DNA of 52,194 nucleotides from Clostridia bacterium (GTDB lineage Bacteria; Bacillota; Clostridia; Oscillospirales; RGIG8002), in contig JAFZXI010000064.1 in NCBI GenBank assembly GCA_017616855.1, forward strand, positions 1-52,194. Direction: 5' to 3'. Positions 1 to 52,194 of this stretch are shown here, piece after piece. A program made the position numbers and the translations under genes. Numbering within the stretch: the stretch's first letter is position 1; every line of letters begins with the position of its first letter. The notes under the pieces were generated by a model. That model was not told the origin of the DNA and did no database searches. It saw nothing but the letters and a program-made list of their open reading frames with translations.

Positions 1-261
1 AAAGTCCCTCTGCCGGAATTGAATAAATAGCGTGGCAATACAAGTAACGGCGCTCCAAACGCGCGAGCGAAGCGCAGCGGCGTTTGGCAGCAACGCTCCG
101 GGGGAGCGTTGCGCAAGCAAGAAGAAAGTCCCTCTGCCGGAATTGAATAAATAGCGTGGCAATACAAGTAACGGCGCTCCAAACGCGCGAGCGAAGCGCA
201 GCGCGTTTGGCAGCAACGCTCCGGGGGAGCGTTGCGCAAGCAAGAAGAAAGTCCCTCTGCC
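1..261. repeat. Two tandem copies of a ~124-bp intergenic repeat plus a third partial copy
   Basis: Copies start at 1 and 125; a third start (the first 14 bases) lies at 248-261. The second copy is one base shorter, so the period is 124 then 123. Each copy holds two inverted repeats: CCAAACGC (55-62) with GCGTTTGG (80-87), and CAACGCTCC with GGAGCGTTG around a 3-base loop (91-111; second copy 214-234). No open reading frame is supported here, and the stretch up to the acyltransferase stop at 313 shows nothing else. The window cuts the left end, so the true copy number is unknown. It resembles a structured non-coding intergenic repeat rather than a CRISPR. Confidence 0.9.
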
Positions 262-312
262 CCGATGCTGTCAGATCTCTTTGACGTATAGGCGGTCGAC
301 GCCGTTTCACCA

Positions 313-1140
313 TCAATAATAATCGACGCGCCTGTTGTCATCGAATACCGGCGGATAGATATTCTTTTCCGGATCTATCCCTGCGAGGCGGCAGACGGCG
401 TCGTGGCAGCGTCTGACGAGGTCGAGCTCGCGCTCTTTCTTCGGCAGCGAATCGTCGGCGTATATCAGCTCGCCGACATTCAGCGTGACGCAGGCGATCT
501 GACGGAATATCTTTTTGCGTATGAACCCGGGTTCGCGATATGAAAACGCGAACGGCAGCACCGGCTTGCCGCACGTTACGGCGAAGTAGCCGAGCCCGCG
601 CTTGAAGGGGCGGATCGGCGCGTAGTATTCCCACATGCTGCCTTCGGCGTAGAGGTGGAGCCATCCGCCGTTTGCGATGTGTTCGCGCACGGTTTTCAAA
701 AACACGACGTATGCTTTCCGGTCGTTTTCGGGTATCGGTATGCCGCCGACGAGGCGCACGAGCGCTCCGCTGTCACCGGTCACGGTCGGACCCCATGAAA
801 GCATGTTTGTACGGAACGGACGCACGGCTTTCATCAGGAAGATATAGTCCCACATATGCACGTGGTTGGAGCATGAAATTACGCCTTTTTTCAGCGTTTC
901 CTTGTTCGCCTTTATGTAATCCCTGCCGCGTATGCGAAGCCCGAAGCGTATCGCCGCGAGCGGAAACACGATAAGCCGCATCATAAATCGGACCCAGAAC
1001 CGCTTGGAGCGGAAGGAACGCGAGTTGTCAATATACGGATAGTTGCTGTCGAATACCTCGCCGCTGTCTTTTTTGAAGGTCAGATAGTGCTTGTCGGTGT
1101 ATTCGGGATAGGGATAGCGGGTCGGTTTGGGGTCGAACAT
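313..1140 (-). CDS. PlsC-like 1-acyl-sn-glycerol-3-phosphate acyltransferase family protein
   Basis: A 275-aa membrane-associated acyltransferase that would transfer a fatty acyl group to a lysophospholipid or related acceptor. The catalytic HX4D motif is visible as NHVHMWD at residues 92-98 (His93, Asp98), the acceptor/phosphate motif appears as YAEGS at 164-168 in place of the usual FPEGT, and GGIPI (132-136) matches a further conserved block. A hydrophobic stretch at about 52-68 may anchor it. The start has an AGAGGTG ribosome-binding site 7 bases upstream and a strong promoter at 1185-1212. The substrate cannot be told from sequence; the YAEGS variant suggests a divergent subfamily rather than core PlsC. 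Confidence 0.85.
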   Translation of the reverse strand: MFDPKPTRYPYPEYTDKHYLTFKKDSGEVFDSNYPYIDNSRSFRSKRFWVRFMMRLIVFPLAAIRFGLRIRGRDYIKANKETLKKGVISCSNHVHMWDYIFLMKAVRPFRTNMLSWGPTVTGDSGALVRLVGGIPIPENDRKAYVVFLKTVREHIANGGWLHLYAEGSMWEYYAPIRPFKRGLGYFAVTCGKPVLPFAFSYREPGFIRKKIFRQIACVTLNVGELIYADDSLPKKERELDLVRRCHDAVCRLAGIDPEKNIYPPVFDDNRRVDYY

Positions 1141-1184
1141 TCAATAACACCTCTGCCGGATCGATTTGTTGATTCATTACTCTT

Positions 1185-1212
1185 ATTATATATTTTTCGA
1201 CTTGTTTGTCAA
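1185..1212 (-). promoter_or_regulatory. Sigma-A promoter of the PlsC-like gene
   Basis: On the minus strand TTGACA (1212-1207) is followed after 16 bases by TATAAT (1190-1185), both perfect consensus hexamers. It gives an untranslated leader of about 38 bases before the start codon at 1140. Confidence 0.85.
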
Positions 1213-1241
1213 TAATTCTGCACGTTTTTGAGGAGGCGCGT

Positions 1242-1715
1242 ATGGACTGCGGATTCTTGAACGGAGACGAATGGTTCAGATACAGGGCTTGCGGTATCAT
1301 TGTCGAAGACGGTTGCGTGCTTTTCGTTTCGGACGACGGATTTGAATATATCTATTCCGTCGGCGGCGGAGTGCATCACGGCGAAACGTCCGCCGACGCT
1401 GCCGTCCGCGAGGTTTACGAAGAAACGGGAGTGCGGTATGAGATTGATCGTCTCGCCGTCGTCCACGAGAATTTCTGGAACGAAGACGACGGCGCCGGCG
1501 GAATCAGAAAATGCCACGAGCTTGCGTTTTATTACATGATGAAGCCGCGCGGAACGCGCGAGCTTCCCGGCGGCGAATCGAAGCATTGCTTCCACTGGAT
1601 ACCTATAGAAGAGCTCGGCAGTGTCAAGTCGTTCCCGACGTTTCTGAACGATTATTTCAAGCGCGGGCATTCCGGCATAGAACTTATCGTCGCGGACGAG
1701 AGAACGGAGGTCTGA
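1242..1715 (+). CDS. Nudix hydrolase
   Basis: A 157-aa Nudix-fold pyrophosphohydrolase. The complete Nudix box (G-x5-E-x7-REVYEETGV) is at residues 42-64 and would bind Mg2+ through its Glu residues. The ATG at 1242 is chosen because AGGAGG lies just upstream at 1231-1236; an ATG at 1206 in the same frame has no such site. The next gene starts two bases after its stop and is followed by msrA, so the three are probably co-transcribed. That company suggests clean-up of oxidised or otherwise damaged nucleotides, but the substrate is not readable from sequence. Confidence 0.9.
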   Translation: MDCGFLNGDEWFRYRACGIIVEDGCVLFVSDDGFEYIYSVGGGVHHGETSADAAVREVYEETGVRYEIDRLAVVHENFWNEDDGAGGIRKCHELAFYYMMKPRGTRELPGGESKHCFHWIPIEELGSVKSFPTFLNDYFKRGHSGIELIVADERTEV

Positions 1716-1716
1716 A

Positions 1717-2163
1717 ATGGATTATTCGCAGCTTGTTTCGCAACTCGACGCCGTGACCGACGGCGTGGAGAATAATATCTCGAACCTTGCCAACGCGGCG
1801 GCGCTGCTTTACCGCGGGCTTGAGGACGTCAGCTGGGCGGGCTTTTATATCGCCGACGGCAATACGCTCGCGCTCGGTCCGTTCCAGGGCAAAATCGCGT
1901 GCACAAGCATTGCGAAGGGGAGAGGCGTCTGCGGCGCGGCTTTCGAGACGGGCAAAACCGCAGTCGTCACGAACGTGCACGAGTTCGAAGGGCATATCGC
2001 CTGCGACGCGGAAAGTAATTCCGAGATCGTCGTTCCGCTTTTCAAGGGCGGCGAGGTCTTCGGCGTTATGGATATCGACAGCACGTCCTACGCGCGCTTC
2101 GACGATTGCGACAGGGAAGGCCTCGAGCGCTTCGCGCGTTTGCTGGAGTCGAGATTGATATGA
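1717..2163 (+). CDS. msrC: Free methionine-(R)-sulfoxide reductase (GAF-domain fRMsr)
   Basis: A 148-aa cytoplasmic GAF-domain enzyme that reduces free L-methionine-(R)-sulfoxide. The three cysteines that define the family are present at Cys62, Cys72 and Cys96, with the spacing (10 and 24) of the E. coli enzyme. The conserved SNSEIVVP stretch at 100-107 and WAGFY at 40-44 also fit. It starts on ATG at 1717 with an AACGGAGG site overlapping the end of the Nudix gene. Its stop overlaps the start of msrA by four bases (ATGA), so the two are translationally coupled and together cover free R-sulfoxide and S-sulfoxides. Confidence 0.92.
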   Translation: MDYSQLVSQLDAVTDGVENNISNLANAAALLYRGLEDVSWAGFYIADGNTLALGPFQGKIACTSIAKGRGVCGAAFETGKTAVVTNVHEFEGHIACDAESNSEIVVPLFKGGEVFGVMDIDSTSYARFDDCDREGLERFARLLESRLI

Positions 2164-2663
2164 AATACGCGTATTTTGCGGGCGGTTGCTTTTGGTGTAT
2201 AGCGGCGGTGTTCGACGCACTCAAGGACGTGACCGGCGTGGTCAGCGGTTTCAGCGGCGGCGGCGAGCCGAATCCGGAATATGAAGACGTCAAGGCGCAG
2301 CGGACGACGCATCGAGAGACAGTCAAAGTAATCTATGACGATGCCGTTGTAGATTATGAAACGCTGGTTTCCGTGCTTCTCGCGAACGTTGACCCTCACG
2401 ATCCGGACGGCCAGTTCATAGACCGCGGCAGGTCGTATTCGCTCGCGGTATACTACGAGACCCCGCAGGAAAAAGAAATCGCCGAGCGGCTTGTCGGCTC
2501 CCTCGAGCGCGAATCGGGGAAGCCCGTTTTCGTCGCGATCGAGCCGTTTTCGGTGTTTTACGCCGCGGACGAATACCACCAGGACTACCATAAAAAGCAC
2601 CCGTCGGAGTTCCGAAAAGAGCTTATTTCTTCGGGAAGGGCATCGGAAGATAAAACCGAATAA
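2160..2663 (+). CDS. msrA: Peptide-methionine (S)-S-oxide reductase MsrA
   Basis: A 167-aa MsrA that repairs methionine-S-sulfoxide in proteins. The active-site GCFWC motif is at residues 9-13 (nucleophile Cys10), and HRETVKV supplies the conserved catalytic Glu region. The start is the ATG of an ATGA overlap with the msrC stop, which restores the usual N-terminus just ahead of the active site. The only other cysteine is Cys13; no C-terminal resolving cysteine is present, so recycling would have to use Cys13 or a reductant directly. A terminator follows at 2671, closing the three-gene unit. Confidence 0.93.
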   Translation: MKYAYFAGGCFWCIAAVFDALKDVTGVVSGFSGGGEPNPEYEDVKAQRTTHRETVKVIYDDAVVDYETLVSVLLANVDPHDPDGQFIDRGRSYSLAVYYETPQEKEIAERLVGSLERESGKPVFVAIEPFSVFYAADEYHQDYHKKHPSEFRKELISSGRASEDKTE

Positions 2664-2670
2664 CCGTTCG

Positions 2671-2700
2671 ACAGACCGTTTTTGCGCGGTCTGTTTTGTT
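2671..2700 (+). terminator. Rho-independent terminator after msrA
   Basis: ACAGACCG (2671-2678) pairs with CGGTCTGT (2687-2694) around a short loop and is followed by TTTGTT. It separates the Nudix-msrC-msrA unit from the promoter at 2724. Confidence 0.85.
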
Positions 2701-2723
2701 ATATATTAATATAAAATAATATC

Positions 2724-2752
2724 TTGTAAAATATAGAACTCTATGCTATAAT
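2724..2752 (+). promoter_or_regulatory. Extended -10 sigma-A promoter for the WecG/tmk operon
   Basis: TTGTAA (2724-2729), a 17-base spacer and TATAAT (2747-2752), with TG at 2744-2745 forming an extended -10. The expected start of transcription, about 2758-2760, coincides with the first possible ATG of the gene at 2759. Confidence 0.8.
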
Positions 2753-2758
2753 GGCAAT

Positions 2759-3502
2759 ATGGAAAAAGTATGTATTATGGGAATAGAATACGCGAACGCA
2801 GGACTCGGCGAGATTGCCGACGAATGCGTTTCCTATACCGCGTCGAGAGAAGCGAAGATGGTCGTTACGCCCAACGGTGAGATCGCGGAGCGCGCCTATA
2901 AAGACAGTGATTTCATGGCTGTCCTTGCTCAGGCCGACCTCGCGGTGCCTGACGGCGTAAGCGTCAAGCTCGCGGCTAAGCGCTGCGGCACTCCGATAAA
3001 GGAACGCGTGCCTGGAGTCGAACTCGCGCAGGAGCTTATCAAACGGCTTGACGCGAGCGGCGGCAGTTTGTTCCTTTTCGGCGGCGCGGAAGGCGTCGCG
3101 GAGGACGCCGCGAAGAATATTTCGGCTCAGCACCAGGGCGTCGTTATCGCGGGCAAACGCAACGGCTTTTTCGATGACGACTCCGGCATAATTGCGGAGA
3201 TAAACGCCGCTTCGCCGGACGTTCTCTTCGTTTGCCTCGGTTCGCCGAAGCAAGAAGAATGGATGGCGGCAAACCGCGCCGGACTTTCCTGCGGAGTGAT
3301 GCTCGGACTCGGAGGCACGCTCGACGTGCTAGCGGGCAGAGTGAAACGCGCTCCGGCGTTTTGGCGCAAGATCGGCTGCGAATGGCTCTATCGCACAATC
3401 AAGCAGCCGTCGCGCATCAAGCGCATAGTGAAAATACCCGTTTTCGTGCTTTCCGCTAAGCGGAGGACGAAAAAGCTCAATAAGCAAGAGGTGTCAAAAT
3501 GA
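2759..3502 (+). CDS. WecG/TagA/CpsF family glycosyltransferase (GT26)
   Basis: A 247-aa GT26 glycosyltransferase. This family adds N-acetylmannosamine or a related sugar to undecaprenyl-linked GlcNAc in wall teichoic acid or surface polysaccharide synthesis. Visible family blocks are TPNGEIAERAYKD near the N-terminus, PDGVSVKLA, LFLFGGAEGV, LFVCLGSPKQEEWM and GLGGTLDVLAG, followed by the basic C-terminal segment that holds the enzyme to the membrane. The first ATG (2759) falls at the predicted transcription start, so translation could be leaderless; ATG 2777, with a weak GGAAAAAG 8 bases upstream, is the alternative. The stop overlaps the next start (ATGA). Gene symbol and acceptor are left open because no teichoic acid genes lie nearby. 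Confidence 0.88.
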   Translation: MEKVCIMGIEYANAGLGEIADECVSYTASREAKMVVTPNGEIAERAYKDSDFMAVLAQADLAVPDGVSVKLAAKRCGTPIKERVPGVELAQELIKRLDASGGSLFLFGGAEGVAEDAAKNISAQHQGVVIAGKRNGFFDDDSGIIAEINAASPDVLFVCLGSPKQEEWMAANRAGLSCGVMLGLGGTLDVLAGRVKRAPAFWRKIGCEWLYRTIKQPSRIKRIVKIPVFVLSAKRRTKKLNKQEVSK

Positions 3503-4170
3503 AAGGCAAACTGATAGTATTTGAGGGCATGGACGGCAGCGGTAAGGCGACGCAGAACAAGCGCCTTTACGATACGCTCGTTTCCGCCGGTTATAAGGTC
3601 AGACGCATCAGCTTTCCGGATTACGAAGCGCCTTCGAGCGCGCTGCTGCGCATGTATCTTAACGGCGCGTTCGGGGACAAGCCCGACAGCGTCAACGGCT
3701 ACGTGGCTTCCGCGTTCTTCGCGGTCGACCGCATAGCGTCGTATCTATCAAAGTGGCGCACCGCGCTCGACGACGGCGAGATAGTCCTTCTCGACAGATA
3801 CACGACCTCGAATATGGTGCATCAGACCTCGAAGCTTCCGAGGGAGCAATGGGACGAATACCTCGATTGGCTTTACGATTTTGAGTTCAACCGGCTCGGG
3901 CTTCCCGCACCGGATCTTACGCTTTACCTGCGCGTTTCCGCGGATATTTCCGAAAAGATGCTCGCTAAAAGATACGGAAACGACGAATCAAAAAAGGACA
4001 TTCACGAGAGAGACGAAGATTATCTCCGCAGATGCGAGGAGAGCGGAATGTACTCCGCCAAAAAGTTCGGCTGGAAGGTCATCGAGTGCGCCGAAAACGG
4101 CGAGCTCCGCCCGATAGACGAAATCGCGGAGGACGTTCTCAGAGAGGTTTCTGTGCTTCTTAATGCTTGA
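3499..4170 (+). CDS. tmk: Thymidylate kinase-like dTMP kinase
   Basis: A 223-aa P-loop kinase that phosphorylates dTMP to dTDP. The Walker A loop is GMDGSGKATQ at residues 10-19, and the substrate motif DRYTTSN lies near residue 98. A lid region follows after the YLRV strand. The family signature VLLDRY is intact. Length is close to the usual 205-220 aa. Its ATG overlaps the upstream stop by four bases, and it overlaps the next gene by eight, so it is part of the coupled operon. In many Clostridia a second tmk sits near holB; whether this is the only copy cannot be seen here. Confidence 0.85.
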   Translation: MKGKLIVFEGMDGSGKATQNKRLYDTLVSAGYKVRRISFPDYEAPSSALLRMYLNGAFGDKPDSVNGYVASAFFAVDRIASYLSKWRTALDDGEIVLLDRYTTSNMVHQTSKLPREQWDEYLDWLYDFEFNRLGLPAPDLTLYLRVSADISEKMLAKRYGNDESKKDIHERDEDYLRRCEESGMYSAKKFGWKVIECAENGELRPIDEIAEDVLREVSVLLNA

Positions 4171-5026
4171 TTTCAAAGACGTTGAACTTAATGATAAAGC
4201 GCGTTTTGACGCAATAATAAACGCCTGCGACCCTGACGGCGGATTATACTGCGGAGCCGATTACAGCTTCGGCAATCTGTTTATCTGGCGTCACAGGTAT
4301 GCGACGCAGCTCGCGTTTGACGGCAATGCTTGCTTTATCTCGGAAAATGGCGGGGAATACGCCTATTTTCCGATTTGCGGCGACGCCGAACTGCCCGGCG
4401 CGATAGAAAAACTCGCCGGAAAGCGTCTTCTTTTCGTCACCGACGCGATGCTTGCGAAACTCGACGCGCTCGGCGTCAACTACGAATGCGAGCCGATGCC
4501 GGATTCTTTTGATTACGTTTATCGCTACGATGATCTCGCGGATCTGCCCGGGAAAAAGTATCATCAGAAGCGCAATCACATCGTTTTTTTTGAAACCGCT
4601 CACCCTGATTACGTATTCCAAGCTGTAACGCCGGAAAATATAGAAGAATGCAAAGAGTTTTCTTTCAAATGGGCAGAGCAGAGTCTGCACGGCATTGACG
4701 GCGAGGAGCGTTTGGCGCTCGATAACGCGCTCGGCAGCTTCTTTGAACTCGGCTTTGAAGGCGGTCTTATCCGCGCCGGCGCTGAGGTGGTCGCTATGTC
4801 GGCGGGCGAAAGACGCGGCTCGACTTTCGTCGTCCATATAGAAAAGGCGCTCGGTATTCGCGGGGCGTATCCGCTTATCAACCGCGAATTCGTGCGCAAC
4901 GTCTGCGCCGGGTGCCGTTTGATAAACCGCGAGGAAGACATGGGGCTCGCAGGGCTTGCAAAAGCTAAGAAATCCTATCACCCCGCCTTTATGATAAAGA
5001 AATACTCGGTGAGAATATGCAACTGA
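4163..5026 (+). CDS. DUF2156 (phosphatidylglycerol lysyltransferase C-terminal-like) protein
   Basis: A 287-aa soluble protein of the DUF2156 family, which has two GNAT-like lobes and resembles the C-terminal catalytic domain of MprF. Family-like stretches are the N-terminal DYSFGNLFIWR region (about 30-41), KYHQKRNHI near the middle and EDMGLAGL-AK-SY-P towards the end. It has no membrane segments. In MprF the domain transfers an aminoacyl group from tRNA to a lipid; free-standing copies are not well characterised and no substrate is claimed here. It overlaps tmk upstream (8 bases) and the GNAT gene downstream (10 bases), indicating co-translation. Confidence 0.8.
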   Translation: MLDFKDVELNDKARFDAIINACDPDGGLYCGADYSFGNLFIWRHRYATQLAFDGNACFISENGGEYAYFPICGDAELPGAIEKLAGKRLLFVTDAMLAKLDALGVNYECEPMPDSFDYVYRYDDLADLPGKKYHQKRNHIVFFETAHPDYVFQAVTPENIEECKEFSFKWAEQSLHGIDGEERLALDNALGSFFELGFEGGLIRAGAEVVAMSAGERRGSTFVVHIEKALGIRGAYPLINREFVRNVCAGCRLINREEDMGLAGLAKAKKSYHPAFMIKKYSVRICN

Positions 5027-5817
5027 ACAGTGAAGCGCGCAATCTTGACAGTGATATTACGGCGCTTGTTTCTTATTGCTTCGGCATGAGCAGTGAAGAA
5101 AGCGCGCTTATGCTCGCGGACGCAGAGGAAAACGGCGCGCGTTTTGTGAACGTATCGGACGGAAAACCCGTTTCATCCCTGTTTTCTAAAGAATTGATGC
5201 TCCGTTCAGGCGGAGCGGCGCACAGGTGCATGTATATTTTCGGGCTTTGCACCGCGCCTGAGTTTCGCGGCAGAGGGCTCGCCTCCGGACTTATAGACGA
5301 AGCGTGCCGCCAAAGCGAAGCGGAGTTCGCGCTTTTGATACCCGAGAGGGAAGAACTGTACGGATTCTATGAAAAACTCGGGTTTCTCGCGAACGGCGCC
5401 GCAGCGGTATTTGATGTCGCCGCCGAGGGAACCGAAAACGTGAAACGATGCGAAAACGTCCAAAACGCCTATGCTGCGTACAGGAGCGCCGTGGCGGTTT
5501 GCGATAATATATGTCTGCTTTCCGAAAGCGACTTTTCGTTCAGTATGCGTGTCTGCGGCAACGAGTGTTTTGAAGGCGAAAAAAGTTTTTGCATCGTCGG
5601 CGACGGCAGTATTAAGGAGATCATCGCGCCGCGCGAACGTATCGAAGGATTTGCCGCATCGGTAATGAAACTTTGCGGAATCGGCTCCGCGAAAGCGCCC
5701 GCGCCCGTCGCGCTCGCGCCGGAAAACGCCGAAGTTGTAAAGCTTGGTATGATAAAGCGCTTGAAAGATACCGAGCCGCCGCAGAGCTTTTACGTCAATA
5801 ATCTTTACAATCTGTAA
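5017..5817 (+). CDS. GNAT family N-acetyltransferase
   Basis: A 266-aa acetyltransferase. The acetyl-CoA pyrophosphate loop RGRGLA is at residues 84-89, preceded by the typical strand GLCTAPEF and followed by helix LIDEACRQ; the YGFYEKLGF segment at about 115-123 is the usual end of the GNAT core. The remaining ~140 residues form an extra C-terminal domain of unknown role, as in two-domain Eis-like GNATs. It directly follows the DUF2156 gene with overlap. The acceptor substrate is unknown. Confidence 0.82.
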   Translation: MQLNSEARNLDSDITALVSYCFGMSSEESALMLADAEENGARFVNVSDGKPVSSLFSKELMLRSGGAAHRCMYIFGLCTAPEFRGRGLASGLIDEACRQSEAEFALLIPEREELYGFYEKLGFLANGAAAVFDVAAEGTENVKRCENVQNAYAAYRSAVAVCDNICLLSESDFSFSMRVCGNECFEGEKSFCIVGDGSIKEIIAPRERIEGFAASVMKLCGIGSAKAPAPVALAPENAEVVKLGMIKRLKDTEPPQSFYVNNLYNL

Positions 5818-5826
5818 GGAGGACTT

Positions 5827-6360
5827 ATGATTTACTTATTCCTTGCCGACGGCTTCGAGGAAATCGAAGCGCTCGGCTGTGTAGATATTCTTCGCCGCGC
5901 GGAGCTTGACGTTTCGACTGTCGGAGTTACGGGAAAGACTGTGACCGGCGCGCACGGCGTTAAAGTCGAAGCGGATATTCTCGTTTCCGAATGCTCCGAC
6001 GACGCCGAAATGGTTATCCTTCCCGGCGGAAGCACGGGCACGAACAACCTTGCCGCGAGCGAAGCCGTCGCGTCGCTCGTCAGGAGCGCCGCGCGCAGGA
6101 ACGCCTACGTTGCCGCGATTTGCGCCGCGCCCACTGTCCTCGGCGGACTCGGACTTCTCGAAGGTAAACGCGCGGTATGCTATCCCGGTCTTGAGGGACG
6201 CCTTACCGGCGCGAAACGCTGCGATAAGCGCGTATGCGTAGACGGCAATTATATCACAAGCAGAGGCCCCGGCACTACCGCCGAGTTTTCGCTCGCTATA
6301 GTCGAGATATTGAAGGACCGCGCCGCCGCGGAAAAGATAAGAAAGGGTATGCTTTGGTGA
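5827..6360 (+). CDS. DJ-1/PfpI family protein
   Basis: A 177-aa single-domain DJ-1 superfamily protein. The nucleophile-elbow cysteine is Cys99 in AAICAAP, and the acidic residue that polarises it is Glu14 in FEEIEA, equivalent to Glu18 of human DJ-1. Size and motifs match the DJ-1/ThiJ/YajL branch, for which glyoxalase III-type activity against methylglyoxal or oxidative-stress roles are reported. The start has AAGGAGG nearby. Its TGA overlaps the GTG start of the next gene, so both are translated from one message. Confidence 0.88.
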   Translation: MIYLFLADGFEEIEALGCVDILRRAELDVSTVGVTGKTVTGAHGVKVEADILVSECSDDAEMVILPGGSTGTNNLAASEAVASLVRSAARRNAYVAAICAAPTVLGGLGLLEGKRAVCYPGLEGRLTGAKRCDKRVCVDGNYITSRGPGTTAEFSLAIVEILKDRAAAEKIRKGMLW

Positions 6361-6911
6361 AAACGAAACTGCGCCGTTCGCTTTCCGCCGCCCGCGACGC
6401 GATACCCGCGGCGGAGCGTTCCGCGCTGAGCGCGGAGCTTTGCTCGCTGATAAGCGCGATGCCGGAGTTTACCGCCGCTGAATGCTTGCTTATTTATTGC
6501 CCTATAGCGAGCGAGCCGGAGCTGCTTCCGTTAGCTGAAAAAGCGTATGCCGACGGTAAGTCGGTGGCGTTCCCGAAGATTGACGGCAGGAAACTCGTAT
6601 TTATCAAGGTGAATGATACATCTTCACTCAAGCCGGGCCGGTACGGGATACCCGAGCCGGACGACGGCGCCGGGGAGCGCGTTACAGTATTTGCGGATAC
6701 GCTCTGCGTCGTTCCGGCGCTCGCTGCGGACAAGCAGGGAAGCCGCCTCGGTTACGGCGGCGGATACTACGACAGATTTCTTAAAGATTACGACGGATTC
6801 TCGGTTTGCGGAGTTTTCCCGCAGCTTGTCCGTGAAGATCTGCCTCGCGAACCGCACGATGTTTCCGTAAACGCGTTGGCGATAGCCGGCGAAGGCGTTA
6901 TACGCTTCTGA
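6357..6911 (+). CDS. 5-formyltetrahydrofolate cyclo-ligase
   Basis: A 184-aa enzyme converting 5-formyl-THF plus ATP to 5,10-methenyl-THF, returning this storage folate to one-carbon metabolism. The family signature GSRLGYGGGYYDRFL is intact near residue 130 and the basic N-terminal KxxLR motif is present. The GTG at 6357 is chosen because it overlaps the DJ-1 stop (GTGA), has GAAAGGG just upstream and gives the normal family length; a reading from 6234 would add 41 residues of out-of-family sequence inside the DJ-1 gene. It is the last gene of the operon that begins at 2759. Confidence 0.92.
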   Translation: MKTKLRRSLSAARDAIPAAERSALSAELCSLISAMPEFTAAECLLIYCPIASEPELLPLAEKAYADGKSVAFPKIDGRKLVFIKVNDTSSLKPGRYGIPEPDDGAGERVTVFADTLCVVPALAADKQGSRLGYGGGYYDRFLKDYDGFSVCGVFPQLVREDLPREPHDVSVNALAIAGEGVIRF

Positions 6912-6917
6912 AAAGAC

Positions 6918-6942
6918 GGATACCGCCACGCGGGCGGTATCC
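6918..6942 (+). terminator. Hairpin after the cyclo-ligase gene
   Basis: GGATACCGCC (6918-6927) is complementary to GGCGGTATCC (6933-6942). The following bases are only moderately T-rich, so termination may be weak. It could also stop the converging small gene at 6975. Confidence 0.65.
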
Positions 6943-6974
6943 TGAGTATATATCCTTTTGACGTCGTTGTGGTA

Positions 6975-7094
6975 TCAGCCGCAGGTGGAGCAACCGTTAT
7001 TGCAGCCGCAGCCGCCGAGACAGCCGCTGAGAAGCAGGATAAGGATTATCCACATAATACCGTTGCATCCGCAATCGTCCGTACATCTGCCCAT
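6975..7094 (-). CDS. 39-aa cysteine-rich hydrophobic peptide (HCB/chorion-class high-cysteine-like)
   Basis: A short gene on the minus strand, with ATG at 7094-7092 and TGA at 6977-6975. GAGGTGA lies about five bases upstream of the ATG. The 39-aa product has eight cysteines (4, 8, 10, 25, 29, 31, 35, 38): a polar CxxxCxC head, a hydrophobic core MWIILILLL at 14-22, and a Gly/Cys tail with CxxxCxC and CxxC spacing. This layout resembles the tiny high-cysteine peptides sometimes annotated in Clostridia as chorion class high-cysteine HCB protein 13; that assignment is from memory of the pattern. Function is unknown. It diverges from mltG. No clear promoter was identified. Confidence 0.7.
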   Translation of the reverse strand: MGRCTDDCGCNGIMWIILILLLSGCLGGCGCNNGCSTCG

Positions 7095-7168
7095 TATTTT
7101 CACCTCACATTCTGGTGTTTGCTATATACTATGCGAAACGGCTTTATTGTGTTACAGGAGTTGAGATT

Positions 7169-8485
7169 ATGGATTTCAATCAGTCGGAGTTTGAGAAAAA
7201 CCTATTGAGAAAAGCCGGCGGCGATTCCGATGGTACTCCCGGCGAAAAGAAGATCGACATCGAGAGCATTCATATTAAGGATGCCGACGATGTGCCGATC
7301 AACACCTACGAAGGCGAAACGCCGCGCGACCGTGCGGCGAAGCTCGCCATGTGGGAAGCTCAGAAGGGCAAGAAGCCCGGCAAAACGACAGGCAAAGCCG
7401 CCGATAAGGAAAAGAAAAAGCGCCGTGTGCCAAAGGGCGTAATCTATATTTCCTGCGTTCTGGCGGTATCGCTGCTGCTTACGCTCGTGGCCTGGCTTGC
7501 GATCCGCGACTGTTTTGCGTTCCATAATAAAGTCAGCGAAGATATTCCGATCGTCGTTGAGGACGGCGAAGGTCTTTCCGCTATCACTACGAAGCTTTCC
7601 GACGCCGATATCATAGATTTCCCGCTCGCTTTCCGTATGTATTATTCACTTATTAAGAAGAATACGCAGGTGCAATACGGGACCCATTACTTTAAGAAAG
7701 GCGACGACTACGATACGATACTGCGCAAGCTCGCTCAGGCGACGGAAAGCAGAGAAACCGTCGAGTTCCTTATAACCGAGGGCAAAACGCAGGCGGACGT
7801 CATCAGGATTATCGCCAACGCCGGATATGCCAGCACCGGAGATTTGACGGAAGCGATAAACTTCGCCGATTATGAGGAGTTTAAGTTCCTCGAAAACCTG
7901 CCGGATCGCGCCGCGCGCCTTGAGGGCTATCTATTCCCGGCAAAGTATGAGATTTATGCGGGCGAAAGCGCGACATCAATCATTATCAGAATGCTTAAGA
8001 AATTCGATTCCGTTTTCGACGACGTCATGTACGACCGCGCTAAAGAGCTCGGTATGACTGTCGACGAGGTAATAACCCTCGCTTCGATAATACAGGCGGA
8101 AGCGGGAAGCGAGGACGAAATGCCCAACATTTCCTCTGTATTCCATAACCGCCTTAATAATCCCAGCTACGGCTATTTGCAGTCATGCTCAACAGTCCAG
8201 TATACCATGAGCGAGCGGAAAGCCGTATTGACGCGAGATGATATTTCAGTTGACAATAAGTATAATACATACAAGTATCCGGGTCTGCCCGTCGGCCCGA
8301 TATGCAATCCCGGACTTGCCGCAATAGAAGCTGCGCTTTATCCTGCCGAAACAGATTATTACTACTTTGTTTCCGACGGCCAGGGGCATAATGTATTCTC
8401 GCGTACGTATGCGGAGCATACAAAGGCGAAGAATGCGTACATTCAGGACGGCAAATTCATCAACGGAACGGACGTTGCGGATTGA
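7169..8485 (+). CDS. mltG: Endolytic murein transglycosylase MltG (YceG-like)
   Basis: A 438-aa inner-membrane lytic transglycosylase that cleaves nascent glycan strands and so helps set peptidoglycan chain length. The order is a 90-residue charged cytoplasmic tail, a transmembrane helix at about 90-112, a LysM-like subdomain (~125-190) and the YceG catalytic domain. The catalytic Glu is Glu311 in IIQAEAGSE, followed by the family NRL motif, and the conserved YNTY-YPGLPVGPICNPG stretch is present. The ATG at 7169 has ACAGGAG upstream; earlier in-frame ATGs lack one. nnrD follows after 44 bases. Confidence 0.93.
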   Translation: MDFNQSEFEKNLLRKAGGDSDGTPGEKKIDIESIHIKDADDVPINTYEGETPRDRAAKLAMWEAQKGKKPGKTTGKAADKEKKKRRVPKGVIYISCVLAVSLLLTLVAWLAIRDCFAFHNKVSEDIPIVVEDGEGLSAITTKLSDADIIDFPLAFRMYYSLIKKNTQVQYGTHYFKKGDDYDTILRKLAQATESRETVEFLITEGKTQADVIRIIANAGYASTGDLTEAINFADYEEFKFLENLPDRAARLEGYLFPAKYEIYAGESATSIIIRMLKKFDSVFDDVMYDRAKELGMTVDEVITLASIIQAEAGSEDEMPNISSVFHNRLNNPSYGYLQSCSTVQYTMSERKAVLTRDDISVDNKYNTYKYPGLPVGPICNPGLAAIEAALYPAETDYYYFVSDGQGHNVFSRTYAEHTKAKNAYIQDGKFINGTDVAD

Positions 8486-8529
8486 CGGTGATTTTCGGCA
8501 TACCGAGCGTTTGATTTTGGAGGAACTGT

Positions 8530-9381
8530 ATGGAATACCGCGTTATTGACGACGAATACGTTTCAAGGTTCATAGTGCAGCGTCCGGAAGCGGCTAACAA
8601 GTACGATTTCGGCTACGTTCTTTGCGTCTGCGGAAGCAGAGGAATGCACGGCGCCGCCGTAATGGCCGCCACCGCGGCGCTTCGCAGCGGGGCGGGTATA
8701 GTTACCGTTGCCGTTCCGAGCGAGATTGAAGCCGCGATGTACCCTTGTTTTACGGAAGTTATGGTACGCGGCTATGATAAGCCCGAAGACCTTGACCGTC
8801 TTCTCGAAAAATCCGACGTATGCATACTCGGGTGCGGTATCGGCAAGTCTGACCTTTCGTCGGAAGTAGTGAGATATATTCTCGCGAATTACGACAAGCG
8901 TATAGTTCTCGACGCCGACGGCATAAATATCCTTGCGCGCGACATAGATATTATCAAGGATACCAAGGCAACCGTAATAATGACTCCGCACGTCGGGGAG
9001 ATGGCGCGGCTCAGCGGTATGACGTCGGAAGAAGTCGAAGATGACCGCGAGATTGTCGCCTCCGGCATGGCGAGGGAACTTAACGCGGTCGTGGTGCTGA
9101 AAGGCGCGCAAACCGTTATCGCTTCCCCGCACGCGAAGGGGACTATTTACGTCAATCACAGCGGCAATCCCGGCATGGCGACCGCGGGAAGCGGCGACGT
9201 GCTCGCCGGTATAACCGGAGCGCTTGCCGCCGTCATAAAGGAACCGCACCGCGCTGCCGCCTGCGCCGTCTATATTCACGGCGTTGCCGGTGATCTTGCC
9301 GCAGACGAACTTTCTATGACCGGCATGACCGCGCGTGACATTATTGACAGACTGCCGAAGGTGTTCAAAAGCTTTGAGTAA
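8530..9381 (+). CDS. nnrD: ADP/ATP-dependent NAD(P)H-hydrate dehydratase
   Basis: A 283-aa ribokinase-fold enzyme that dehydrates damaged NAD(P)H hydrates. Family motifs are GSRGMHGA (N-terminal), LDADGINIL, MTPHVGEM, VVLKGAQTVI and the anion-hole/catalytic NPGMATAGSGDVLAG near residue 215. Only the dehydratase (YjeF C-terminal) half is present; the epimerase half (NnrE) is not fused and is not seen in the window. The start has TTGGAGGAAC upstream. Its last bases are followed 15 bases later by the lipoprotein gene. Confidence 0.93.
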   Translation: MEYRVIDDEYVSRFIVQRPEAANKYDFGYVLCVCGSRGMHGAAVMAATAALRSGAGIVTVAVPSEIEAAMYPCFTEVMVRGYDKPEDLDRLLEKSDVCILGCGIGKSDLSSEVVRYILANYDKRIVLDADGINILARDIDIIKDTKATVIMTPHVGEMARLSGMTSEEVEDDREIVASGMARELNAVVVLKGAQTVIASPHAKGTIYVNHSGNPGMATAGSGDVLAGITGALAAVIKEPHRAAACAVYIHGVAGDLAADELSMTGMTARDIIDRLPKVFKSFE

Positions 9382-9396
9382 AGGGGAGACCCCCAC

Positions 9397-9873
9397 TTGC
9401 GAAGAGTGCTTGCTTCTGTCGTTTTTGCTTTTCTGCTGTTAGCCGCGGGCTGTAAAAAGAACGTCGATATTATCAGTTATCTTTCGATGCCTTTCGAGAG
9501 CCGGGCGAAGCTGACAATCGAATCGTCGGAATACTATGTTAACGTACAAAAAGGCGGCGCGAACCTCGTTTCCGTGACTGTCGTTTCGCCCGAAGCGCTC
9601 GCGGGGCTTACCGTTTCGCTCGGCGAACAAAGCGAGCTTACGTTTAACGGCGTTGCCTGCTCCGAAGGAATGCCGTTCACGGCAGCGGAACTTATTTGCG
9701 AGGCGTTCGACGCGCGCAACGTCGTTTCCTCCGTTTCCGACGGCGAAACGACGGAAGTGTATTTCGCGGCTTCGGCTGTTGCGGGAAAACTGCGGCTCGA
9801 CGCTTTTTCCGCCGTGCCGCTCTCTCTTGAGGCGGACGGCATATATATGGAGTTTACCGATTTCAAGCGATAA
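9397..9873 (+). CDS. Predicted lipoprotein of unknown function
   Basis: A 158-aa product beginning with a short signal peptide and lipobox LLAAGC, with the acylated cysteine at Cys19. The start is a TTG with AAGGGGAG upstream. The mature part is about 140 residues, rich in beta-prone Val/Thr/Ser segments with acidic character, and shows no motif that I recognise. It sits between nnrD and alr, six bases ahead of the alr start, so it is probably co-transcribed with them. It would be attached to the outer face of the membrane. The position beside mltG and alr hints at envelope work, but this is only context. Confidence 0.8.
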   Translation: MRRVLASVVFAFLLLAAGCKKNVDIISYLSMPFESRAKLTIESSEYYVNVQKGGANLVSVTVVSPEALAGLTVSLGEQSELTFNGVACSEGMPFTAAELICEAFDARNVVSSVSDGETTEVYFAASAVAGKLRLDAFSAVPLSLEADGIYMEFTDFKR

Positions 9874-9879
9874 GGGTGT

Positions 9880-11034
9880 GTGAACAATTTGGAGCAATAT
9901 CTGAAGCGTACATGGGCGGAGGTCGACCTTGACGCCATAGCACACAATTATAATATGATCAGGAAGGCGGCAGGCGACGCCGAATGCATGTGCATCGTGA
10001 AGGCGGACGCCTACGGCCACGGCGCGATTCCTGTCGCAAGGCAGCTTTTCGACTGCGGAGCGCGTTTCTTTGCCGTCTCAAATATCGAGGAGGCGCTCCA
10101 GCTTCGCGACGGGGGCATTTCCGGCGGGATACTTATCCTCGGTTACACGCCGCCGGAGTTCGCGGACGTGCTGTATATAAACGATATTTCTCAGACTGTT
10201 TTCTCCGTTTCGGGCGCCCGTCAGCTCGCCGAGGCCGCGCACGGCAGGACGATAAAAGTTCATATCAAGCTCGACACCGGTATGTCGCGCCTCGGACTGA
10301 ACGGCGGCGCCGACGAAATGACGGAGCAGGCGCTCGCGATCTGCGGTATAAAAGGGCTTCGCGTCGAAGGACTTTTCACGCACTTCGCGAGAGCGGACGA
10401 AAAGAATGACGAAGCGACGAAAGCGCAGTTCGATTTGTTTTCCGAGGTCGCGGAGCGGCTTGCCGCCGCAGGCGTGAAAATCAAGTTCAGGCACTGCTGC
10501 AACTCCGCAGGCCTGCTTGCTTATCCGCAATACCTGCTTAATATGTGCCGCCCGGGACTTATTCTTTACGGGCTTTCACCCTTCGGCGGCGAATACGGCA
10601 TCCCGGCGATGACGCTTAAAACCGTCGTTTCGCAGATAAAGACGATCCCGGCAGGCACGCCGATAAGTTACGGCGGTAGGTACGTTACCGAGCGCGAAAG
10701 CCGTATTGCCGTGCTTCCCGTCGGATACGCGGACGGCTTTGCGCGTCTGCTTTCAGGCAAAGCACAGGTGCTTATCAACGGCGAGCGTGTGAATACAGTC
10801 GGCAATATCTGTATGGATATGACGATGGCGGACATCACTGGCAAGAACGTCAGCGAAGGCGACGTTGCCGTTATTATCGGCAGCGACGGCGGCGACATGA
10901 TCACCGCGGAGGATATCGCCAAGCTGACCGGCACGATACCTTACGAGGTGATTTCGCTTATCGGAAAGCGCGTTCCGCGCGTTTTCATCAGAAACGGCGA
11001 AATCGTAGGCAGCACGGGGCTCCTCGAACATTAA
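9880..11034 (+). CDS. alr: Alanine racemase
   Basis: A 384-aa PLP enzyme making D-alanine for peptidoglycan. The PLP lysine is Lys41 in VKADAYGHG; the opposite catalytic tyrosine is Tyr264 in ISYGGRY of the beta domain; the RPGLILYG signature lies at about 224-231. It starts on GTG at 9880 with AAGGGTG just upstream. Length is normal. alr followed by a mazF-type toxin is the arrangement of B. subtilis alr-ndoAI-ndoA, but here the antitoxin gene between them is missing. Confidence 0.95.
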   Translation: MNNLEQYLKRTWAEVDLDAIAHNYNMIRKAAGDAECMCIVKADAYGHGAIPVARQLFDCGARFFAVSNIEEALQLRDGGISGGILILGYTPPEFADVLYINDISQTVFSVSGARQLAEAAHGRTIKVHIKLDTGMSRLGLNGGADEMTEQALAICGIKGLRVEGLFTHFARADEKNDEATKAQFDLFSEVAERLAAAGVKIKFRHCCNSAGLLAYPQYLLNMCRPGLILYGLSPFGGEYGIPAMTLKTVVSQIKTIPAGTPISYGGRYVTERESRIAVLPVGYADGFARLLSGKAQVLINGERVNTVGNICMDMTMADITGKNVSEGDVAVIIGSDGGDMITAEDIAKLTGTIPYEVISLIGKRVPRVFIRNGEIVGSTGLLEH

Positions 11035-11162
11035 CAACAGAATACGTCTCCGAATAAACTGATACGGGAGCGGAAAATATTTCGTATCATTGTTTAATCG
11101 TGTCGGCGAATGGCAAGAATAATGATGACAGCCGCTGATTCGATAAACGGAGATGAACTGCA

Positions 11163-11504
11163 TTGAATGTTTTAAGAGGGGATATATACTACGCGGACCT
11201 AAGTCCCGTCGTCGGCTCGGAGCAGGGCGGTATGCGTCCGGTGCTCATCGTGCAGAACGACGTCGGCAATAAATACAGCCCGACGGTCATCGCCGCGGCA
11301 ATTACCTCCCAGACCGGCAAAGCGCGTTTGCCTACTCACATTCCGCTTTCCGCGTCAAACTGCGGACTTGAGAAGGATTCCGTGGTGCTGCTCGAGCAGG
11401 TCAGGACCATCGATAAGCAGCGTTTGCGCGAGCGAATGGGGCACATAGGGGACGAATCCATGCACAGAGTCAACGAGGCGCTGTCAATCAGCTTCGGACT
11501 TTGA
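11163..11504 (+). CDS. ndoA: MazF/PemK-family endoribonuclease toxin (EndoA type), no visible antitoxin
   Basis: A 113-aa mRNA interferase closely resembling B. subtilis EndoA. Diagnostic stretches are GDIYYADLSPVVGSEQGG at the N-terminus, VLIVQND, and VLLEQVRTIDKQRL; the catalytic Arg25 and Thr48 are both present. It starts on TTG at 11163, with GGAG 10 bases upstream. The 128 bases between alr and this gene do not encode a ribbon-helix-helix antitoxin: the longest frame there is an 18-codon peptide (11110-11166). EndoA cleaves UACAU in B. subtilis; specificity here is not known. A terminator follows. Confidence 0.92.
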   Translation: MNVLRGDIYYADLSPVVGSEQGGMRPVLIVQNDVGNKYSPTVIAAAITSQTGKARLPTHIPLSASNCGLEKDSVVLLEQVRTIDKQRLRERMGHIGDESMHRVNEALSISFGL

Positions 11505-11538
11505 CTCGGACCGTTTCCGCGATATTATCCGAAAAAAC

Positions 11539-11585
11539 AACGGAGTTTTTTGCGGCATTTTGTGCCGTGAAAAGCTCCGTTTTTC
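11539..11585 (+). terminator. Terminator after mazF
   Basis: A long hairpin with outer arms AACGGAG (11539-11545) and CTCCGTT (11575-11581), an A/T-rich middle and an inner GCGGCA/TGCCGT stem, followed by TTTTT. Confidence 0.85.
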
Positions 11586-11857
11586 AGTGAAATGTATAAT
11601 GTGTATAAGGTACCTGTTCGGGAGTGTAAACAAAGAGTAGAAAAAATTTTTTTCGACAAAAAACCACATGTTGATGAAATGCGAGTTTTTCACATTTTCC
11701 ACCGAGTTTTCAACAGCCCGAGGCCGAAATCGGTATCCGATTTGTATAATTCTACCGTTTATTCCGCCGGCAGAATGAATAAAAACCGCCGATTTCACCT
11801 AAGGAAAATATCAAAGGCGCTGCGTCGCGGTTTTCGGTGTATAATTATAAATCCATT
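11586..11857. other. AT-rich non-coding stretch between converging mazF and aspS
   Basis: No credible gene is seen: the one longer frame (from 11592) runs through the aspS terminator and into aspS. It holds long A and T tracts (11641-11666) and several sites resembling DnaA boxes, such as TTTTTCACA near 11685-11693 and TTTTCCACC near 11695-11703. These are too few and too degenerate to claim an origin, and no dnaA or dnaN gene is present. Confidence 0.4.
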
Positions 11858-11898
11858 AAAAAAGCCGACGGAAAAGCAAGTTTCCGTCGGCGGTTTTT
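11858..11898 (-). terminator. Terminator of aspS
   Basis: GCCGACGGAAA (11864-11874) pairs with TTTCCGTCGGC (11881-11891). On the minus strand the hairpin is followed by TTTTTT (11863-11858), and in the plus direction by GGTTTTTT, so it may work both ways. Confidence 0.88.
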
Positions 11899-11904
11899 TG
11901 TGCT

Positions 11905-13662
11905 TCAGTCCTCTTTTATCAGCGCGATGTGGACGTCGGTGAGCTGCTTCGGATCGACTGTCGAAGGGGCGCCCATCATGAGGTCCTGCGCGTTCTTGTT
12001 CATCGGGAAGGGGATGACCTCGCGGATTGAATCCTCGCCCGCGAGCAGCATCACCATACGGTCGACGCCGGGGGCGATACCCGCGTGCGGCGGCGCTCCA
12101 TAGCAGAAGGCGCCGTACATAGCAGGGAACTTGGCGCGTACATCTTCTTCGCCGAGTCCGACGATGCTGAAGGCCTTAATCATCAGCTCGGGATCGTGGT
12201 TTCTGACCGCGCCGGAGCTGAGCTCAACGCCGTTGCATACGAGGTCGTACTGATAGGCGAAGATGTCAAGCGGATCCTTTTCTTCGAGCGCCTGCATGCC
12301 GCCCTGCGGCATCGAGAAGGGGTTGTGGCAGAACTCGAGCTCGCCGGATTCCTCGCCGATCTCGTACATCGGGAAATCGACAATCCAACAGAACTCATAG
12401 CGTTCCTTATCCATGTGTCCGGGCACGGAAGCGCCGAGCAGGCGGCGAAGCACGCCCGCGGTCTTCTGCGCGGCGTTCTTCTTGCCGGCGGCAAGCGCGA
12501 TGAAGCTGTTGGGCTTGAGTCCGAGTTTCGCGACGACGGCGTCCTTGCGGTCGAGCAGGAACTTGGAGATGCCGCCGACAAGCTCGCCGTTTTCGTCGAG
12601 ACGGAACCAGCACGCTTTGTTGCCGGAAATGACTTCCGTATCTGCGATGAGCTTATCTATAAACTTGCGCGTTTCCGCGAAGTCGTGAACGACGACGCAG
12701 CGCACCTCGGCGCCCTCAAAGGGCCCGAAGCCGCAGCCCTGCATTTCGGCGGTAACGTCGCTGACTTCAAGATCAATGCGAAGGTCGGGCTTGTCCGTGC
12801 CGTATTTCTCCATTGCGTCGAGATAGGCGATACGCTTGAACGGCGCGGACGAGGCGACGTTGTACTTGCCGAATTTCGCGAATATCGGCGGCAGCACGTC
12901 CTCGAGAACGGCGAAAACGTCGTCCTGCGTAGCAAACGACATTTCCATATCGAGCTGATAGAACTCGCCGGGGCTTCTGTCGGCTCTGGCGTCTTCATCG
13001 CGGAAGCAGGGGGCGATCTGGAAATATCTGTCGAAGCCGGACGCCATAAGCAGCTGCTTGAACTGCTGCGGCGCCTGCGGCAGCGCGTAAAACTTGCCGG
13101 GATGGTTGCGCGACGGCACAAGGTAGTCGCGCGCGCCCTCCGGCGAGGAGCTGGTCAGTATAGGCGTCGTGATCTCGAGGAAGCCGTGTTCGATCATCGA
13201 GGCGCGCAGGGCGGCGACGATGTTGCTTCTGAGCACGATGTTGCTCTTGACTTCGGGATTGCGAAGGTCGAGATATCTGTATTTAAGACGGGCGTTCTCG
13301 TCCGCCTCGCGGGATTTGTTTATCTCAAAGGGCAGGGAATTGAAGCGGCATTTGCCGAGCACTTCGACCTTGTCCGGAACGACTTCGATATCACCGGTCG
13401 CCTGCTTCGGATTCTTCGACTGGCGCTCGCGGACGACGCCCGTGACGGTGATCGTTGACTCCTTGTTGATTTCCTTGAACGCCGCCATCATTTCCGCGGA
13501 CTCGGCAACGAGCTGCGTCGTGCCGTAGAAGTCGCGCAGCACGATGAAAGCGAAGTTTGAGCCAACCTCGCGGACGTTTTCCATCCAACCGCAGAGCGTA
13601 ACTGTCTTTCCGGCGTCGGAAAGGCGGAGCTCGCCGCAGTTATGCGTTCTTGACTGGAACAT
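11905..13662 (-). CDS. aspS: Aspartyl-tRNA synthetase
   Basis: A 585-aa class II synthetase charging tRNA-Asp. The N-terminal OB-fold anticodon domain (about 1-130) comes first. Motif 2 with FRDEDARADRSPGEF lies near residue 215, the bacterial GAD insertion at about 290-400, and motif 3 with GIAPGVDRM near 525. The GAD insertion marks it as the bacterial type. The start has AGAGGGATAG just upstream. A terminator follows. No T-box leader was seen in the 147 bases shared with divergent trxA. Whether it also charges tRNA-Asn cannot be decided here, since gatCAB and asnS are not in the window. Confidence 0.96.
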   Translation of the reverse strand: MFQSRTHNCGELRLSDAGKTVTLCGWMENVREVGSNFAFIVLRDFYGTTQLVAESAEMMAAFKEINKESTITVTGVVRERQSKNPKQATGDIEVVPDKVEVLGKCRFNSLPFEINKSREADENARLKYRYLDLRNPEVKSNIVLRSNIVAALRASMIEHGFLEITTPILTSSSPEGARDYLVPSRNHPGKFYALPQAPQQFKQLLMASGFDRYFQIAPCFRDEDARADRSPGEFYQLDMEMSFATQDDVFAVLEDVLPPIFAKFGKYNVASSAPFKRIAYLDAMEKYGTDKPDLRIDLEVSDVTAEMQGCGFGPFEGAEVRCVVVHDFAETRKFIDKLIADTEVISGNKACWFRLDENGELVGGISKFLLDRKDAVVAKLGLKPNSFIALAAGKKNAAQKTAGVLRRLLGASVPGHMDKERYEFCWIVDFPMYEIGEESGELEFCHNPFSMPQGGMQALEEKDPLDIFAYQYDLVCNGVELSSGAVRNHDPELMIKAFSIVGLGEEDVRAKFPAMYGAFCYGAPPHAGIAPGVDRMVMLLAGEDSIREVIPFPMNKNAQDLMMGAPSTVDPKQLTDVHIALIKED

Positions 13663-13752
13663 ATCTATCCCTCTTCCGTTTTTTCTTTAACCTTGTTATT
13701 TTCTCACATTTGCCGCGGATTGTCAATAGAAAGAGTCAATTTTACATAATCG

Positions 13753-13781
13753 TAGACAAGCCGGGAAAAGTATGTTATAAT
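13753..13781 (+). promoter_or_regulatory. Extended -10 promoter of trxA
   Basis: TAGACA (13753-13758), 17 bases, TATAAT (13776-13781), with TG at 13773-13774. The -10 region TGTTATAAT is the same as in the promoters at 32636 and 49898. Confidence 0.78.
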
Positions 13782-13809
13782 GCGAATAATAAATCAAAGG
13801 AGAACGAAT

Positions 13810-14124
13810 ATGGCTGAATTGAAAATAACCGCCGGCAATTTCAACGCTGAGGTAATCGGCTCGGAATTGCCCGTCCTGCTTGACTTCTGGGCTTCGTGGT
13901 GCGGTCCCTGCCGCATGCTCGGACCTGTCATCAGCGAGCTTGCCGAGGAATACGAAGGCAAAATGAAAGTCGGCAAGGTCAACGTCGATGACGAGCCGGA
14001 GCTCGCCGGCAGATTCGGCGTCAGCAGCATCCCGACGGTCGTGCTGATAAAAGAGGGGAGAGTTGTCGCGGCTTCGATAGGGTATAAGCCGAAGGAAGAA
14101 CTTGTCAAAGCGCTCGGAATATAG
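13810..14124 (+). CDS. trxA: Thioredoxin
   Basis: A 104-aa classical thioredoxin. The WCGPC active site has Cys31 and Cys34, and the cis-proline loop SSIPT follows at about 71-75. It would reduce protein disulfides, including methionine sulfoxide reductases such as those encoded at 1717-2663. The ATG at 13810 is preceded by AAAGGAG; an ATG at 13780 would overlap the promoter's -10. It is a single-gene transcription unit with its own promoter and a hairpin behind it. Confidence 0.96.
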   Translation: MAELKITAGNFNAEVIGSELPVLLDFWASWCGPCRMLGPVISELAEEYEGKMKVGKVNVDDEPELAGRFGVSSIPTVVLIKEGRVVAASIGYKPKEELVKALGI

Positions 14125-14137
14125 AATATAATAAACC

Positions 14138-14164
14138 AACGACCTCCGGCTGCCGGAGGTCGTT
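14138..14164. terminator. Perfect 13-bp inverted repeat between trxA and the kinase gene
   Basis: AACGACCTCCGGC and GCCGGAGGTCGTT are separated by one base (14138-14150, 14152-14164). There is no strong T run on either side, so it is a shared but possibly inefficient terminator for the converging genes. Confidence 0.7.
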
Positions 14165-14181
14165 GCGGTATTAAAACGGAA

Positions 14182-14643
14182 TTATTGTTCCGTAACTTTT
14201 TCGTTGTATTCGGAAAGTAAGCTCCTTATCTCGGCCATATTCACGGTGTTGTACTTATCCGCCCATTTAAGAAGCGCACGTACTGATTTTACGCTCTCTT
14301 TTTTGCCTTTTTCCATGCCGAGTTTTCTTCTGAAATACCTGCGTATTATCCTGCACCTGTATTTGCATCTCGGAACGCTCAGTAAATAGATTATATCGGC
14401 GTCGTCGAAAGATTGTTTGCACCATGCGTAATAAACGCCTTCGATAATCCAACCGTCGCGCTTCAGAATGTCGTTAAGAAGTGCCTCGCGCTCGTGAGGA
14501 TCGCGCTTTTTCCCGTAATGATTCGAAGCGTTGTCCCATTGGATATCGTCAAGGTCGTAATGGGGTATTCCGTATTCTTTTGAGAGCTTTTCGGCAAGGA
14601 AAGTCTTTCCGCTGCCGGGCCCGCCGATAATACGTATTTTCAA
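14182..14643 (-). CDS. Small P-loop NTPase, adenylate kinase/FlaR-like
   Basis: A 153-aa protein with the Walker A motif GGPGSGKT at residues 7-14 and a conserved HYDLDDIQW stretch after strand 2. This is the pattern of the AAA_17/adenylate kinase-like group often annotated as 'DNA topology modulation protein FlaR'. An Arg/Lys-rich lid region CRIIRRYFRRK lies at about 97-107. It starts on TTG at 14643 with TGAGGA upstream. The substrate is unknown, and the FlaR name gives little functional information. Confidence 0.8.
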   Translation of the reverse strand: MKIRIIGGPGSGKTFLAEKLSKEYGIPHYDLDDIQWDNASNHYGKKRDPHEREALLNDILKRDGWIIEGVYYAWCKQSFDDADIIYLLSVPRCKYRCRIIRRYFRRKLGMEKGKKESVKSVRALLKWADKYNTVNMAEIRSLLSEYNEKVTEQ

Positions 14644-14683
14644 TCGCTTATCCTCACTTTGTTAGCCGAAGGGCACATTATTC

Positions 14684-14715
14684 AAAAAAGCACTTGCGAC
14701 TGCAAGTGCTTTTTT
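14684..14715 (-). terminator. Terminator downstream of tRNA-Leu
   Basis: AAAAAAGCACTTGC (14684-14697) and GCAAGTGCTTTTTT (14702-14715) form a 14-bp stem with flanking A/T runs. It works as a terminator in either direction and lies three bases past the tRNA CCA end. Confidence 0.9.
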
Positions 14716-14717
14716 GA

Positions 14718-14804
14718 TGGTGCGGTCGGGGGGACTTGAACCCCCACGAGATTGCTCTCACTAGCCCCTCAAGCTAGCGCGTCTGCCTATTCCGCCACGA
14801 CCGC
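14718..14804 (-). tRNA. tRNA-Leu (anticodon GAG)
   Basis: The minus strand folds into a complete class II tRNA. The acceptor stem is GCGGTCG/CGACCGC. The D arm and a long variable arm (GAGAGCAATCTC) are present. The anticodon stem is CTAGC/GCTAG with loop TTGAGGG, giving anticodon GAG, and the T loop is TTCAAGT. The body is 14721-14804 with discriminator A, and CCA is encoded at 14720-14718. A perfect consensus promoter lies upstream and a terminator follows, so it is transcribed alone. Confidence 0.97.
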
Positions 14805-14815
14805 GTGCAAGAGGT

Positions 14816-14844
14816 ATTATAATCGAATACCCCCGACTTGTCAA
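14816..14844 (-). promoter_or_regulatory. Consensus promoter of tRNA-Leu
   Basis: On the minus strand TTGACA (14844-14839), a 17-base spacer and TATAAT (14821-14816): a perfect sigma-A consensus, placing the transcription start just ahead of the tRNA 5' end. Confidence 0.92.
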
Positions 14845-14872
14845 CACTTTATTTGAGATTTTTTGAAAAAAA

Positions 14873-15637
14873 CTAATCGAGTATATTCAGGTGCTTTTTC
14901 AATATGCCGTTTGCGGTTTCAAAGCACGCGATGCAGAGCAGCAGGAAAAACGCCGCTCCGAAAACGCCGTAGTCGTTAAGCGTCTGCAAAACGCCGCCGT
15001 CGACGAATGAAAACACCTTTTCGATCGGGTTGAAATACAGCGCGAGATAAAACGATCCGCCGAGGACGGCGAAGACTCCGACGCCGCAGAGCAGGGAAGC
15101 GGCTATGCGCTCCTTGCGGAAAAGATGCCCGAGCGCGACGGAGAGATAAAGCCCCGATATTACCATCGCGGCGAGAATCAGCATCAGCACCGCCGCCATA
15201 AAGTTGTACCAGAAGCCGAAGTCCGACTTGAAAAAAACCGTAACGACCGGAGGCAGCTGCGCGCGGTAAAGCCAGTATGCGAAAACGCAGAAGCCCGCGT
15301 TCAGCACGCTCCACATCATGGCGCAGGCGAAACGCGCGGTAAGCTGCTGACGTATCGTCGCGGGGAGCGACATCGTTACTGCGCCGTTCTCTCCGAGCAT
15401 GGATTTATAAACGCGCATAGTGATGACATACAACGTCAGAAAGACGCCGAGAATTATAATGATATCATTCGTTATGCTGACAAAGTTGATTATCGTCTGC
15501 ATAATCGTGCTTTCCGAGTTTCCAGCGAACGCGTTGAGTATGCGGCCTGCTCCTGCGGCTGCGACAACGGCAGCGTAAAGCGGGAGCATAGTGCGCCAGG
15601 TGGCGAGCAGTTCCCGCTTGAATAGATTTTTCAGCAT
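14873..15637 (-). CDS. ABC transporter permease (ABC-2-like)
   Basis: A 254-aa membrane protein with about six predicted hydrophobic segments (roughly 18-35, 52-70, 110-128, 145-172, 180-205, 225-245). It begins with the amphipathic MLKNLFKRELLATWRT typical of small ABC-2 permeases. Its ATG lies within the end of the ATPase gene (7-base overlap) and uses GGGAGGAG located in that gene, so the two are coupled. The substrate is unknown; pairs of this kind in Firmicutes often export antimicrobial peptides or lipids, but nothing here specifies one. Confidence 0.8.
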   Translation of the reverse strand: MLKNLFKRELLATWRTMLPLYAAVVAAAGAGRILNAFAGNSESTIMQTIINFVSITNDIIIILGVFLTLYVITMRVYKSMLGENGAVTMSLPATIRQQLTARFACAMMWSVLNAGFCVFAYWLYRAQLPPVVTVFFKSDFGFWYNFMAAVLMLILAAMVISGLYLSVALGHLFRKERIAASLLCGVGVFAVLGGSFYLALYFNPIEKVFSFVDGGVLQTLNDYGVFGAAFFLLLCIACFETANGILKKHLNILD

Positions 15638-16329
15638 TTGAACTCCTCCCTGAATATCGCGTCCAAGGATTTGCCTCTCTCGGACCGGAGGTTTTCCGCG
15701 TCTTCGAAAAGCGTTACCCTGCCGTTTGAAATGAAGGCGGCGTCCTGCAAAACGCGCTCGACGTCGGAGGCCGAGCCGGCCGTAATGATTACGGTGCTGC
15801 CGTCGGGCCTGTTCGCGAAGACGGTGTTGAAAACGTAGTCGCGTGTCGCCGGGTCCAGCCCGCCGATCGGCTCGTCAAGAAGGAAAAGCTTGGCGCGCCG
15901 GCTCATCGTCAGCGCGATGCCCAGCTTTTCAAGCGCGCCTCTCGACATTTCTTTCAGTTTTTCTTTATGCTCGATTCCGAGATCGGAGAGCATACTCAAT
16001 GCTTTTTCGCAATCAAAATCGGCGTAGAAATCGCGATACAAACGGAACGCGTCTCCGGCGGACGCCCAGTCCTCAAAGGCGTTTGCGCCGCCGAGAAATG
16101 CGGTGAACTTTTTGGTGTTGACGCCCGGCGCGACGCCGTCTATCCTGATTTCTCCGGAGTCGGGCGTAAGCAAACCGGCGGCGAGTTTGAGAAACGTTGT
16201 TTTTCCGCTGTCTTTCGGTCCGAGCAGGCCGACAACGCGCCCCGGTTCGACGGAAACAGAAAGGCCGTCGATTGCGGGCGTTTTACCGTATGTCTTTGTA
16301 AGGTCTTTGCATTCGAGTATATGGGACAC
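15631..16329 (-). CDS. ABC transporter ATP-binding protein with degenerate signature motif
   Basis: A 232-aa ATPase. Walker A is GPKDSGKT (about 37-44), Walker B LFLLDEP with a D-loop GGLDPATRD. The usual LSGGQ signature is replaced by MSRGALEKLG. That is also seen in YtrB/YxlF-type ATPases and need not mean loss of activity. GTG at 16329 is preferred because AGAGGTG lies six bases upstream; a GTG at 16338 is in frame but would sit directly on that site. It is the first gene of a two-gene operon with the permease; no GntR regulator is adjacent. Confidence 0.85.
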   Translation of the reverse strand: MSHILECKDLTKTYGKTPAIDGLSVSVEPGRVVGLLGPKDSGKTTFLKLAAGLLTPDSGEIRIDGVAPGVNTKKFTAFLGGANAFEDWASAGDAFRLYRDFYADFDCEKALSMLSDLGIEHKEKLKEMSRGALEKLGIALTMSRRAKLFLLDEPIGGLDPATRDYVFNTVFANRPDGSTVIITAGSASDVERVLQDAAFISNGRVTLFEDAENLRSERGKSLDAIFREEFKC

Positions 16330-16354
16330 GTTCTTCACCTCTCAGTGCCTGATT

Positions 16355-16389
16355 AAAAAGCCGCAGCCGTCGGGAAGGCGGCCGCGGCG
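16355..16389 (-). terminator. Terminator after the DUF1846 gene
   Basis: On the minus strand GCCGCGGCCG pairs imperfectly with CGGCTGCGGC around a short loop, followed by TTTTT (16359-16355). Confidence 0.75.
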
Positions 16390-16395
16390 TAAGGA

Positions 16396-17880
16396 TTATT
16401 TTCTGTAAAGCCGCTTTCCGCGGATGACCGGTTCGCTTGTCAGATTTATTCCGAGCTTTTTGAGCGTCGATTCGTCAACGCTCGCGAGCATGACCGACGT
16501 GTGCATTTCAGCGTGGCGCAGCTTGCTGAGCTGCTTCAAAGCGAGGTCGGCGGTCGGGTTGGTCGCCGCGCTTATCGCAAGGGCGATGAGTATTTCGTCG
16601 GTGTGCAGGCGCGGATTGCTGTTTCCGAGATCGACGGTCTTGAGCTTCTGTATCGGCTCGATGATGATCGGGGAAATAAGAAGAATATCGTGGTGGATAC
16701 CGCCGAGAATTTTGAGCGAGTTGAGCAGCGCGGCAGCCGCAGCTCCGAGCAGGGAGGAGGTCTTGCCGGTAACTATCCTGCCGTCCTCGAGTTGTATCGC
16801 TGCGGCGGGGGCGCCGGTTTCCTTTTCGCGTTCGAGCGCGGCTCCGACGACCGGTCGGCAGCTTTCGTCGACGCCGGCCTGTTTCATGAGCATTTCGTTT
16901 TTGTAGACGGCTTCGTTGCCGACCTTGCCGTTTTTGCAGGCGCAGACGGTGTTGTAGTAGCGGCGTATAATCTCCTGCTTCGACGCTTCGCAGACGACGT
17001 CGTCGTCGATGATGCAGTTGCCCGCCATGTTGACGCCCATATCCGTAGGCGATTTATACGGGCATTCGCCGGTGATTTGCTCGAAAAGCACCTTCAGCAC
17101 CGGGAAAATCTCGACGTCGCGGTTGTAGTTGACCGCGGTCGTGCCGTAAGCTTCGAGGTGGAAGGGGTCGATCATATTGACGTCGTTAAGGTCTGACGTC
17201 GCGGCTTCGTAAGCGAGGTTGACCGGGTGTTTGAGCGGCAGGTTCCAGATGGGGAAGGTCTCGAACTTCGCGTAACCGGATTTTATTCCGCGCTTGCTGT
17301 CGTGATAAAGCTGCGAAAGGCAGGTCGCCATTTTTCCGCTTCCGGGACCGGGGGCGGTCACAACGACGAGCGGGCGGGTGGTTTCGATGTATTCGTTCTT
17401 GCCGTAGCCGTCGTCGCTGACGATGAGCGGAATATTGGAGGGGTAACCGTCTATTTTGTAGTGGCGGTAGACCTTCAGCCCGAGGTTTTCGAGTCGCTCT
17501 TTGAAGAGACGGCAGGCGGGCTGGTCGCTGTATTTGGAGATAACGACGCTGCTGACGTACAGTCCGCAGTCGCGGAAGGCGTCGATAAGGCGCAGAACGT
17601 CGGTGTCGTAGGTGATTCCGAGATCGCCGCGGATCTTGCTGTTTTCAATGTCGGATGAGTTGATGACGATGACGACTTCGGCCTTGTCCGCAACCTTCAG
17701 TAGCATGCGGATCTTCGAGTCGGGCTCAAAGCCGGGGAGAACGCGGGAAGCGTGCAGATCGTCGAACAGCTTGCCGCCGAATTCAAGGTAAAGCTTGCCG
17801 CCGAACTGTTCGATGCGCTTCTCTATGTTTTCCGATTGCATCGCGATATACTTTGCGTTATCAAATCCGACTTTGAACAT
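16396..17880 (-). CDS. DUF1846 domain-containing protein
   Basis: A 494-aa cytoplasmic protein of the DUF1846 family, which is common in Clostridia and lactic acid bacteria. Its length is typical. A glycine-rich, P-loop-like TAPGPGSGKMATCLS stretch lies near residue 177, and the N-terminal half reads MFKVGFDNAKYI then a conserved HASRVLPGF segment. No biochemical function is established for the family as far as I know. ATG 17880 has GTCGGAGGTC upstream and a clear promoter, and a terminator follows, so it is a single-gene unit. Confidence 0.9.
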   Translation of the reverse strand: MFKVGFDNAKYIAMQSENIEKRIEQFGGKLYLEFGGKLFDDLHASRVLPGFEPDSKIRMLLKVADKAEVVIVINSSDIENSKIRGDLGITYDTDVLRLIDAFRDCGLYVSSVVISKYSDQPACRLFKERLENLGLKVYRHYKIDGYPSNIPLIVSDDGYGKNEYIETTRPLVVVTAPGPGSGKMATCLSQLYHDSKRGIKSGYAKFETFPIWNLPLKHPVNLAYEAATSDLNDVNMIDPFHLEAYGTTAVNYNRDVEIFPVLKVLFEQITGECPYKSPTDMGVNMAGNCIIDDDVVCEASKQEIIRRYYNTVCACKNGKVGNEAVYKNEMLMKQAGVDESCRPVVGAALEREKETGAPAAAIQLEDGRIVTGKTSSLLGAAAAALLNSLKILGGIHHDILLISPIIIEPIQKLKTVDLGNSNPRLHTDEILIALAISAATNPTADLALKQLSKLRHAEMHTSVMLASVDESTLKKLGINLTSEPVIRGKRLYRK

Positions 17881-17919
17881 TTTTCTCGACCTCCGACATA
17901 TTTTTACAAATTCGAATTT

Positions 17920-17948
17920 ATTATATTACAATTCGCCGGAAGTTTCAA
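17920..17948 (-). promoter_or_regulatory. Promoter of the DUF1846 gene
   Basis: Minus strand: TTGAAA (17948-17943), 17 bases, TATAAT (17925-17920). Confidence 0.85.
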
Positions 17949-17977
17949 TCTATTTTTGAAAAATAAACGGATAAAAC

Positions 17978-18006
17978 TTGATATATTTTGTTGTTGATGG
18001 TAAAAT
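17978..18006 (+). promoter_or_regulatory. Promoter of cdd
   Basis: TTGATA (17978-17983), 17 bases, TAAAAT (18001-18006). It diverges from the DUF1846 promoter 30 bases away. Confidence 0.7.
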
Positions 18007-18046
18007 TATATTGCGGTCAGAGAAAACCCGCTTGGAGGAAATGATA

Positions 18047-18436
18047 ATGGACGGCAGAGAATTGATAGCGCTCGCCAAAGAAGCGAGAAAAAACGCATAT
18101 ATCCCGTATTCCGGCTTCTCCGTCGGAGCGGCGCTGCTTGCTAAAAGCGGCAGGGTGTATACCGGTTGCAACATAGAAAGCGCGACCTTTTCGCCGACGA
18201 TTTGCGCGGAACGTACCGCTTTCGCGAAAGCGATAAGCGAAGGCGAACGCGAATTCGAGGCGATCGCCATCGTCGGAGGCAGCGACCGCGACGACGAAAT
18301 CTGCTATCCGTGCGGAGTTTGCCGGCAGGTGATGAGCGAGTTTTGCTCCGGCGATTTCAAACTTTACTTTGCGGACGGCGAAGAAGTTAAAGAGTATTCG
18401 TTTGATGAAATGATGCCTTACAGGTTTTACCTGTGA
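18047..18436 (+). CDS. cdd: Cytidine deaminase
   Basis: A 129-aa tetrameric-type cytidine/deoxycytidine deaminase for pyrimidine salvage. Zinc ligands are Cys53 in the CAE motif (with catalytic Glu55) and Cys89/Cys92 in PCGVCRQ. The start at ATG 18047 is 8 bases after GGAGG (18034-18038); ATG 18041 would be only two bases away. The resulting length is that of the family. The last codons form the 5' arm of its own terminator. Confidence 0.94.
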   Translation: MDGRELIALAKEARKNAYIPYSGFSVGAALLAKSGRVYTGCNIESATFSPTICAERTAFAKAISEGEREFEAIAIVGGSDRDDEICYPCGVCRQVMSEFCSGDFKLYFADGEEVKEYSFDEMMPYRFYL

Positions 18437-18450
18437 GGCATCTCTTTTAT
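18413..18450 (+). terminator. Terminator overlapping the 3' end of cdd
   Basis: ATGCCTTACAGG (18413-18424) pairs with CCTGTGAGGCAT (18430-18441), then CTCTTTTATTT. The stem contains the last eight codons and the stop of cdd and reaches into the end of the converging spoIIE gene. Confidence 0.8.
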
Positions 18451-20477
18451 TTGAGTTTTATGCAAACGGCGGTTATATCGTCGCTTCCGGAGGAGCCGTA
18501 GCTTTCGCGGGCTGCGCGTACGATCTTTTCGCATACCGCGTTCGGCTTCATGTCATAAAACAACGTGTTTTCGAGCCATTCGTCGCCGTTGTTTACCGCG
18601 CCGTCGGAAAGCATGAGAAGTAGATCGCCGCGTTTCAGTTTTGCGCTTATCTCATCTATGCGCGTTTCGTTCAGTATTCCCACCGGAAGAGTGGGGGAGT
18701 ATAGCCGTCTCACGCGGCTTTCGGACACAATATAGCTCGCCGGAGCGCCTGCTTTCGCTATTGTGAAGGCGCCCGTTTCCGTATCGAGTCTGCAAATATC
18801 GGCGGTGGCGAAGGATTCGTCGCCGCCTTTAATTTTCAGCGCCGCGTTCGCGAGCTTGAGCGCTGTGGAAAATGAGAGCCCGTTGAGCAGGAAGCGTTTG
18901 AGCAGTCCGCAGGTCATGCCGCTGTCTATCGAGGCAAGTTTGCCGGAGCCCATTCCGTCGCTGATAATCACGTTAAGATATTTCCCGCGCGTGAAGTATT
19001 CGCAGTTGTCGCCGGAATTGCTCTCGCGTTCGTTCTTATATTCCGCGAAGCCGATATCGATTCGTTCCGATGCGTCGAACGCCTCGCCGAACGCCTCCGG
19101 TTCAGCGGCGATTTCCGTTGATACGTCTTCCAACGCCTCCGATACAATGGAATATGAATCGGTTGACAATTCTCTCAAATCGCTGTTTTCCGAGTTTACC
19201 GCGGGTGATGACAGCATATATGCTTTTATCATGCTTTCCATGTCGCCGATATGGGCGCATCTGGGCAGGAGTGCAGAGTTTGCGTGTCCCGAAATTATGC
19301 CTTGAGCGTAGTTGTATATCCCTTCGGCTACCTGTTCTCGCTTTACGCCGGTGCAGAACTTTGTCAGTTCGCACCCGGAGCATAGTCCGTCGTGCACGTG
19401 AGAAACGCATCCTTCGGGCGTCGGCGCGAGTTCTTTGCTTACTTCAGCGGAAACGTCGGCGATGCTGTCGCTCAAATAGCGGAAAAGCGACGCGGTTTCC
19501 TTCAGTTTTTCCGCCGCTTCCGCGCGCGGAGCCGTATCCGGCAGCGGCAGAAACGAAGTTTTACTTAATAAACATTGAGGAGTAATAATGAAAATCAGCG
19601 CGGCAAACAGCACCGCCGCCATTTCCGAAAGCAGTTCAGTGATAGGCGTGAAGATCAGGTTTGTGCAAAACCGTATCGCTATGAAGCAGGCGGCGCAGGG
19701 GAGTTTTCCCGCGCGGAAGAGCATGCGTGAGCACGTTACGCTGAGCGGCAGGATAAAGAAATACTCCGGGCGCAGCGCGCCGAGCGCCCACGCCGCCCCG
19801 AAATACGCGCTCGAAAAGAACGCTTCCGTGCCGTTCAGCTTTGCGGCAAATATCAGCGCGAAAGCGGAAGCGGCGACGCCGAGCGCGCTGACTCCGAACG
19901 GCTGCAGCGAGTTTGCGGAAAGCAGTAAGGGAAGTGCCGCGGCTGCCAGAGAAGCGAGTGTTGCGGGTTTTTGCCTGAATACGCTTTTGCCGTAATTCGC
20001 TATCGCTGTTTTGAAGACGAACGCGCCCCCGGCCGCGACCGCGGATATTCCTATCCACGCAAAGCTGCCGGCAATGTTTTTTGAGCTTAATTCGCCGCAG
20101 AGGAGTCCGGTTACCGTCAGCGCGATGAAAACCGCTAACGGCGCGATATACGCGTCGGATAGGGTTTTGCCCTTGCCTTTGAAAATCAAACGGAACAGAA
20201 TCATTGCGGTCATAGCGGATACCGGCGCCGCGGAGCCGTAGAAAGAAAAGCTCATATATGAAAAGAATCCGCCTAAATAGCATAGCGGCAGCCAACTCCG
20301 CGGTATCACCGCAATTGCCGCGACTGCAAACGGAGAAGCGCCGATTGCTTTTATCGGCAGCGCGGAAAGGAATCCGAACAGTGCGGCGGCGGTGCCTTTA
20401 ACGATTCCGAGTGAGATGAATCTTTCATAATTGAGTTTAAGAGCAGACCGTTTTCTTTTTGTCAAAGTGTTATCCAT
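18447..20477 (-). CDS. spoIIE: Stage II sporulation protein E-like membrane PP2C phosphatase
   Basis: A 676-aa protein with the SpoIIE layout: a multi-span N-terminal membrane domain (about residues 20-320, some ten hydrophobic segments), a middle regulatory part with a cysteine cluster (CSGCELTKFC), and a C-terminal PP2C phosphatase. The phosphatase shows SDGMGSGKLA, the DESFATADIC segment and SDDITAV at the end. In Bacillus it dephosphorylates SpoIIAA to release sigma-F in the forespore and acts at the polar septum. The ATG at 20477 is chosen for AAGGAGG five bases upstream. The promoter at 20504-20536 has the unusual spacing of Spo0A-controlled genes. Confidence 0.92.
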   Translation of the reverse strand: MDNTLTKRKRSALKLNYERFISLGIVKGTAAALFGFLSALPIKAIGASPFAVAAIAVIPRSWLPLCYLGGFFSYMSFSFYGSAAPVSAMTAMILFRLIFKGKGKTLSDAYIAPLAVFIALTVTGLLCGELSSKNIAGSFAWIGISAVAAGGAFVFKTAIANYGKSVFRQKPATLASLAAAALPLLLSANSLQPFGVSALGVAASAFALIFAAKLNGTEAFFSSAYFGAAWALGALRPEYFFILPLSVTCSRMLFRAGKLPCAACFIAIRFCTNLIFTPITELLSEMAAVLFAALIFIITPQCLLSKTSFLPLPDTAPRAEAAEKLKETASLFRYLSDSIADVSAEVSKELAPTPEGCVSHVHDGLCSGCELTKFCTGVKREQVAEGIYNYAQGIISGHANSALLPRCAHIGDMESMIKAYMLSSPAVNSENSDLRELSTDSYSIVSEALEDVSTEIAAEPEAFGEAFDASERIDIGFAEYKNERESNSGDNCEYFTRGKYLNVIISDGMGSGKLASIDSGMTCGLLKRFLLNGLSFSTALKLANAALKIKGGDESFATADICRLDTETGAFTIAKAGAPASYIVSESRVRRLYSPTLPVGILNETRIDEISAKLKRGDLLLMLSDGAVNNGDEWLENTLFYDMKPNAVCEKIVRAARESYGSSGSDDITAVCIKLK

Positions 20478-20503
20478 TTTTGCCTCCTTCCGCAACAAAA
20501 ATA

Positions 20504-20560
20504 AGTATACTGCTTGTCCGGGAGGCGATTTGTCAAAAAATGTGATAAAAAACCGACAAA
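20504..20560 (-). promoter_or_regulatory. Likely Spo0A-activated sigma-A promoter of spoIIE with 0A-box-like sites
   Basis: Minus strand: TTGACA (20536-20531), a 21-base spacer, TATACT (20509-20504). A 21-22 bp spacer is the hallmark of the Spo0A-activated spoIIE and spoIIG promoters in B. subtilis. TTTGTCAAA (plus strand, 20529-20537) overlaps the -35, and TTTGTCGGT (minus strand, 20560-20552) lies about 15 bases further up; both are close to the 0A box TTTGTCGAA. Confidence 0.75.
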
Positions 20561-20575
20561 ATCTTTCTTATGTAC

Positions 20576-20604
20576 TTTATTTATACCATATTTTGTGGTA
20601 TTAT
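20576..20604 (+). promoter_or_regulatory. Possible extended -10 promoter of rmuC
   Basis: TTTATT (20576-20581), 17 bases, TATTAT (20599-20604), with TG at 20596-20597. The -35 is weak. Confidence 0.5.
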
Positions 20605-20646
20605 ATTCTCATACTTACAAAATCGACGGAAAAGGTAGGTGCTTTT

Positions 20647-22002
20647 ATGGAGTGGGTAACGCTTATTGCCGCTTGTCTCGCTTGCGTTCTGGCGGCCGCC
20701 GCGCTCATAGTTGTGATTAAAAATAAAAGACAACCCGCGGACGTTGAGGTTAAGCGTGATATCATTGACGAATTGCGCACCACGCGCGGAGAGCTTTCCG
20801 CGCAGGTACAGAACTCGTCGAAGAATAATTTTGAGACGCTGGCGGAGTTGCAGAGAAGCGTCGGGCAGAAGCAGGACGTTCGCATTTCCGAGCTTTCCAC
20901 AAGTCTGATCGAAAGCCAGCGCGCGCTGCGTCAATCGGTCATTGAGGCGATGAACCTGATGAACGATCGCATAAAGGCGTTTTCCGAGCAGAACGAGCAG
21001 AAGCTTGAGAATATCCGCAAATCGACCAACGAGAGCATCAAGCTGATGATAGAGGAAAACAGCAAGAAGCTCGACGAGATGCGCAATACCGTTGACGAGA
21101 AGCTCCAGAAGACTCTTGAGGAACGCCTGCAACGCTCATTCTCGACCGTCAGCGAGCAGCTTGAGAAGGTTTATCAGGGACTCGGCGAGATGAAGACGGT
21201 TGCCGCTGACGTCGGAGATTTGAAGAAAGTGCTTTCGAATGTCAAAACGCGCGGCACGCTCGGCGAATACCAGCTCGGTGCTATACTTGAACAACTGCTT
21301 TCTCCCGAGCAGTACGACGCAAACGTCGCGACGATAAAGGGCAGCAGCGACCGCGTCGAATACGCCATACGCCTTCCCGGCGACGGCGAGGAGTTTGTCT
21401 ATCTGCCGATAGACGCGAAGTTCCCGGCTGACGCGTATCAGCAGCTCCTTGACGCGAGAGACAAGGGCGACGTCGAAGCGGCAGACGCGGCGGGAAAACT
21501 GCTCGAAACGCGCATCAGAAACAACGCCAAAGACATCAAGAGCAAATACGTTTCGCCTCCGGACACTACGGACTTCGGTATTCTTTTCCTGCCGTTCGAG
21601 GGGCTCTACGCCGAGGTCGTCCAGCGCGGACTTGTTGAGGTCCTTCAGCGCGAAAGCAAAATTATGATTGCCGGTCCTACGACGATGGCGGCGCTGCTGA
21701 ACAGCTTGCAGATGGGCTTCAGGACCCTCGCTATCAAGAAACATACTTCCGAGGTCTGGAACGCCCTCGCGGCGGTCAAGAGTGAATTCGAGAAGTTCGG
21801 CACGGTGCTGAAGAAGACTCAGGAGCGTCTGGACCAGGCGAGAGGGGAACTCGAAAACCTCGTCGGAACGCGCACGAGGAAGATTCAGCTGCGGCTTGAC
21901 GCCATGACAAAGCTCGGCACGAAGGACGACGCTATCGACTTTGAGCGCGCGGTTGCTATGATTGAAGGCGAGGATTCCGCTTCAACTGATAATAATTTGT
22001 AA
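20647..22002 (+). CDS. rmuC: DNA recombination protein RmuC-like
   Basis: A 451-aa protein: an N-terminal transmembrane helix (about 3-24), a long coiled coil (~35-190, rich in Glu/Lys/Gln) and the RmuC domain (~195-420) with the conserved GTLGEYQL and DAKFPADAY motifs. RmuC proteins limit DNA inversions at short repeats in E. coli and carry a restriction-endonuclease-like fold. The ATG at 20647 is preceded by AGGTAGG. Earlier in-frame ATGs at 20431 onward overlap spoIIE and give no family sequence. It stands alone between spoIIE and pyrH. Confidence 0.9.
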   Translation: MEWVTLIAACLACVLAAAALIVVIKNKRQPADVEVKRDIIDELRTTRGELSAQVQNSSKNNFETLAELQRSVGQKQDVRISELSTSLIESQRALRQSVIEAMNLMNDRIKAFSEQNEQKLENIRKSTNESIKLMIEENSKKLDEMRNTVDEKLQKTLEERLQRSFSTVSEQLEKVYQGLGEMKTVAADVGDLKKVLSNVKTRGTLGEYQLGAILEQLLSPEQYDANVATIKGSSDRVEYAIRLPGDGEEFVYLPIDAKFPADAYQQLLDARDKGDVEAADAAGKLLETRIRNNAKDIKSKYVSPPDTTDFGILFLPFEGLYAEVVQRGLVEVLQRESKIMIAGPTTMAALLNSLQMGFRTLAIKKHTSEVWNALAAVKSEFEKFGTVLKKTQERLDQARGELENLVGTRTRKIQLRLDAMTKLGTKDDAIDFERAVAMIEGEDSASTDNNL

Positions 22003-22019
22003 TATTTGGATTTTTTCAC

Positions 22020-22049
22020 TTTACAACACACCGTATTATGTAGTAAAAT
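22020..22049 (+). promoter_or_regulatory. Promoter of the pyrH-frr-uppS operon
   Basis: TTTACA (22020-22025), 18 bases, TAAAAT (22044-22049), 33 bases before the pyrH start. Confidence 0.65.
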
Positions 22050-22082
22050 ATACGTAATAAATGAGTAAAGAAGGGTTGCCTG

Positions 22083-22790
22083 ATGAAAGATACCTATAAA
22101 CGGGTTTTGGTCAAAATCAGCGGCGAGGCCCTCGCCGGCAGCAACGGACACGGCCTTGATTACGAAACGCTTAAGCGTATCTCCGTGAGCTTAAAAAAAG
22201 TTTACGAGCTCGGCGTTGAAATCGGTATTGTTGTCGGCGGAGGAAACTTCTGGCGCGGAAGACAGCATGAGAGCATGGACCGCACGACCGCGGATCATAT
22301 CGGAATGCTTGCCACGACGATGAACGCGCTCGCGCTTGCGGACGCGATACAGGAGCAGGGAGTACCCACCCGCGTTATGACGGCGATTGAAATGCGTTCG
22401 ATAGCCGAGCCGTATATCCGCGGCAGAGCCGTCAGACATTTCGAGAAAAACCGCATCATCGTCTTCGGCGCCGGCACGGGCAATCCGTTCTTCTCAACCG
22501 ATACCGCCGCGGCGCTTCGCGCGGCTGAGATTGAGGCGGACGTCATAATGAAGGCGACGAACGTCGACGGCGTTTACGACAAGGACCCTCACAAGTTCCC
22601 GGACGCCGTGAAGTACGATGAATTGACCTATCTCGACGTTATCAACCGTCAGCTCGGCGTTATGGACTACGCCGCGATCTCCCTTTGCATGGAGAACAAG
22701 ATCCCGATACTCGTTTTCAATCTTAACGATCCCGACAACATCTTCAGAGCCGTCACCGGTGAGAAGATAGGAACTACAGTAAAGGAGTAA
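22083..22790 (+). CDS. pyrH: UMP kinase
   Basis: A 235-aa amino-acid-kinase-fold enzyme phosphorylating UMP to UDP. Bacterial PyrH motifs are [10 protein letters not shown] at the N-terminus, [10 protein letters not shown] near 50-59, TDTAAALRA and [14 protein letters not shown] near 160. Length and sequence are canonical. It is first in the pyrH-frr-uppS-cdsA-dxr-rseP order conserved across Firmicutes, and its TAA overlaps the first possible ATG of frr. Confidence 0.96.
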
Positions 22791-22795
22791 TGGCA

Positions 22796-23350
22796 ATGAA
22801 AGGCAATTATCCCGAAATCGAAGAAAAAATGCAGAAAACCGTAAATGCGCTTGAGGCGGAGTTTGCTACAATCCGCGCGGGCAGAGCAAATCCCACGATG
22901 CTCGATAAGATCAGAGTGGATTATTACGGAACGCCCACACCCATCAATCAGATGGCTGCGGTTTCCGCTCCGGAGCCGCGCATCCTGCTTATCGCGCCCT
23001 GGGACGCTTCGCAGGTGAAGGCAATCGAAAAAGCGATTCTTACTTCCGAACTGGGCATCAACCCGCAGAATGACGGCAAGACGATTCGCCTTGTCGTTCC
23101 GCCGCTGACGGAAGACCGCCGTAAGGAAATCGCGAAGACGCTCCATAAGTACGCCGAGGAAGCAAAAGTGTCCGTCAGGAACATTCGCCGCGACGCCATT
23201 GAAGATTTCAAAAAGCAGCAGAAGGCGAGCGAGATGACCGAGGACGATTATAAGATTTGCGAGAAGGACATCCAGGAGCTCACCGACAAATACTCCGAAA
23301 AGATCACGAAGATACTCGAAGTTAAAGAAAAAGAGATTTTAGAGGTCTGA
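22796..23350 (+). CDS. frr: Ribosome recycling factor
   Basis: A 184-aa RRF that, with EF-G, splits post-termination ribosomes. The RAGRANP motif (about 27-33), the YYGTPTPINQMA hinge region and the basic RKEIAK helix are visible. The ATG at 22796 lies 8 bases from AAAGGAG and gives the standard length. An ATG six bases earlier is in frame but too close to that site. It follows pyrH directly, and uppS begins two bases after its stop. Confidence 0.96.
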   Translation: MKGNYPEIEEKMQKTVNALEAEFATIRAGRANPTMLDKIRVDYYGTPTPINQMAAVSAPEPRILLIAPWDASQVKAIEKAILTSELGINPQNDGKTIRLVVPPLTEDRRKEIAKTLHKYAEEAKVSVRNIRRDAIEDFKKQQKASEMTEDDYKICEKDIQELTDKYSEKITKILEVKEKEILEV

Positions 23351-23351
23351 T

Positions 23352-24077
23352 TTGAGGAAAAAGCACGAGCTTCCGGCGGTCATACCGGAATCCGTCGGAA
23401 TAATAATGGACGGGAACGGCCGCTGGGCAAAAAAACGCGGTCTGCCGAGAAGCCTCGGACACAGTAAAGGTGCCGGGGTTTTTCGCGATACGGTCTTTAA
23501 TTGCAGGGATTTAGGCGTTAAGTATCTTACTGTTTACGCGTTCTCTACTGAAAACTGGAAGCGTTCCGAAGAGGAGATAGACGCTATTGTAAATATTCTC
23601 CGCGAGTATTTGAAAAAGGCGTTTACCGAGTTTAAGGACGAGAACATATCGGTAAAATTTATCGGCGATATCTCGCCGTTCCCGCAGGACGTTATCAGTG
23701 AGATAAAGCGCCTCGAGGCCGACAATCCCGCGAATCCTGATATGCACCTGAACGTCGCGCTGAATTATGGCGGAAGAGCTGAGCTCGTCCACGCGTTCAA
23801 GCTGATGCTGGCTGACGTTGAAGCAGGGAAGCTTTCCGCCGAAAACGTAAACGAGGAAACGGTTGACAATTACCTGTACACCGCGGGACAACCGGATCCT
23901 GACGTTATAATCAGACCGAGCGGAGAACAGCGTCTTTCAAACTTCATGCTTTGGCAGGCGGCGTATTCGGAGTTCTGGTTCGATAACGTGCTTTGGCCCG
24001 ATTTTTCAAAAAAAGACCTGCTGCGCGCGTTCGCTGATTACGCGAATCGGGACCGCAGATACGGGGGGAGAAAATGA
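23352..24077 (+). CDS. uppS: Isoprenyl transferase (undecaprenyl diphosphate synthase)
   Basis: A 241-aa cis-prenyltransferase building the C55 lipid carrier for peptidoglycan and surface polymers. The catalytic MDGNGRWA motif starts at residue 19 (Asp20), followed by the diphosphate-binding GHSKG; the C-terminal RPSGEQRLSNF-LWQ-AYSE signature is intact. It starts on TTG at 23352 with AGAGG at the end of frr. Its stop overlaps the cdsA start (ATGA). Confidence 0.95.
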   Translation: MRKKHELPAVIPESVGIIMDGNGRWAKKRGLPRSLGHSKGAGVFRDTVFNCRDLGVKYLTVYAFSTENWKRSEEEIDAIVNILREYLKKAFTEFKDENISVKFIGDISPFPQDVISEIKRLEADNPANPDMHLNVALNYGGRAELVHAFKLMLADVEAGKLSAENVNEETVDNYLYTAGQPDPDVIIRPSGEQRLSNFMLWQAAYSEFWFDNVLWPDFSKKDLLRAFADYANRDRRYGGRK

Positions 24078-24934
24078 AGCAGAGAATACTGACGGCTTCC
24101 ATACTTATTATTCTTGCCGCGCCGATACTTATCTGGTCGGATACCATAGTGCTCAATATCGCAATATCGCTTATTTCCGCAGTCGGCATATATGAACTGC
24201 TTGCCGCGACGAAATACATTCAGAATCACACTTTGACGGTTGTCAGCATTATATACGCCGCCGCGGTGCCGTTTCTGTTTTTGCTGCCGAGCGAAAGCCG
24301 TCACGGCGTATTTATCGGAGTCATTTTTGTTTTCGTCGTCGTGCTCTTTATGCTGCTGATGTTCAAGAATAAGAAATACCGCCTTGAACATATTTCCGTC
24401 GCGTTTTTGATGACGAATATAATACCGATGTTTCTTTCGTCGCTCTACGTTCTGCGCAAAATGCCCGAAACGATGGTCGTTGATGCGCGCATGGACTTTG
24501 TCTTTATGCTGCTGCCGATTGTTTGCGTGATAATAACGGATACGTTTGCGCTGTTTACCGGCATGCTTATCGGAAAGCACAAGCTTGCGCCGGCGGTAAG
24601 CCCGAAGAAGACCGTTGAAGGCGCAATCGGCGGCGCTGTATTCGGCGTGTTGGTATTCGTGGCGGCGGCGATTATCTCAGAAAAGGTAATCGGTGTGGAC
24701 GTTAACCTTCCGCTGTTTGCCGCGGCCGGACTCCTCACGAGCGTTATCGGGCAGTTCGGCGATTTGTTTATGTCGGTTATCAAGCGCCACTGTGATTTGA
24801 AAGACTTCGGGAATCTGATGCCAGGACACGGCGGCATACTTGACAGATTCGACAGTCTGATTTTTGCGGCGCCGACCTTCCTGCTGTTCGTTTACGGTAT
24901 GGATTATATCGGCGTTCATATGATAATTCATTGA
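24074..24934 (+). CDS. cdsA: Phosphatidate cytidylyltransferase
   Basis: A 286-aa polytopic membrane enzyme making CDP-diacylglycerol from phosphatidate and CTP. About seven to eight hydrophobic segments precede the family signature KRHCDLKDFGNLMPGHGG at residues ~237-254, followed by ILDRFDS. The product is the substrate of the PssA encoded at 45064-45810. It is coupled to uppS by a four-base overlap and has GGGGGGAG just upstream. Confidence 0.94.
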   Translation: MKQRILTASILIILAAPILIWSDTIVLNIAISLISAVGIYELLAATKYIQNHTLTVVSIIYAAAVPFLFLLPSESRHGVFIGVIFVFVVVLFMLLMFKNKKYRLEHISVAFLMTNIIPMFLSSLYVLRKMPETMVVDARMDFVFMLLPIVCVIITDTFALFTGMLIGKHKLAPAVSPKKTVEGAIGGAVFGVLVFVAAAIISEKVIGVDVNLPLFAAAGLLTSVIGQFGDLFMSVIKRHCDLKDFGNLMPGHGGILDRFDSLIFAAPTFLLFVYGMDYIGVHMIIH

Positions 24935-24948
24935 CCGGAGCATAGAAT

Positions 24949-26106
24949 ATGATTGAATCATCAGTTGCGCTGCTCGGTTCGACAGGTTCTATCGGAACAC
25001 AGACAGTTGACGTGATACGCTCTCTGGGAATGCGTATCACGCTTTTGTCGGCCAGAAACAGCGTTGACACAATCGAAAAACAAATCAGAGAGTTTTCTCC
25101 CGCCGCGGCGGTAATGACAGACCCGTCAGCTGCGGAGGAGCTGAAAATACGCGTCGCCGATACGAAAACGAAGGTTTACGGCGGCGAAGACGCGCTTTCC
25201 GCTTGCGTCGCGGAGTGCGGCGCCGAAACCGTTGTAAACGCTGTCGTCGGCTTTGCCGGCTTAAAGCCGACCGTTGCCGCGATAGAATCGGGGAAGCGCA
25301 TCGCGCTCGCTAATAAGGAGACGCTTGTCGCCGGCGGCGAGCTCGTCACTTCGCTCGCTAAAAAGCACGGCGTCAAGATATTCCCGATTGACAGCGAGCA
25401 CAGCGCGATATTCCAGTGCCTGCTTGCTTCCTCGAAACCTGCGGACGAGGTTGAGAAGATAATCCTCACCGGTTCCGGCGGGCCGTTCAGGGGCAAAAAA
25501 TGGTTCGATCTCCGGAGCGTTACGCCGGAGCAGGCGGTCAAGCACCCGACCTGGAACATGGGGCAGAAAATATCCGTCGACTCCGCGACTCTGATGAATA
25601 AAGGGCTTGAGGTTATCGAGGCGGTTCGCCTGTTCGGCGTTTCTCCCGACAAGATAGAAGTCGTGATACACAAGGAAAGCGTGATTCATTCGCTCGTTCG
25701 TTTCCGCGACGGAGCAGTAATCGCGCAGATGTCGTATCCGGATATGCGCCTGCCGATCAGCTACGCGCTGACTTATCCGGGCCGCGTATATCCCGCTGCC
25801 GAGCCGCTTGATCTCGCTTCACTCGGAACGCTCGACTTCGAGGAGCCGGACACCGAAACCTTCAAATGCCTCGATTATGCCTATACGGCGCTTGAAATGG
25901 GCGGTAACGCGACTGCTGCGCTGAACGGCGCCAATGAAGTCGCGGTTGAACGCTTTTTGAAACGCGAGATCGGTTTCTGCGACATACCGCGCTGCGTCGA
26001 AACCGCGCTGCTCGGTTTTGCTCCGACGGATAACGACCTCGACGGCATTATCGACGCCGACCTGCAGGGCAGAAGAATAGCTGCTGCAGTCAAGAAATCA
26101 TGGTGA
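24949..26106 (+). CDS. dxr: 1-deoxy-D-xylulose 5-phosphate reductoisomerase
   Basis: A 385-aa NADPH-dependent enzyme for the second step of the MEP isoprenoid pathway. The NADPH fold GSTGSIGTQ is at residues 10-18; metal/substrate motifs DSEHSAIFQ and LTGSGGPFRG follow near 145-182; MGGNATAALNGANEVAV lies near 315. It supplies precursors for the uppS product made two genes upstream. ATG 24949 has CCGGAG upstream. Confidence 0.95.
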   Translation: MIESSVALLGSTGSIGTQTVDVIRSLGMRITLLSARNSVDTIEKQIREFSPAAAVMTDPSAAEELKIRVADTKTKVYGGEDALSACVAECGAETVVNAVVGFAGLKPTVAAIESGKRIALANKETLVAGGELVTSLAKKHGVKIFPIDSEHSAIFQCLLASSKPADEVEKIILTGSGGPFRGKKWFDLRSVTPEQAVKHPTWNMGQKISVDSATLMNKGLEVIEAVRLFGVSPDKIEVVIHKESVIHSLVRFRDGAVIAQMSYPDMRLPISYALTYPGRVYPAAEPLDLASLGTLDFEEPDTETFKCLDYAYTALEMGGNATAALNGANEVAVERFLKREIGFCDIPRCVETALLGFAPTDNDLDGIIDADLQGRRIAAAVKKSW

Positions 26107-26110
26107 GTAA

Positions 26111-27160
26111 ATGAACATTTTCCTCGGCATCTTAATATCCGTGCTTGCGTTTGCGCTGATGATTTTCATTCACGAGTTCGGCCATTTCATTACGGCAAAG
26201 CTCTTCAAGGTGAAGGTCAATAAGTTCGCGCTCGGAATGGGGCCGGCGCTTTTCAAGTTCGGCAAGGGTGAAACTGAGTATTCGCTCCGCGCTTTCCCGA
26301 TAGGCGGCTATTGCGCTATGGAGGGCGAGGACGGCGAAAGCGAGGAGCCGCGTGCCTTCGTTAACCAGAAGCCGTGGAAGCGCCTGATTATCCTTGTCGC
26401 AGGCGCGGCGATGAATATCCTGCTCGGATTGATTATAATGTCGATTCTCGTGTGCCAGATGCCGCTTCTCGGCACCAGGTATATAGCGAACGTTCCCGAC
26501 GCTAACGAAGGTATTGCGGAAATGCTTCAGGTCGGGGATGAAATACTCGAAGTCAACGGAAAGAACGTATATATAACAAGCGACGTTGATTATATAATCG
26601 CGCTTGATAACGACGGTAAAGCCGATTTTCTTGTCAGACGCGACGGAGAGGAAATAGAGCTTAAGGACGTTCAGCTGTCACTGTATACCGATGAGGACTC
26701 CGGTTCTTCCGGCACTTACATCGATTACGGCGAGGAAGGGTATCAGTTCCTCGGCAAAGAGAAAACGTTTTTCGGAGTGATTGGTTATAGTATATCCGAA
26801 ACAATATCGACCGTCCGTCTTGTTCTTTATTCATTTGCGAGTCTGATTACGGGGAAAATCCCGATTAAGTCGATAGGCGGGCCGGTCGCGGTAACAACGA
26901 CTATTGTCAAAAACGTAACAAGCGGCTGGAAACCTATATTGAAACTGATCGGCATGATAAGCATCAACCTCGGCGTATTCAATTTGTTCCCGCTGCCCGC
27001 GCTTGACGGCGGACGGATACTGTTCGCACTGATTGAAATGATAATTCGCAGGCCGGTCAGCCGCAAGGTTGAAGGAATTATTCACACAGTCGGCTTTATT
27101 TTACTGCTCGGTTTGATGGCGCTGATATTCTTCAAGGATATCCTGTCGTTGTTTATTTGA
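26111..27160 (+). CDS. rseP: RIP metalloprotease RseP/RasP (site-2 protease)
   Basis: A 349-aa intramembrane zinc protease. The HExxH motif is HEFGH at residues 21-25 in the first transmembrane segment; a PDZ domain spans about 125-190; the second active-site motif NLFPLPALDGGRI lies near 290-302, followed by the last two membrane helices. It cleaves membrane anti-sigma factors and remnant signal peptides in other Firmicutes, so it is a candidate to process the anti-sigma-like protein encoded at 33282. It is four bases downstream of dxr. Confidence 0.94.
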   Translation: MNIFLGILISVLAFALMIFIHEFGHFITAKLFKVKVNKFALGMGPALFKFGKGETEYSLRAFPIGGYCAMEGEDGESEEPRAFVNQKPWKRLIILVAGAAMNILLGLIIMSILVCQMPLLGTRYIANVPDANEGIAEMLQVGDEILEVNGKNVYITSDVDYIIALDNDGKADFLVRRDGEEIELKDVQLSLYTDEDSGSSGTYIDYGEEGYQFLGKEKTFFGVIGYSISETISTVRLVLYSFASLITGKIPIKSIGGPVAVTTTIVKNVTSGWKPILKLIGMISINLGVFNLFPLPALDGGRILFALIEMIIRRPVSRKVEGIIHTVGFILLLGLMALIFFKDILSLFI

Positions 27161-27168
27161 GGTGTGAG

Positions 27169-28218
27169 ATGACGCGCAAGGTCAGAGTCGGAAATACTTA
27201 TATCGGCGGCGGCGCGCCCGTATCCGTTCAGACGATGCTGGATGCTCCGTCTTACGACGTCGAGGGTAACGTCGCGCAGGCGATTGCCGTCGAGGAGGCG
27301 GGGTGCGATATTCTTCGCGTTGCCGTGCCGGATGAAGCTGCGCTTGCGGCGCTTGAAGCCGTGAAAAAGGCGGTCTCCGTGCCGGTTGTCGCGGATATTC
27401 ATTTCGACTATAAGCTCGCGCTTGCGGCGATCGATTGCGGCGCAGACAAGATACGCATCAACCCCGGAAACATCGGCGGAGCCGAACGAGTCCGCGCCGT
27501 AACGGAGAAGTGCAAAACTAACGGCGTCGCGATACGCGTGGGCGTCAACTCGGGTTCGCTTGAAAAAGAGGTTCTCACGAAGTACGGTTCGCCAACGCCA
27601 GAGGCGCTTTGCGAGAGCGCTTTGAACGCCGTGCGGCTACTCGAAAGCTTTGATTTTTATGACACCGTCGTTTCGATAAAGACGTCGTCAGTCGTTGATA
27701 CCGTTTCGGCTTACCGTCTGTTTTCTGCGGCGTCGGATTATCCTCTTCATATCGGCGTGACTGAGGCGGGAACCGAAAAAAGCGGCACTGTACGCAGCGC
27801 CGTTGCGCTCGGTTCGCTTCTGCTTGACGGGATAGGGGACACGCTCCGCGTTTCGCTTTCCGCTTCGCCTTTGAAGGAGGTCGAGGCCGGGATCGCGATT
27901 CTGAAAGCGTGCGGACTTCGCGATGGCGCGCAGGTTATCTCTTGTCCGACGTGCGGCAGGACACGCATCGACGTAAAGTCGCTCGCCGAGCAGGCGGAAG
28001 CATTGGCCGCGCGCTGTGAAAAACCGATAAAAATCGCGGTTATGGGCTGCGTCGTCAATGGGCCCGGCGAAGCGCGTGAAGCCGACATCGGAATAACCGG
28101 CGGAGACGGGGTCGGTCTGGTTTTCAAAAAAGGCGAGGTCGTCGAAAAGGTCGCGGAAAGCGAGCTTCTCGCGGCTCTCGAAAAGTACATAAAGGATTAC
28201 GAAAACGCAAATGAGTGA
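27169..28218 (+). CDS. ispG: 4-hydroxy-3-methylbut-2-en-1-yl diphosphate synthase
   Basis: A 349-aa [4Fe-4S] enzyme of the MEP pathway. The TIM barrel comes first (VADIHFDYKLAL, KIRINPGNIG), and the C-terminal iron-sulfur domain has cysteines in SCPTCGRTR and MGCVVNGPGEA, with the family ending ITGGDGVGLVF. The ATG at 27169 uses GAGGTG at 27159-27164; an upstream TTG at 27157 is less likely. It takes the place that proS holds in B. subtilis between rseP and polC, and overlaps polC by eight bases. Confidence 0.95.
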   Translation: MTRKVRVGNTYIGGGAPVSVQTMLDAPSYDVEGNVAQAIAVEEAGCDILRVAVPDEAALAALEAVKKAVSVPVVADIHFDYKLALAAIDCGADKIRINPGNIGGAERVRAVTEKCKTNGVAIRVGVNSGSLEKEVLTKYGSPTPEALCESALNAVRLLESFDFYDTVVSIKTSSVVDTVSAYRLFSAASDYPLHIGVTEAGTEKSGTVRSAVALGSLLLDGIGDTLRVSLSASPLKEVEAGIAILKACGLRDGAQVISCPTCGRTRIDVKSLAEQAEALAARCEKPIKIAVMGCVVNGPGEAREADIGITGGDGVGLVFKKGEVVEKVAESELLAALEKYIKDYENANE

Positions 28219-31200
28219 AAACGGATACAAGTTTATCGAGGTCTTTACCGAGCTGACGCAGGCGTCAGACAAGGTGAAAGACATACGGATAAAGAACGCT
28301 TCCGTCCGTAAGGATGACAACGTTCTTTCTCTTAATATACGCGAAAGCGTTTCCGCCGATACGGAAACGGAGTTAAAGCAGTTGCTCACCTCTGCCTACG
28401 GGTTTTCTGACGTAGTCGTGGAGTGCGAGTCGCCGGCGGAACCGGAGATCTCCGCCGAAGTCACTGCGCCTGTTTCCGAGCAGTTATCTAAAGAAGCGGA
28501 ATCCGTGCCGGAACCGGTATCCGAGGCCGTATCCGAGCAGCCCGAGCCGTCGGAAAACACAGATGAGTACGCGTTTGCGGAGATTCTTAACAAGGCGATT
28601 TCAATGAGCCCGCCTGTTGCTTCGCTGCTTGCGGGGTGCAAATACGCGCTTGACGGCTCCGTTGCTACGCTTACGCTCGCGAAAGGCGGCAAATCGTATC
28701 TTGATGTAAGGGGAGTCACCGCCTTTTTTGAAAAGCAGCTCCGCGCGGCAACGAATAAACCTTACGTGATTGAATACGACGGATTGACCGAGCTTGAAAA
28801 AGATGTTTCAGACCAGGAAATAATTGAATTGTCAACCGTTAATTCGGACAATGTAGCCAAAGAAAAAGAGCGCGTTCTGCTCGGAAATAAGATAACTAAG
28901 CAGGTCGTTCCGATGTCGTCGATAAACGAAGATACCGGCAGAGTCACGGTCGAGGGCGACGTTTTTAAGATTGATTCGCGCGAGACCCGCGACGGCTCCA
29001 AAATCAGAGCGACGATTTACGTTACGGACTATACCGCTTCGGTAGCGGTGAAACTCGAGGACGTCGCGTTAAGGATCAGACCCGTCGTGGATAAACTTGA
29101 GGAAGGCAAGCGCATCCGTGTCCGCGGTATCATCAGGTATGACCGCTATTTCGGCGATAACTGCCTTTTTGCGGACGACATAATGTCGGTCCCGAAGCAG
29201 ACTGTTCCGGACACTGCGGAAGAAAAGCGCGTCGAGCTTCATCTGCATACCAACATGTCGTCAATGGACGGCGTTGCCGATATCGCCGATTACGTAAAGC
29301 GCGCTTCCGAGTGGGGACACAAAGCGATCGCCGTGACGGATCACGGCGTCGTGCAGTCATATCCGGCGGCTTCGGCGGCGTCGAAAAAGTACGGCGTCAA
29401 GATGATTTACGGCGTCGAGGACTACTTCGTCAATGATATCGTCGATGCGTTCTTCGGCGAAGAAAAGATGCCGCTTTCGGGCGAGTTTACCGTATTCGAT
29501 ATCGAAACGACCGGCACGATGATGTCGGACGACAGAATAACCGAAATTGCCGCCGTGAAGTTCCGCGACGGAGACGTTGCCGAGGAGTTCAGGACCTTCT
29601 GCAACCCCGATAAGAGCATCAGCGAAAAGATACAAAAGATAACCGGCATAACCAACGAGATGGTCGCTGACGCCCCGAAGGAAGCGGAAGTGGTTAAGAG
29701 TTTCCTGGATTTCTGCGGAAAAAGCGTACTTGTCGCGCACAACGCCGCTTTCGATACCGGCTTTATCGCCGCCGCCTGCGAAAGAAACGGCGTTCCTTTT
29801 GATTATTCCTACGTTGACACCGTGCCGCTCTGCCGCAAATACTACCCGAAACTAAAAAACGCGCGTCTTGACACTGTCGCAAAAGGACTCGGCTACGGCG
29901 ATTTCCGCCACCACAGAGCGATGGACGATACCAAAGTGCTCGCCGCCATTTTCCGCGACCTGTCGGAGCGGCTTATCGCGGACGGCGTTGAGGATACGCT
30001 CGGTCTGAACGGCGCGCTCGAGGGTATGAACACCAACTCGATGCACCGTTTCCATCAGGTCCTGCTCGTCAAGAACAAGGAGGGCTTGAAAAACCTCTAT
30101 AAGCTCGTGTCCAAAGCGCATATCGATAACTTCTACTATCAGCCGCGCGTCAAAAAGAGCGACCTGAACGAGCTCCGCGAAGGCCTTATCGTCGGCAGCG
30201 CCTGCGTCGAAGGCGAGTTATACCGCGCTTTCCTCGAGATGCGCAGCGAGGAGGAGATCCGGGAAATAGCGGATTATTACGACTATTTCGAGATTCAGCC
30301 CGTCGCGAACAACGAGTTCCTTATCAACGACGACGATATTACATGCGTAAACAGCAAGGACGACATTCGCGCAATTAATAAAAAAATCGTCGAGCTCGGC
30401 GAAAAACTCGGCAAACCCGTCGTCGCGACCGGCGACGTGCATTTCCTCAATCCGCGCGACAGCATCTTCCGCGAAGTGCTGATGGACGCAGCCGGCTTCC
30501 AGCCGGGCGAAACCGAAAGCGAGCTCTATTTCCGCTCGACCGACAATATGCTCCGCGAGTTCTCATATCTCGGCGAGGAAAAGGCGTTCGAGGTCGTCGT
30601 AACGAACACGAATAAGATCGCCGACATGGTCGAGGAGATACTGCCCGTGCCGGAAGGAACGTTCACTCCCGTCATCGAGGGCGCGGAAACCAGCTTCCGC
30701 GAAAGCACCTACGCGATGGCGCACGAAATATACGGCGATCCGCTTCCGGAAATCGTCGAAGACCGCCTCGCGAAAGAAGTCAATTCCGTCATTCAGAACG
30801 GATTTTCCGTCATGTACGAATCCGCGCACCGTATCGTCAAGTTCTCGAACGACAACGGCTACATAGTCGGCTCGCGCGGATCCGTCGGCTCGTCCTTCGC
30901 CGCTACTATGGCAGGCATAACCGAGATAAACCCGCTCCCGCCGCACTACATTTGCGCCAACTGCAAGCACTCGGAGTTCATCACCGACGGAAGCGTCAAA
31001 TCCGGCTTCGAGCTTGACGAAAAGCCCTGTCCGGTATGCGGCAAACCCATGCGCGGCGACGGACACGACATACCGTTTGAGACCTTCCTCGGCTTCCACG
31101 GAGAGAAGGCGCCGGATATCGACCTCAATATTTCCGGCGAGTTCCAGTCCACGGTTCATAAATACGTCGATTCGCTTTTCGGGGCCGAATACTGCTTCAA

Positions 31201-32548
31201 AGCCGGCACGATTTCGGTCATTCAGGACCGCACCGCCTACGGCTTCGTCAGAAAATACCTCGAGAACAGAGGCAAAAATGTCAGCAACGCCGAAACGGAG
31301 CGCCTGATGACCGGCATAACCGGCGTAAAACGCACGACCGGCCAGCATCCGGGCGGCATAGTCGTCGTCCCGAAGGGCTACGAAATATACGATTTCACGC
31401 CCGTTCAGCGCCCGGCGGACAAGTCGGAATCCGACATTATCACCACGCATTTTGACTTCAACTCCATGCACGACACGCTCTTGAAGCTCGACCTGCTCGG
31501 CCACGACGTCCCGACGCTCGCGAAGCACCTGACCGACATGACGGATACGCCGTTCACGAGCGTTCCGCTGAACGATAAGAAGGTCATGTCGCTCTTCACT
31601 TCGCCGGAGGCGCTCGGCGTCGACGCGAAGCAAATCAATTGCGAGACGGGCACGCTCGGACTGCCAGAAATGGGCACCGAATTCGTCCGCCAGATGCTTG
31701 TTGAAGCGCAGCCGAAGAAGTTCTCCGACCTGCTGCAGATATCCGGCCTTTCGCACGGCACGGACGTCTGGCTCGGCAACGCGCAGGATCTTATCAAGAA
31801 TAAGGTCTGCACGATTTCCGAGGTCATCGGCACAAGAGACGATATAATGGTCTATCTTATGCATAAAGGTCTGCCGTCCGATCAGGCGTTTTCCATCATG
31901 GAAAAGGTCAGAAAGAAAAATAAGACCCTTTCCGAAGACGACGAAAAGCTGATGAAAAGCAACGGCATCCCGGATTGGTACCTTGACAGTTGCAAGAAGA
32001 TCAAATACATGTTCCCGAAAGCGCACGCCGCCGCTTACGTCATGAGCGCGATACGCCTCGGGTGGTACAAGGTCTACCGCCCCCGCGATTTCTACGCGGC
32101 GCTGTTCACCGTCCGTCCGGACGGTTTCGACGCCGAAACCATGTCTGGCGGCATCGGCGGGATAAGGGCGAAGCGCGCCGCGCTCATCAACAAGCTTGCG
32201 GAAAGCGGCACGAAGATGTCCGCGAACGATAAAAACGCGCTCAACGTGCTTGAGCTTTCTATCGAGATGTATGAGCGCGGGATAAGCTTCCTGCCCGTCG
32301 ATATTTACAAGTCTGACCCGTTCAAATTCACCGTCGAAGGCAACGGAATAAGAATGCCCTTCATCGCAGTGGCCGGGCTCGGCGGCTCCGTCGCCACCGC
32401 GCTTGACGAAGCGAGGAAGGAATCCCGCTTTTCGACCCAGGAGGACATAAAAAACGTCGCCGGCGTTTCCAAGACCATAGTCGAAACAATGGACCGCCTC
32501 GGCGCGTTCGCCGACATCCCGAAGAGCAACCAGCTGACGTTCTTCTGA
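28211..32548 (+). CDS. polC: DNA polymerase III subunit alpha, PolC type
   Basis: A 1445-aa replicative polymerase of low-GC Firmicutes. Domains in order: an N-terminal region with an acidic Ser/Glu/Pro linker (~90-125), an OB fold (~235-330), PHP domain part 1 from about residue 338 (ELHLHTNMSSMDG), the inserted DnaQ-like 3'-5' exonuclease from about 423 (FDIETTGT; HNAAFDTGF; HRAMDDTKVL), PHP part 2, a zinc site near 915-945 (CANC / CPVCGKPM), and the polymerase palm with PDIDLNISGEFQ. Helix-hairpin-helix motifs end the protein. The exonuclease acidic residues are present. It is the last gene of the pyrH operon, and a terminator follows. Confidence 0.97.
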   Translation: MSENGYKFIEVFTELTQASDKVKDIRIKNASVRKDDNVLSLNIRESVSADTETELKQLLTSAYGFSDVVVECESPAEPEISAEVTAPVSEQLSKEAESVPEPVSEAVSEQPEPSENTDEYAFAEILNKAISMSPPVASLLAGCKYALDGSVATLTLAKGGKSYLDVRGVTAFFEKQLRAATNKPYVIEYDGLTELEKDVSDQEIIELSTVNSDNVAKEKERVLLGNKITKQVVPMSSINEDTGRVTVEGDVFKIDSRETRDGSKIRATIYVTDYTASVAVKLEDVALRIRPVVDKLEEGKRIRVRGIIRYDRYFGDNCLFADDIMSVPKQTVPDTAEEKRVELHLHTNMSSMDGVADIADYVKRASEWGHKAIAVTDHGVVQSYPAASAASKKYGVKMIYGVEDYFVNDIVDAFFGEEKMPLSGEFTVFDIETTGTMMSDDRITEIAAVKFRDGDVAEEFRTFCNPDKSISEKIQKITGITNEMVADAPKEAEVVKSFLDFCGKSVLVAHNAAFDTGFIAAACERNGVPFDYSYVDTVPLCRKYYPKLKNARLDTVAKGLGYGDFRHHRAMDDTKVLAAIFRDLSERLIADGVEDTLGLNGALEGMNTNSMHRFHQVLLVKNKEGLKNLYKLVSKAHIDNFYYQPRVKKSDLNELREGLIVGSACVEGELYRAFLEMRSEEEIREIADYYDYFEIQPVANNEFLINDDDITCVNSKDDIRAINKKIVELGEKLGKPVVATGDVHFLNPRDSIFREVLMDAAGFQPGETESELYFRSTDNMLREFSYLGEEKAFEVVVTNTNKIADMVEEILPVPEGTFTPVIEGAETSFRESTYAMAHEIYGDPLPEIVEDRLAKEVNSVIQNGFSVMYESAHRIVKFSNDNGYIVGSRGSVGSSFAATMAGITEINPLPPHYICANCKHSEFITDGSVKSGFELDEKPCPVCGKPMRGDGHDIPFETFLGFHGEKAPDIDLNISGEFQSTVHKYVDSLFGAEYCFKAGTISVIQDRTAYGFVRKYLENRGKNVSNAETERLMTGITGVKRTTGQHPGGIVVVPKGYEIYDFTPVQRPADKSESDIITTHFDFNSMHDTLLKLDLLGHDVPTLAKHLTDMTDTPFTSVPLNDKKVMSLFTSPEALGVDAKQINCETGTLGLPEMGTEFVRQMLVEAQPKKFSDLLQISGLSHGTDVWLGNAQDLIKNKVCTISEVIGTRDDIMVYLMHKGLPSDQAFSIMEKVRKKNKTLSEDDEKLMKSNGIPDWYLDSCKKIKYMFPKAHAAAYVMSAIRLGWYKVYRPRDFYAALFTVRPDGFDAETMSGGIGGIRAKRAALINKLAESGTKMSANDKNALNVLELSIEMYERGISFLPVDIYKSDPFKFTVEGNGIRMPFIAVAGLGGSVATALDEARKESRFSTQEDIKNVAGVSKTIVETMDRLGAFADIPKSNQLTFF

Positions 32549-32564
32549 CATCTTTCATTATTAT

Positions 32565-32595
32565 AAAAAGCGTCCCTTTCGAGGGGCGCTTTTTA
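32565..32595 (+). terminator. Terminator after polC
   Basis: AAAAAGCG-CCC (32565-32575) pairs with GGG-CGCTTTTT around a TTTCGA loop; T run at the end. Confidence 0.9.
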
Positions 32596-32611
32596 TCGTT
32601 ATGATAAATAA

Positions 32612-32641
32612 TTGAAAAATAACCTGCAAAAGTGTTATAAT
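32612..32641 (+). promoter_or_regulatory. Extended -10 promoter of the ECF sigma factor operon
   Basis: TTGAAA (32612-32617), 18 bases, TATAAT (32636-32641) with TG at 32633-32634 (TGTTATAAT). This is a housekeeping-type promoter; no separate autoregulated ECF promoter was recognised. Confidence 0.75.
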
Positions 32642-32715
32642 CGAATAATAAGTGTAACCAATCGCCGAAAACGGTGCTTATATTGGCAGAGGCCATCCAA
32701 CGCGGAGGAAACGAG

Positions 32716-33285
32716 ATGATACTCTTGGATGACAGCAAGATAGTTGACCTGTTCTTACAGCGTGACGAAGACGCGATAAAACATACATCAGAAAAATACG
32801 GCAGCCGCCTGCGCTCTTTGGCATACGGCATAGTAAGAGACGAGCGGACGGCGGAAGAATGCGAAAACGATACATATCTCGAAGCGTGGAACTCCATCCC
32901 GCCGCACGAGCCGAGAGATTATCTTTACGCGTTCCTTGCGCGGATAACGAGGCACTTAACGCTCAACCGCTGCCGCGACAGCAGCCGCCTGAAACGCAAA
33001 GCTTACATATCAGACCTCGGCGAAGAGCTCGACCTTTGCATTCCGTCGCGGGAAGACGTGGAAAACCGCATGGATAACGCAGCGTTGGGCAAGGCGATAA
33101 ACGGATTTCTGGGCACGCTGGATGCGGAAAAGCGCAATATCTTAATTCGCCGGTATTGGTATCTCGATTCCGTATCGGATATCTCAAAGCGTTTTTCAAT
33201 GTCTGAAAGCAAGGTCAAAACAACTCTTTTCCGATGCCGCAACCGGCTCAGGGAATATCTTGAAAAGGAGGGTTACGTCGTATGA
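32716..33285 (+). CDS. ECF-type RNA polymerase sigma factor
   Basis: A 189-aa sigma factor with region 2 (about 10-80; the DERTAEECENDTYLEAW helix is the 2.2-2.3 core) and region 4 (~120-185; a helix-turn-helix around SVSDISKRFSMSESKVKTTLFRCRNRL, of which only this description is claimed). ATG 32716 has GGAGG seven bases upstream; an ATG at 32674 would add a non-family head. Its stop overlaps the start of the membrane partner gene (ATGA), the usual sigma/anti-sigma arrangement. It likely drives the secreted protease/inhibitor genes behind it, but I did not find a shared promoter motif there. Confidence 0.88.
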   Translation: MILLDDSKIVDLFLQRDEDAIKHTSEKYGSRLRSLAYGIVRDERTAEECENDTYLEAWNSIPPHEPRDYLYAFLARITRHLTLNRCRDSSRLKRKAYISDLGEELDLCIPSREDVENRMDNAALGKAINGFLGTLDAEKRNILIRRYWYLDSVSDISKRFSMSESKVKTTLFRCRNRLREYLEKEGYVV

Positions 33286-34406
33286 GAGGAATTGAATTAC
33301 TTGAAATGATGGAGTTCATCGACCCCGAATATATCGAAGCCGCCGATGCGCTGCCTGAAAAAACCGTCATAACGTCGTTCAGACCCTGGATGAAATGGGC
33401 TGTCGCGGCTATACTGATCGTCGTTATCGGCGTCGGGACGCCCGTCGCGCTGAATATGATGGGTGTTTTCCGCAACGAAAACTTCGTTTCCCCGAGCGGC
33501 GGCAGCGGCAACTCCGGCGTCATAACGTCTTATGGCAGTTCAGAGGAAAGATCAGAGGAAGTATCAAGCGCTGAGACGGGCGAAAATGGAACACTTGAAT
33601 CTTCGGTTGAATCTACGGCAATGATTAATAGTTCATTAGATCAGCATGGGAACATCAGTTCTGCATCAGGAGGTGAGGAAAACGTCACTGATACCACAAT
33701 GCCCGCTTGGGAGGACAAATTCATATTAAATGAAGTGAATTTCGTTAAAGTGAATATTTCTGATGTAACTTATCAGATAAACGGAGAAAATGTCACGTTT
33801 ACTTATGGATACTCATCTTTTGTTAAGATGAATGCAGATATGGATCTTAATGGTAAGCAAAGTCATTATGTTATTGATCATTATATTGGCAGTAATGGCG
33901 GCACTATTTCAATTATCGAAGGCTCCTATGATTTAATTAAATATGCATCAAACATTAGCTCTAATGAGTCAGTTGGTGATGAAATCTCCGAATCGGAAGC
34001 AGTTGAAATCGCAAAACGCATAGCCGTAAACACTAGCGTTATTTTGAGAGGTGTTGATGAAAACGCAAGCGCCTCAATAAAAGCTGTGGATGAAAAATAC
34101 TATGTTGTTTTATCTGTACCGGAAGGAAGAATTGATATTTATATCGACAAGACAGGTGCGTTGCTGTATTTTGTCGCAATTAAGGATGTTTCGCAACAGC
34201 TTTCTCCCGAAATGATAGCTATAGCGAGAGAGCGTATGAAAGCAAAATTGGTTGAGTTAAATAATAATCCGAACGAGAAATATGTTTTGGATGCTGAGCG
34301 ATTTATAAGATTGGGTGATAGTATATATGCGATTTTTAGTGTTAATTACTATCCTCATAATGATTCTAACGTGCATAGTGTGTATCAATTCTATTGTGCT
34401 ATTTAG
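33282..34406 (+). CDS. Single-pass membrane protein, putative anti-sigma factor/sensor
   Basis: A 374-aa protein with a short cytoplasmic head (1-36) that reads ELLEMMEFIDPEYIEAAD. Similar heads occur in proteins encoded next to sigma factors in gut Clostridia. One transmembrane helix (about 37-60) follows, then a ~310-residue extracellular part. That part begins with a Ser/Glu-rich linker and ends with a PepSY/YpmB-like repeat of strands and helices (about 235-374). No zinc-binding anti-sigma motif is present, so the role is inferred from the four-base overlap with the sigma gene and the topology. From about 33530 the DNA becomes AT-rich. RseP could cleave it in the membrane. Confidence 0.7.
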   Translation: MRGIELLEMMEFIDPEYIEAADALPEKTVITSFRPWMKWAVAAILIVVIGVGTPVALNMMGVFRNENFVSPSGGSGNSGVITSYGSSEERSEEVSSAETGENGTLESSVESTAMINSSLDQHGNISSASGGEENVTDTTMPAWEDKFILNEVNFVKVNISDVTYQINGENVTFTYGYSSFVKMNADMDLNGKQSHYVIDHYIGSNGGTISIIEGSYDLIKYASNISSNESVGDEISESEAVEIAKRIAVNTSVILRGVDENASASIKAVDEKYYVVLSVPEGRIDIYIDKTGALLYFVAIKDVSQQLSPEMIAIARERMKAKLVELNNNPNEKYVLDAERFIRLGDSIYAIFSVNYYPHNDSNVHSVYQFYCAI

Positions 34407-34467
34407 CATTCGTTCAATGGGTTATATCCTTGAATGATATGCTTTAAAAAATTTAGGAGGAATTAAT

Positions 34468-36270
34468 ATGATGATTAAACGTGTGGTCGCTATTGTATTA
34501 TGCATTGCATTGACTGCGATCATAATGCCTACTTTGGCGTTCGCCGATGAAGGGAAGCAGATTGAAAGCAAGCACAAAACGGGAGACATTGTTCCTGGAC
34601 AGATAATATTACAACTAAAGGAGCCATATTACACATTTGATGGACCTCACTATGATCTTAGAGAATTGCTTCCGGAAATAGAAATTGAGTCTTATACCGA
34701 TATATTCCTTTCTGTTATCACGGCGCGTGAAAAACCTAGGGAAGAAATGAAACCCGATATGGTTGCGAGTGTCGGCACGGAATTTGGAATAAATCTCACC
34801 GAAAAAACGGTAGAGGCTTCTTTGCGTGCTATTAACCTACTTAAAGATAATCCATATGTCAAACTCGTAGAGCCGAATCTTTATGTTGAGCCGTTGTATA
34901 CAATTCCGAATGACCCGCTTTACGCTCCGTCGATTGGCACGCCGCAATGGGGTCTAGAGAAAATCGGTGCACCGGAAGCATGGGATTATATAACAGGTAG
35001 TGATATGACGGACGGCTCTGAATTGGATGATTATGTAAGAGTTGCCGTTATAGATTCTGGTATTTATGATCAACATCCAGATCTTGTGAATAATCTCGAT
35101 ATGTCACTTGCGTATAATGCGTATTATAATACGCTCGGTTATACTTCAGACACTTACGGACACGGAACTCATGTTGCTGGAATAATTGGTGCGGAAGGTA
35201 ATAATCTGGAGTGTATAGCAGGGGTGTGTTGGCGCATACAAATGGTGCCAATTAAAATAATGGATCCGTACAATGATACTGACGCTTTACTTATTAAAAA
35301 AGCTATAGAGTATGCAAAAGATAATGATATATATATTGCCAATCTAAGTTATACTCTTGTTGATTGCGCGGCTTTAAAACAAGCAATTGAGGATTATTCC
35401 GATGCAGGAGGATTATTGGTTATTGCTGCCGGGAATAGCAATACAAATCTCAATTATAGTAATTTGTATCGTTATGTATCAGGGATTTCCGGCGTAATTA
35501 TTGTTGGAGGACTCGATTATAATATGACAGATGATTCTCCTTATAGCGGTTATTGTTTTGGAGATGAGGTTGTTGACCTTTATGCACCAAGTCGATCAAT
35601 CGTCAGCACAGTACCTTATTCTATAAATCCATCAGGATACTTGGAAGCTAATGGCACGTCAATGGCTGCGCCGTTTGTAACGGGTACTGCCGCACTTATA
35701 AAATCAGCAAACACTTCGTACGGCGCCTCAACAATAAAGAAGAGGATACTTGATAACGTTACGACATCGGCTAATCTTACAAACTTTTGCATAACCGGCG
35801 GAAGGCTAAATATTCCGGATGCTTTATACGATATGGGGTATCGGGTCATAATTTCCAATACTATGACTCACGGAACGGTGCTCCCCTCCGCGATATTTAC
35901 AAAGCCGAATACGATCGTATATCTGACGGCGTATCCGGATGCGGGCTATATGCTGAAGCCGGGGACGATGAAGCATAATTCAAACAATACGGTTCAGATC
36001 AGTAAGTGGCGCTGCTTCTGCGCTATGCCGTATTCAAACGACACGATAACTGCGCAGTTCTATATGGTCGGCGACGTTGACCTTGACGGATATATCACGA
36101 TAGCTGATTCGCTTGCTGCGCTGCGCCATTATACGGGGCAGATCACGTTGACGGGCGACGCCTTACTTGCTGCCGACGTTGACGGCGATAACGACGTCGA
36201 TAACGACGATGCGCAGTATATCGCGGATTACTGCGCGGGAACGATCACGGTGTTCCCAATAGAGTTGTAG
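34468..36270 (+). CDS. Secreted subtilisin-like S8 serine protease with C-terminal dockerin
   Basis: A 600-aa pre-pro-protease. The signal peptide is about 1-26 (AFA cleavage). The propeptide (~38-142) has an I9-like fold with LLPEIEIES and TEFGINLTEKT. The S8 domain spans ~150-455 with the triad Asp196 (AVIDSGI), His232 (GHGTHVAG) and Ser398 (NGTSMAAP), and oxyanion Asn323 (AAGNS). A ~75-residue linker domain follows, then a dockerin-like pair of calcium loops (GDVDLDGYIT; ADVDGDNDVD) at ~535-592. AGGAGG lies seven bases upstream of the ATG. The catalytic part is AT-rich (16 G/C of 60 at 35281-35340), while the dockerin end is not (30 of 60 at 36061-36120). The dockerin implies docking to a cohesin protein encoded elsewhere. 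Confidence 0.9.
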   Translation: MMIKRVVAIVLCIALTAIIMPTLAFADEGKQIESKHKTGDIVPGQIILQLKEPYYTFDGPHYDLRELLPEIEIESYTDIFLSVITAREKPREEMKPDMVASVGTEFGINLTEKTVEASLRAINLLKDNPYVKLVEPNLYVEPLYTIPNDPLYAPSIGTPQWGLEKIGAPEAWDYITGSDMTDGSELDDYVRVAVIDSGIYDQHPDLVNNLDMSLAYNAYYNTLGYTSDTYGHGTHVAGIIGAEGNNLECIAGVCWRIQMVPIKIMDPYNDTDALLIKKAIEYAKDNDIYIANLSYTLVDCAALKQAIEDYSDAGGLLVIAAGNSNTNLNYSNLYRYVSGISGVIIVGGLDYNMTDDSPYSGYCFGDEVVDLYAPSRSIVSTVPYSINPSGYLEANGTSMAAPFVTGTAALIKSANTSYGASTIKKRILDNVTTSANLTNFCITGGRLNIPDALYDMGYRVIISNTMTHGTVLPSAIFTKPNTIVYLTAYPDAGYMLKPGTMKHNSNNTVQISKWRCFCAMPYSNDTITAQFYMVGDVDLDGYITIADSLAALRHYTGQITLTGDALLAADVDGDNDVDNDDAQYIADYCAGTITVFPIEL

Positions 36271-36332
36271 TGTTTTCGAACAGTGCACGGTTCTTAAACA
36301 AATAATCAAATATTACGAAAGGAGGAATTGTT

Positions 36333-37244
36333 ATGAAAAAGCTTTATAAACGCTTGCTTGCGGTCGTGCTTTGCTTGGCGCTGACGGCGGCGATAGCTCC
36401 GGCAACGGTATTCGCATCGTACGATAGAGAGCAGGGCAGGGTTAGGCCGGGCGTCTTTCTTTTGAAACTGAAAGAACAATACCTTGGGAATCTTAGAGAT
36501 CTGTTCCCTGAGATTGGTATTGAAGCCTATACTGATGAAAGAAAAACTAAATACTTCAATGAGCATAGTATAATTAGTTCGATACCTCCGCAAGATGATT
36601 TTGGAATGTATTTCATAGTGCATACTTCTGAAAACACCAGCGATGCAGTTATCTACGCGATGGCAATTCTTGAAAATGATCCGCTTGTTGAGTATGTTGC
36701 GCCGATTGATTATATCGATGGTGAGTTTTTCTTCATTAGTTTCTATGAGCCCTACAATGGCGACATTGCCGAGCTGCTTGCGGAGTTTTTGCCTGACATC
36801 GAGATTGAGAGCGTTAGAGAGGAAACCGAAACATTACGTTCAATATTGACTCAGCACGGCAAAGAATTCAGCGATTCTCTCAAAGCGCGTATCAATACGG
36901 AATTTAGGATTACACTTGTCGAAAAGACCGGCGATGCCGTCTTGAACGCGGTGAATAGAATTGAGCAAAGCAATTTTGATTTAATCAAAAGTGTCTATCC
37001 ATTGATTTGGCAAGATAATGGACCCAGACCTTTGGTTGAGTGGGGCAAAGAAGATAATGTAGTTATCGACCCGCCCGTCGATGATAAGCTTACAGTTGCC
37101 GAAGCGCTGGATGTTCTCCGTGTTGCCGCAGGGCTTGCGGTAGCCACTCCCGAAGAGGAGGTCGAATTCGACAAAGACGGCGACGGGGAAGTCACCGTGA
37201 ACGACGCGCTGATCGTTCTCCGCATCGCCGCAGGGCTTGCGTAA
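36333..37244 (+). CDS. Secreted dockerin protein with two subtilisin-propeptide (I9-like) domains and no protease
   Basis: A 303-aa secreted protein: signal peptide ~1-28, propeptide-like unit 1 (~37-127), unit 2 (~131-223) and a dockerin-like C-terminus (~251-303) with two ALxVLRxAAGL helices and one intact calcium loop (DKDGDGEVT). Unit 2 aligns well with the neighbouring protease's propeptide: FLPDIEIES against LLPEIEIES, and NTEFRITLVEKT against GTEFGINLTEKT. Unit 1 has LFPEIGIEAYTD and the closing ENDPLVEYVAP, against KDNPYVKLVEP. There is no catalytic domain. Free-standing I9 domains can inhibit subtilases, so a tethered inhibitor or chaperone of the adjacent protease is the best inference. 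GGAGG lies just upstream of the ATG. Confidence 0.82.
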   Translation: MKKLYKRLLAVVLCLALTAAIAPATVFASYDREQGRVRPGVFLLKLKEQYLGNLRDLFPEIGIEAYTDERKTKYFNEHSIISSIPPQDDFGMYFIVHTSENTSDAVIYAMAILENDPLVEYVAPIDYIDGEFFFISFYEPYNGDIAELLAEFLPDIEIESVREETETLRSILTQHGKEFSDSLKARINTEFRITLVEKTGDAVLNAVNRIEQSNFDLIKSVYPLIWQDNGPRPLVEWGKEDNVVIDPPVDDKLTVAEALDVLRVAAGLAVATPEEEVEFDKDGDGEVTVNDALIVLRIAAGLA

Positions 37245-37266
37245 GTTTTGTCTTGGTCAACAGATA

Positions 37267-37305
37267 AAAAAGCATCCGCTTTCCGATAGGAGGGCGGATG
37301 CTTTT
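37267..37305. terminator. Bidirectional terminator between the I9-dockerin gene and the ECF operon
   Basis: AAAAAAGCATCCGC (to 37279) pairs with GCGGATGCTTTT (from 37294). A run on the left and T run on the right let it serve both converging genes. Confidence 0.88.
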
Positions 37306-37319
37306 GATTATATTCGTAT

Positions 37320-37994
37320 TTATATCCCGTATTTGATTTTGAGGCGTTCGATCTTTTTGCCTATCGGTTTGGCGAGCAGCAGCAGGAATATTACGTTCGA
37401 TACAGCGTAGGTTATCGTGAAGGGGAGTGAAGACGCGATCTTCGTCGCATAGACGCCGAAGTCGAAAACGTTCGTATACCACATCGCCGTGTTGATATCC
37501 ATTATCAGCGAGAATATGACTCCGGCGAGCGCTCCGTAAACGCAGGTGATGATGAGGTTCCTGCGCAGCAGCGGCGCGAGCAGCCCCGCGAAAAGCCCGA
37601 CGAGCCCCCATGCGAGCATCTGGTACGGCGTCCACGGGCCCTGCCCGAAGTAAAAGTTCGATATCAGCGCCGTCATCGCGCCGCAGATGAAGCCGGCTTC
37701 GCCTCCGAAGTACATGGAGAGCAGTATTATTATCGCCGTCACGGGCTTGAATGCGGGGATGACCGCAAACACGAGCCGTCCGACTATAGAGAGCACGCAC
37801 ATTATCGCGATAACGATGAGCTGACGCGCGCTGTTCTCCTTTTTCTCAAACGAGAGGAAAAGCGCCGCGAGCGCGAAAACGACGATTATCAGCGAAAGAT
37901 ACGCGTAGCTTTTATCGGCGAAAACCGTGAAGCCGAGCAGCACGATTATCGGAACGGAGATCAGCAGCAGCGCGATGGAAAGCTTCTTTCTCAT
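37320..37994 (-). CDS. ECF transporter S component (candidate corrinoid-specific subunit)
   Basis: A 224-aa membrane protein with about six hydrophobic helices, the substrate-binding subunit of an ECF importer. The stretch FYFGQGPWTPYQMLAWG, followed by GLFAGLLA, matches S components I associate with cobalamin-type (CbrT-like) ECF systems. ATG 37994 overlaps the EcfA stop by four bases. A longer reading to 38180 only adds Arg-rich sequence antisense-like to EcfA. It is the last gene of a five-gene operon behind a cobalamin-type riboswitch, which supports a corrinoid as substrate. Confidence 0.85.
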   Translation of the reverse strand: MRKKLSIALLLISVPIIVLLGFTVFADKSYAYLSLIIVVFALAALFLSFEKKENSARQLIVIAIMCVLSIVGRLVFAVIPAFKPVTAIIILLSMYFGGEAGFICGAMTALISNFYFGQGPWTPYQMLAWGLVGLFAGLLAPLLRRNLIITCVYGALAGVIFSLIMDINTAMWYTNVFDFGVYATKIASSLPFTITYAVSNVIFLLLLAKPIGKKIERLKIKYGI

Positions 37995-39619
37995 TGCGGC
38001 TTCCTTCCGTTTTCGGCGCAGAGTTTCACGACGTTTTCGACAGTTACGGCGCGGTCGTAGTATCCGCGGCTCATGCGGCTCGCGGCGGTCGTGTAGAAGT
38101 TGTTTTCGGAGAAGAAGGTCTCCGGGTCCTCGACCGCGGCGACGGAGCCGTTGAAGAAGAGCGCGCAGCGGTCGGCGCATGCGGCGGCGAATTCGACGTC
38201 GTGCGTGACGAGCAATATGGTGACGCCGTTTTCTTTGAGGTCGCGGAGGATTTTGATTATGCGGCGTTTCGCCGCGGCGTCGATGCCCTTCGTCGGCTCG
38301 TCGAGCAGGAGCAGTCGCGGCTTGAGCAGCAGGATCTTCGCGAGCGCGCAGAGCTGCTGTTCGCCTCCGCTGAGGTCGTACGGGTGCTTTTCGAGGTAAG
38401 GCGAAACGTCAAACGGAAGGGAGGAGAAGTCGTCGCTTATCTCGCTCAGATCGTCCTTGACGGTGTCGCGCAGGAAGACCGTCTGCACGTCCTGCGGCAG
38501 CATGGCGACGCCGTTTTTGTATAGCTCTCCGCCCTTGTAGGCGGAGATTTTTTTGCCGAACACTTCGACTTTGCCGGAATACGCTTTCAGCAGTCCGGCG
38601 GCAACGGAGAGTGCCGTAGTTTTGCCGGATGCGTTGTCGCCGAGGATGCAGAAGATTTCGCCTTTGCGGACGGAGAGGTCCATATCGTTCAGAACGTCCG
38701 GAAGCTCTCTGGCGTAGCGGAAGAAAACGCGGGAGAAGCGAAGTATTTCTTCGCCGGATACGCGTTCGACGGGTGGAAGCGACCTTGTCGCGTTGCCGTA
38801 TCCGCTTTCGATGAAGGCGCGGCCTTCTTTTACCGTCAGCGGCGGTTCGCTGTCGTCGCCGAGCGCTTTGCAGATGCGGACCGCGGAGGGCATCGCGGCT
38901 TCCATCGGGTCGTCGTTCGCCATTCTGGAGGCGACGGCGCGAGGCGTGTCGTATGCGGCTATCCTGCCGTCTTTAAGTTGTATCGCCTTGTCGGCGACGA
39001 GGAAAAGGTCCTCGAGGCGATGCTCGGAAATGATTATCGTCAGCGAAAGCTCGCGGTTGAGCTTCGCGAGCGTCGCGATAAATTCGGAGGCGGCGATCGG
39101 GTCGAGCTGGCTCGTCGGCTCGTCGAGCAGCAGCAACTTCGGCTGCGTCACCATGACGGAGGCGAGGTTGAGCAGCTGCTTCTGTCCGCCGGAAAGCTCG
39201 GAAACGTCGCGCAGGAACCAGTTGCCGATGCCGAAGTAGCTCGCCATCTCGCTTATCCTGCGGTTGACTGCGCTTTTTGAAACGCCGGCGCTTTCGAGTC
39301 CGAACGCGAGCTCGTGCCAGACCTTGTCGGTCACAATCTGCGTTTCCGGTTTTTGCATGACGAAGCCGATTTCGCCCGCGGAGGTGCGGGCGTCCAGCTC
39401 GGAAAGCTCGGTCCCGCAGAATGTGACGCTGCCGGACTTTTCGCCCGCGGGCGAAAGCTCGCGCTTCAGCATGCGCAGGAGTGTTGTTTTTCCGCAACCG
39501 GTCTCGCCGAAGAGTACGACGAAGTCGCCGGCGTTTACCTTGAATGAAACGTCGGAAAGCGCGTTACGGTCGCTGTTCGGATATTTGAAGGTCAGATTGC
39601 GGACGTCAAGTATTTCCAT
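37991..39619 (-). CDS. ECF transporter fused ATPase (EcfA-EcfA)
   Basis: A 542-aa protein with two complete ABC ATPase domains in one chain. Domain 1 (~1-240): Walker A GETGCGKTT, signature LSGGQKQ, Walker B LLLLDEP. Domain 2 (~300-530): Walker A GDNASGKTT, signature LSGGEQQ, Walker B LLLLDEP with TKGID. Such fusions replace the separate EcfA1 and EcfA2 and are seen in dedicated ECF systems. ATG 39619 has AGAGGATAAA upstream and lies inside the end of ecfT (28-base overlap). It powers import through the S component encoded next. Confidence 0.93.
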   Translation of the reverse strand: MEILDVRNLTFKYPNSDRNALSDVSFKVNAGDFVVLFGETGCGKTTLLRMLKRELSPAGEKSGSVTFCGTELSELDARTSAGEIGFVMQKPETQIVTDKVWHELAFGLESAGVSKSAVNRRISEMASYFGIGNWFLRDVSELSGGQKQLLNLASVMVTQPKLLLLDEPTSQLDPIAASEFIATLAKLNRELSLTIIISEHRLEDLFLVADKAIQLKDGRIAAYDTPRAVASRMANDDPMEAAMPSAVRICKALGDDSEPPLTVKEGRAFIESGYGNATRSLPPVERVSGEEILRFSRVFFRYARELPDVLNDMDLSVRKGEIFCILGDNASGKTTALSVAAGLLKAYSGKVEVFGKKISAYKGGELYKNGVAMLPQDVQTVFLRDTVKDDLSEISDDFSSLPFDVSPYLEKHPYDLSGGEQQLCALAKILLLKPRLLLLDEPTKGIDAAAKRRIIKILRDLKENGVTILLVTHDVEFAAACADRCALFFNGSVAAVEDPETFFSENNFYTTAASRMSRGYYDRAVTVENVVKLCAENGRKPQ

Positions 39620-40470
39620 TTTATCCTCTCCTTCAGTTCGAGCAGGGCGGGGAGCAGCGCGAGCGCTCCGTAGAATACGTAGCAAAGAATAATCAGCGGC
39701 GACGCCGTCGGCAGCACGATGTTGGGGTAGAACTCCATCGAAAGTCCGCCGACCGCAGCGAAGGTTATCGCTCCTGCGGCGAGCATGGCGGCGATGACCG
39801 TGAAAACGACGTCGGAAACGTGGTATTTGAAGAGTGAAAACGGCTTGCGGTGTTTCAATCCGTAGCCGCGCGCTTTCATCGAGTCCGCGGTGTCTATCGA
39901 GTTCTCGAGCGACCAGGTCGTGAGAATCGAAAAGACGCGGGCTGAGCCCTTCAGCTTGTCGGTGATATTGTCGGCGGAATAGAGCCCCATCGCTTTCTGG
40001 GCGTTTCTTATTTTCGCGCTTTGCTGCTTGAAAAGCGGGATATAGCGCAGGGCGGTGCAGAGTATGAGCGAAGATTTCGGCAGTACGCTTCCTGTCAGAT
40101 AAAGCAGTTTTTCGCCGGTCATTACGAGCGAAAACGAACGGAACCATATGATGATTCCGACTATCATTATTGCGGAGACGGCGCCGTAGATTATCGCTTC
40201 GAGCGTTACGGGCTTGTTGTTGATGAAGAAAAGCTCGGTTTCGCCGTGGTGCGATATGAGTGGGTTTATGAGCGTAATGCCGAAGAAAAGGATGATATAA
40301 AGCCATATTCCGCTCTTTTCGCCGCTCTTTTTAACACAGATAAGGCAAAGCACCGAACCGGCAAGAGAAAACGCGAGAATGACGGGGTCGAGCACGAACA
40401 TCGGGAGCAGGATGACGGTTATAAAATACAGCATGAGCGCGGAAGGATGGAGGCGTTTTATGTCAGTCAT
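39592..40470 (-). CDS. ECF transporter transmembrane component EcfT
   Basis: A 292-aa membrane protein with about six to seven hydrophobic segments. The coupling motif SMKARGYG near residue 205 is the second Ala-Arg-Gly motif that contacts the ATPases, and an amphipathic helix with KIRNAQKAMG precedes it at about 155. Its ATG overlaps the end of the transcobalamin-like gene by eight bases. It links the fused ATPase with the S component, and since all parts lie in one operon the system looks like a dedicated (group I) ECF transporter. Confidence 0.92.
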   Translation of the reverse strand: MTDIKRLHPSALMLYFITVILLPMFVLDPVILAFSLAGSVLCLICVKKSGEKSGIWLYIILFFGITLINPLISHHGETELFFINNKPVTLEAIIYGAVSAIMIVGIIIWFRSFSLVMTGEKLLYLTGSVLPKSSLILCTALRYIPLFKQQSAKIRNAQKAMGLYSADNITDKLKGSARVFSILTTWSLENSIDTADSMKARGYGLKHRKPFSLFKYHVSDVVFTVIAAMLAAGAITFAAVGGLSMEFYPNIVLPTASPLIILCYVFYGALALLPALLELKERIKWKYLTSAI

Positions 40471-42253
40471 CGGTTTCCGCGTCCTTTCCGAGATCGAGGG
40501 TATAGACCCATTCGATAATGTCGCCGTCCTTTATGTCGTAGCTTCCGCAGCCGACGTCGGGCGTGTATTTATTGACTCTGTATATCCAGCCGGAAAGCGC
40601 GCCGTACTGCATTTCCGTGTAGCCGCCTATCGAACTGACGTAGACGGAAATCAGTCCGCCGGAGCCGGTGTAGCTGATTTTAATCTGGTTCGCTCGGGTA
40701 ACGGCGAGAAGCGCGTCGAATACGGTGTCGCCGTCTTTTATCACGTAATGCGTCGGCCTGAGGATGTATCCGTCCTCGGGGTAATCCTCGGCGACGCCTT
40801 CGAGGACGCGGCAGCTGATGCTTATCGTTACGGCGCTGTCGCCGTCGCTTGCGCTGTCGAGGTTGACGTTGTAATAATCCTTGACGGAGGTGAAGTTGAA
40901 GAATAGCGTTCCGCAAATCAGCATTATCGCGCCGATTGCGATCGGTATGATGTTTTTCAGCGTTGCCTGTTGGCGCACGCGCAAATAGACGCACGCGAAC
41001 GCGAACATCAGCACGATACCGCCGCAGACGTAATACTTATAGGAAATGCCTTTGGAGGCGGCTTCGTTTTCGAGAGCGGATGATGAATCGTCGGAAGAAT
41101 AACTTTCAGCCGACGAGGAGGCGACGCTAGTGTCGGATGAAGAATCAGCATAAGAACTCTCCGATGAATCCGAAGAATCAGACGACGTTTCCTCTGTTGA
41201 TAAGCTGCTGTTTTCGGGAGGTAGGGAAGAGCTGTCTTCTTCTGTGTTTTCGGGAGGCGTAACGACAGGCGGCTCGACTTGAGTGCCGCCGGACGTCCTG
41301 AATTTGTAGAAGGAGGTTTTTCCGGCGGAGAAGCGCTCCGCTGCGGTTAACGCACATGCGGCCTGATAGGTGGCGATGGCGTTTTTGACTCCGCCTTTAA
41401 CGTGGCAGTACGTGCCGTCAGAGGTTTGGTACTGACCGAGCGCGTCGTAAAGCGTGTGCCCGTTCTTAATGAAGCGGCCGTCGGATACCGGGTCGATACC
41501 GAGCGACGTCAGCGCGATAATGACCTGTGCGGTGCTTTCGCATGTAGGCATCGGCGGTCTGCCCATTCCTTTGTAATCGCCGTCCTCCGTTTGCCTTGAG
41601 GAAAGAAACGCGAGCGCTTTGTCTATCGCGGCGGCAACGTCAGCTTCGTTATTGTACGGAGCGAGCGCCTGAAGCGTCATGGCGGTGATGTCGATATCGG
41701 AGGAAGAAAACCCTTCGAGCGCCCAACCCTGCATATTGCCGTTTGAATCGGAAAGCTGATGTGCAAGGATATAGTCAATCAAAGAGCGGCGCGTGTTTGT
41801 TTTGCTTTCGTATCCGGCGCAGTCGAGCAGGATAAGCCCGAATATAACGTCGTTTATGTTTTCGCTGACTTTTTCTTCAAGCACCGAATAGACGAAGTCG
41901 TTGTCAACTCCGGATACCGCAAATGCGAGAGCGACGCGCTCTTTTTGAATGTGAGGGAGCGAGCTGCCGTTTGAGGCGACGAAGGTGTTAAGATACGATA
42001 GATACTTATCGCCGTTGATGGAGGGGTCGTGGCGCTTGATGCTGATATAAAGCCAATCGGAATTGCTCGTTCCCGCTTCGGGCGCGACAACATTGTCGAC
42101 GTATCCCTGCAGCGAGCCGCCCTCCGAAGCGAATGCGGAAAACAGCTTTGAAGACTGCGGGGAATACGCGCTTGAGGGTATGGCAATGCCTGCCGCGACA
42201 GCAAGTATCAGCAGCAGGCATGCTATACATTTTTTGAAAAACGTCTTATTCAA
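40463..42253 (-). CDS. Membrane-anchored transcobalamin-like protein: alpha/alpha toroid + DUF4430
   Basis: A 596-aa surface protein. Signal peptide ~1-29. Helical repeats of the terpene-cyclase/prenyltransferase alpha-alpha toroid type run ~40-315 (ALAFAVSG, GLILLDCAG, DIDITAMTLQALAPY, STAQVIIALTSLG). A Pro/Ser/Glu-rich linker (~325-395) follows, then two transmembrane helices (~406-424 and 434-454) joined by a basic loop (RVRQQATLK), and a DUF4430 (transcobalamin C-domain-like) domain ~470-590 with the GWIYRVN segment. Animal intrinsic factor and transcobalamin pair these same two folds. Positive-inside topology puts both binding domains outside. It starts on TTG 42253 with GGAGG five bases upstream and overlaps ecfT. 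Corrinoid binding is inferred. Confidence 0.82.
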   Translation of the reverse strand: MNKTFFKKCIACLLLILAVAAGIAIPSSAYSPQSSKLFSAFASEGGSLQGYVDNVVAPEAGTSNSDWLYISIKRHDPSINGDKYLSYLNTFVASNGSSLPHIQKERVALAFAVSGVDNDFVYSVLEEKVSENINDVIFGLILLDCAGYESKTNTRRSLIDYILAHQLSDSNGNMQGWALEGFSSSDIDITAMTLQALAPYNNEADVAAAIDKALAFLSSRQTEDGDYKGMGRPPMPTCESTAQVIIALTSLGIDPVSDGRFIKNGHTLYDALGQYQTSDGTYCHVKGGVKNAIATYQAACALTAAERFSAGKTSFYKFRTSGGTQVEPPVVTPPENTEEDSSSLPPENSSLSTEETSSDSSDSSESSYADSSSDTSVASSSAESYSSDDSSSALENEAASKGISYKYYVCGGIVLMFAFACVYLRVRQQATLKNIIPIAIGAIMLICGTLFFNFTSVKDYYNVNLDSASDGDSAVTISISCRVLEGVAEDYPEDGYILRPTHYVIKDGDTVFDALLAVTRANQIKISYTGSGGLISVYVSSIGGYTEMQYGALSGWIYRVNKYTPDVGCGSYDIKDGDIIEWVYTLDLGKDAETDD

Positions 42254-42256
42254 CTT

Positions 42257-42271
42257 AACCTCCGGGAGGTT
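42257..42271 (-). promoter_or_regulatory. Palindrome containing the ribosome-binding site of the transcobalamin-like gene
   Basis: AACCTCC and GGAGGTT (one base apart) make a perfect inverted repeat; the GGAGG of the downstream gene is one arm. A 5-bp hairpin with a 5-base loop could partly mask the site. The effect is likely modest. Confidence 0.4.
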
Positions 42272-42281
42272 ATTTTATGAC

Positions 42282-43907
42282 TTAGATGATATCACCGTGC
42301 ATAACGCCGGACTGACCGGCATCGAGATATTCTGTGCCGGGTTCTTCGCCGCCTGGAGCGGGAATGAGCTTCGCGGCAATGCGCAGGACGTAAAGCGCGT
42401 CGGCGACTGTGATTTCGCCGTCGTTGTCCATATCGCAAATCGCAAGTGCTTCATCAGTTACGGGCACGAGTTTTGCCGCAATGCGGAGGACTGCGAGGGC
42501 GTCGGATACGGTGATTTCGTGGTCATAATCCATATCGCCGATCATGTCGCGTACTTCGGGGAGCTCGACGGTGAAGTCCGGCGCAAAACGCAGCACGAGC
42601 GGCAGGCCGTTTTCTGCTTTTTTGTCGATGGCGACAGTGTGCGCGACTGCGGTAAGCAGATCACGGCTGAGCTTAATCTCGCCATTTTCGTCGGTTACGA
42701 ACTCATGTCCGTCGAAGAGAACGGTCATGCCGACAACGGGATTGGTCGTGACGACCGGGCTCCAGTCTTCGCCATAGGTCGTATCGTTGCTGACGAATCT
42801 GATTATATGCTTGTTAATATCGGTAATGTCGATTTCGGGATACTGCATTCCGACGCCGTAGGGATCGCCGAAGTAGAAGAGGATTTCGTCGCCTTCTTTG
42901 AGGAAGGTTTCGTTTATTCCGACTCCGGGTTCTTCGCCGTTGACGGTGTAAAGCCAGCCGTCCCAACCGCCGAACGTTCCGGCGGCATCGCCGTTAATGC
43001 TCGAGATATAGGGGCTTGCGCCTTCTGCTCCGATAACAGTGAGGGCGTCGCTGTGCTCGTCAGCGTAGATAATGAAATCCTGAACGGAGAGCTGCTCGCC
43101 GGTATAAGCCACCGTGACATCGTCATAGAAGAGATTTGAGTTGATGCCCTCGATGCGGAGTTTAACCGTCATTTCCGAAGTGGCTGCGGGAAGCTCGGGA
43201 ATTTCTATCTCGGCGTCGGGAGCGAAACGGAGCACAAGCGGCAGGCCGCTTTCGGCTTTTTTGTCAATGGAGATCGCGTATTTACCTGCGGGCAGGAGTT
43301 CGTTATCGAAAACTATCTTGCCTTCTTCGTCGGTGGTGAAGGTGGCTTCTCCGATGACGACCGTCATACCGACGACGGGATTGGTCGTGACGACCGGGGT
43401 CCAGTCTTCGCCATAGGTCGTATCGTTGCTGACAAAGCGGATAACTCCGCTGTCAATATCATCTGTGTCTGCAACGGGGTACTGCATTCCGACTCCGTAG
43501 GGATCGCCGAAGTAGAAGACAACGTTGTCGCCTTCGGAAAGGTTGTAGCCGTTTACGCCGACCGGGGGTTCTTCGCCGTTGACGGTATAGAGCCAGCCGG
43601 AGTATGCGCCGAGCGTTCCGGCAACGTCACCGTTTATGTCGGTAATATAAGGGTTGCTGCCGGTCGCGCCGACGACTGTTATCGTGTCGCTGTTGTTGTC
43701 GGCGTATATGATCAGATCCTGAACGGTAAGATTTGCTGAGGAATACTGAACGGTCAGCGTTTCATAATAATAATTCTGCGATACGCCTTCGATGCGAAGG
43801 GTAACGGTCATCTGATGCTGCGCTCCGGCGAATACTGCCATCGGAAGCGCCGCGGTCACGAGCGCGAACGCGAGAATGACCGCCAGAAGCTTTTTGACGT
43901 GTTTCAT
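42282..43907 (-). CDS. Secreted double-DUF4430 dockerin protein
   Basis: A 541-aa secreted protein: signal peptide ~1-27; DUF4430 domain 1 (~33-135, with SGWLYTVNGEEP); a ~100-residue beta domain; DUF4430 domain 2 (~246-347, DGWLYTVNGEEP); a second copy of the beta domain; and a dockerin (~457-515) with two loops (GDMDYDHEIT; CDMDNDGEIT), each followed by an ALxVLRIAAKL helix. The two halves are internal duplicates. DUF4430 is the family of the transcobalamin C-terminal domain. ATG 43907 has TGGAGGTAA upstream. It is the first gene behind the riboswitch and would be a dockerin-held corrinoid binder; binding itself is inferred. Confidence 0.83.
   Translation of the reverse strand: MKHVKKLLAVILAFALVTAALPMAVFAGAQHQMTVTLRIEGVSQNYYYETLTVQYSSANLTVQDLIIYADNNSDTITVVGATGSNPYITDINGDVAGTLGAYSGWLYTVNGEEPPVGVNGYNLSEGDNVVFYFGDPYGVGMQYPVADTDDIDSGVIRFVSNDTTYGEDWTPVVTTNPVVGMTVVIGEATFTTDEEGKIVFDNELLPAGKYAISIDKKAESGLPLVLRFAPDAEIEIPELPAATSEMTVKLRIEGINSNLFYDDVTVAYTGEQLSVQDFIIYADEHSDALTVIGAEGASPYISSINGDAAGTFGGWDGWLYTVNGEEPGVGINETFLKEGDEILFYFGDPYGVGMQYPEIDITDINKHIIRFVSNDTTYGEDWSPVVTTNPVVGMTVLFDGHEFVTDENGEIKLSRDLLTAVAHTVAIDKKAENGLPLVLRFAPDFTVELPEVRDMIGDMDYDHEITVSDALAVLRIAAKLVPVTDEALAICDMDNDGEITVADALYVLRIAAKLIPAPGGEEPGTEYLDAGQSGVMHGDII
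42721..43439. repeat. Internal near-identical direct repeats in the double-DUF4430 gene
   Basis: About 60 bases starting near 42741 and again near 43380 (offset 639 bases, 213 codons) are almost identical and encode VSNDTTYGEDW and TTNPVVGMTV in both halves. Neighbouring parts of the duplication are more diverged. This points to recent duplication or gene conversion. Confidence 0.8.
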
Positions 43908-43922
43908 AATATTACCTCCAAT

Positions 43923-43956
43923 AAAAATGCCTTTCCCGCTAAAGGGCGAGAAAGGC
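43923..43956 (-). terminator. Terminator hairpin of the riboswitch expression platform
   Basis: On the minus strand GCCTTTC-CGC pairs with GCG-GAAAGGC, followed by ATTTTTAT, 16 bases before the first gene's start. Position between the aptamer and the ribosome-binding site suggests conditional termination. Confidence 0.82.
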
Positions 43957-44147
43957 GCATAACAAAACAAACCGACATAAAGCCGGCGTTCAGTCCGCGC
44001 TTTTCATTACCCAAAAGCGTTCTCCGTGATAGCGGAGCCGAACTTTCTTCCGGTAGGCGACCCGACTTGTGACGTTTTGTCAGATACGGTAATGGCTGTT
44101 GCGGCGGATTCTCACCGCGCTTCTCCCGGGCCGGAAGAACTATTCAC
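43957..44147 (-). promoter_or_regulatory. Cobalamin-type riboswitch
   Basis: The minus-strand leader carries the B12-riboswitch core: GCGGTGAGAATCCGC followed by GCAACAGCC (about 44118-44095), and a B12-box-like AAGTCGGGTCGCCTACC (about 44068-44052). TTCTTCCGG (44138-44130) pairs with CCGGAAGAA (44053-44045) to close the aptamer. Further hairpins (CTCCGCTATCACGGAG; CGCTTTTGGGTAATGAAAAGCG) follow before the terminator. The aptamer looks compact; the exact subclass (adenosyl- or methyl/hydroxocobalamin type) is not settled. Corrinoid binding would be expected to switch off the five-gene import operon. Confidence 0.82.
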
Positions 44148-44156
44148 ATCGTTTGC

Positions 44157-44162
44157 ATTATA
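44157..44162 (-). promoter_or_regulatory. Extended -10 element before the riboswitch
   Basis: TGATATAAT on the minus strand (TATAAT at 44162-44157) lies about 10 bases before the predicted aptamer. No good -35 hexamer is seen, and some transcripts may also come from psd upstream, since no terminator separates them. Confidence 0.5.
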
Positions 44163-44213
44163 TCAATAAAACGGATGGTTTTATATGACGATTATTACTA
44201 TTTATATAAAAAT

Positions 44214-45050
44214 CTACTTATTCGGCGCGCCGCCAGAAACTGCGTTTCCGATGCGTTCTCCCATGACGACGGGGAACTCCTTGCCGCTGCCTGGTTCGAA
44301 TCTTCCTTCGACGTCTGCGGCGCCTTTTTCGAGCAGCAGAATGACAGTGCTTCCGCCGTAAAGGAAACGTCCCTTTTCTTCGCCGCGCTTGAAGGCGTGC
44401 TCTTCGTGGTAGTTGTCTATCTTTCCGACGAGCATCGCGCCGACTTCAATCTGAACGGCGTCGCCGAAGTTTTCGGTGTGCAAAACGGTGTATTCGCGGC
44501 AGTTTTCGACAAATACGGGCAAGCTTTCGAGCGCGGTCGGTCTTACGGTGTGCAGAAAACCGGGGATAAACACGTTCTTATCCTTGCGCCCGCCGTCAAA
44601 ATAGCAATACCTGTGGTAGTTGTCGACACAAAGGCGGAAGACAAGGCAGAGTCCGTCGTTATAGCGTTTCGCGAGTTCTTCGTCGTGCAGCAGGGAAGCT
44701 ACGGTATAGCTGCTTTGCTTTACCGGCAGTACGGTATCGCCGGAAATGCGATAGGCAGTCAACAATCCGTCGCAGGGAGAAATAAGAGCCGAGGGATCGG
44801 TGTCTATCGGGCGGTACCCCTCGCGTATCTGCCGGCAGAAACAGTCGTTAAAGCATTTGAAGTCATCGGCATAGTACTGCGATAGATCAATATTATTTTT
44901 TTTGACGAACTTTTTAATCAGGTGCTTCGAGCAGCGCGAGTTCAGATAACTCCCGCAAAGACGCGAAAGCCATCTGCGCTTGATGACTTTCAAGCACAGA
45001 CGGCCAAACGGATTATAATAAAGAAATCTGACGGATGCGCTTTCGCTCAT
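44214..45050 (-). CDS. psd: Phosphatidylserine decarboxylase
   Basis: A 278-aa proenzyme that converts phosphatidylserine to phosphatidylethanolamine. The self-cleavage site is GGST with the pyruvoyl-forming Ser234 (usually LGST), followed by VILLLEKG. Upstream catalytic stretches include SPCDGLL, NYHRYC and FIPGFLHTV. Length fits the Clostridial type II form. It ends the four-gene phospholipid operon; no terminator is visible between its stop and the riboswitch promoter 52 bases on. Confidence 0.92.
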   Translation of the reverse strand: MSESASVRFLYYNPFGRLCLKVIKRRWLSRLCGSYLNSRCSKHLIKKFVKKNNIDLSQYYADDFKCFNDCFCRQIREGYRPIDTDPSALISPCDGLLTAYRISGDTVLPVKQSSYTVASLLHDEELAKRYNDGLCLVFRLCVDNYHRYCYFDGGRKDKNVFIPGFLHTVRPTALESLPVFVENCREYTVLHTENFGDAVQIEVGAMLVGKIDNYHEEHAFKRGEEKGRFLYGGSTVILLLEKGAADVEGRFEPGSGKEFPVVMGERIGNAVSGGAPNK

Positions 45051-45063
45051 TATCTTTCGCCTT

Positions 45064-45810
45064 CTAATAAATTATAAGCAGAAGTGCTATAGCTATAAAC
45101 TCGATTATCCCTACGCCTACCATTATCAGCACTCCGCGCATAGTCGGCTTTTTGAAACTGAACTTTGCGAGGAAAAGGTAACCAGTTATCAACATCGTTA
45201 CAAAATAAAGAGGAGTGACGTCTATCTGCACGGTCAGCCCGAGAACGTATCTGAGAAGCAAAACCGTCGGGAAAATCAGCGCCGAGGAGGTTACCGGCAG
45301 GCCGGTATACATCATGGGCGACGCGGGGTTGTTTTGTACGCGTTCTTCTTCGGTCACGTTGAAGTAGGCGAGTCTTATCAGCGCCGCGAGAGAGAAGAGC
45401 ACGAGTATCGCAATCAGCGCAACTTTCAAAACAATATAATACCAGGCGATGTCGCCGAACAGCTCCTTGAATATGGCCGGAGGAGTTACTTCGGACGCTC
45501 TGGGGAATATCTGCGAAAACAGCGGGGAAGTGTTGAGCGCGGCATAGCCGATACAGGCGGGGAGTACGCCGAACGCGACTACGTCGGAAAGGGAATCGAT
45601 TTGTATGCCGAACTTGCGTCCGTGGTCGGTGCGGTCTTTTTTGGTTCTTGCGACCTTGCCGTCAAAGGCATCGCAGAGTCCGCAGAACAGCAGGAAAAAC
45701 GCGCCTATATAAGGGTGCCCGTTACCGGTAAGCGCAATTATCGAGCCGAGGGTGGCGGAGGCCAATGACAGATATGTAAGAATTACGGTATAATCAAATA
45801 TTCCTATCAT
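45064..45810 (-). CDS. pssA: CDP-diacylglycerol-serine O-phosphatidyltransferase
   Basis: A 248-aa membrane enzyme with about six to seven hydrophobic helices that makes phosphatidylserine from CDP-DAG and serine. The CDP-alcohol phosphotransferase motif is visible: D50-G-K-V-A54-R55, then after a four-residue longer gap G68, D72 and D76 (IDSLSD). It overlaps the flippase-like gene by 17 bases and precedes psd by 13, making a PS-to-PE pathway in one operon that uses the CdsA product. Confidence 0.92.
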   Translation of the reverse strand: MIGIFDYTVILTYLSLASATLGSIIALTGNGHPYIGAFFLLFCGLCDAFDGKVARTKKDRTDHGRKFGIQIDSLSDVVAFGVLPACIGYAALNTSPLFSQIFPRASEVTPPAIFKELFGDIAWYYIVLKVALIAILVLFSLAALIRLAYFNVTEEERVQNNPASPMMYTGLPVTSSALIFPTVLLLRYVLGLTVQIDVTPLYFVTMLITGYLFLAKFSFKKPTMRGVLIMVGVGIIEFIAIALLLIIY

Positions 45811-46894
45811 TTATGTTTTTTCTCCCCTTAAAGTAATAATACAGCATGAACAGCCCGCAGGCGAAAACGCAGATATAGAATGAAAGGGTTCTGCTCAACA
45901 ACTCGAGGGTTCCCGGCTCAACGCTCGACTTTGTGATAAGATTGCTGAAGCCGTCTATCATCAGATAGTCGGTTATGCCGATTGAACCGGGTATCGGCAT
46001 GAATGTGGATCCGAGCAGAACGTAAATCTGCATGACGAAGATGTTGAATATTTCCGCTCCGCGCCCTCCGAGCGCGATAAACGTAAACATCGTGACCGAT
46101 ATGACCGAAGCGCGCTGAAGGATGTTAATTCCGAGCACCTTGAACATCATCGGACGCTTTCCGTGCAGGTATTCGGCGTATCTGTCGTATTCCGCCATTT
46201 TTTCGTCAAAAGTGTTCAGAAGCTTGTCTTTATCACGGACGAGGTGAAGTTTCCCAAGCAGTCGGATAAGGCGTTTGCCGATGCCGTGGAGTATTCGCTT
46301 GTTCTTTATCAGCAGCAGCACGAGCGCGGCGAGCGTGAATTGTATTACGGTGCCGACTATTATCATGATGCGCGATACGACGCTGAATTTCAAGAAAAGC
46401 GAAGGGCGCGCTATGAACGCGAATATGCCGAGTACCGCGATGGAAAGAGTGTACATCAGCAGGTTGACCAGCAAGGCGATAGCGGCGAAAACGCCCGGGA
46501 TACCGTCCTTTATCATTACGTACGCCTGTGCGGGTTGTCCGCCGGTCGCGGACGGAGTAATTGAAGAAAAATAGAACCCGGTTGAAGAATAAAGCAATCC
46601 GCTTTTAAGGCGCCTGCCGTAGCCGAATGAACGGCATATATACATCAGCGAAAGCGCTTCAAACAGGATGTAGCCGAATGTGCCGCACACGGCGGCAACT
46701 ATCCACGGGGCGGAAGCGGAACTAACGCTTTTGAAGAATTCGCTGAAATGAAAGTTACGGTTAAACGAAGTTACCGCAACCACACTCAGCGCTGCAATCA
46801 CTATGAATAATACCGACCATAGGACGCGATGGGAGCGCTTATTGTTTTGCTCCCCGCCGATTTCGGGATCGGGAAGAAAGCTACTGCTGCTCAA
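45794..46894 (-). CDS. LPG-synthase-TM/UPF0104 (YbhN-type) membrane protein
   Basis: A 366-aa polytopic protein with about eight hydrophobic segments that matches the membrane half of MprF (lysylphosphatidylglycerol synthase TM family). It has the conserved SSITPSATGGQPAQAY stretch near 112 and the PIPGSIGITDYL stretch near 315. The catalytic domain of MprF is absent, so a lipid-flipping or transport role is more likely than aminoacyl transfer. It starts on TTG 46894 with AAAGGA eight bases upstream, inside the end of the PAP2 gene. Confidence 0.85.
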   Translation of the reverse strand: MSSSSFLPDPEIGGEQNNKRSHRVLWSVLFIVIAALSVVAVTSFNRNFHFSEFFKSVSSASAPWIVAAVCGTFGYILFEALSLMYICRSFGYGRRLKSGLLYSSTGFYFSSITPSATGGQPAQAYVMIKDGIPGVFAAIALLVNLLMYTLSIAVLGIFAFIARPSLFLKFSVVSRIMIIVGTVIQFTLAALVLLLIKNKRILHGIGKRLIRLLGKLHLVRDKDKLLNTFDEKMAEYDRYAEYLHGKRPMMFKVLGINILQRASVISVTMFTFIALGGRGAEIFNIFVMQIYVLLGSTFMPIPGSIGITDYLMIDGFSNLITKSSVEPGTLELLSRTLSFYICVFACGLFMLYYYFKGRKNINDRNI

Positions 46895-47624
46895 GTGGTA
46901 TATCCTTTCGATTCGCCTTGTTCAGGCGTTTTTCGTTAATCTTCGCAAAAACTTTGTCGGCCCTTGTGAACCGGCAGATCAAGAATCCGAGCTCGCACAC
47001 GAGTATACCCGCGGGTATGTCAATCAGCACGTGCTGATGTATAAAGACCGTTGATGCGAAAACAAGTATCGTGAACACGACCGAAAACGGCGCGTACCAT
47101 TTGCGTATTCCTTTGACATAAAATGACGTGCGCAGACAAAACCAGCTTTCAAGACAGTGAATTGAGGGAAAGAGGTTTATCATAGGCGTGTCTATGAAGT
47201 GCATGCAAGCTACGAGTGTGTAGAATACTCCGCTTCCCGCAATCTCCGGTTTCGTCATTTCCGTAGGGTAGATAATAAATACAATCAGGCAGATTGCCTT
47301 CGCGATGATTTCTCCGGCGGTGAAGCGGTAGCAGAGTTCTTCGCTTTCTCTTGCGATAAGGGTGAAACCGATAAACCACTGCACGTATGAAAGAACATAG
47401 ATTATTATAAATACCGGTATGAGCGGTATATCTACTCCGAGAAAAATCGAGTTGACGTTCGCGACGGTGTCCTCAGCGAGCAAATGCGTCGGGCCGATTA
47501 TGCCGAGCATTAAAAGCAGCTTGGGAAGATAGTATACGAAACAGTTGAATATGAAAACGGTCAAGAGGGGAATGACCGCGTATTTGGGATATATCTTTCT
47601 TAAAAGGTCTAATATCCGCTTCAT
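46881..47624 (-). CDS. PAP2-superfamily membrane phosphatase (Aur1/Ipt1-like)
   Basis: A 247-aa membrane protein with about six helices. The second PAP2 motif appears as FPSIHCLESW and the third as FIHQHVLIDIPAG with the catalytic His and Asp, the form found in the inositolphosphotransferase-like PAP2_3 branch. It probably removes or exchanges a phosphate on a lipid head group. It is first in the operon, with AAGGAG before its ATG and a clear promoter. The substrate is unknown. Confidence 0.85.
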   Translation of the reverse strand: MKRILDLLRKIYPKYAVIPLLTVFIFNCFVYYLPKLLLMLGIIGPTHLLAEDTVANVNSIFLGVDIPLIPVFIIIYVLSYVQWFIGFTLIARESEELCYRFTAGEIIAKAICLIVFIIYPTEMTKPEIAGSGVFYTLVACMHFIDTPMINLFPSIHCLESWFCLRTSFYVKGIRKWYAPFSVVFTILVFASTVFIHQHVLIDIPAGILVCELGFLICRFTRADKVFAKINEKRLNKANRKDIPLEQQ

Positions 47625-47691
47625 TTGCGACTCCTTAATTAAAGGCGCTTTTTAATTTCGGCATGATATGGTATTTTGCTTAATCATAAAC

Positions 47692-47720
47692 AGTATACCA
47701 AATTATTAAAATAATATCAA
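47692..47720 (-). promoter_or_regulatory. Promoter of the phospholipid operon
   Basis: Minus strand: TTGATA (47720-47715), 17 bases, TATACT (47697-47692) with TG one base before (extended -10). Confidence 0.82.
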
Positions 47721-47758
47721 GTTATTTTCATTTATTTTTAAAAAATATGGGGCGGCAA

Positions 47759-49033
47759 TCATATTACGCCTTCGTCAATACAACGCTCGACGAACTCGGC
47801 AAACAACGCCTCCGGCCAGGTGAACCACTCACGGGTGTATTCATAAGGATTGTCAACGTTAAATCCTTCGTGAAGGTGACGTTTTCCGGCGTCGGTCGAT
47901 GCTATTATTCCGAGTAATTCCCGCTTTTCTTCGGCATCGGTTGAGGTCAAGCCTTGCATGACGAGTGCCAAATGCCAGACGTAGTTCGGCGGAGTGTGCG
48001 GCGAACCGACGCCTTTAGCATATTTTCCGGAATAGTAATAGGGATTATCTTCACTGAGCAGGAAGCGGCGGGTATTTTTGTATATTTCATCATCCGCGGA
48101 TGCGTATCCGATATACGGTATTGAAAGCAAGCTCGGGACGTTGGCGTCGTCTATCATGGAATAATTGCCGTACCCGTCGGTTTCGCAAGCGTATATTCGG
48201 CCGTATTTTTCGTGATTGACGATACAGTAATTCTTAATTCCTGCGTCGATTTCATTACGGAGCGCGTCGCATTCGGCAGCGAGATCGGTATCTCCGCACG
48301 CGCTGCGCAGCATCTCTGCCGCGTAACCAAGCGTTACGACGGCGAACATTTCCGAAGCCGTCAGATATCCGTAAACGCAGCCGTCGTCGCTCGGACGGAA
48401 CGCCGACCACGTCATGCCGGTATATGCGACGTCGGCGCCGCGTCCTCCGTTGGGGAAATCATCAAGCTCAGTGCCGCCCTCCATGCGGATAAAATAGTAC
48501 GGAGAAAATTCACCGTGCCGCTGCTCAATCCTCCATTGATTGAGTATTATGCGCATGACGGCAGGCAGTTTTTCTTTTATTATCCCGGTTTTTCCGGTCT
48601 TTTTCCAGTATAGGTACAGCAGTCGCAGAGGATAGCAAAGGGAATCCACTTCGTATTTGCGCTCAAAAACCCAGTCGTTTATCTTCGGCAGGTCTTCTTT
48701 GTGTCCTTCTCCGTTTGGCTCAATATTGAAAGCGTTTGCGTACGAATCGATTTCAATATACATAAGCTGGCGCCTTATTACGCCTTCGATGATTTCCGCG
48801 ACTTCGGGATCGTTCGCGACGGTCAGATAATGGTTTACCTGCGCGGAGGAATCGCGCAGCCACATGGCCGGAATGTCTCCGGTCAAAACAAAGTATGTTC
48901 CGTCGGCGCATTTGCGGACCGCTGTTTCAATGGTACTTGCGCAGCAGTTGACGTATAATTCGCGAAGAGCGGGGTTTTCCAGCTTTCCGGCATAATAATC
49001 TATTCTGTTTTTTACTGCTATCGGTAGCCGCAT
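47759..49033 (-). CDS. Glycoside hydrolase family 125 (exo-alpha-1,6-mannosidase)
   Basis: A 424-aa (alpha/alpha)6-barrel hydrolase. GH125-like stretches are GDIPAMWLRDSSAQV near residue 70, WSAFRPSDDGC near 220, MIDDANVPSLLSIPY near 305 and EYTREWFTWPEALFAEF near the end. Characterised GH125 enzymes remove non-reducing alpha-1,6-mannose, for example from host or yeast N-glycans. There is no signal peptide, so it would act on imported sugars. The ATG at 49033 has GAGAGG upstream; a longer reading to 49192 would run into the tRNA. No sugar transporter is next to it. Confidence 0.92.
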   Translation of the reverse strand: MRLPIAVKNRIDYYAGKLENPALRELYVNCCASTIETAVRKCADGTYFVLTGDIPAMWLRDSSAQVNHYLTVANDPEVAEIIEGVIRRQLMYIEIDSYANAFNIEPNGEGHKEDLPKINDWVFERKYEVDSLCYPLRLLYLYWKKTGKTGIIKEKLPAVMRIILNQWRIEQRHGEFSPYYFIRMEGGTELDDFPNGGRGADVAYTGMTWSAFRPSDDGCVYGYLTASEMFAVVTLGYAAEMLRSACGDTDLAAECDALRNEIDAGIKNYCIVNHEKYGRIYACETDGYGNYSMIDDANVPSLLSIPYIGYASADDEIYKNTRRFLLSEDNPYYYSGKYAKGVGSPHTPPNYVWHLALVMQGLTSTDAEEKRELLGIIASTDAGKRHLHEGFNVDNPYEYTREWFTWPEALFAEFVERCIDEGVI

Positions 49034-49094
49034 TTCTATACCTCTCAAGTCGAACTTTAACTCATTATATAACAATTGCCGCCGTGTTTCAATA

Positions 49095-49131
49095 TAAAAA
49101 ACGGGTACCCGCATTTTACTGCGGATACCCG
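49095..49131 (-). terminator. Terminator of tRNA-Pro
   Basis: On the minus strand ACGGGTATCCGC pairs with GCGGGTACCCGT around AGTAAAAT, followed by TTTTTT. It begins directly after the tRNA CCA. Confidence 0.9.
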
Positions 49132-49208
49132 TGGTCCGAGTGACTGGAATCGAACCAGCGGCCCCTTGAACCCCATTCAAGTACTCTACCAAGCTGAGCT
49201 ACACCCGG
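49132..49208 (-). tRNA. tRNA-Pro (anticodon GGG)
   Basis: A complete cloverleaf on the minus strand: acceptor CCGGGTG/CACTCGG (one G-U pair), a D arm with GCTC/GAGT, anticodon stem CTTGA/TCAAG with loop ATGGGGT (anticodon GGG), T loop TTCGATT, discriminator A and an encoded CCA (49134-49132). The body is 49135-49208. It has its own promoter and terminator. Confidence 0.97.
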
Positions 49209-49225
49209 ATCGGTCAACGGTTATT

Positions 49226-49254
49226 AGTCTATCACAGCTTTGGTGAAAATGCAA
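49226..49254 (-). promoter_or_regulatory. Promoter of tRNA-Pro
   Basis: Minus strand: TTGCAT (49254-49249), 17 bases, TAGACT (49231-49226) with TG upstream of the -10. Confidence 0.7.
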
Positions 49255-49378
49255 GAGTAATTTTGATTATTAATTGAATATTTTAACTCTCGGCAGCGAG
49301 TAAAGATGAATAATTCGAGTTTTTTCAAGATATTCGTTAATTTTCACCATATTTTTTTCATAATTTAATAAAAATTAC

Positions 49379-49407
49379 TTGACAAATTGGTTTTACAGGC
49401 GTATCAT
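49379..49407 (+). promoter_or_regulatory. Strong promoter of the zinc-ribbon gene
   Basis: TTGACA (49379-49384), 17 bases, TATCAT (49402-49407), preceded by a very AT-rich stretch (49260-49378). It implies a leader of about 110 bases before the ATG, holding a small hairpin GCTTG/CAAGC (49414-49427). The rest of the 49255-49378 interval shows no gene. Confidence 0.78.
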
Positions 49408-49523
49408 TATTACGCTTGAAAACAAGCGAGAAACTGCCCAGAAGGGAATTGAACACCCATCTTTCACTTCCGGTTCACGTCCGATTTTGAGCAAAACCAT
49501 TATTTTTGGAGGAAAACAAAACA

Positions 49524-49796
49524 ATGTACGAAGACAAGACCTTGGTATGCAAAGATTGCGGAGCCGAATTCGTGTTCACCGCCGGTGAGCAGGAGTTTTA
49601 CGCGGAGAGAGGCTTCCAGAACGAGCCTTCCAGATGCAAGGAATGCAGAGCTAACCGCAAGCGCGCCACCAGAGAAATGCACGAGACGACTTGTTCTCAG
49701 TGCGGCGGCGTTGCCAGAGTTCCGTTCCTGCCCCGTGACGACAGACCGGTTCTGTGCAGCGAGTGCTTCGCCAAGAGCAGAGAGCAGCAGCAGTAA
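49524..49796 (+). CDS. Small double zinc-ribbon protein
   Basis: A 90-aa protein with four CxxC knuckles: Cys9/12, Cys38/41, Cys57/60 and Cys78/81, enough for two zinc ribbons. The first half (CKDCGAEFVFTAGEQEFY, then RCKECR) matches the probable zinc-ribbon family common in Firmicutes; the second (CSQCGG, LCSECF) resembles a CxxC zinc finger. It is basic in the middle (NRKRATR), which could bind nucleic acid. ATG 49524 has TTTTGGAGG upstream. No function is established. A strong promoter and its own terminator suggest an abundant monocistronic message. Confidence 0.88.
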   Translation: MYEDKTLVCKDCGAEFVFTAGEQEFYAERGFQNEPSRCKECRANRKRATREMHETTCSQCGGVARVPFLPRDDRPVLCSECFAKSREQQQ

Positions 49797-49846
49797 TTAC
49801 AGCGCTCTGCATACCATGTAACCATATATTGCTTACAGGGTAAAAC

Positions 49847-49887
49847 AAAATGCGTTCCGAAATTCGGAACGCATTTGCTTTTTTTGA
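49847..49887 (+). terminator. Terminator after the zinc-ribbon gene
   Basis: AAATGCGTTCCGAA (49848-49861) pairs with TTCGGAACGCATTT (49863-49876), followed by GCTTTTTTT. Confidence 0.9.
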
Positions 49888-49903
49888 AATAATGTGTTAT
49901 AAT
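49875..49903 (+). promoter_or_regulatory. Promoter of the DUF1858 gene
   Basis: TTGCTT (49875-49880), 17 bases, TATAAT (49898-49903) with TG before it (TGTTATAAT). The -35 lies inside the T tract of the preceding terminator. Confidence 0.65.
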
Positions 49904-49933
49904 ATCAACATATTCACGAAAGGAAGTGCAATT

Positions 49934-50128
49934 ATGGTAGATAAAGATTGGATCATAGGTGCGGTGCTTGACAGATATCCCGATACGGCGGAGCTGTTCC
50001 TCGGTATAGGAATGCATTGCCTCGGCTGCCCCGGCGCGAGAAGCGAAACAATCGAGCAGGCGTGCATGGTCCACGGCGCTGATTGCGACGCGCTCGTAGA
50101 TGAGATAAACGCGCTTATCGGCGCATAA
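49934..50128 (+). CDS. DUF1858 (hybrid-cluster-protein-associated redox disulfide) protein
   Basis: A 64-aa protein of the DUF1858 family. The redox CLGC pair is at Cys29 and Cys32 within GIGMHCLGCPGA, with further cysteines at 44 and 51. The family is often found near hybrid-cluster proteins or other redox enzymes in anaerobes; no such neighbour is seen here. ATG 49934 has AAAGGAAG upstream. It has its own promoter and terminator. Confidence 0.9.
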   Translation: MVDKDWIIGAVLDRYPDTAELFLGIGMHCLGCPGARSETIEQACMVHGADCDALVDEINALIGA

Positions 50129-50141
50129 AAGAAGGCGAATT

Positions 50142-50176
50142 GAAAACCGTCCGTCACGGACGGTTTTCTTTATTTT
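50142..50176 (+). terminator. Terminator after the DUF1858 gene
   Basis: GAAAACCGTCCG (50142-50153) pairs with CGGACGGTTTTC (50157-50168), then TTTATTTTT. Confidence 0.9.
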
Positions 50177-50180
50177 TGTA

Positions 50181-50209
50181 TTGAATGAAAAGTCCGTATA
50201 TGGTATAAT
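50181..50209 (+). promoter_or_regulatory. Promoter of trmK
   Basis: TTGAAT (50181-50186), 17 bases, TATAAT (50204-50209), just behind the preceding terminator. Confidence 0.78.
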
Positions 50210-50237
50210 TACGAAAAGAAACAAACGGAGGGCGAGT

Positions 50238-50912
50238 ATGAAGCTTCCGCCGCGTCTTGAATATATACTGTCGCTGACGGAATCAAGCCGCCATACGGTC
50301 GACGTCGGCTCGGACCACGGCAAACTTGCGGTCGCGCTTGCGCTTTCCGGAAAAGCGGAGCGCGTTACCGCGAGCGACGTGAACGCCGGCCCGCTTTCAA
50401 AAGCGGAAGCGCTAATAGAAAAGCTCTGCGTCGGAGACAAAGTTGCAACGCGGCTCGCCGACGGGCTTAACGGCTTCGAATGCGAAGGCGTCGACCAGGT
50501 GATTATCGCCGGCATGGGCGGCGAGCTTATCCGCGACATAATTGCCGCGGCTCCGTGGGTCAAGGCGGACGGCGTCTTGCTGATTCTTCAGCCGATGACG
50601 ACCGCTCCTGAGCTTCGCAGGTATCTATTTGAAGAAGGATTCAGAATCGAACGCGAGGGAGCGGTAGTCGAGGGCAGACGTCCTTATGAGGTCATAACGG
50701 CGCGTTATGACGGCGTAGTACGCGAGTGTGCGCCGGAAGACGCGGAAATCGGCGGATTTTTAGATAAAGATGATTCGGCTGTCCGTGCGCTGCTTCTGAA
50801 AAAGAGGACGGCACTGAAGAAACGCCTGATTGGCGCTGAAAAAGAAAACAGCGGCGAAACGCTCACACTGAAACGCGTTATTGCCGAGATAGACAGACGA
50901 TTGGAGGAATAA
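50238..50912 (+). CDS. trmK: tRNA (adenine(22)-N(1))-methyltransferase
   Basis: A 224-aa SAM-dependent methyltransferase for m1A22 in tRNA. The SAM-binding loop VDVGSDHGKLA is at residues 21-31; the catalytic-region IAGMGGELI and ILQPMT strands follow. A C-terminal coiled coil (~185-224) is typical for the family. ATG 50238 has CGGAGGGCG upstream; the TTG at 50181 in frame lies in the promoter. trmK followed by the Nif3-like gene is the conserved order of B. subtilis yqfN-yqfO. Confidence 0.93.
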   Translation: MKLPPRLEYILSLTESSRHTVDVGSDHGKLAVALALSGKAERVTASDVNAGPLSKAEALIEKLCVGDKVATRLADGLNGFECEGVDQVIIAGMGGELIRDIIAAAPWVKADGVLLILQPMTTAPELRRYLFEEGFRIEREGAVVEGRRPYEVITARYDGVVRECAPEDAEIGGFLDKDDSAVRALLLKKRTALKKRLIGAEKENSGETLTLKRVIAEIDRRLEE

Positions 50913-50914
50913 TC

Positions 50915-51694
50915 ATGGCATCGGTTGGCGAAATACTCAGTTTTTTATGGAAAGCGGCTCCGCAGGAACTTGCGGAGGGTTTCGATAACGTCGGCCTCAT
51001 CGCCGGCGACGAGGAAGTGAACGTTACGCGCGCGCTGCTCGCGCTCGACATAACCGAGGACGTTATCGCCGAGGCGGTCGAACAGAAGGCGCAGCTTATT
51101 ATCAGCCATCACCCCGTGGTTTTCGGCAACGTCAAACGCTTCACGCCGCAGGACTACGTGGCGAAACGCGCGTATTCACTTGTCCGCGCTGGCATTTCCG
51201 CTATCTGCATGCACACCAATCTTGACGCCGCTGACGACGGAGTGGGCGAAACGCTTGCGAAGAAAATCGGGCTTACGGATATTCGCGAGATAGAAGGCAC
51301 CGGCGAAAACGGCAACTGCGGCAGAATCGGCTTTCTTGAAGAGCCCGTCGAACCGGAATGGCTCGCTCTAAAGGTCAAGGACGAACTCGGCTGCGAAGCG
51401 GTCAGATACGTTTCCGGCGGCAGGAAGGTCAGCGCCGTCGCGGTCATCGGCGGCAGCGGGGGCGACTTCGCCGAGCTTGTCGCAAACTCCGGCGCCGACG
51501 CTTTCGTTACCGCGGACGTTAAGCATCACCAGTTTATATACGCGAAAGACAGCGGGCTGACGCTTATCGACGCCGGCCATTACGAAACCGAGTACCCGAT
51601 AATTCCCGAGCTGAAAAAGCGCCTCGAAGAGGAGTTTACAATGGTTAAGTTCACGCTTTCCGAATCGGGCAGCGTGATAAATACACTCTATTAA
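50915..51694 (+). CDS. Nif3-like dinuclear metal centre protein
   Basis: A 259-aa protein of the Nif3/YqfO family, which forms hexamers with a two-metal site. Metal-binding motifs are LIISHHPVVF (about 65-74), CMHTNLDAADDG (~95-106) and, at the end, TADVKHHQF and DAGHYETE. The PII-like insertion of B. subtilis YqfO is absent, making this the short form. It has been considered in relation to GTP cyclohydrolase I type 2, but its reaction is not settled. ATG 50915 follows trmK by two bases with TTGGAGGAA. Confidence 0.93.
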   Translation: MASVGEILSFLWKAAPQELAEGFDNVGLIAGDEEVNVTRALLALDITEDVIAEAVEQKAQLIISHHPVVFGNVKRFTPQDYVAKRAYSLVRAGISAICMHTNLDAADDGVGETLAKKIGLTDIREIEGTGENGNCGRIGFLEEPVEPEWLALKVKDELGCEAVRYVSGGRKVSAVAVIGGSGGDFAELVANSGADAFVTADVKHHQFIYAKDSGLTLIDAGHYETEYPIIPELKKRLEEEFTMVKFTLSESGSVINTLY

Positions 51695-51703
51695 GGACGT
51701 AAT

Positions 51704-52194
51704 ATGGCACTTGACGCAGCGTTTTTGAGTCTGATATGCAGGGAACTGAACGAGCGCGCCGCGGGGGCGAAGGTGGACAAGGTCTACCAGCCCGAACGCG
51801 ACGAGTTCGTTTTTGTGCTGCGCACTTACGGGAACTCGATGCGGCTGCGCGTTTCAGCGTCTTCGTCCACGCCCGCGGTTTATATCACCGCGCATACGAA
51901 AGATAATCCGAAGCAGGCGCCGACGCTCTGCATGCTCGCGCGAAAGCTCTTCATCGGCGGCAGATTCATATCCGCGGAGCAACCGGATGCCGAGCGCGTT
52001 ATAACACTGCGGTTTGAATGCACCGACGAAATGGGCGATACAGTCGAGCGCCGCGTGATAGCGGAAATCATGGGGCGGAGCAGCAACGTGCTGTTTACCG
52101 ACGCGAACGGCAGGATAACCGAGGCGGTAAAGCATGCCGGCGCAGATCCCGACGCCGCGCGCGTAATCATTGCAGGAATGCCTTACGTCATGCC
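51704..52194 (+). CDS. rqcH: NFACT/RqcH ribosome quality control protein, 5' part only
   Basis: The gene starts at ATG 51704 (AAGGACG upstream) and stays open to the window edge, giving the first 163 residues of a protein usually ~570-590 aa. The start ALDAAFLSLICRELNERAAGAKVDKVYQP is family-typical in pattern (only the first positions are quoted here: LICREL then GAKVDKVYQ), followed by LRVSASSSTPAVYIT and APTLCMLARKL, the NFACT-N blocks. RqcH binds split 60S-like 50S subunits with stalled peptidyl-tRNA and adds C-terminal alanine tails. It follows the Nif3-like gene by nine bases and may be co-transcribed. Confidence 0.88.
   Translation, partial: MALDAAFLSLICRELNERAAGAKVDKVYQPERDEFVFVLRTYGNSMRLRVSASSSTPAVYITAHTKDNPKQAPTLCMLARKLFIGGRFISAEQPDAERVITLRFECTDEMGDTVERRVIAEIMGRSSNVLFTDANGRITEAVKHAGADPDAARVIIAGMPYVM

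Follow-up and report, generated by a model that had tools for sequence, protein, structure and literature searches.

Surface capture of vitamin B12 ahead of a transporter has been documented in gut bacteria for the BtuG, BtuH and BtuJ proteins of Bacteroides (PMC6143338, PMC8941943, PMC13398666), which have propeller or jelly-roll folds and serve a Gram-negative TonB system, but the equivalent step in Gram-positive gut and rumen bacteria has been described as poorly known (PMC8941943, PMC6977713). In Lactobacillus delbrueckii the importer ECF-CbrT (6FNP, PMC5997447) takes up cobalamin and cobinamide; its S component, CbrT, is encoded in an nrdJ-cbrS-cbrT-pduO locus and relies on a shared ECF module. 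In animal transcobalamin, the beta domain binds the ligand first and the alpha domain closes afterwards (PMC11107200). A bacterial transcobalamin-like B12 receptor was not found in the literature covered, which largely excludes subscription journals and preprints. There, the sole relevant link for the term DUF4430 was in a paper on an animal carrier, and nothing relevant was found on SCO2321, a Streptomyces relative of the toroid described below.

Operon layout

On the minus strand (44168-37320) of the window, the 52,194-nucleotide stretch of DNA analysed here, which comes from a gut or rumen member of the Clostridia, an aptamer and a terminator precede five genes: gene 1, encoding two DUF4430 domains and a dockerin; gene 2, joining an alpha/alpha toroid to DUF4430; and the genes for EcfT, a fused EcfA pair and an S component. 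Profile matches, an AF2 model of the toroid and a purpose-built aptamer model (R1) recovered every feature that the original prediction had named. The tight packing it described is likewise real: a 28-bp gap follows gene 1, and from there on each gene overlaps the next, by 8, about 28 and 4 bp (ATGA). The likeliest start codons, which correct the original ones, are the ATG at 43907, preceded by GGAGG, for gene 1 and the ATG at 39619 for EcfA.

A divergent cobalamin-type riboswitch

The leader (44042-44168, minus strand) contains a compact cobalamin-type aptamer that falls below both Rfam gathering cut-offs. RF01482 (AdoCbl), whose cut-off is 50 bits, matched 44153-44019 with a score of 30.6 bits (E=8e-4 for the 451 nt searched), and this was the only RF01482 match in the organism's own genome at E<=0.5; RF00174 gave no match at the operon in the same genome. 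Since RF00174 misses this aptamer, we built R1 for a proper test, using nine leaders that all came from other genera, eight of them above the RF00174 cut-off. Across the 52 kb window R1 returned a single match, the operon aptamer, at 50.3 bits (E=5.2e-10), and it also matched the same position in two relatives of the same genus. Furthermore, the helices covary across 55 relatives, with 159 both-side changes against 46 in shuffles. The core GGUGA.AAUCC...GCCAUUACCGU...AAGUCgG and a covarying outer helix are shared with RF00174 and RF01482 riboswitches, whereas the compact form seen in this genus, scoring under both cut-offs, sets it apart from their curated members. The covariance-model comparison (R1, E=5e-10) and the covarying helices thus uphold the riboswitch that had been proposed, though as a divergent subtype: judged by sequence, the leader is a real cobalamin-type riboswitch, with a predicted response to corrinoid.

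Between the aptamer and gene 1, an 11-bp stem with 7 G-C pairs followed by a U tract, ATTTTTATT, forms the expected intrinsic terminator (43956-43929, minus strand). A kissing loop that would pair the P5 loop with a hairpin further downstream looked possible in the window, but the two same-genus leaders do not preserve it as plain pairs, and we make no claim for it. We also set aside PyrR and other sub-threshold Rfam matches, whose scores were low (E=0.17 or worse) and had no further support.

A secreted DUF4430-dockerin protein

Gene 1 (42282-43907, minus strand) encodes a protein with a signal peptide, two units of DUF4430 plus a prealbumin-like domain (PF14478, 1.3e-25) and a C-terminal dockerin (Dockerin_1, 7.9e-5). 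The cores of the DUF4430 matches lie at 43506-43670 (51 bits) and 42867-43031 (50 bits); together the two copies score 90 bits, and the single copy in gene 2 scores 60.4, against a cut-off of 23.8. The type I dockerin (42387-42539; PF00404, residues 459-509) is a marginal profile match (23.2 bits, cut-off 22.9), in which a duplicated DxDxDGxxTVxDAL motif is visible and which phmmer relates to dockerins with solved structures. Both same-genus relatives keep gene 1. Its structure model is of low confidence (pLDDT 61.7), but the fold seen in this weak model favours a corrinoid-related role. The bacterial DUF4430 protein RUMGNA_00854 (PDB 3U7Z) has a solved structure resembling the DUF4430 of gene 1, but it consists of one small domain and is named merely a 'putative metal binding protein'.

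A putative transcobalamin-like receptor

Gene 2 (40463-42253, minus strand) encodes 596 residues that AF2 models with a pLDDT of 83.2. Its N-terminal toroid (about residues 30-310, 41324-42166) is a confident alpha/alpha barrel with 13 helices by DSSP, including a closing helix, and its C-terminal DUF4430 (residues 470-590, 40484-40846; PF14478, 2.4e-16) superimposes on the beta domain of human transcobalamin (5no0) with a TM score of 0.76. This domain runs beta hairpin-helix-hairpin-hairpin, and the helix and strand order reported for transcobalamin (PMC11107200) agrees with the model. When the full-length model was compared with the PDB by Foldseek, transcobalamin, haptocorrin and intrinsic factor occupied ranks 1-14. 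The model fits transcobalamin badly when whole chains are superimposed (rmsd 14-25 A), since its two domains are predicted to be placed differently. Neither sequence profiles nor PDB sequence searches reached transcobalamin, so we claim no full-length sequence homology.

The protein had been predicted to be membrane-anchored, and this stands; the anchor, however, is not a single transmembrane segment but a two-helix hairpin (residues 405-451, 40901-41041), with AF2 helices at 405-426 and 432-451 that agree with hydropathy. The positive charge of the hairpin turn implies that toroid and DUF4430 should both lie outside. Like the animal carriers, gene 2 thus has a secreted 13-helix toroid followed by a beta domain, with the same order of elements. 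However, the animal proteins are soluble, have a short interdomain linker and conserve disulfides in the alpha domain, whereas gene 2 belongs to a bacterial operon, places a 90-residue linker and the hairpin between its domains, and shows no toroid cysteine in the conserved columns of 63 sequences. With the disulfides missing and the hairpin and long linker added, we do not file it in the animal carrier family.

By sequence the toroid is closest to squalene-hopene and drimenyl cyclases, gives weak matches (1e-3 to 4e-4) to toroid models of prenyltransferases and squalene cyclases, and has an invariant aspartate, D188, within an SDxDxTAM motif. It could therefore be imagined as an enzyme, terpene-cyclase-like or corrinoid-modifying, instead of a lid. 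We consider this very improbable: the toroid is exported and fused to DUF4430, its gene is predicted to be controlled by corrinoid and lies next to the genes of a B12-type importer, and the closest matches to the fold of both domains together are carriers without enzymatic activity. The best reading of the model is that gene 2 is a candidate two-domain transcobalamin-like clamp for corrinoids.

A CbrT-type ECF importer

The ECF set is complete, comprising EcfT (39592-40470; PF02361, CbiQ/EcfT, 7e-10), a fused EcfA-EcfA' ATPase (37991-39619; two ABC_tran domains, 3.7e-55; TIGR04520, 2e-93) and an S component (37320-37994; ECF S component profile, 3.9e-10), all on the minus strand. The nearest labels that Pfam and NCBIfam give the S component are riboflavin-type families, as would suit an importer of another substrate, either a riboflavin-like vitamin or cobalt, with cobalamin merely regulating it. 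Yet the NCBIfam riboflavin match reaches 30 bits where 99 are required, and CbrT itself matches PF07155 weakly. Indeed, the only PDB sequence match is ECF-CbrT (6fnp_A, 8.1e-9), and in a profile comparison CbrT (3.6e-17, 65.9 bits) outscores RibU (1.3e-4, 24.8 bits). CbiC was not found in the organism by single-family search, the method of all our own-genome inventories, so that B12 synthesis gives little reason for importing cobalt. We regard another substrate as highly unlikely: as anticipated, computation places the S component nearest to the proven B12 component CbrT, and import of cobalamin and cobinamide is predicted. With the L. delbrueckii system the operon shares a CbrT-type S component, EcfT and two EcfA domains; unlike it, the operon has a dedicated fused-ATPase module, co-encoded putative surface binders and a riboswitch.

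Conservation and probable corrinoid requirement

The co-occurrence of DUF4430, B12 riboswitches and ECF S components, which the original prediction had suggested surveying, is strong. The toroid-DUF4430 gene occurs with the T, AA and S genes in 71 of 80 public loci; of the 70 loci whose upstream sequence extends for at least 1.8 kb, 53 have a riboswitch ahead of the operon, and RF00174 adds at least five more. Among related genomes across the order, 39 of 57 RF00174 riboswitches have a same-strand DUF4430 downstream, where about 0.2 would be expected. The operon was found in many Clostridia and on a Latilactobacillus megaplasmid, and is thus recurrent among many related bacteria, yet it appears undescribed in the literature covered.

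It may be asked whether the S component and ECF module import alone, while the DUF4430 and toroid proteins bind another surface target such as cell wall, glycan or a partner protein. DUF4430 does occur in genomes without any cobalamin riboswitch, adjoins MoxR, DUF58 and transglutaminase genes in Vescimonas, and wall or dockerin anchors are found on relatives of gene 1. Nevertheless, the persistent linkage of toroid-DUF4430 to the importer genes, together with nearest folds that are all corrinoid carriers, makes such a role improbable.

In the organism's own genome we found a corrinoid methyltransferase protein of the MtgC/MtbC type and three S-methyl_trans genes; a search for adenosyltransferase, like that for CbiC, found none. 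This inventory speaks for a need for corrinoid.

Proposed mechanism and significance

The riboswitch, CbrT-type S component, receptor fold and co-occurrence support the original reading of a Gram-positive corrinoid-scavenging pathway, and as far as computation reaches none of the three outcomes that would have refuted that reading was observed. We think it likely that this is the corrinoid-repressed scavenging operon of a corrinoid-auxotrophic member of the Clostridia, in which a tethered transcobalamin-like clamp feeds a CbrT-type ECF importer. From these computed features we infer the ligand, the repression, the order of capture and the hand-off. As the anatomy of the leader suggests, low cellular corrinoid would leave the aptamer empty, the terminator would be avoided and the operon transcribed. 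The exported gene 1 protein, with its two DUF4430 domains of transcobalamin-beta type, may then capture corrinoid on the cell surface or beyond it, possibly as a first catcher held through its dockerin on a cohesin. The gene 2 clamp, exported and held by its hairpin directly above the importer, would bind corrinoid first with its beta domain and close the toroid over it, as in animal transcobalamin. Corrinoid would then pass to the S component, and EcfT/EcfAA would drive it inward. Human B12 carriers release their ligand only on proteolysis; compared with these, binding by the tethered clamp should be weaker and more easily reversed.

The operon would share with BtuG, BtuH and BtuJ the capture of B12 at the surface ahead of a transporter, but the binder would have a fold like that of transcobalamin and the transporter would be of the ECF type. 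It is possible, though doubtful, that the bacterial receptors share common ancestry with the animal B12 carriers in both domains, the clamp having arisen in bacteria as an ECF front end from which transcobalamin and intrinsic factor derived.

In summary, the operon offers a specific, testable machine for surface B12 capture in Gram-positive bacteria. Surface proteins hitherto labelled 'domain of unknown function' or 'terpene cyclase-like' become candidate corrinoid binders, and the origin of the animal B12 carriers becomes testable.

Results

The minus-strand genes and domains of the original prediction were all found at the operon. A cobalamin-type aptamer (44168-44042) comes first in transcription order, followed by a terminator (43956-43929), gene 1 (43907-42282), gene 2 (42253-40463), EcfT (40470-39592), the fused EcfA (39619-37991) and, last, the S component (37994-37320). 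From gene 1 onwards, a 28 bp gap is followed by overlaps of 8, about 28 and 4 bp, sizes that fit a single operon. A profile search of the genome found no DUF4430 (PF14478) outside it. Two more secreted dockerin proteins, one a subtilase, are encoded convergently to the operon (34468-36270 and 36333-37244, plus strand), and L053, a relative from the same genus, carries a dockerin gene at the matching spot (13395-14360, minus strand).

Structure prediction bears out the proposed transcobalamin architecture of gene 2, the receptor. Its AF2 model, made with 63 relatives (pLDDT 83.2), has a confident toroid, two transmembrane helices and DUF4430 domain, with residues 331-400 disordered. Animal B12 carriers (transcobalamin, haptocorrin and intrinsic factor) filled ranks 1 to 14 of a Foldseek search against the PDB (E 9e-7 to 5.5e-5). 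The match of the receptor to the isolated beta domain of human transcobalamin had a TM score of 0.76. The modelled toroid consists of 13 helices, and the order in the C-terminal domain is hairpin, helix, hairpin, hairpin; transcobalamin has this helix count, with a 13th helix closing a barrel of 12, and this beta order (PMC11107200). Chain rmsd to the carriers is large because the predicted domain placement differs from that of the closed carrier. Since the turn between the transmembrane helices is positively charged, the positive-inside rule would place both toroid and DUF4430 outside the cell.

The gene 1 model is poor (pLDDT 61.7), and on it the best Foldseek matches are, at the DUF4430 domain, members of the transcobalamin family, together with the bacterial DUF4430-like structure 3U7Z. 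Relatives carry in this slot a secreted protein of 250-350 aa with a DUF4430-like and prealbumin-like core, ending in a PKTGD/TM tail or a dockerin. In L061, L080, L105 and other first genes of related operons, the DUF4430-like domain has an EF-hand/dockerin-like DxDGDGxLTINDAL stretch at the position of the first helix of classical DUF4430.

The S component is, as anticipated, nearest to a corrinoid importer: its sole PDB sequence match was 6fnp_A (CbrT; E=8.1e-9), and its profile scored 3.6e-17 to 6fnp_A versus 1.3e-4 to RibU. 6FNP is ECF-CbrT, an importer of cobalamin and cobinamide with binding in the nanomolar range (PMC5997447). CbrT, too, weakly matches the Pfam family labelled 'riboflavin', which makes the label uninformative.

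The proposed cobalamin riboswitch missed the Rfam gathering cut-offs, nothing reaching that level for the aptamer in the window, but was upheld by a covariance model built here (R1) and by covarying helices. The AdoCbl family RF01482 aligned full-length at 30.6 bits, its sole match in the genome at E<=0.5. To avoid circularity, R1 was trained without the genus, on nine leaders of which eight exceed the RF00174 cut-off; it matched one site in the 52-kb window, the operon aptamer (50.3 bits, E=5e-10, E-values being rough), and the same position in both same-genus relatives. Pairing in the named helices was 90.6% across 55 R1 matches from public loci, with 159 both-side changes versus 46 in shuffles, a signal that vanished when pairing partners were slid; this alignment leans towards R1, to which it was fitted. 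An unfitted nine-sequence alignment gave compensatory changes in 10 of 19 pairs. The genus has a compact subtype below gathering level for both RF00174 and RF01482, and B12 control here would be invisible to automatic annotation because both models miss it.

The proposed association of DUF4430 with B12 riboswitches and ECF genes was borne out. The order and genus were represented by 117 genomes, 83 of them with DUF4430 above its cut-off; 39 of their 57 RF00174 riboswitches above cut-off had a same-strand DUF4430 within 10 kb downstream (median 1.1 kb), against about 0.2 expected from a simplified, uniform random placement in 2.1-Mb genomes; the remaining riboswitches had no opposite-strand DUF4430 nearby. 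Among the top matches listed, judged by eye, at least 18 genomes elsewhere in the phylum share the layout (for example G131, G166, G228 and G352). EcfT, EcfA and S accompany the receptor in 71 of 80 public loci retrieved by means of it (70 downstream, one upstream); of the remaining nine, L065, L103 and L122 reach a contig end. An upstream riboswitch was detected in 53 of the 70 loci whose sequence extends far enough, and Rfam brings in another five. The two surveys are not independent, several loci being the same contigs. Some genomes split toroid and TM-DUF4430 into neighbouring genes (for example L034, L041, L042, L047, L050) and have EcfAA joined to S; such fusion and fission support joint function.

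A 592-kb Latilactobacillus curvatus plasmid (Lactobacillales; CP117684.1, L164 6791-12433) carries the same operon, with an LPXTG protein that matches the toroid part of the receptor, alongside DUF4430, EcfT, EcfAA and a CbrT-like S component (3.3e-14 to 6FNP), and no Rfam riboswitch upstream. On the Vescimonas fastidiosa plasmid NZ_AP023417.1 (L167 4855-8020), DUF4430 and toroid proteins adjoin MoxR, DUF58 and transglutaminase genes and dockerin proteins; ECF genes are absent, giving these domains another context. Among the matches listed, G162, G170, G202, G229, G251, G253, G316 and G319 have DUF4430 and no cobalamin riboswitch match, and there DUF4430 may serve other ligands or a riboswitch subtype may have been overlooked.

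Discussion

Corrinoid binding by transcobalamin starts at the beta domain, and closure by the alpha domain follows (PMC11107200, PMC5599065). Human carriers grip B12 so firmly that it takes proteolysis to free it (PMC5997447). Because those carriers release only by proteolysis and the bacterial protein would hand its corrinoid off, we predict a weaker, reversible clamp, which the long linker and separately tethered halves would fit. The receptor is not filed in the transcobalamin family because it lacks the family's disulfides and soluble short-linker form; its putative working, judged from the model, would be transcobalamin-like.

The Bacteroides binders BtuG, BtuH and BtuJ differ from the receptor in fold. 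The BtuH paper describes cobamide acquisition in Firmicutes as less known and mentions a single btuH homolog in the neighbourhood of a predicted ECF cobamide transporter (PMC8941943). No bacterial toroid-DUF4430 B12 receptor was described in the literature searched, and relatives are publicly annotated as 'DUF4430 domain-containing protein', 'LPXTG' or 'terpene cyclase'. The operon joins a known importer class to a transcobalamin-like front end that is apparently undescribed.

Family searches of the 97% complete genome found no CbiC and no CobA/BtuR or PduO-type adenosyltransferase, absences that are likely yet uncertain given that completeness. The genome does encode three S-methyl_trans genes and an MtgC/MtbC-type corrinoid protein with a GDLHDIGKNLV motif (G000:C18:6501-6836), which adjoins serpin and AddB-like helicase genes and is likely the main consumer of imported corrinoid. 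Read from the sequence, this gene content is that of a corrinoid auxotroph using methyl-corrinoid.
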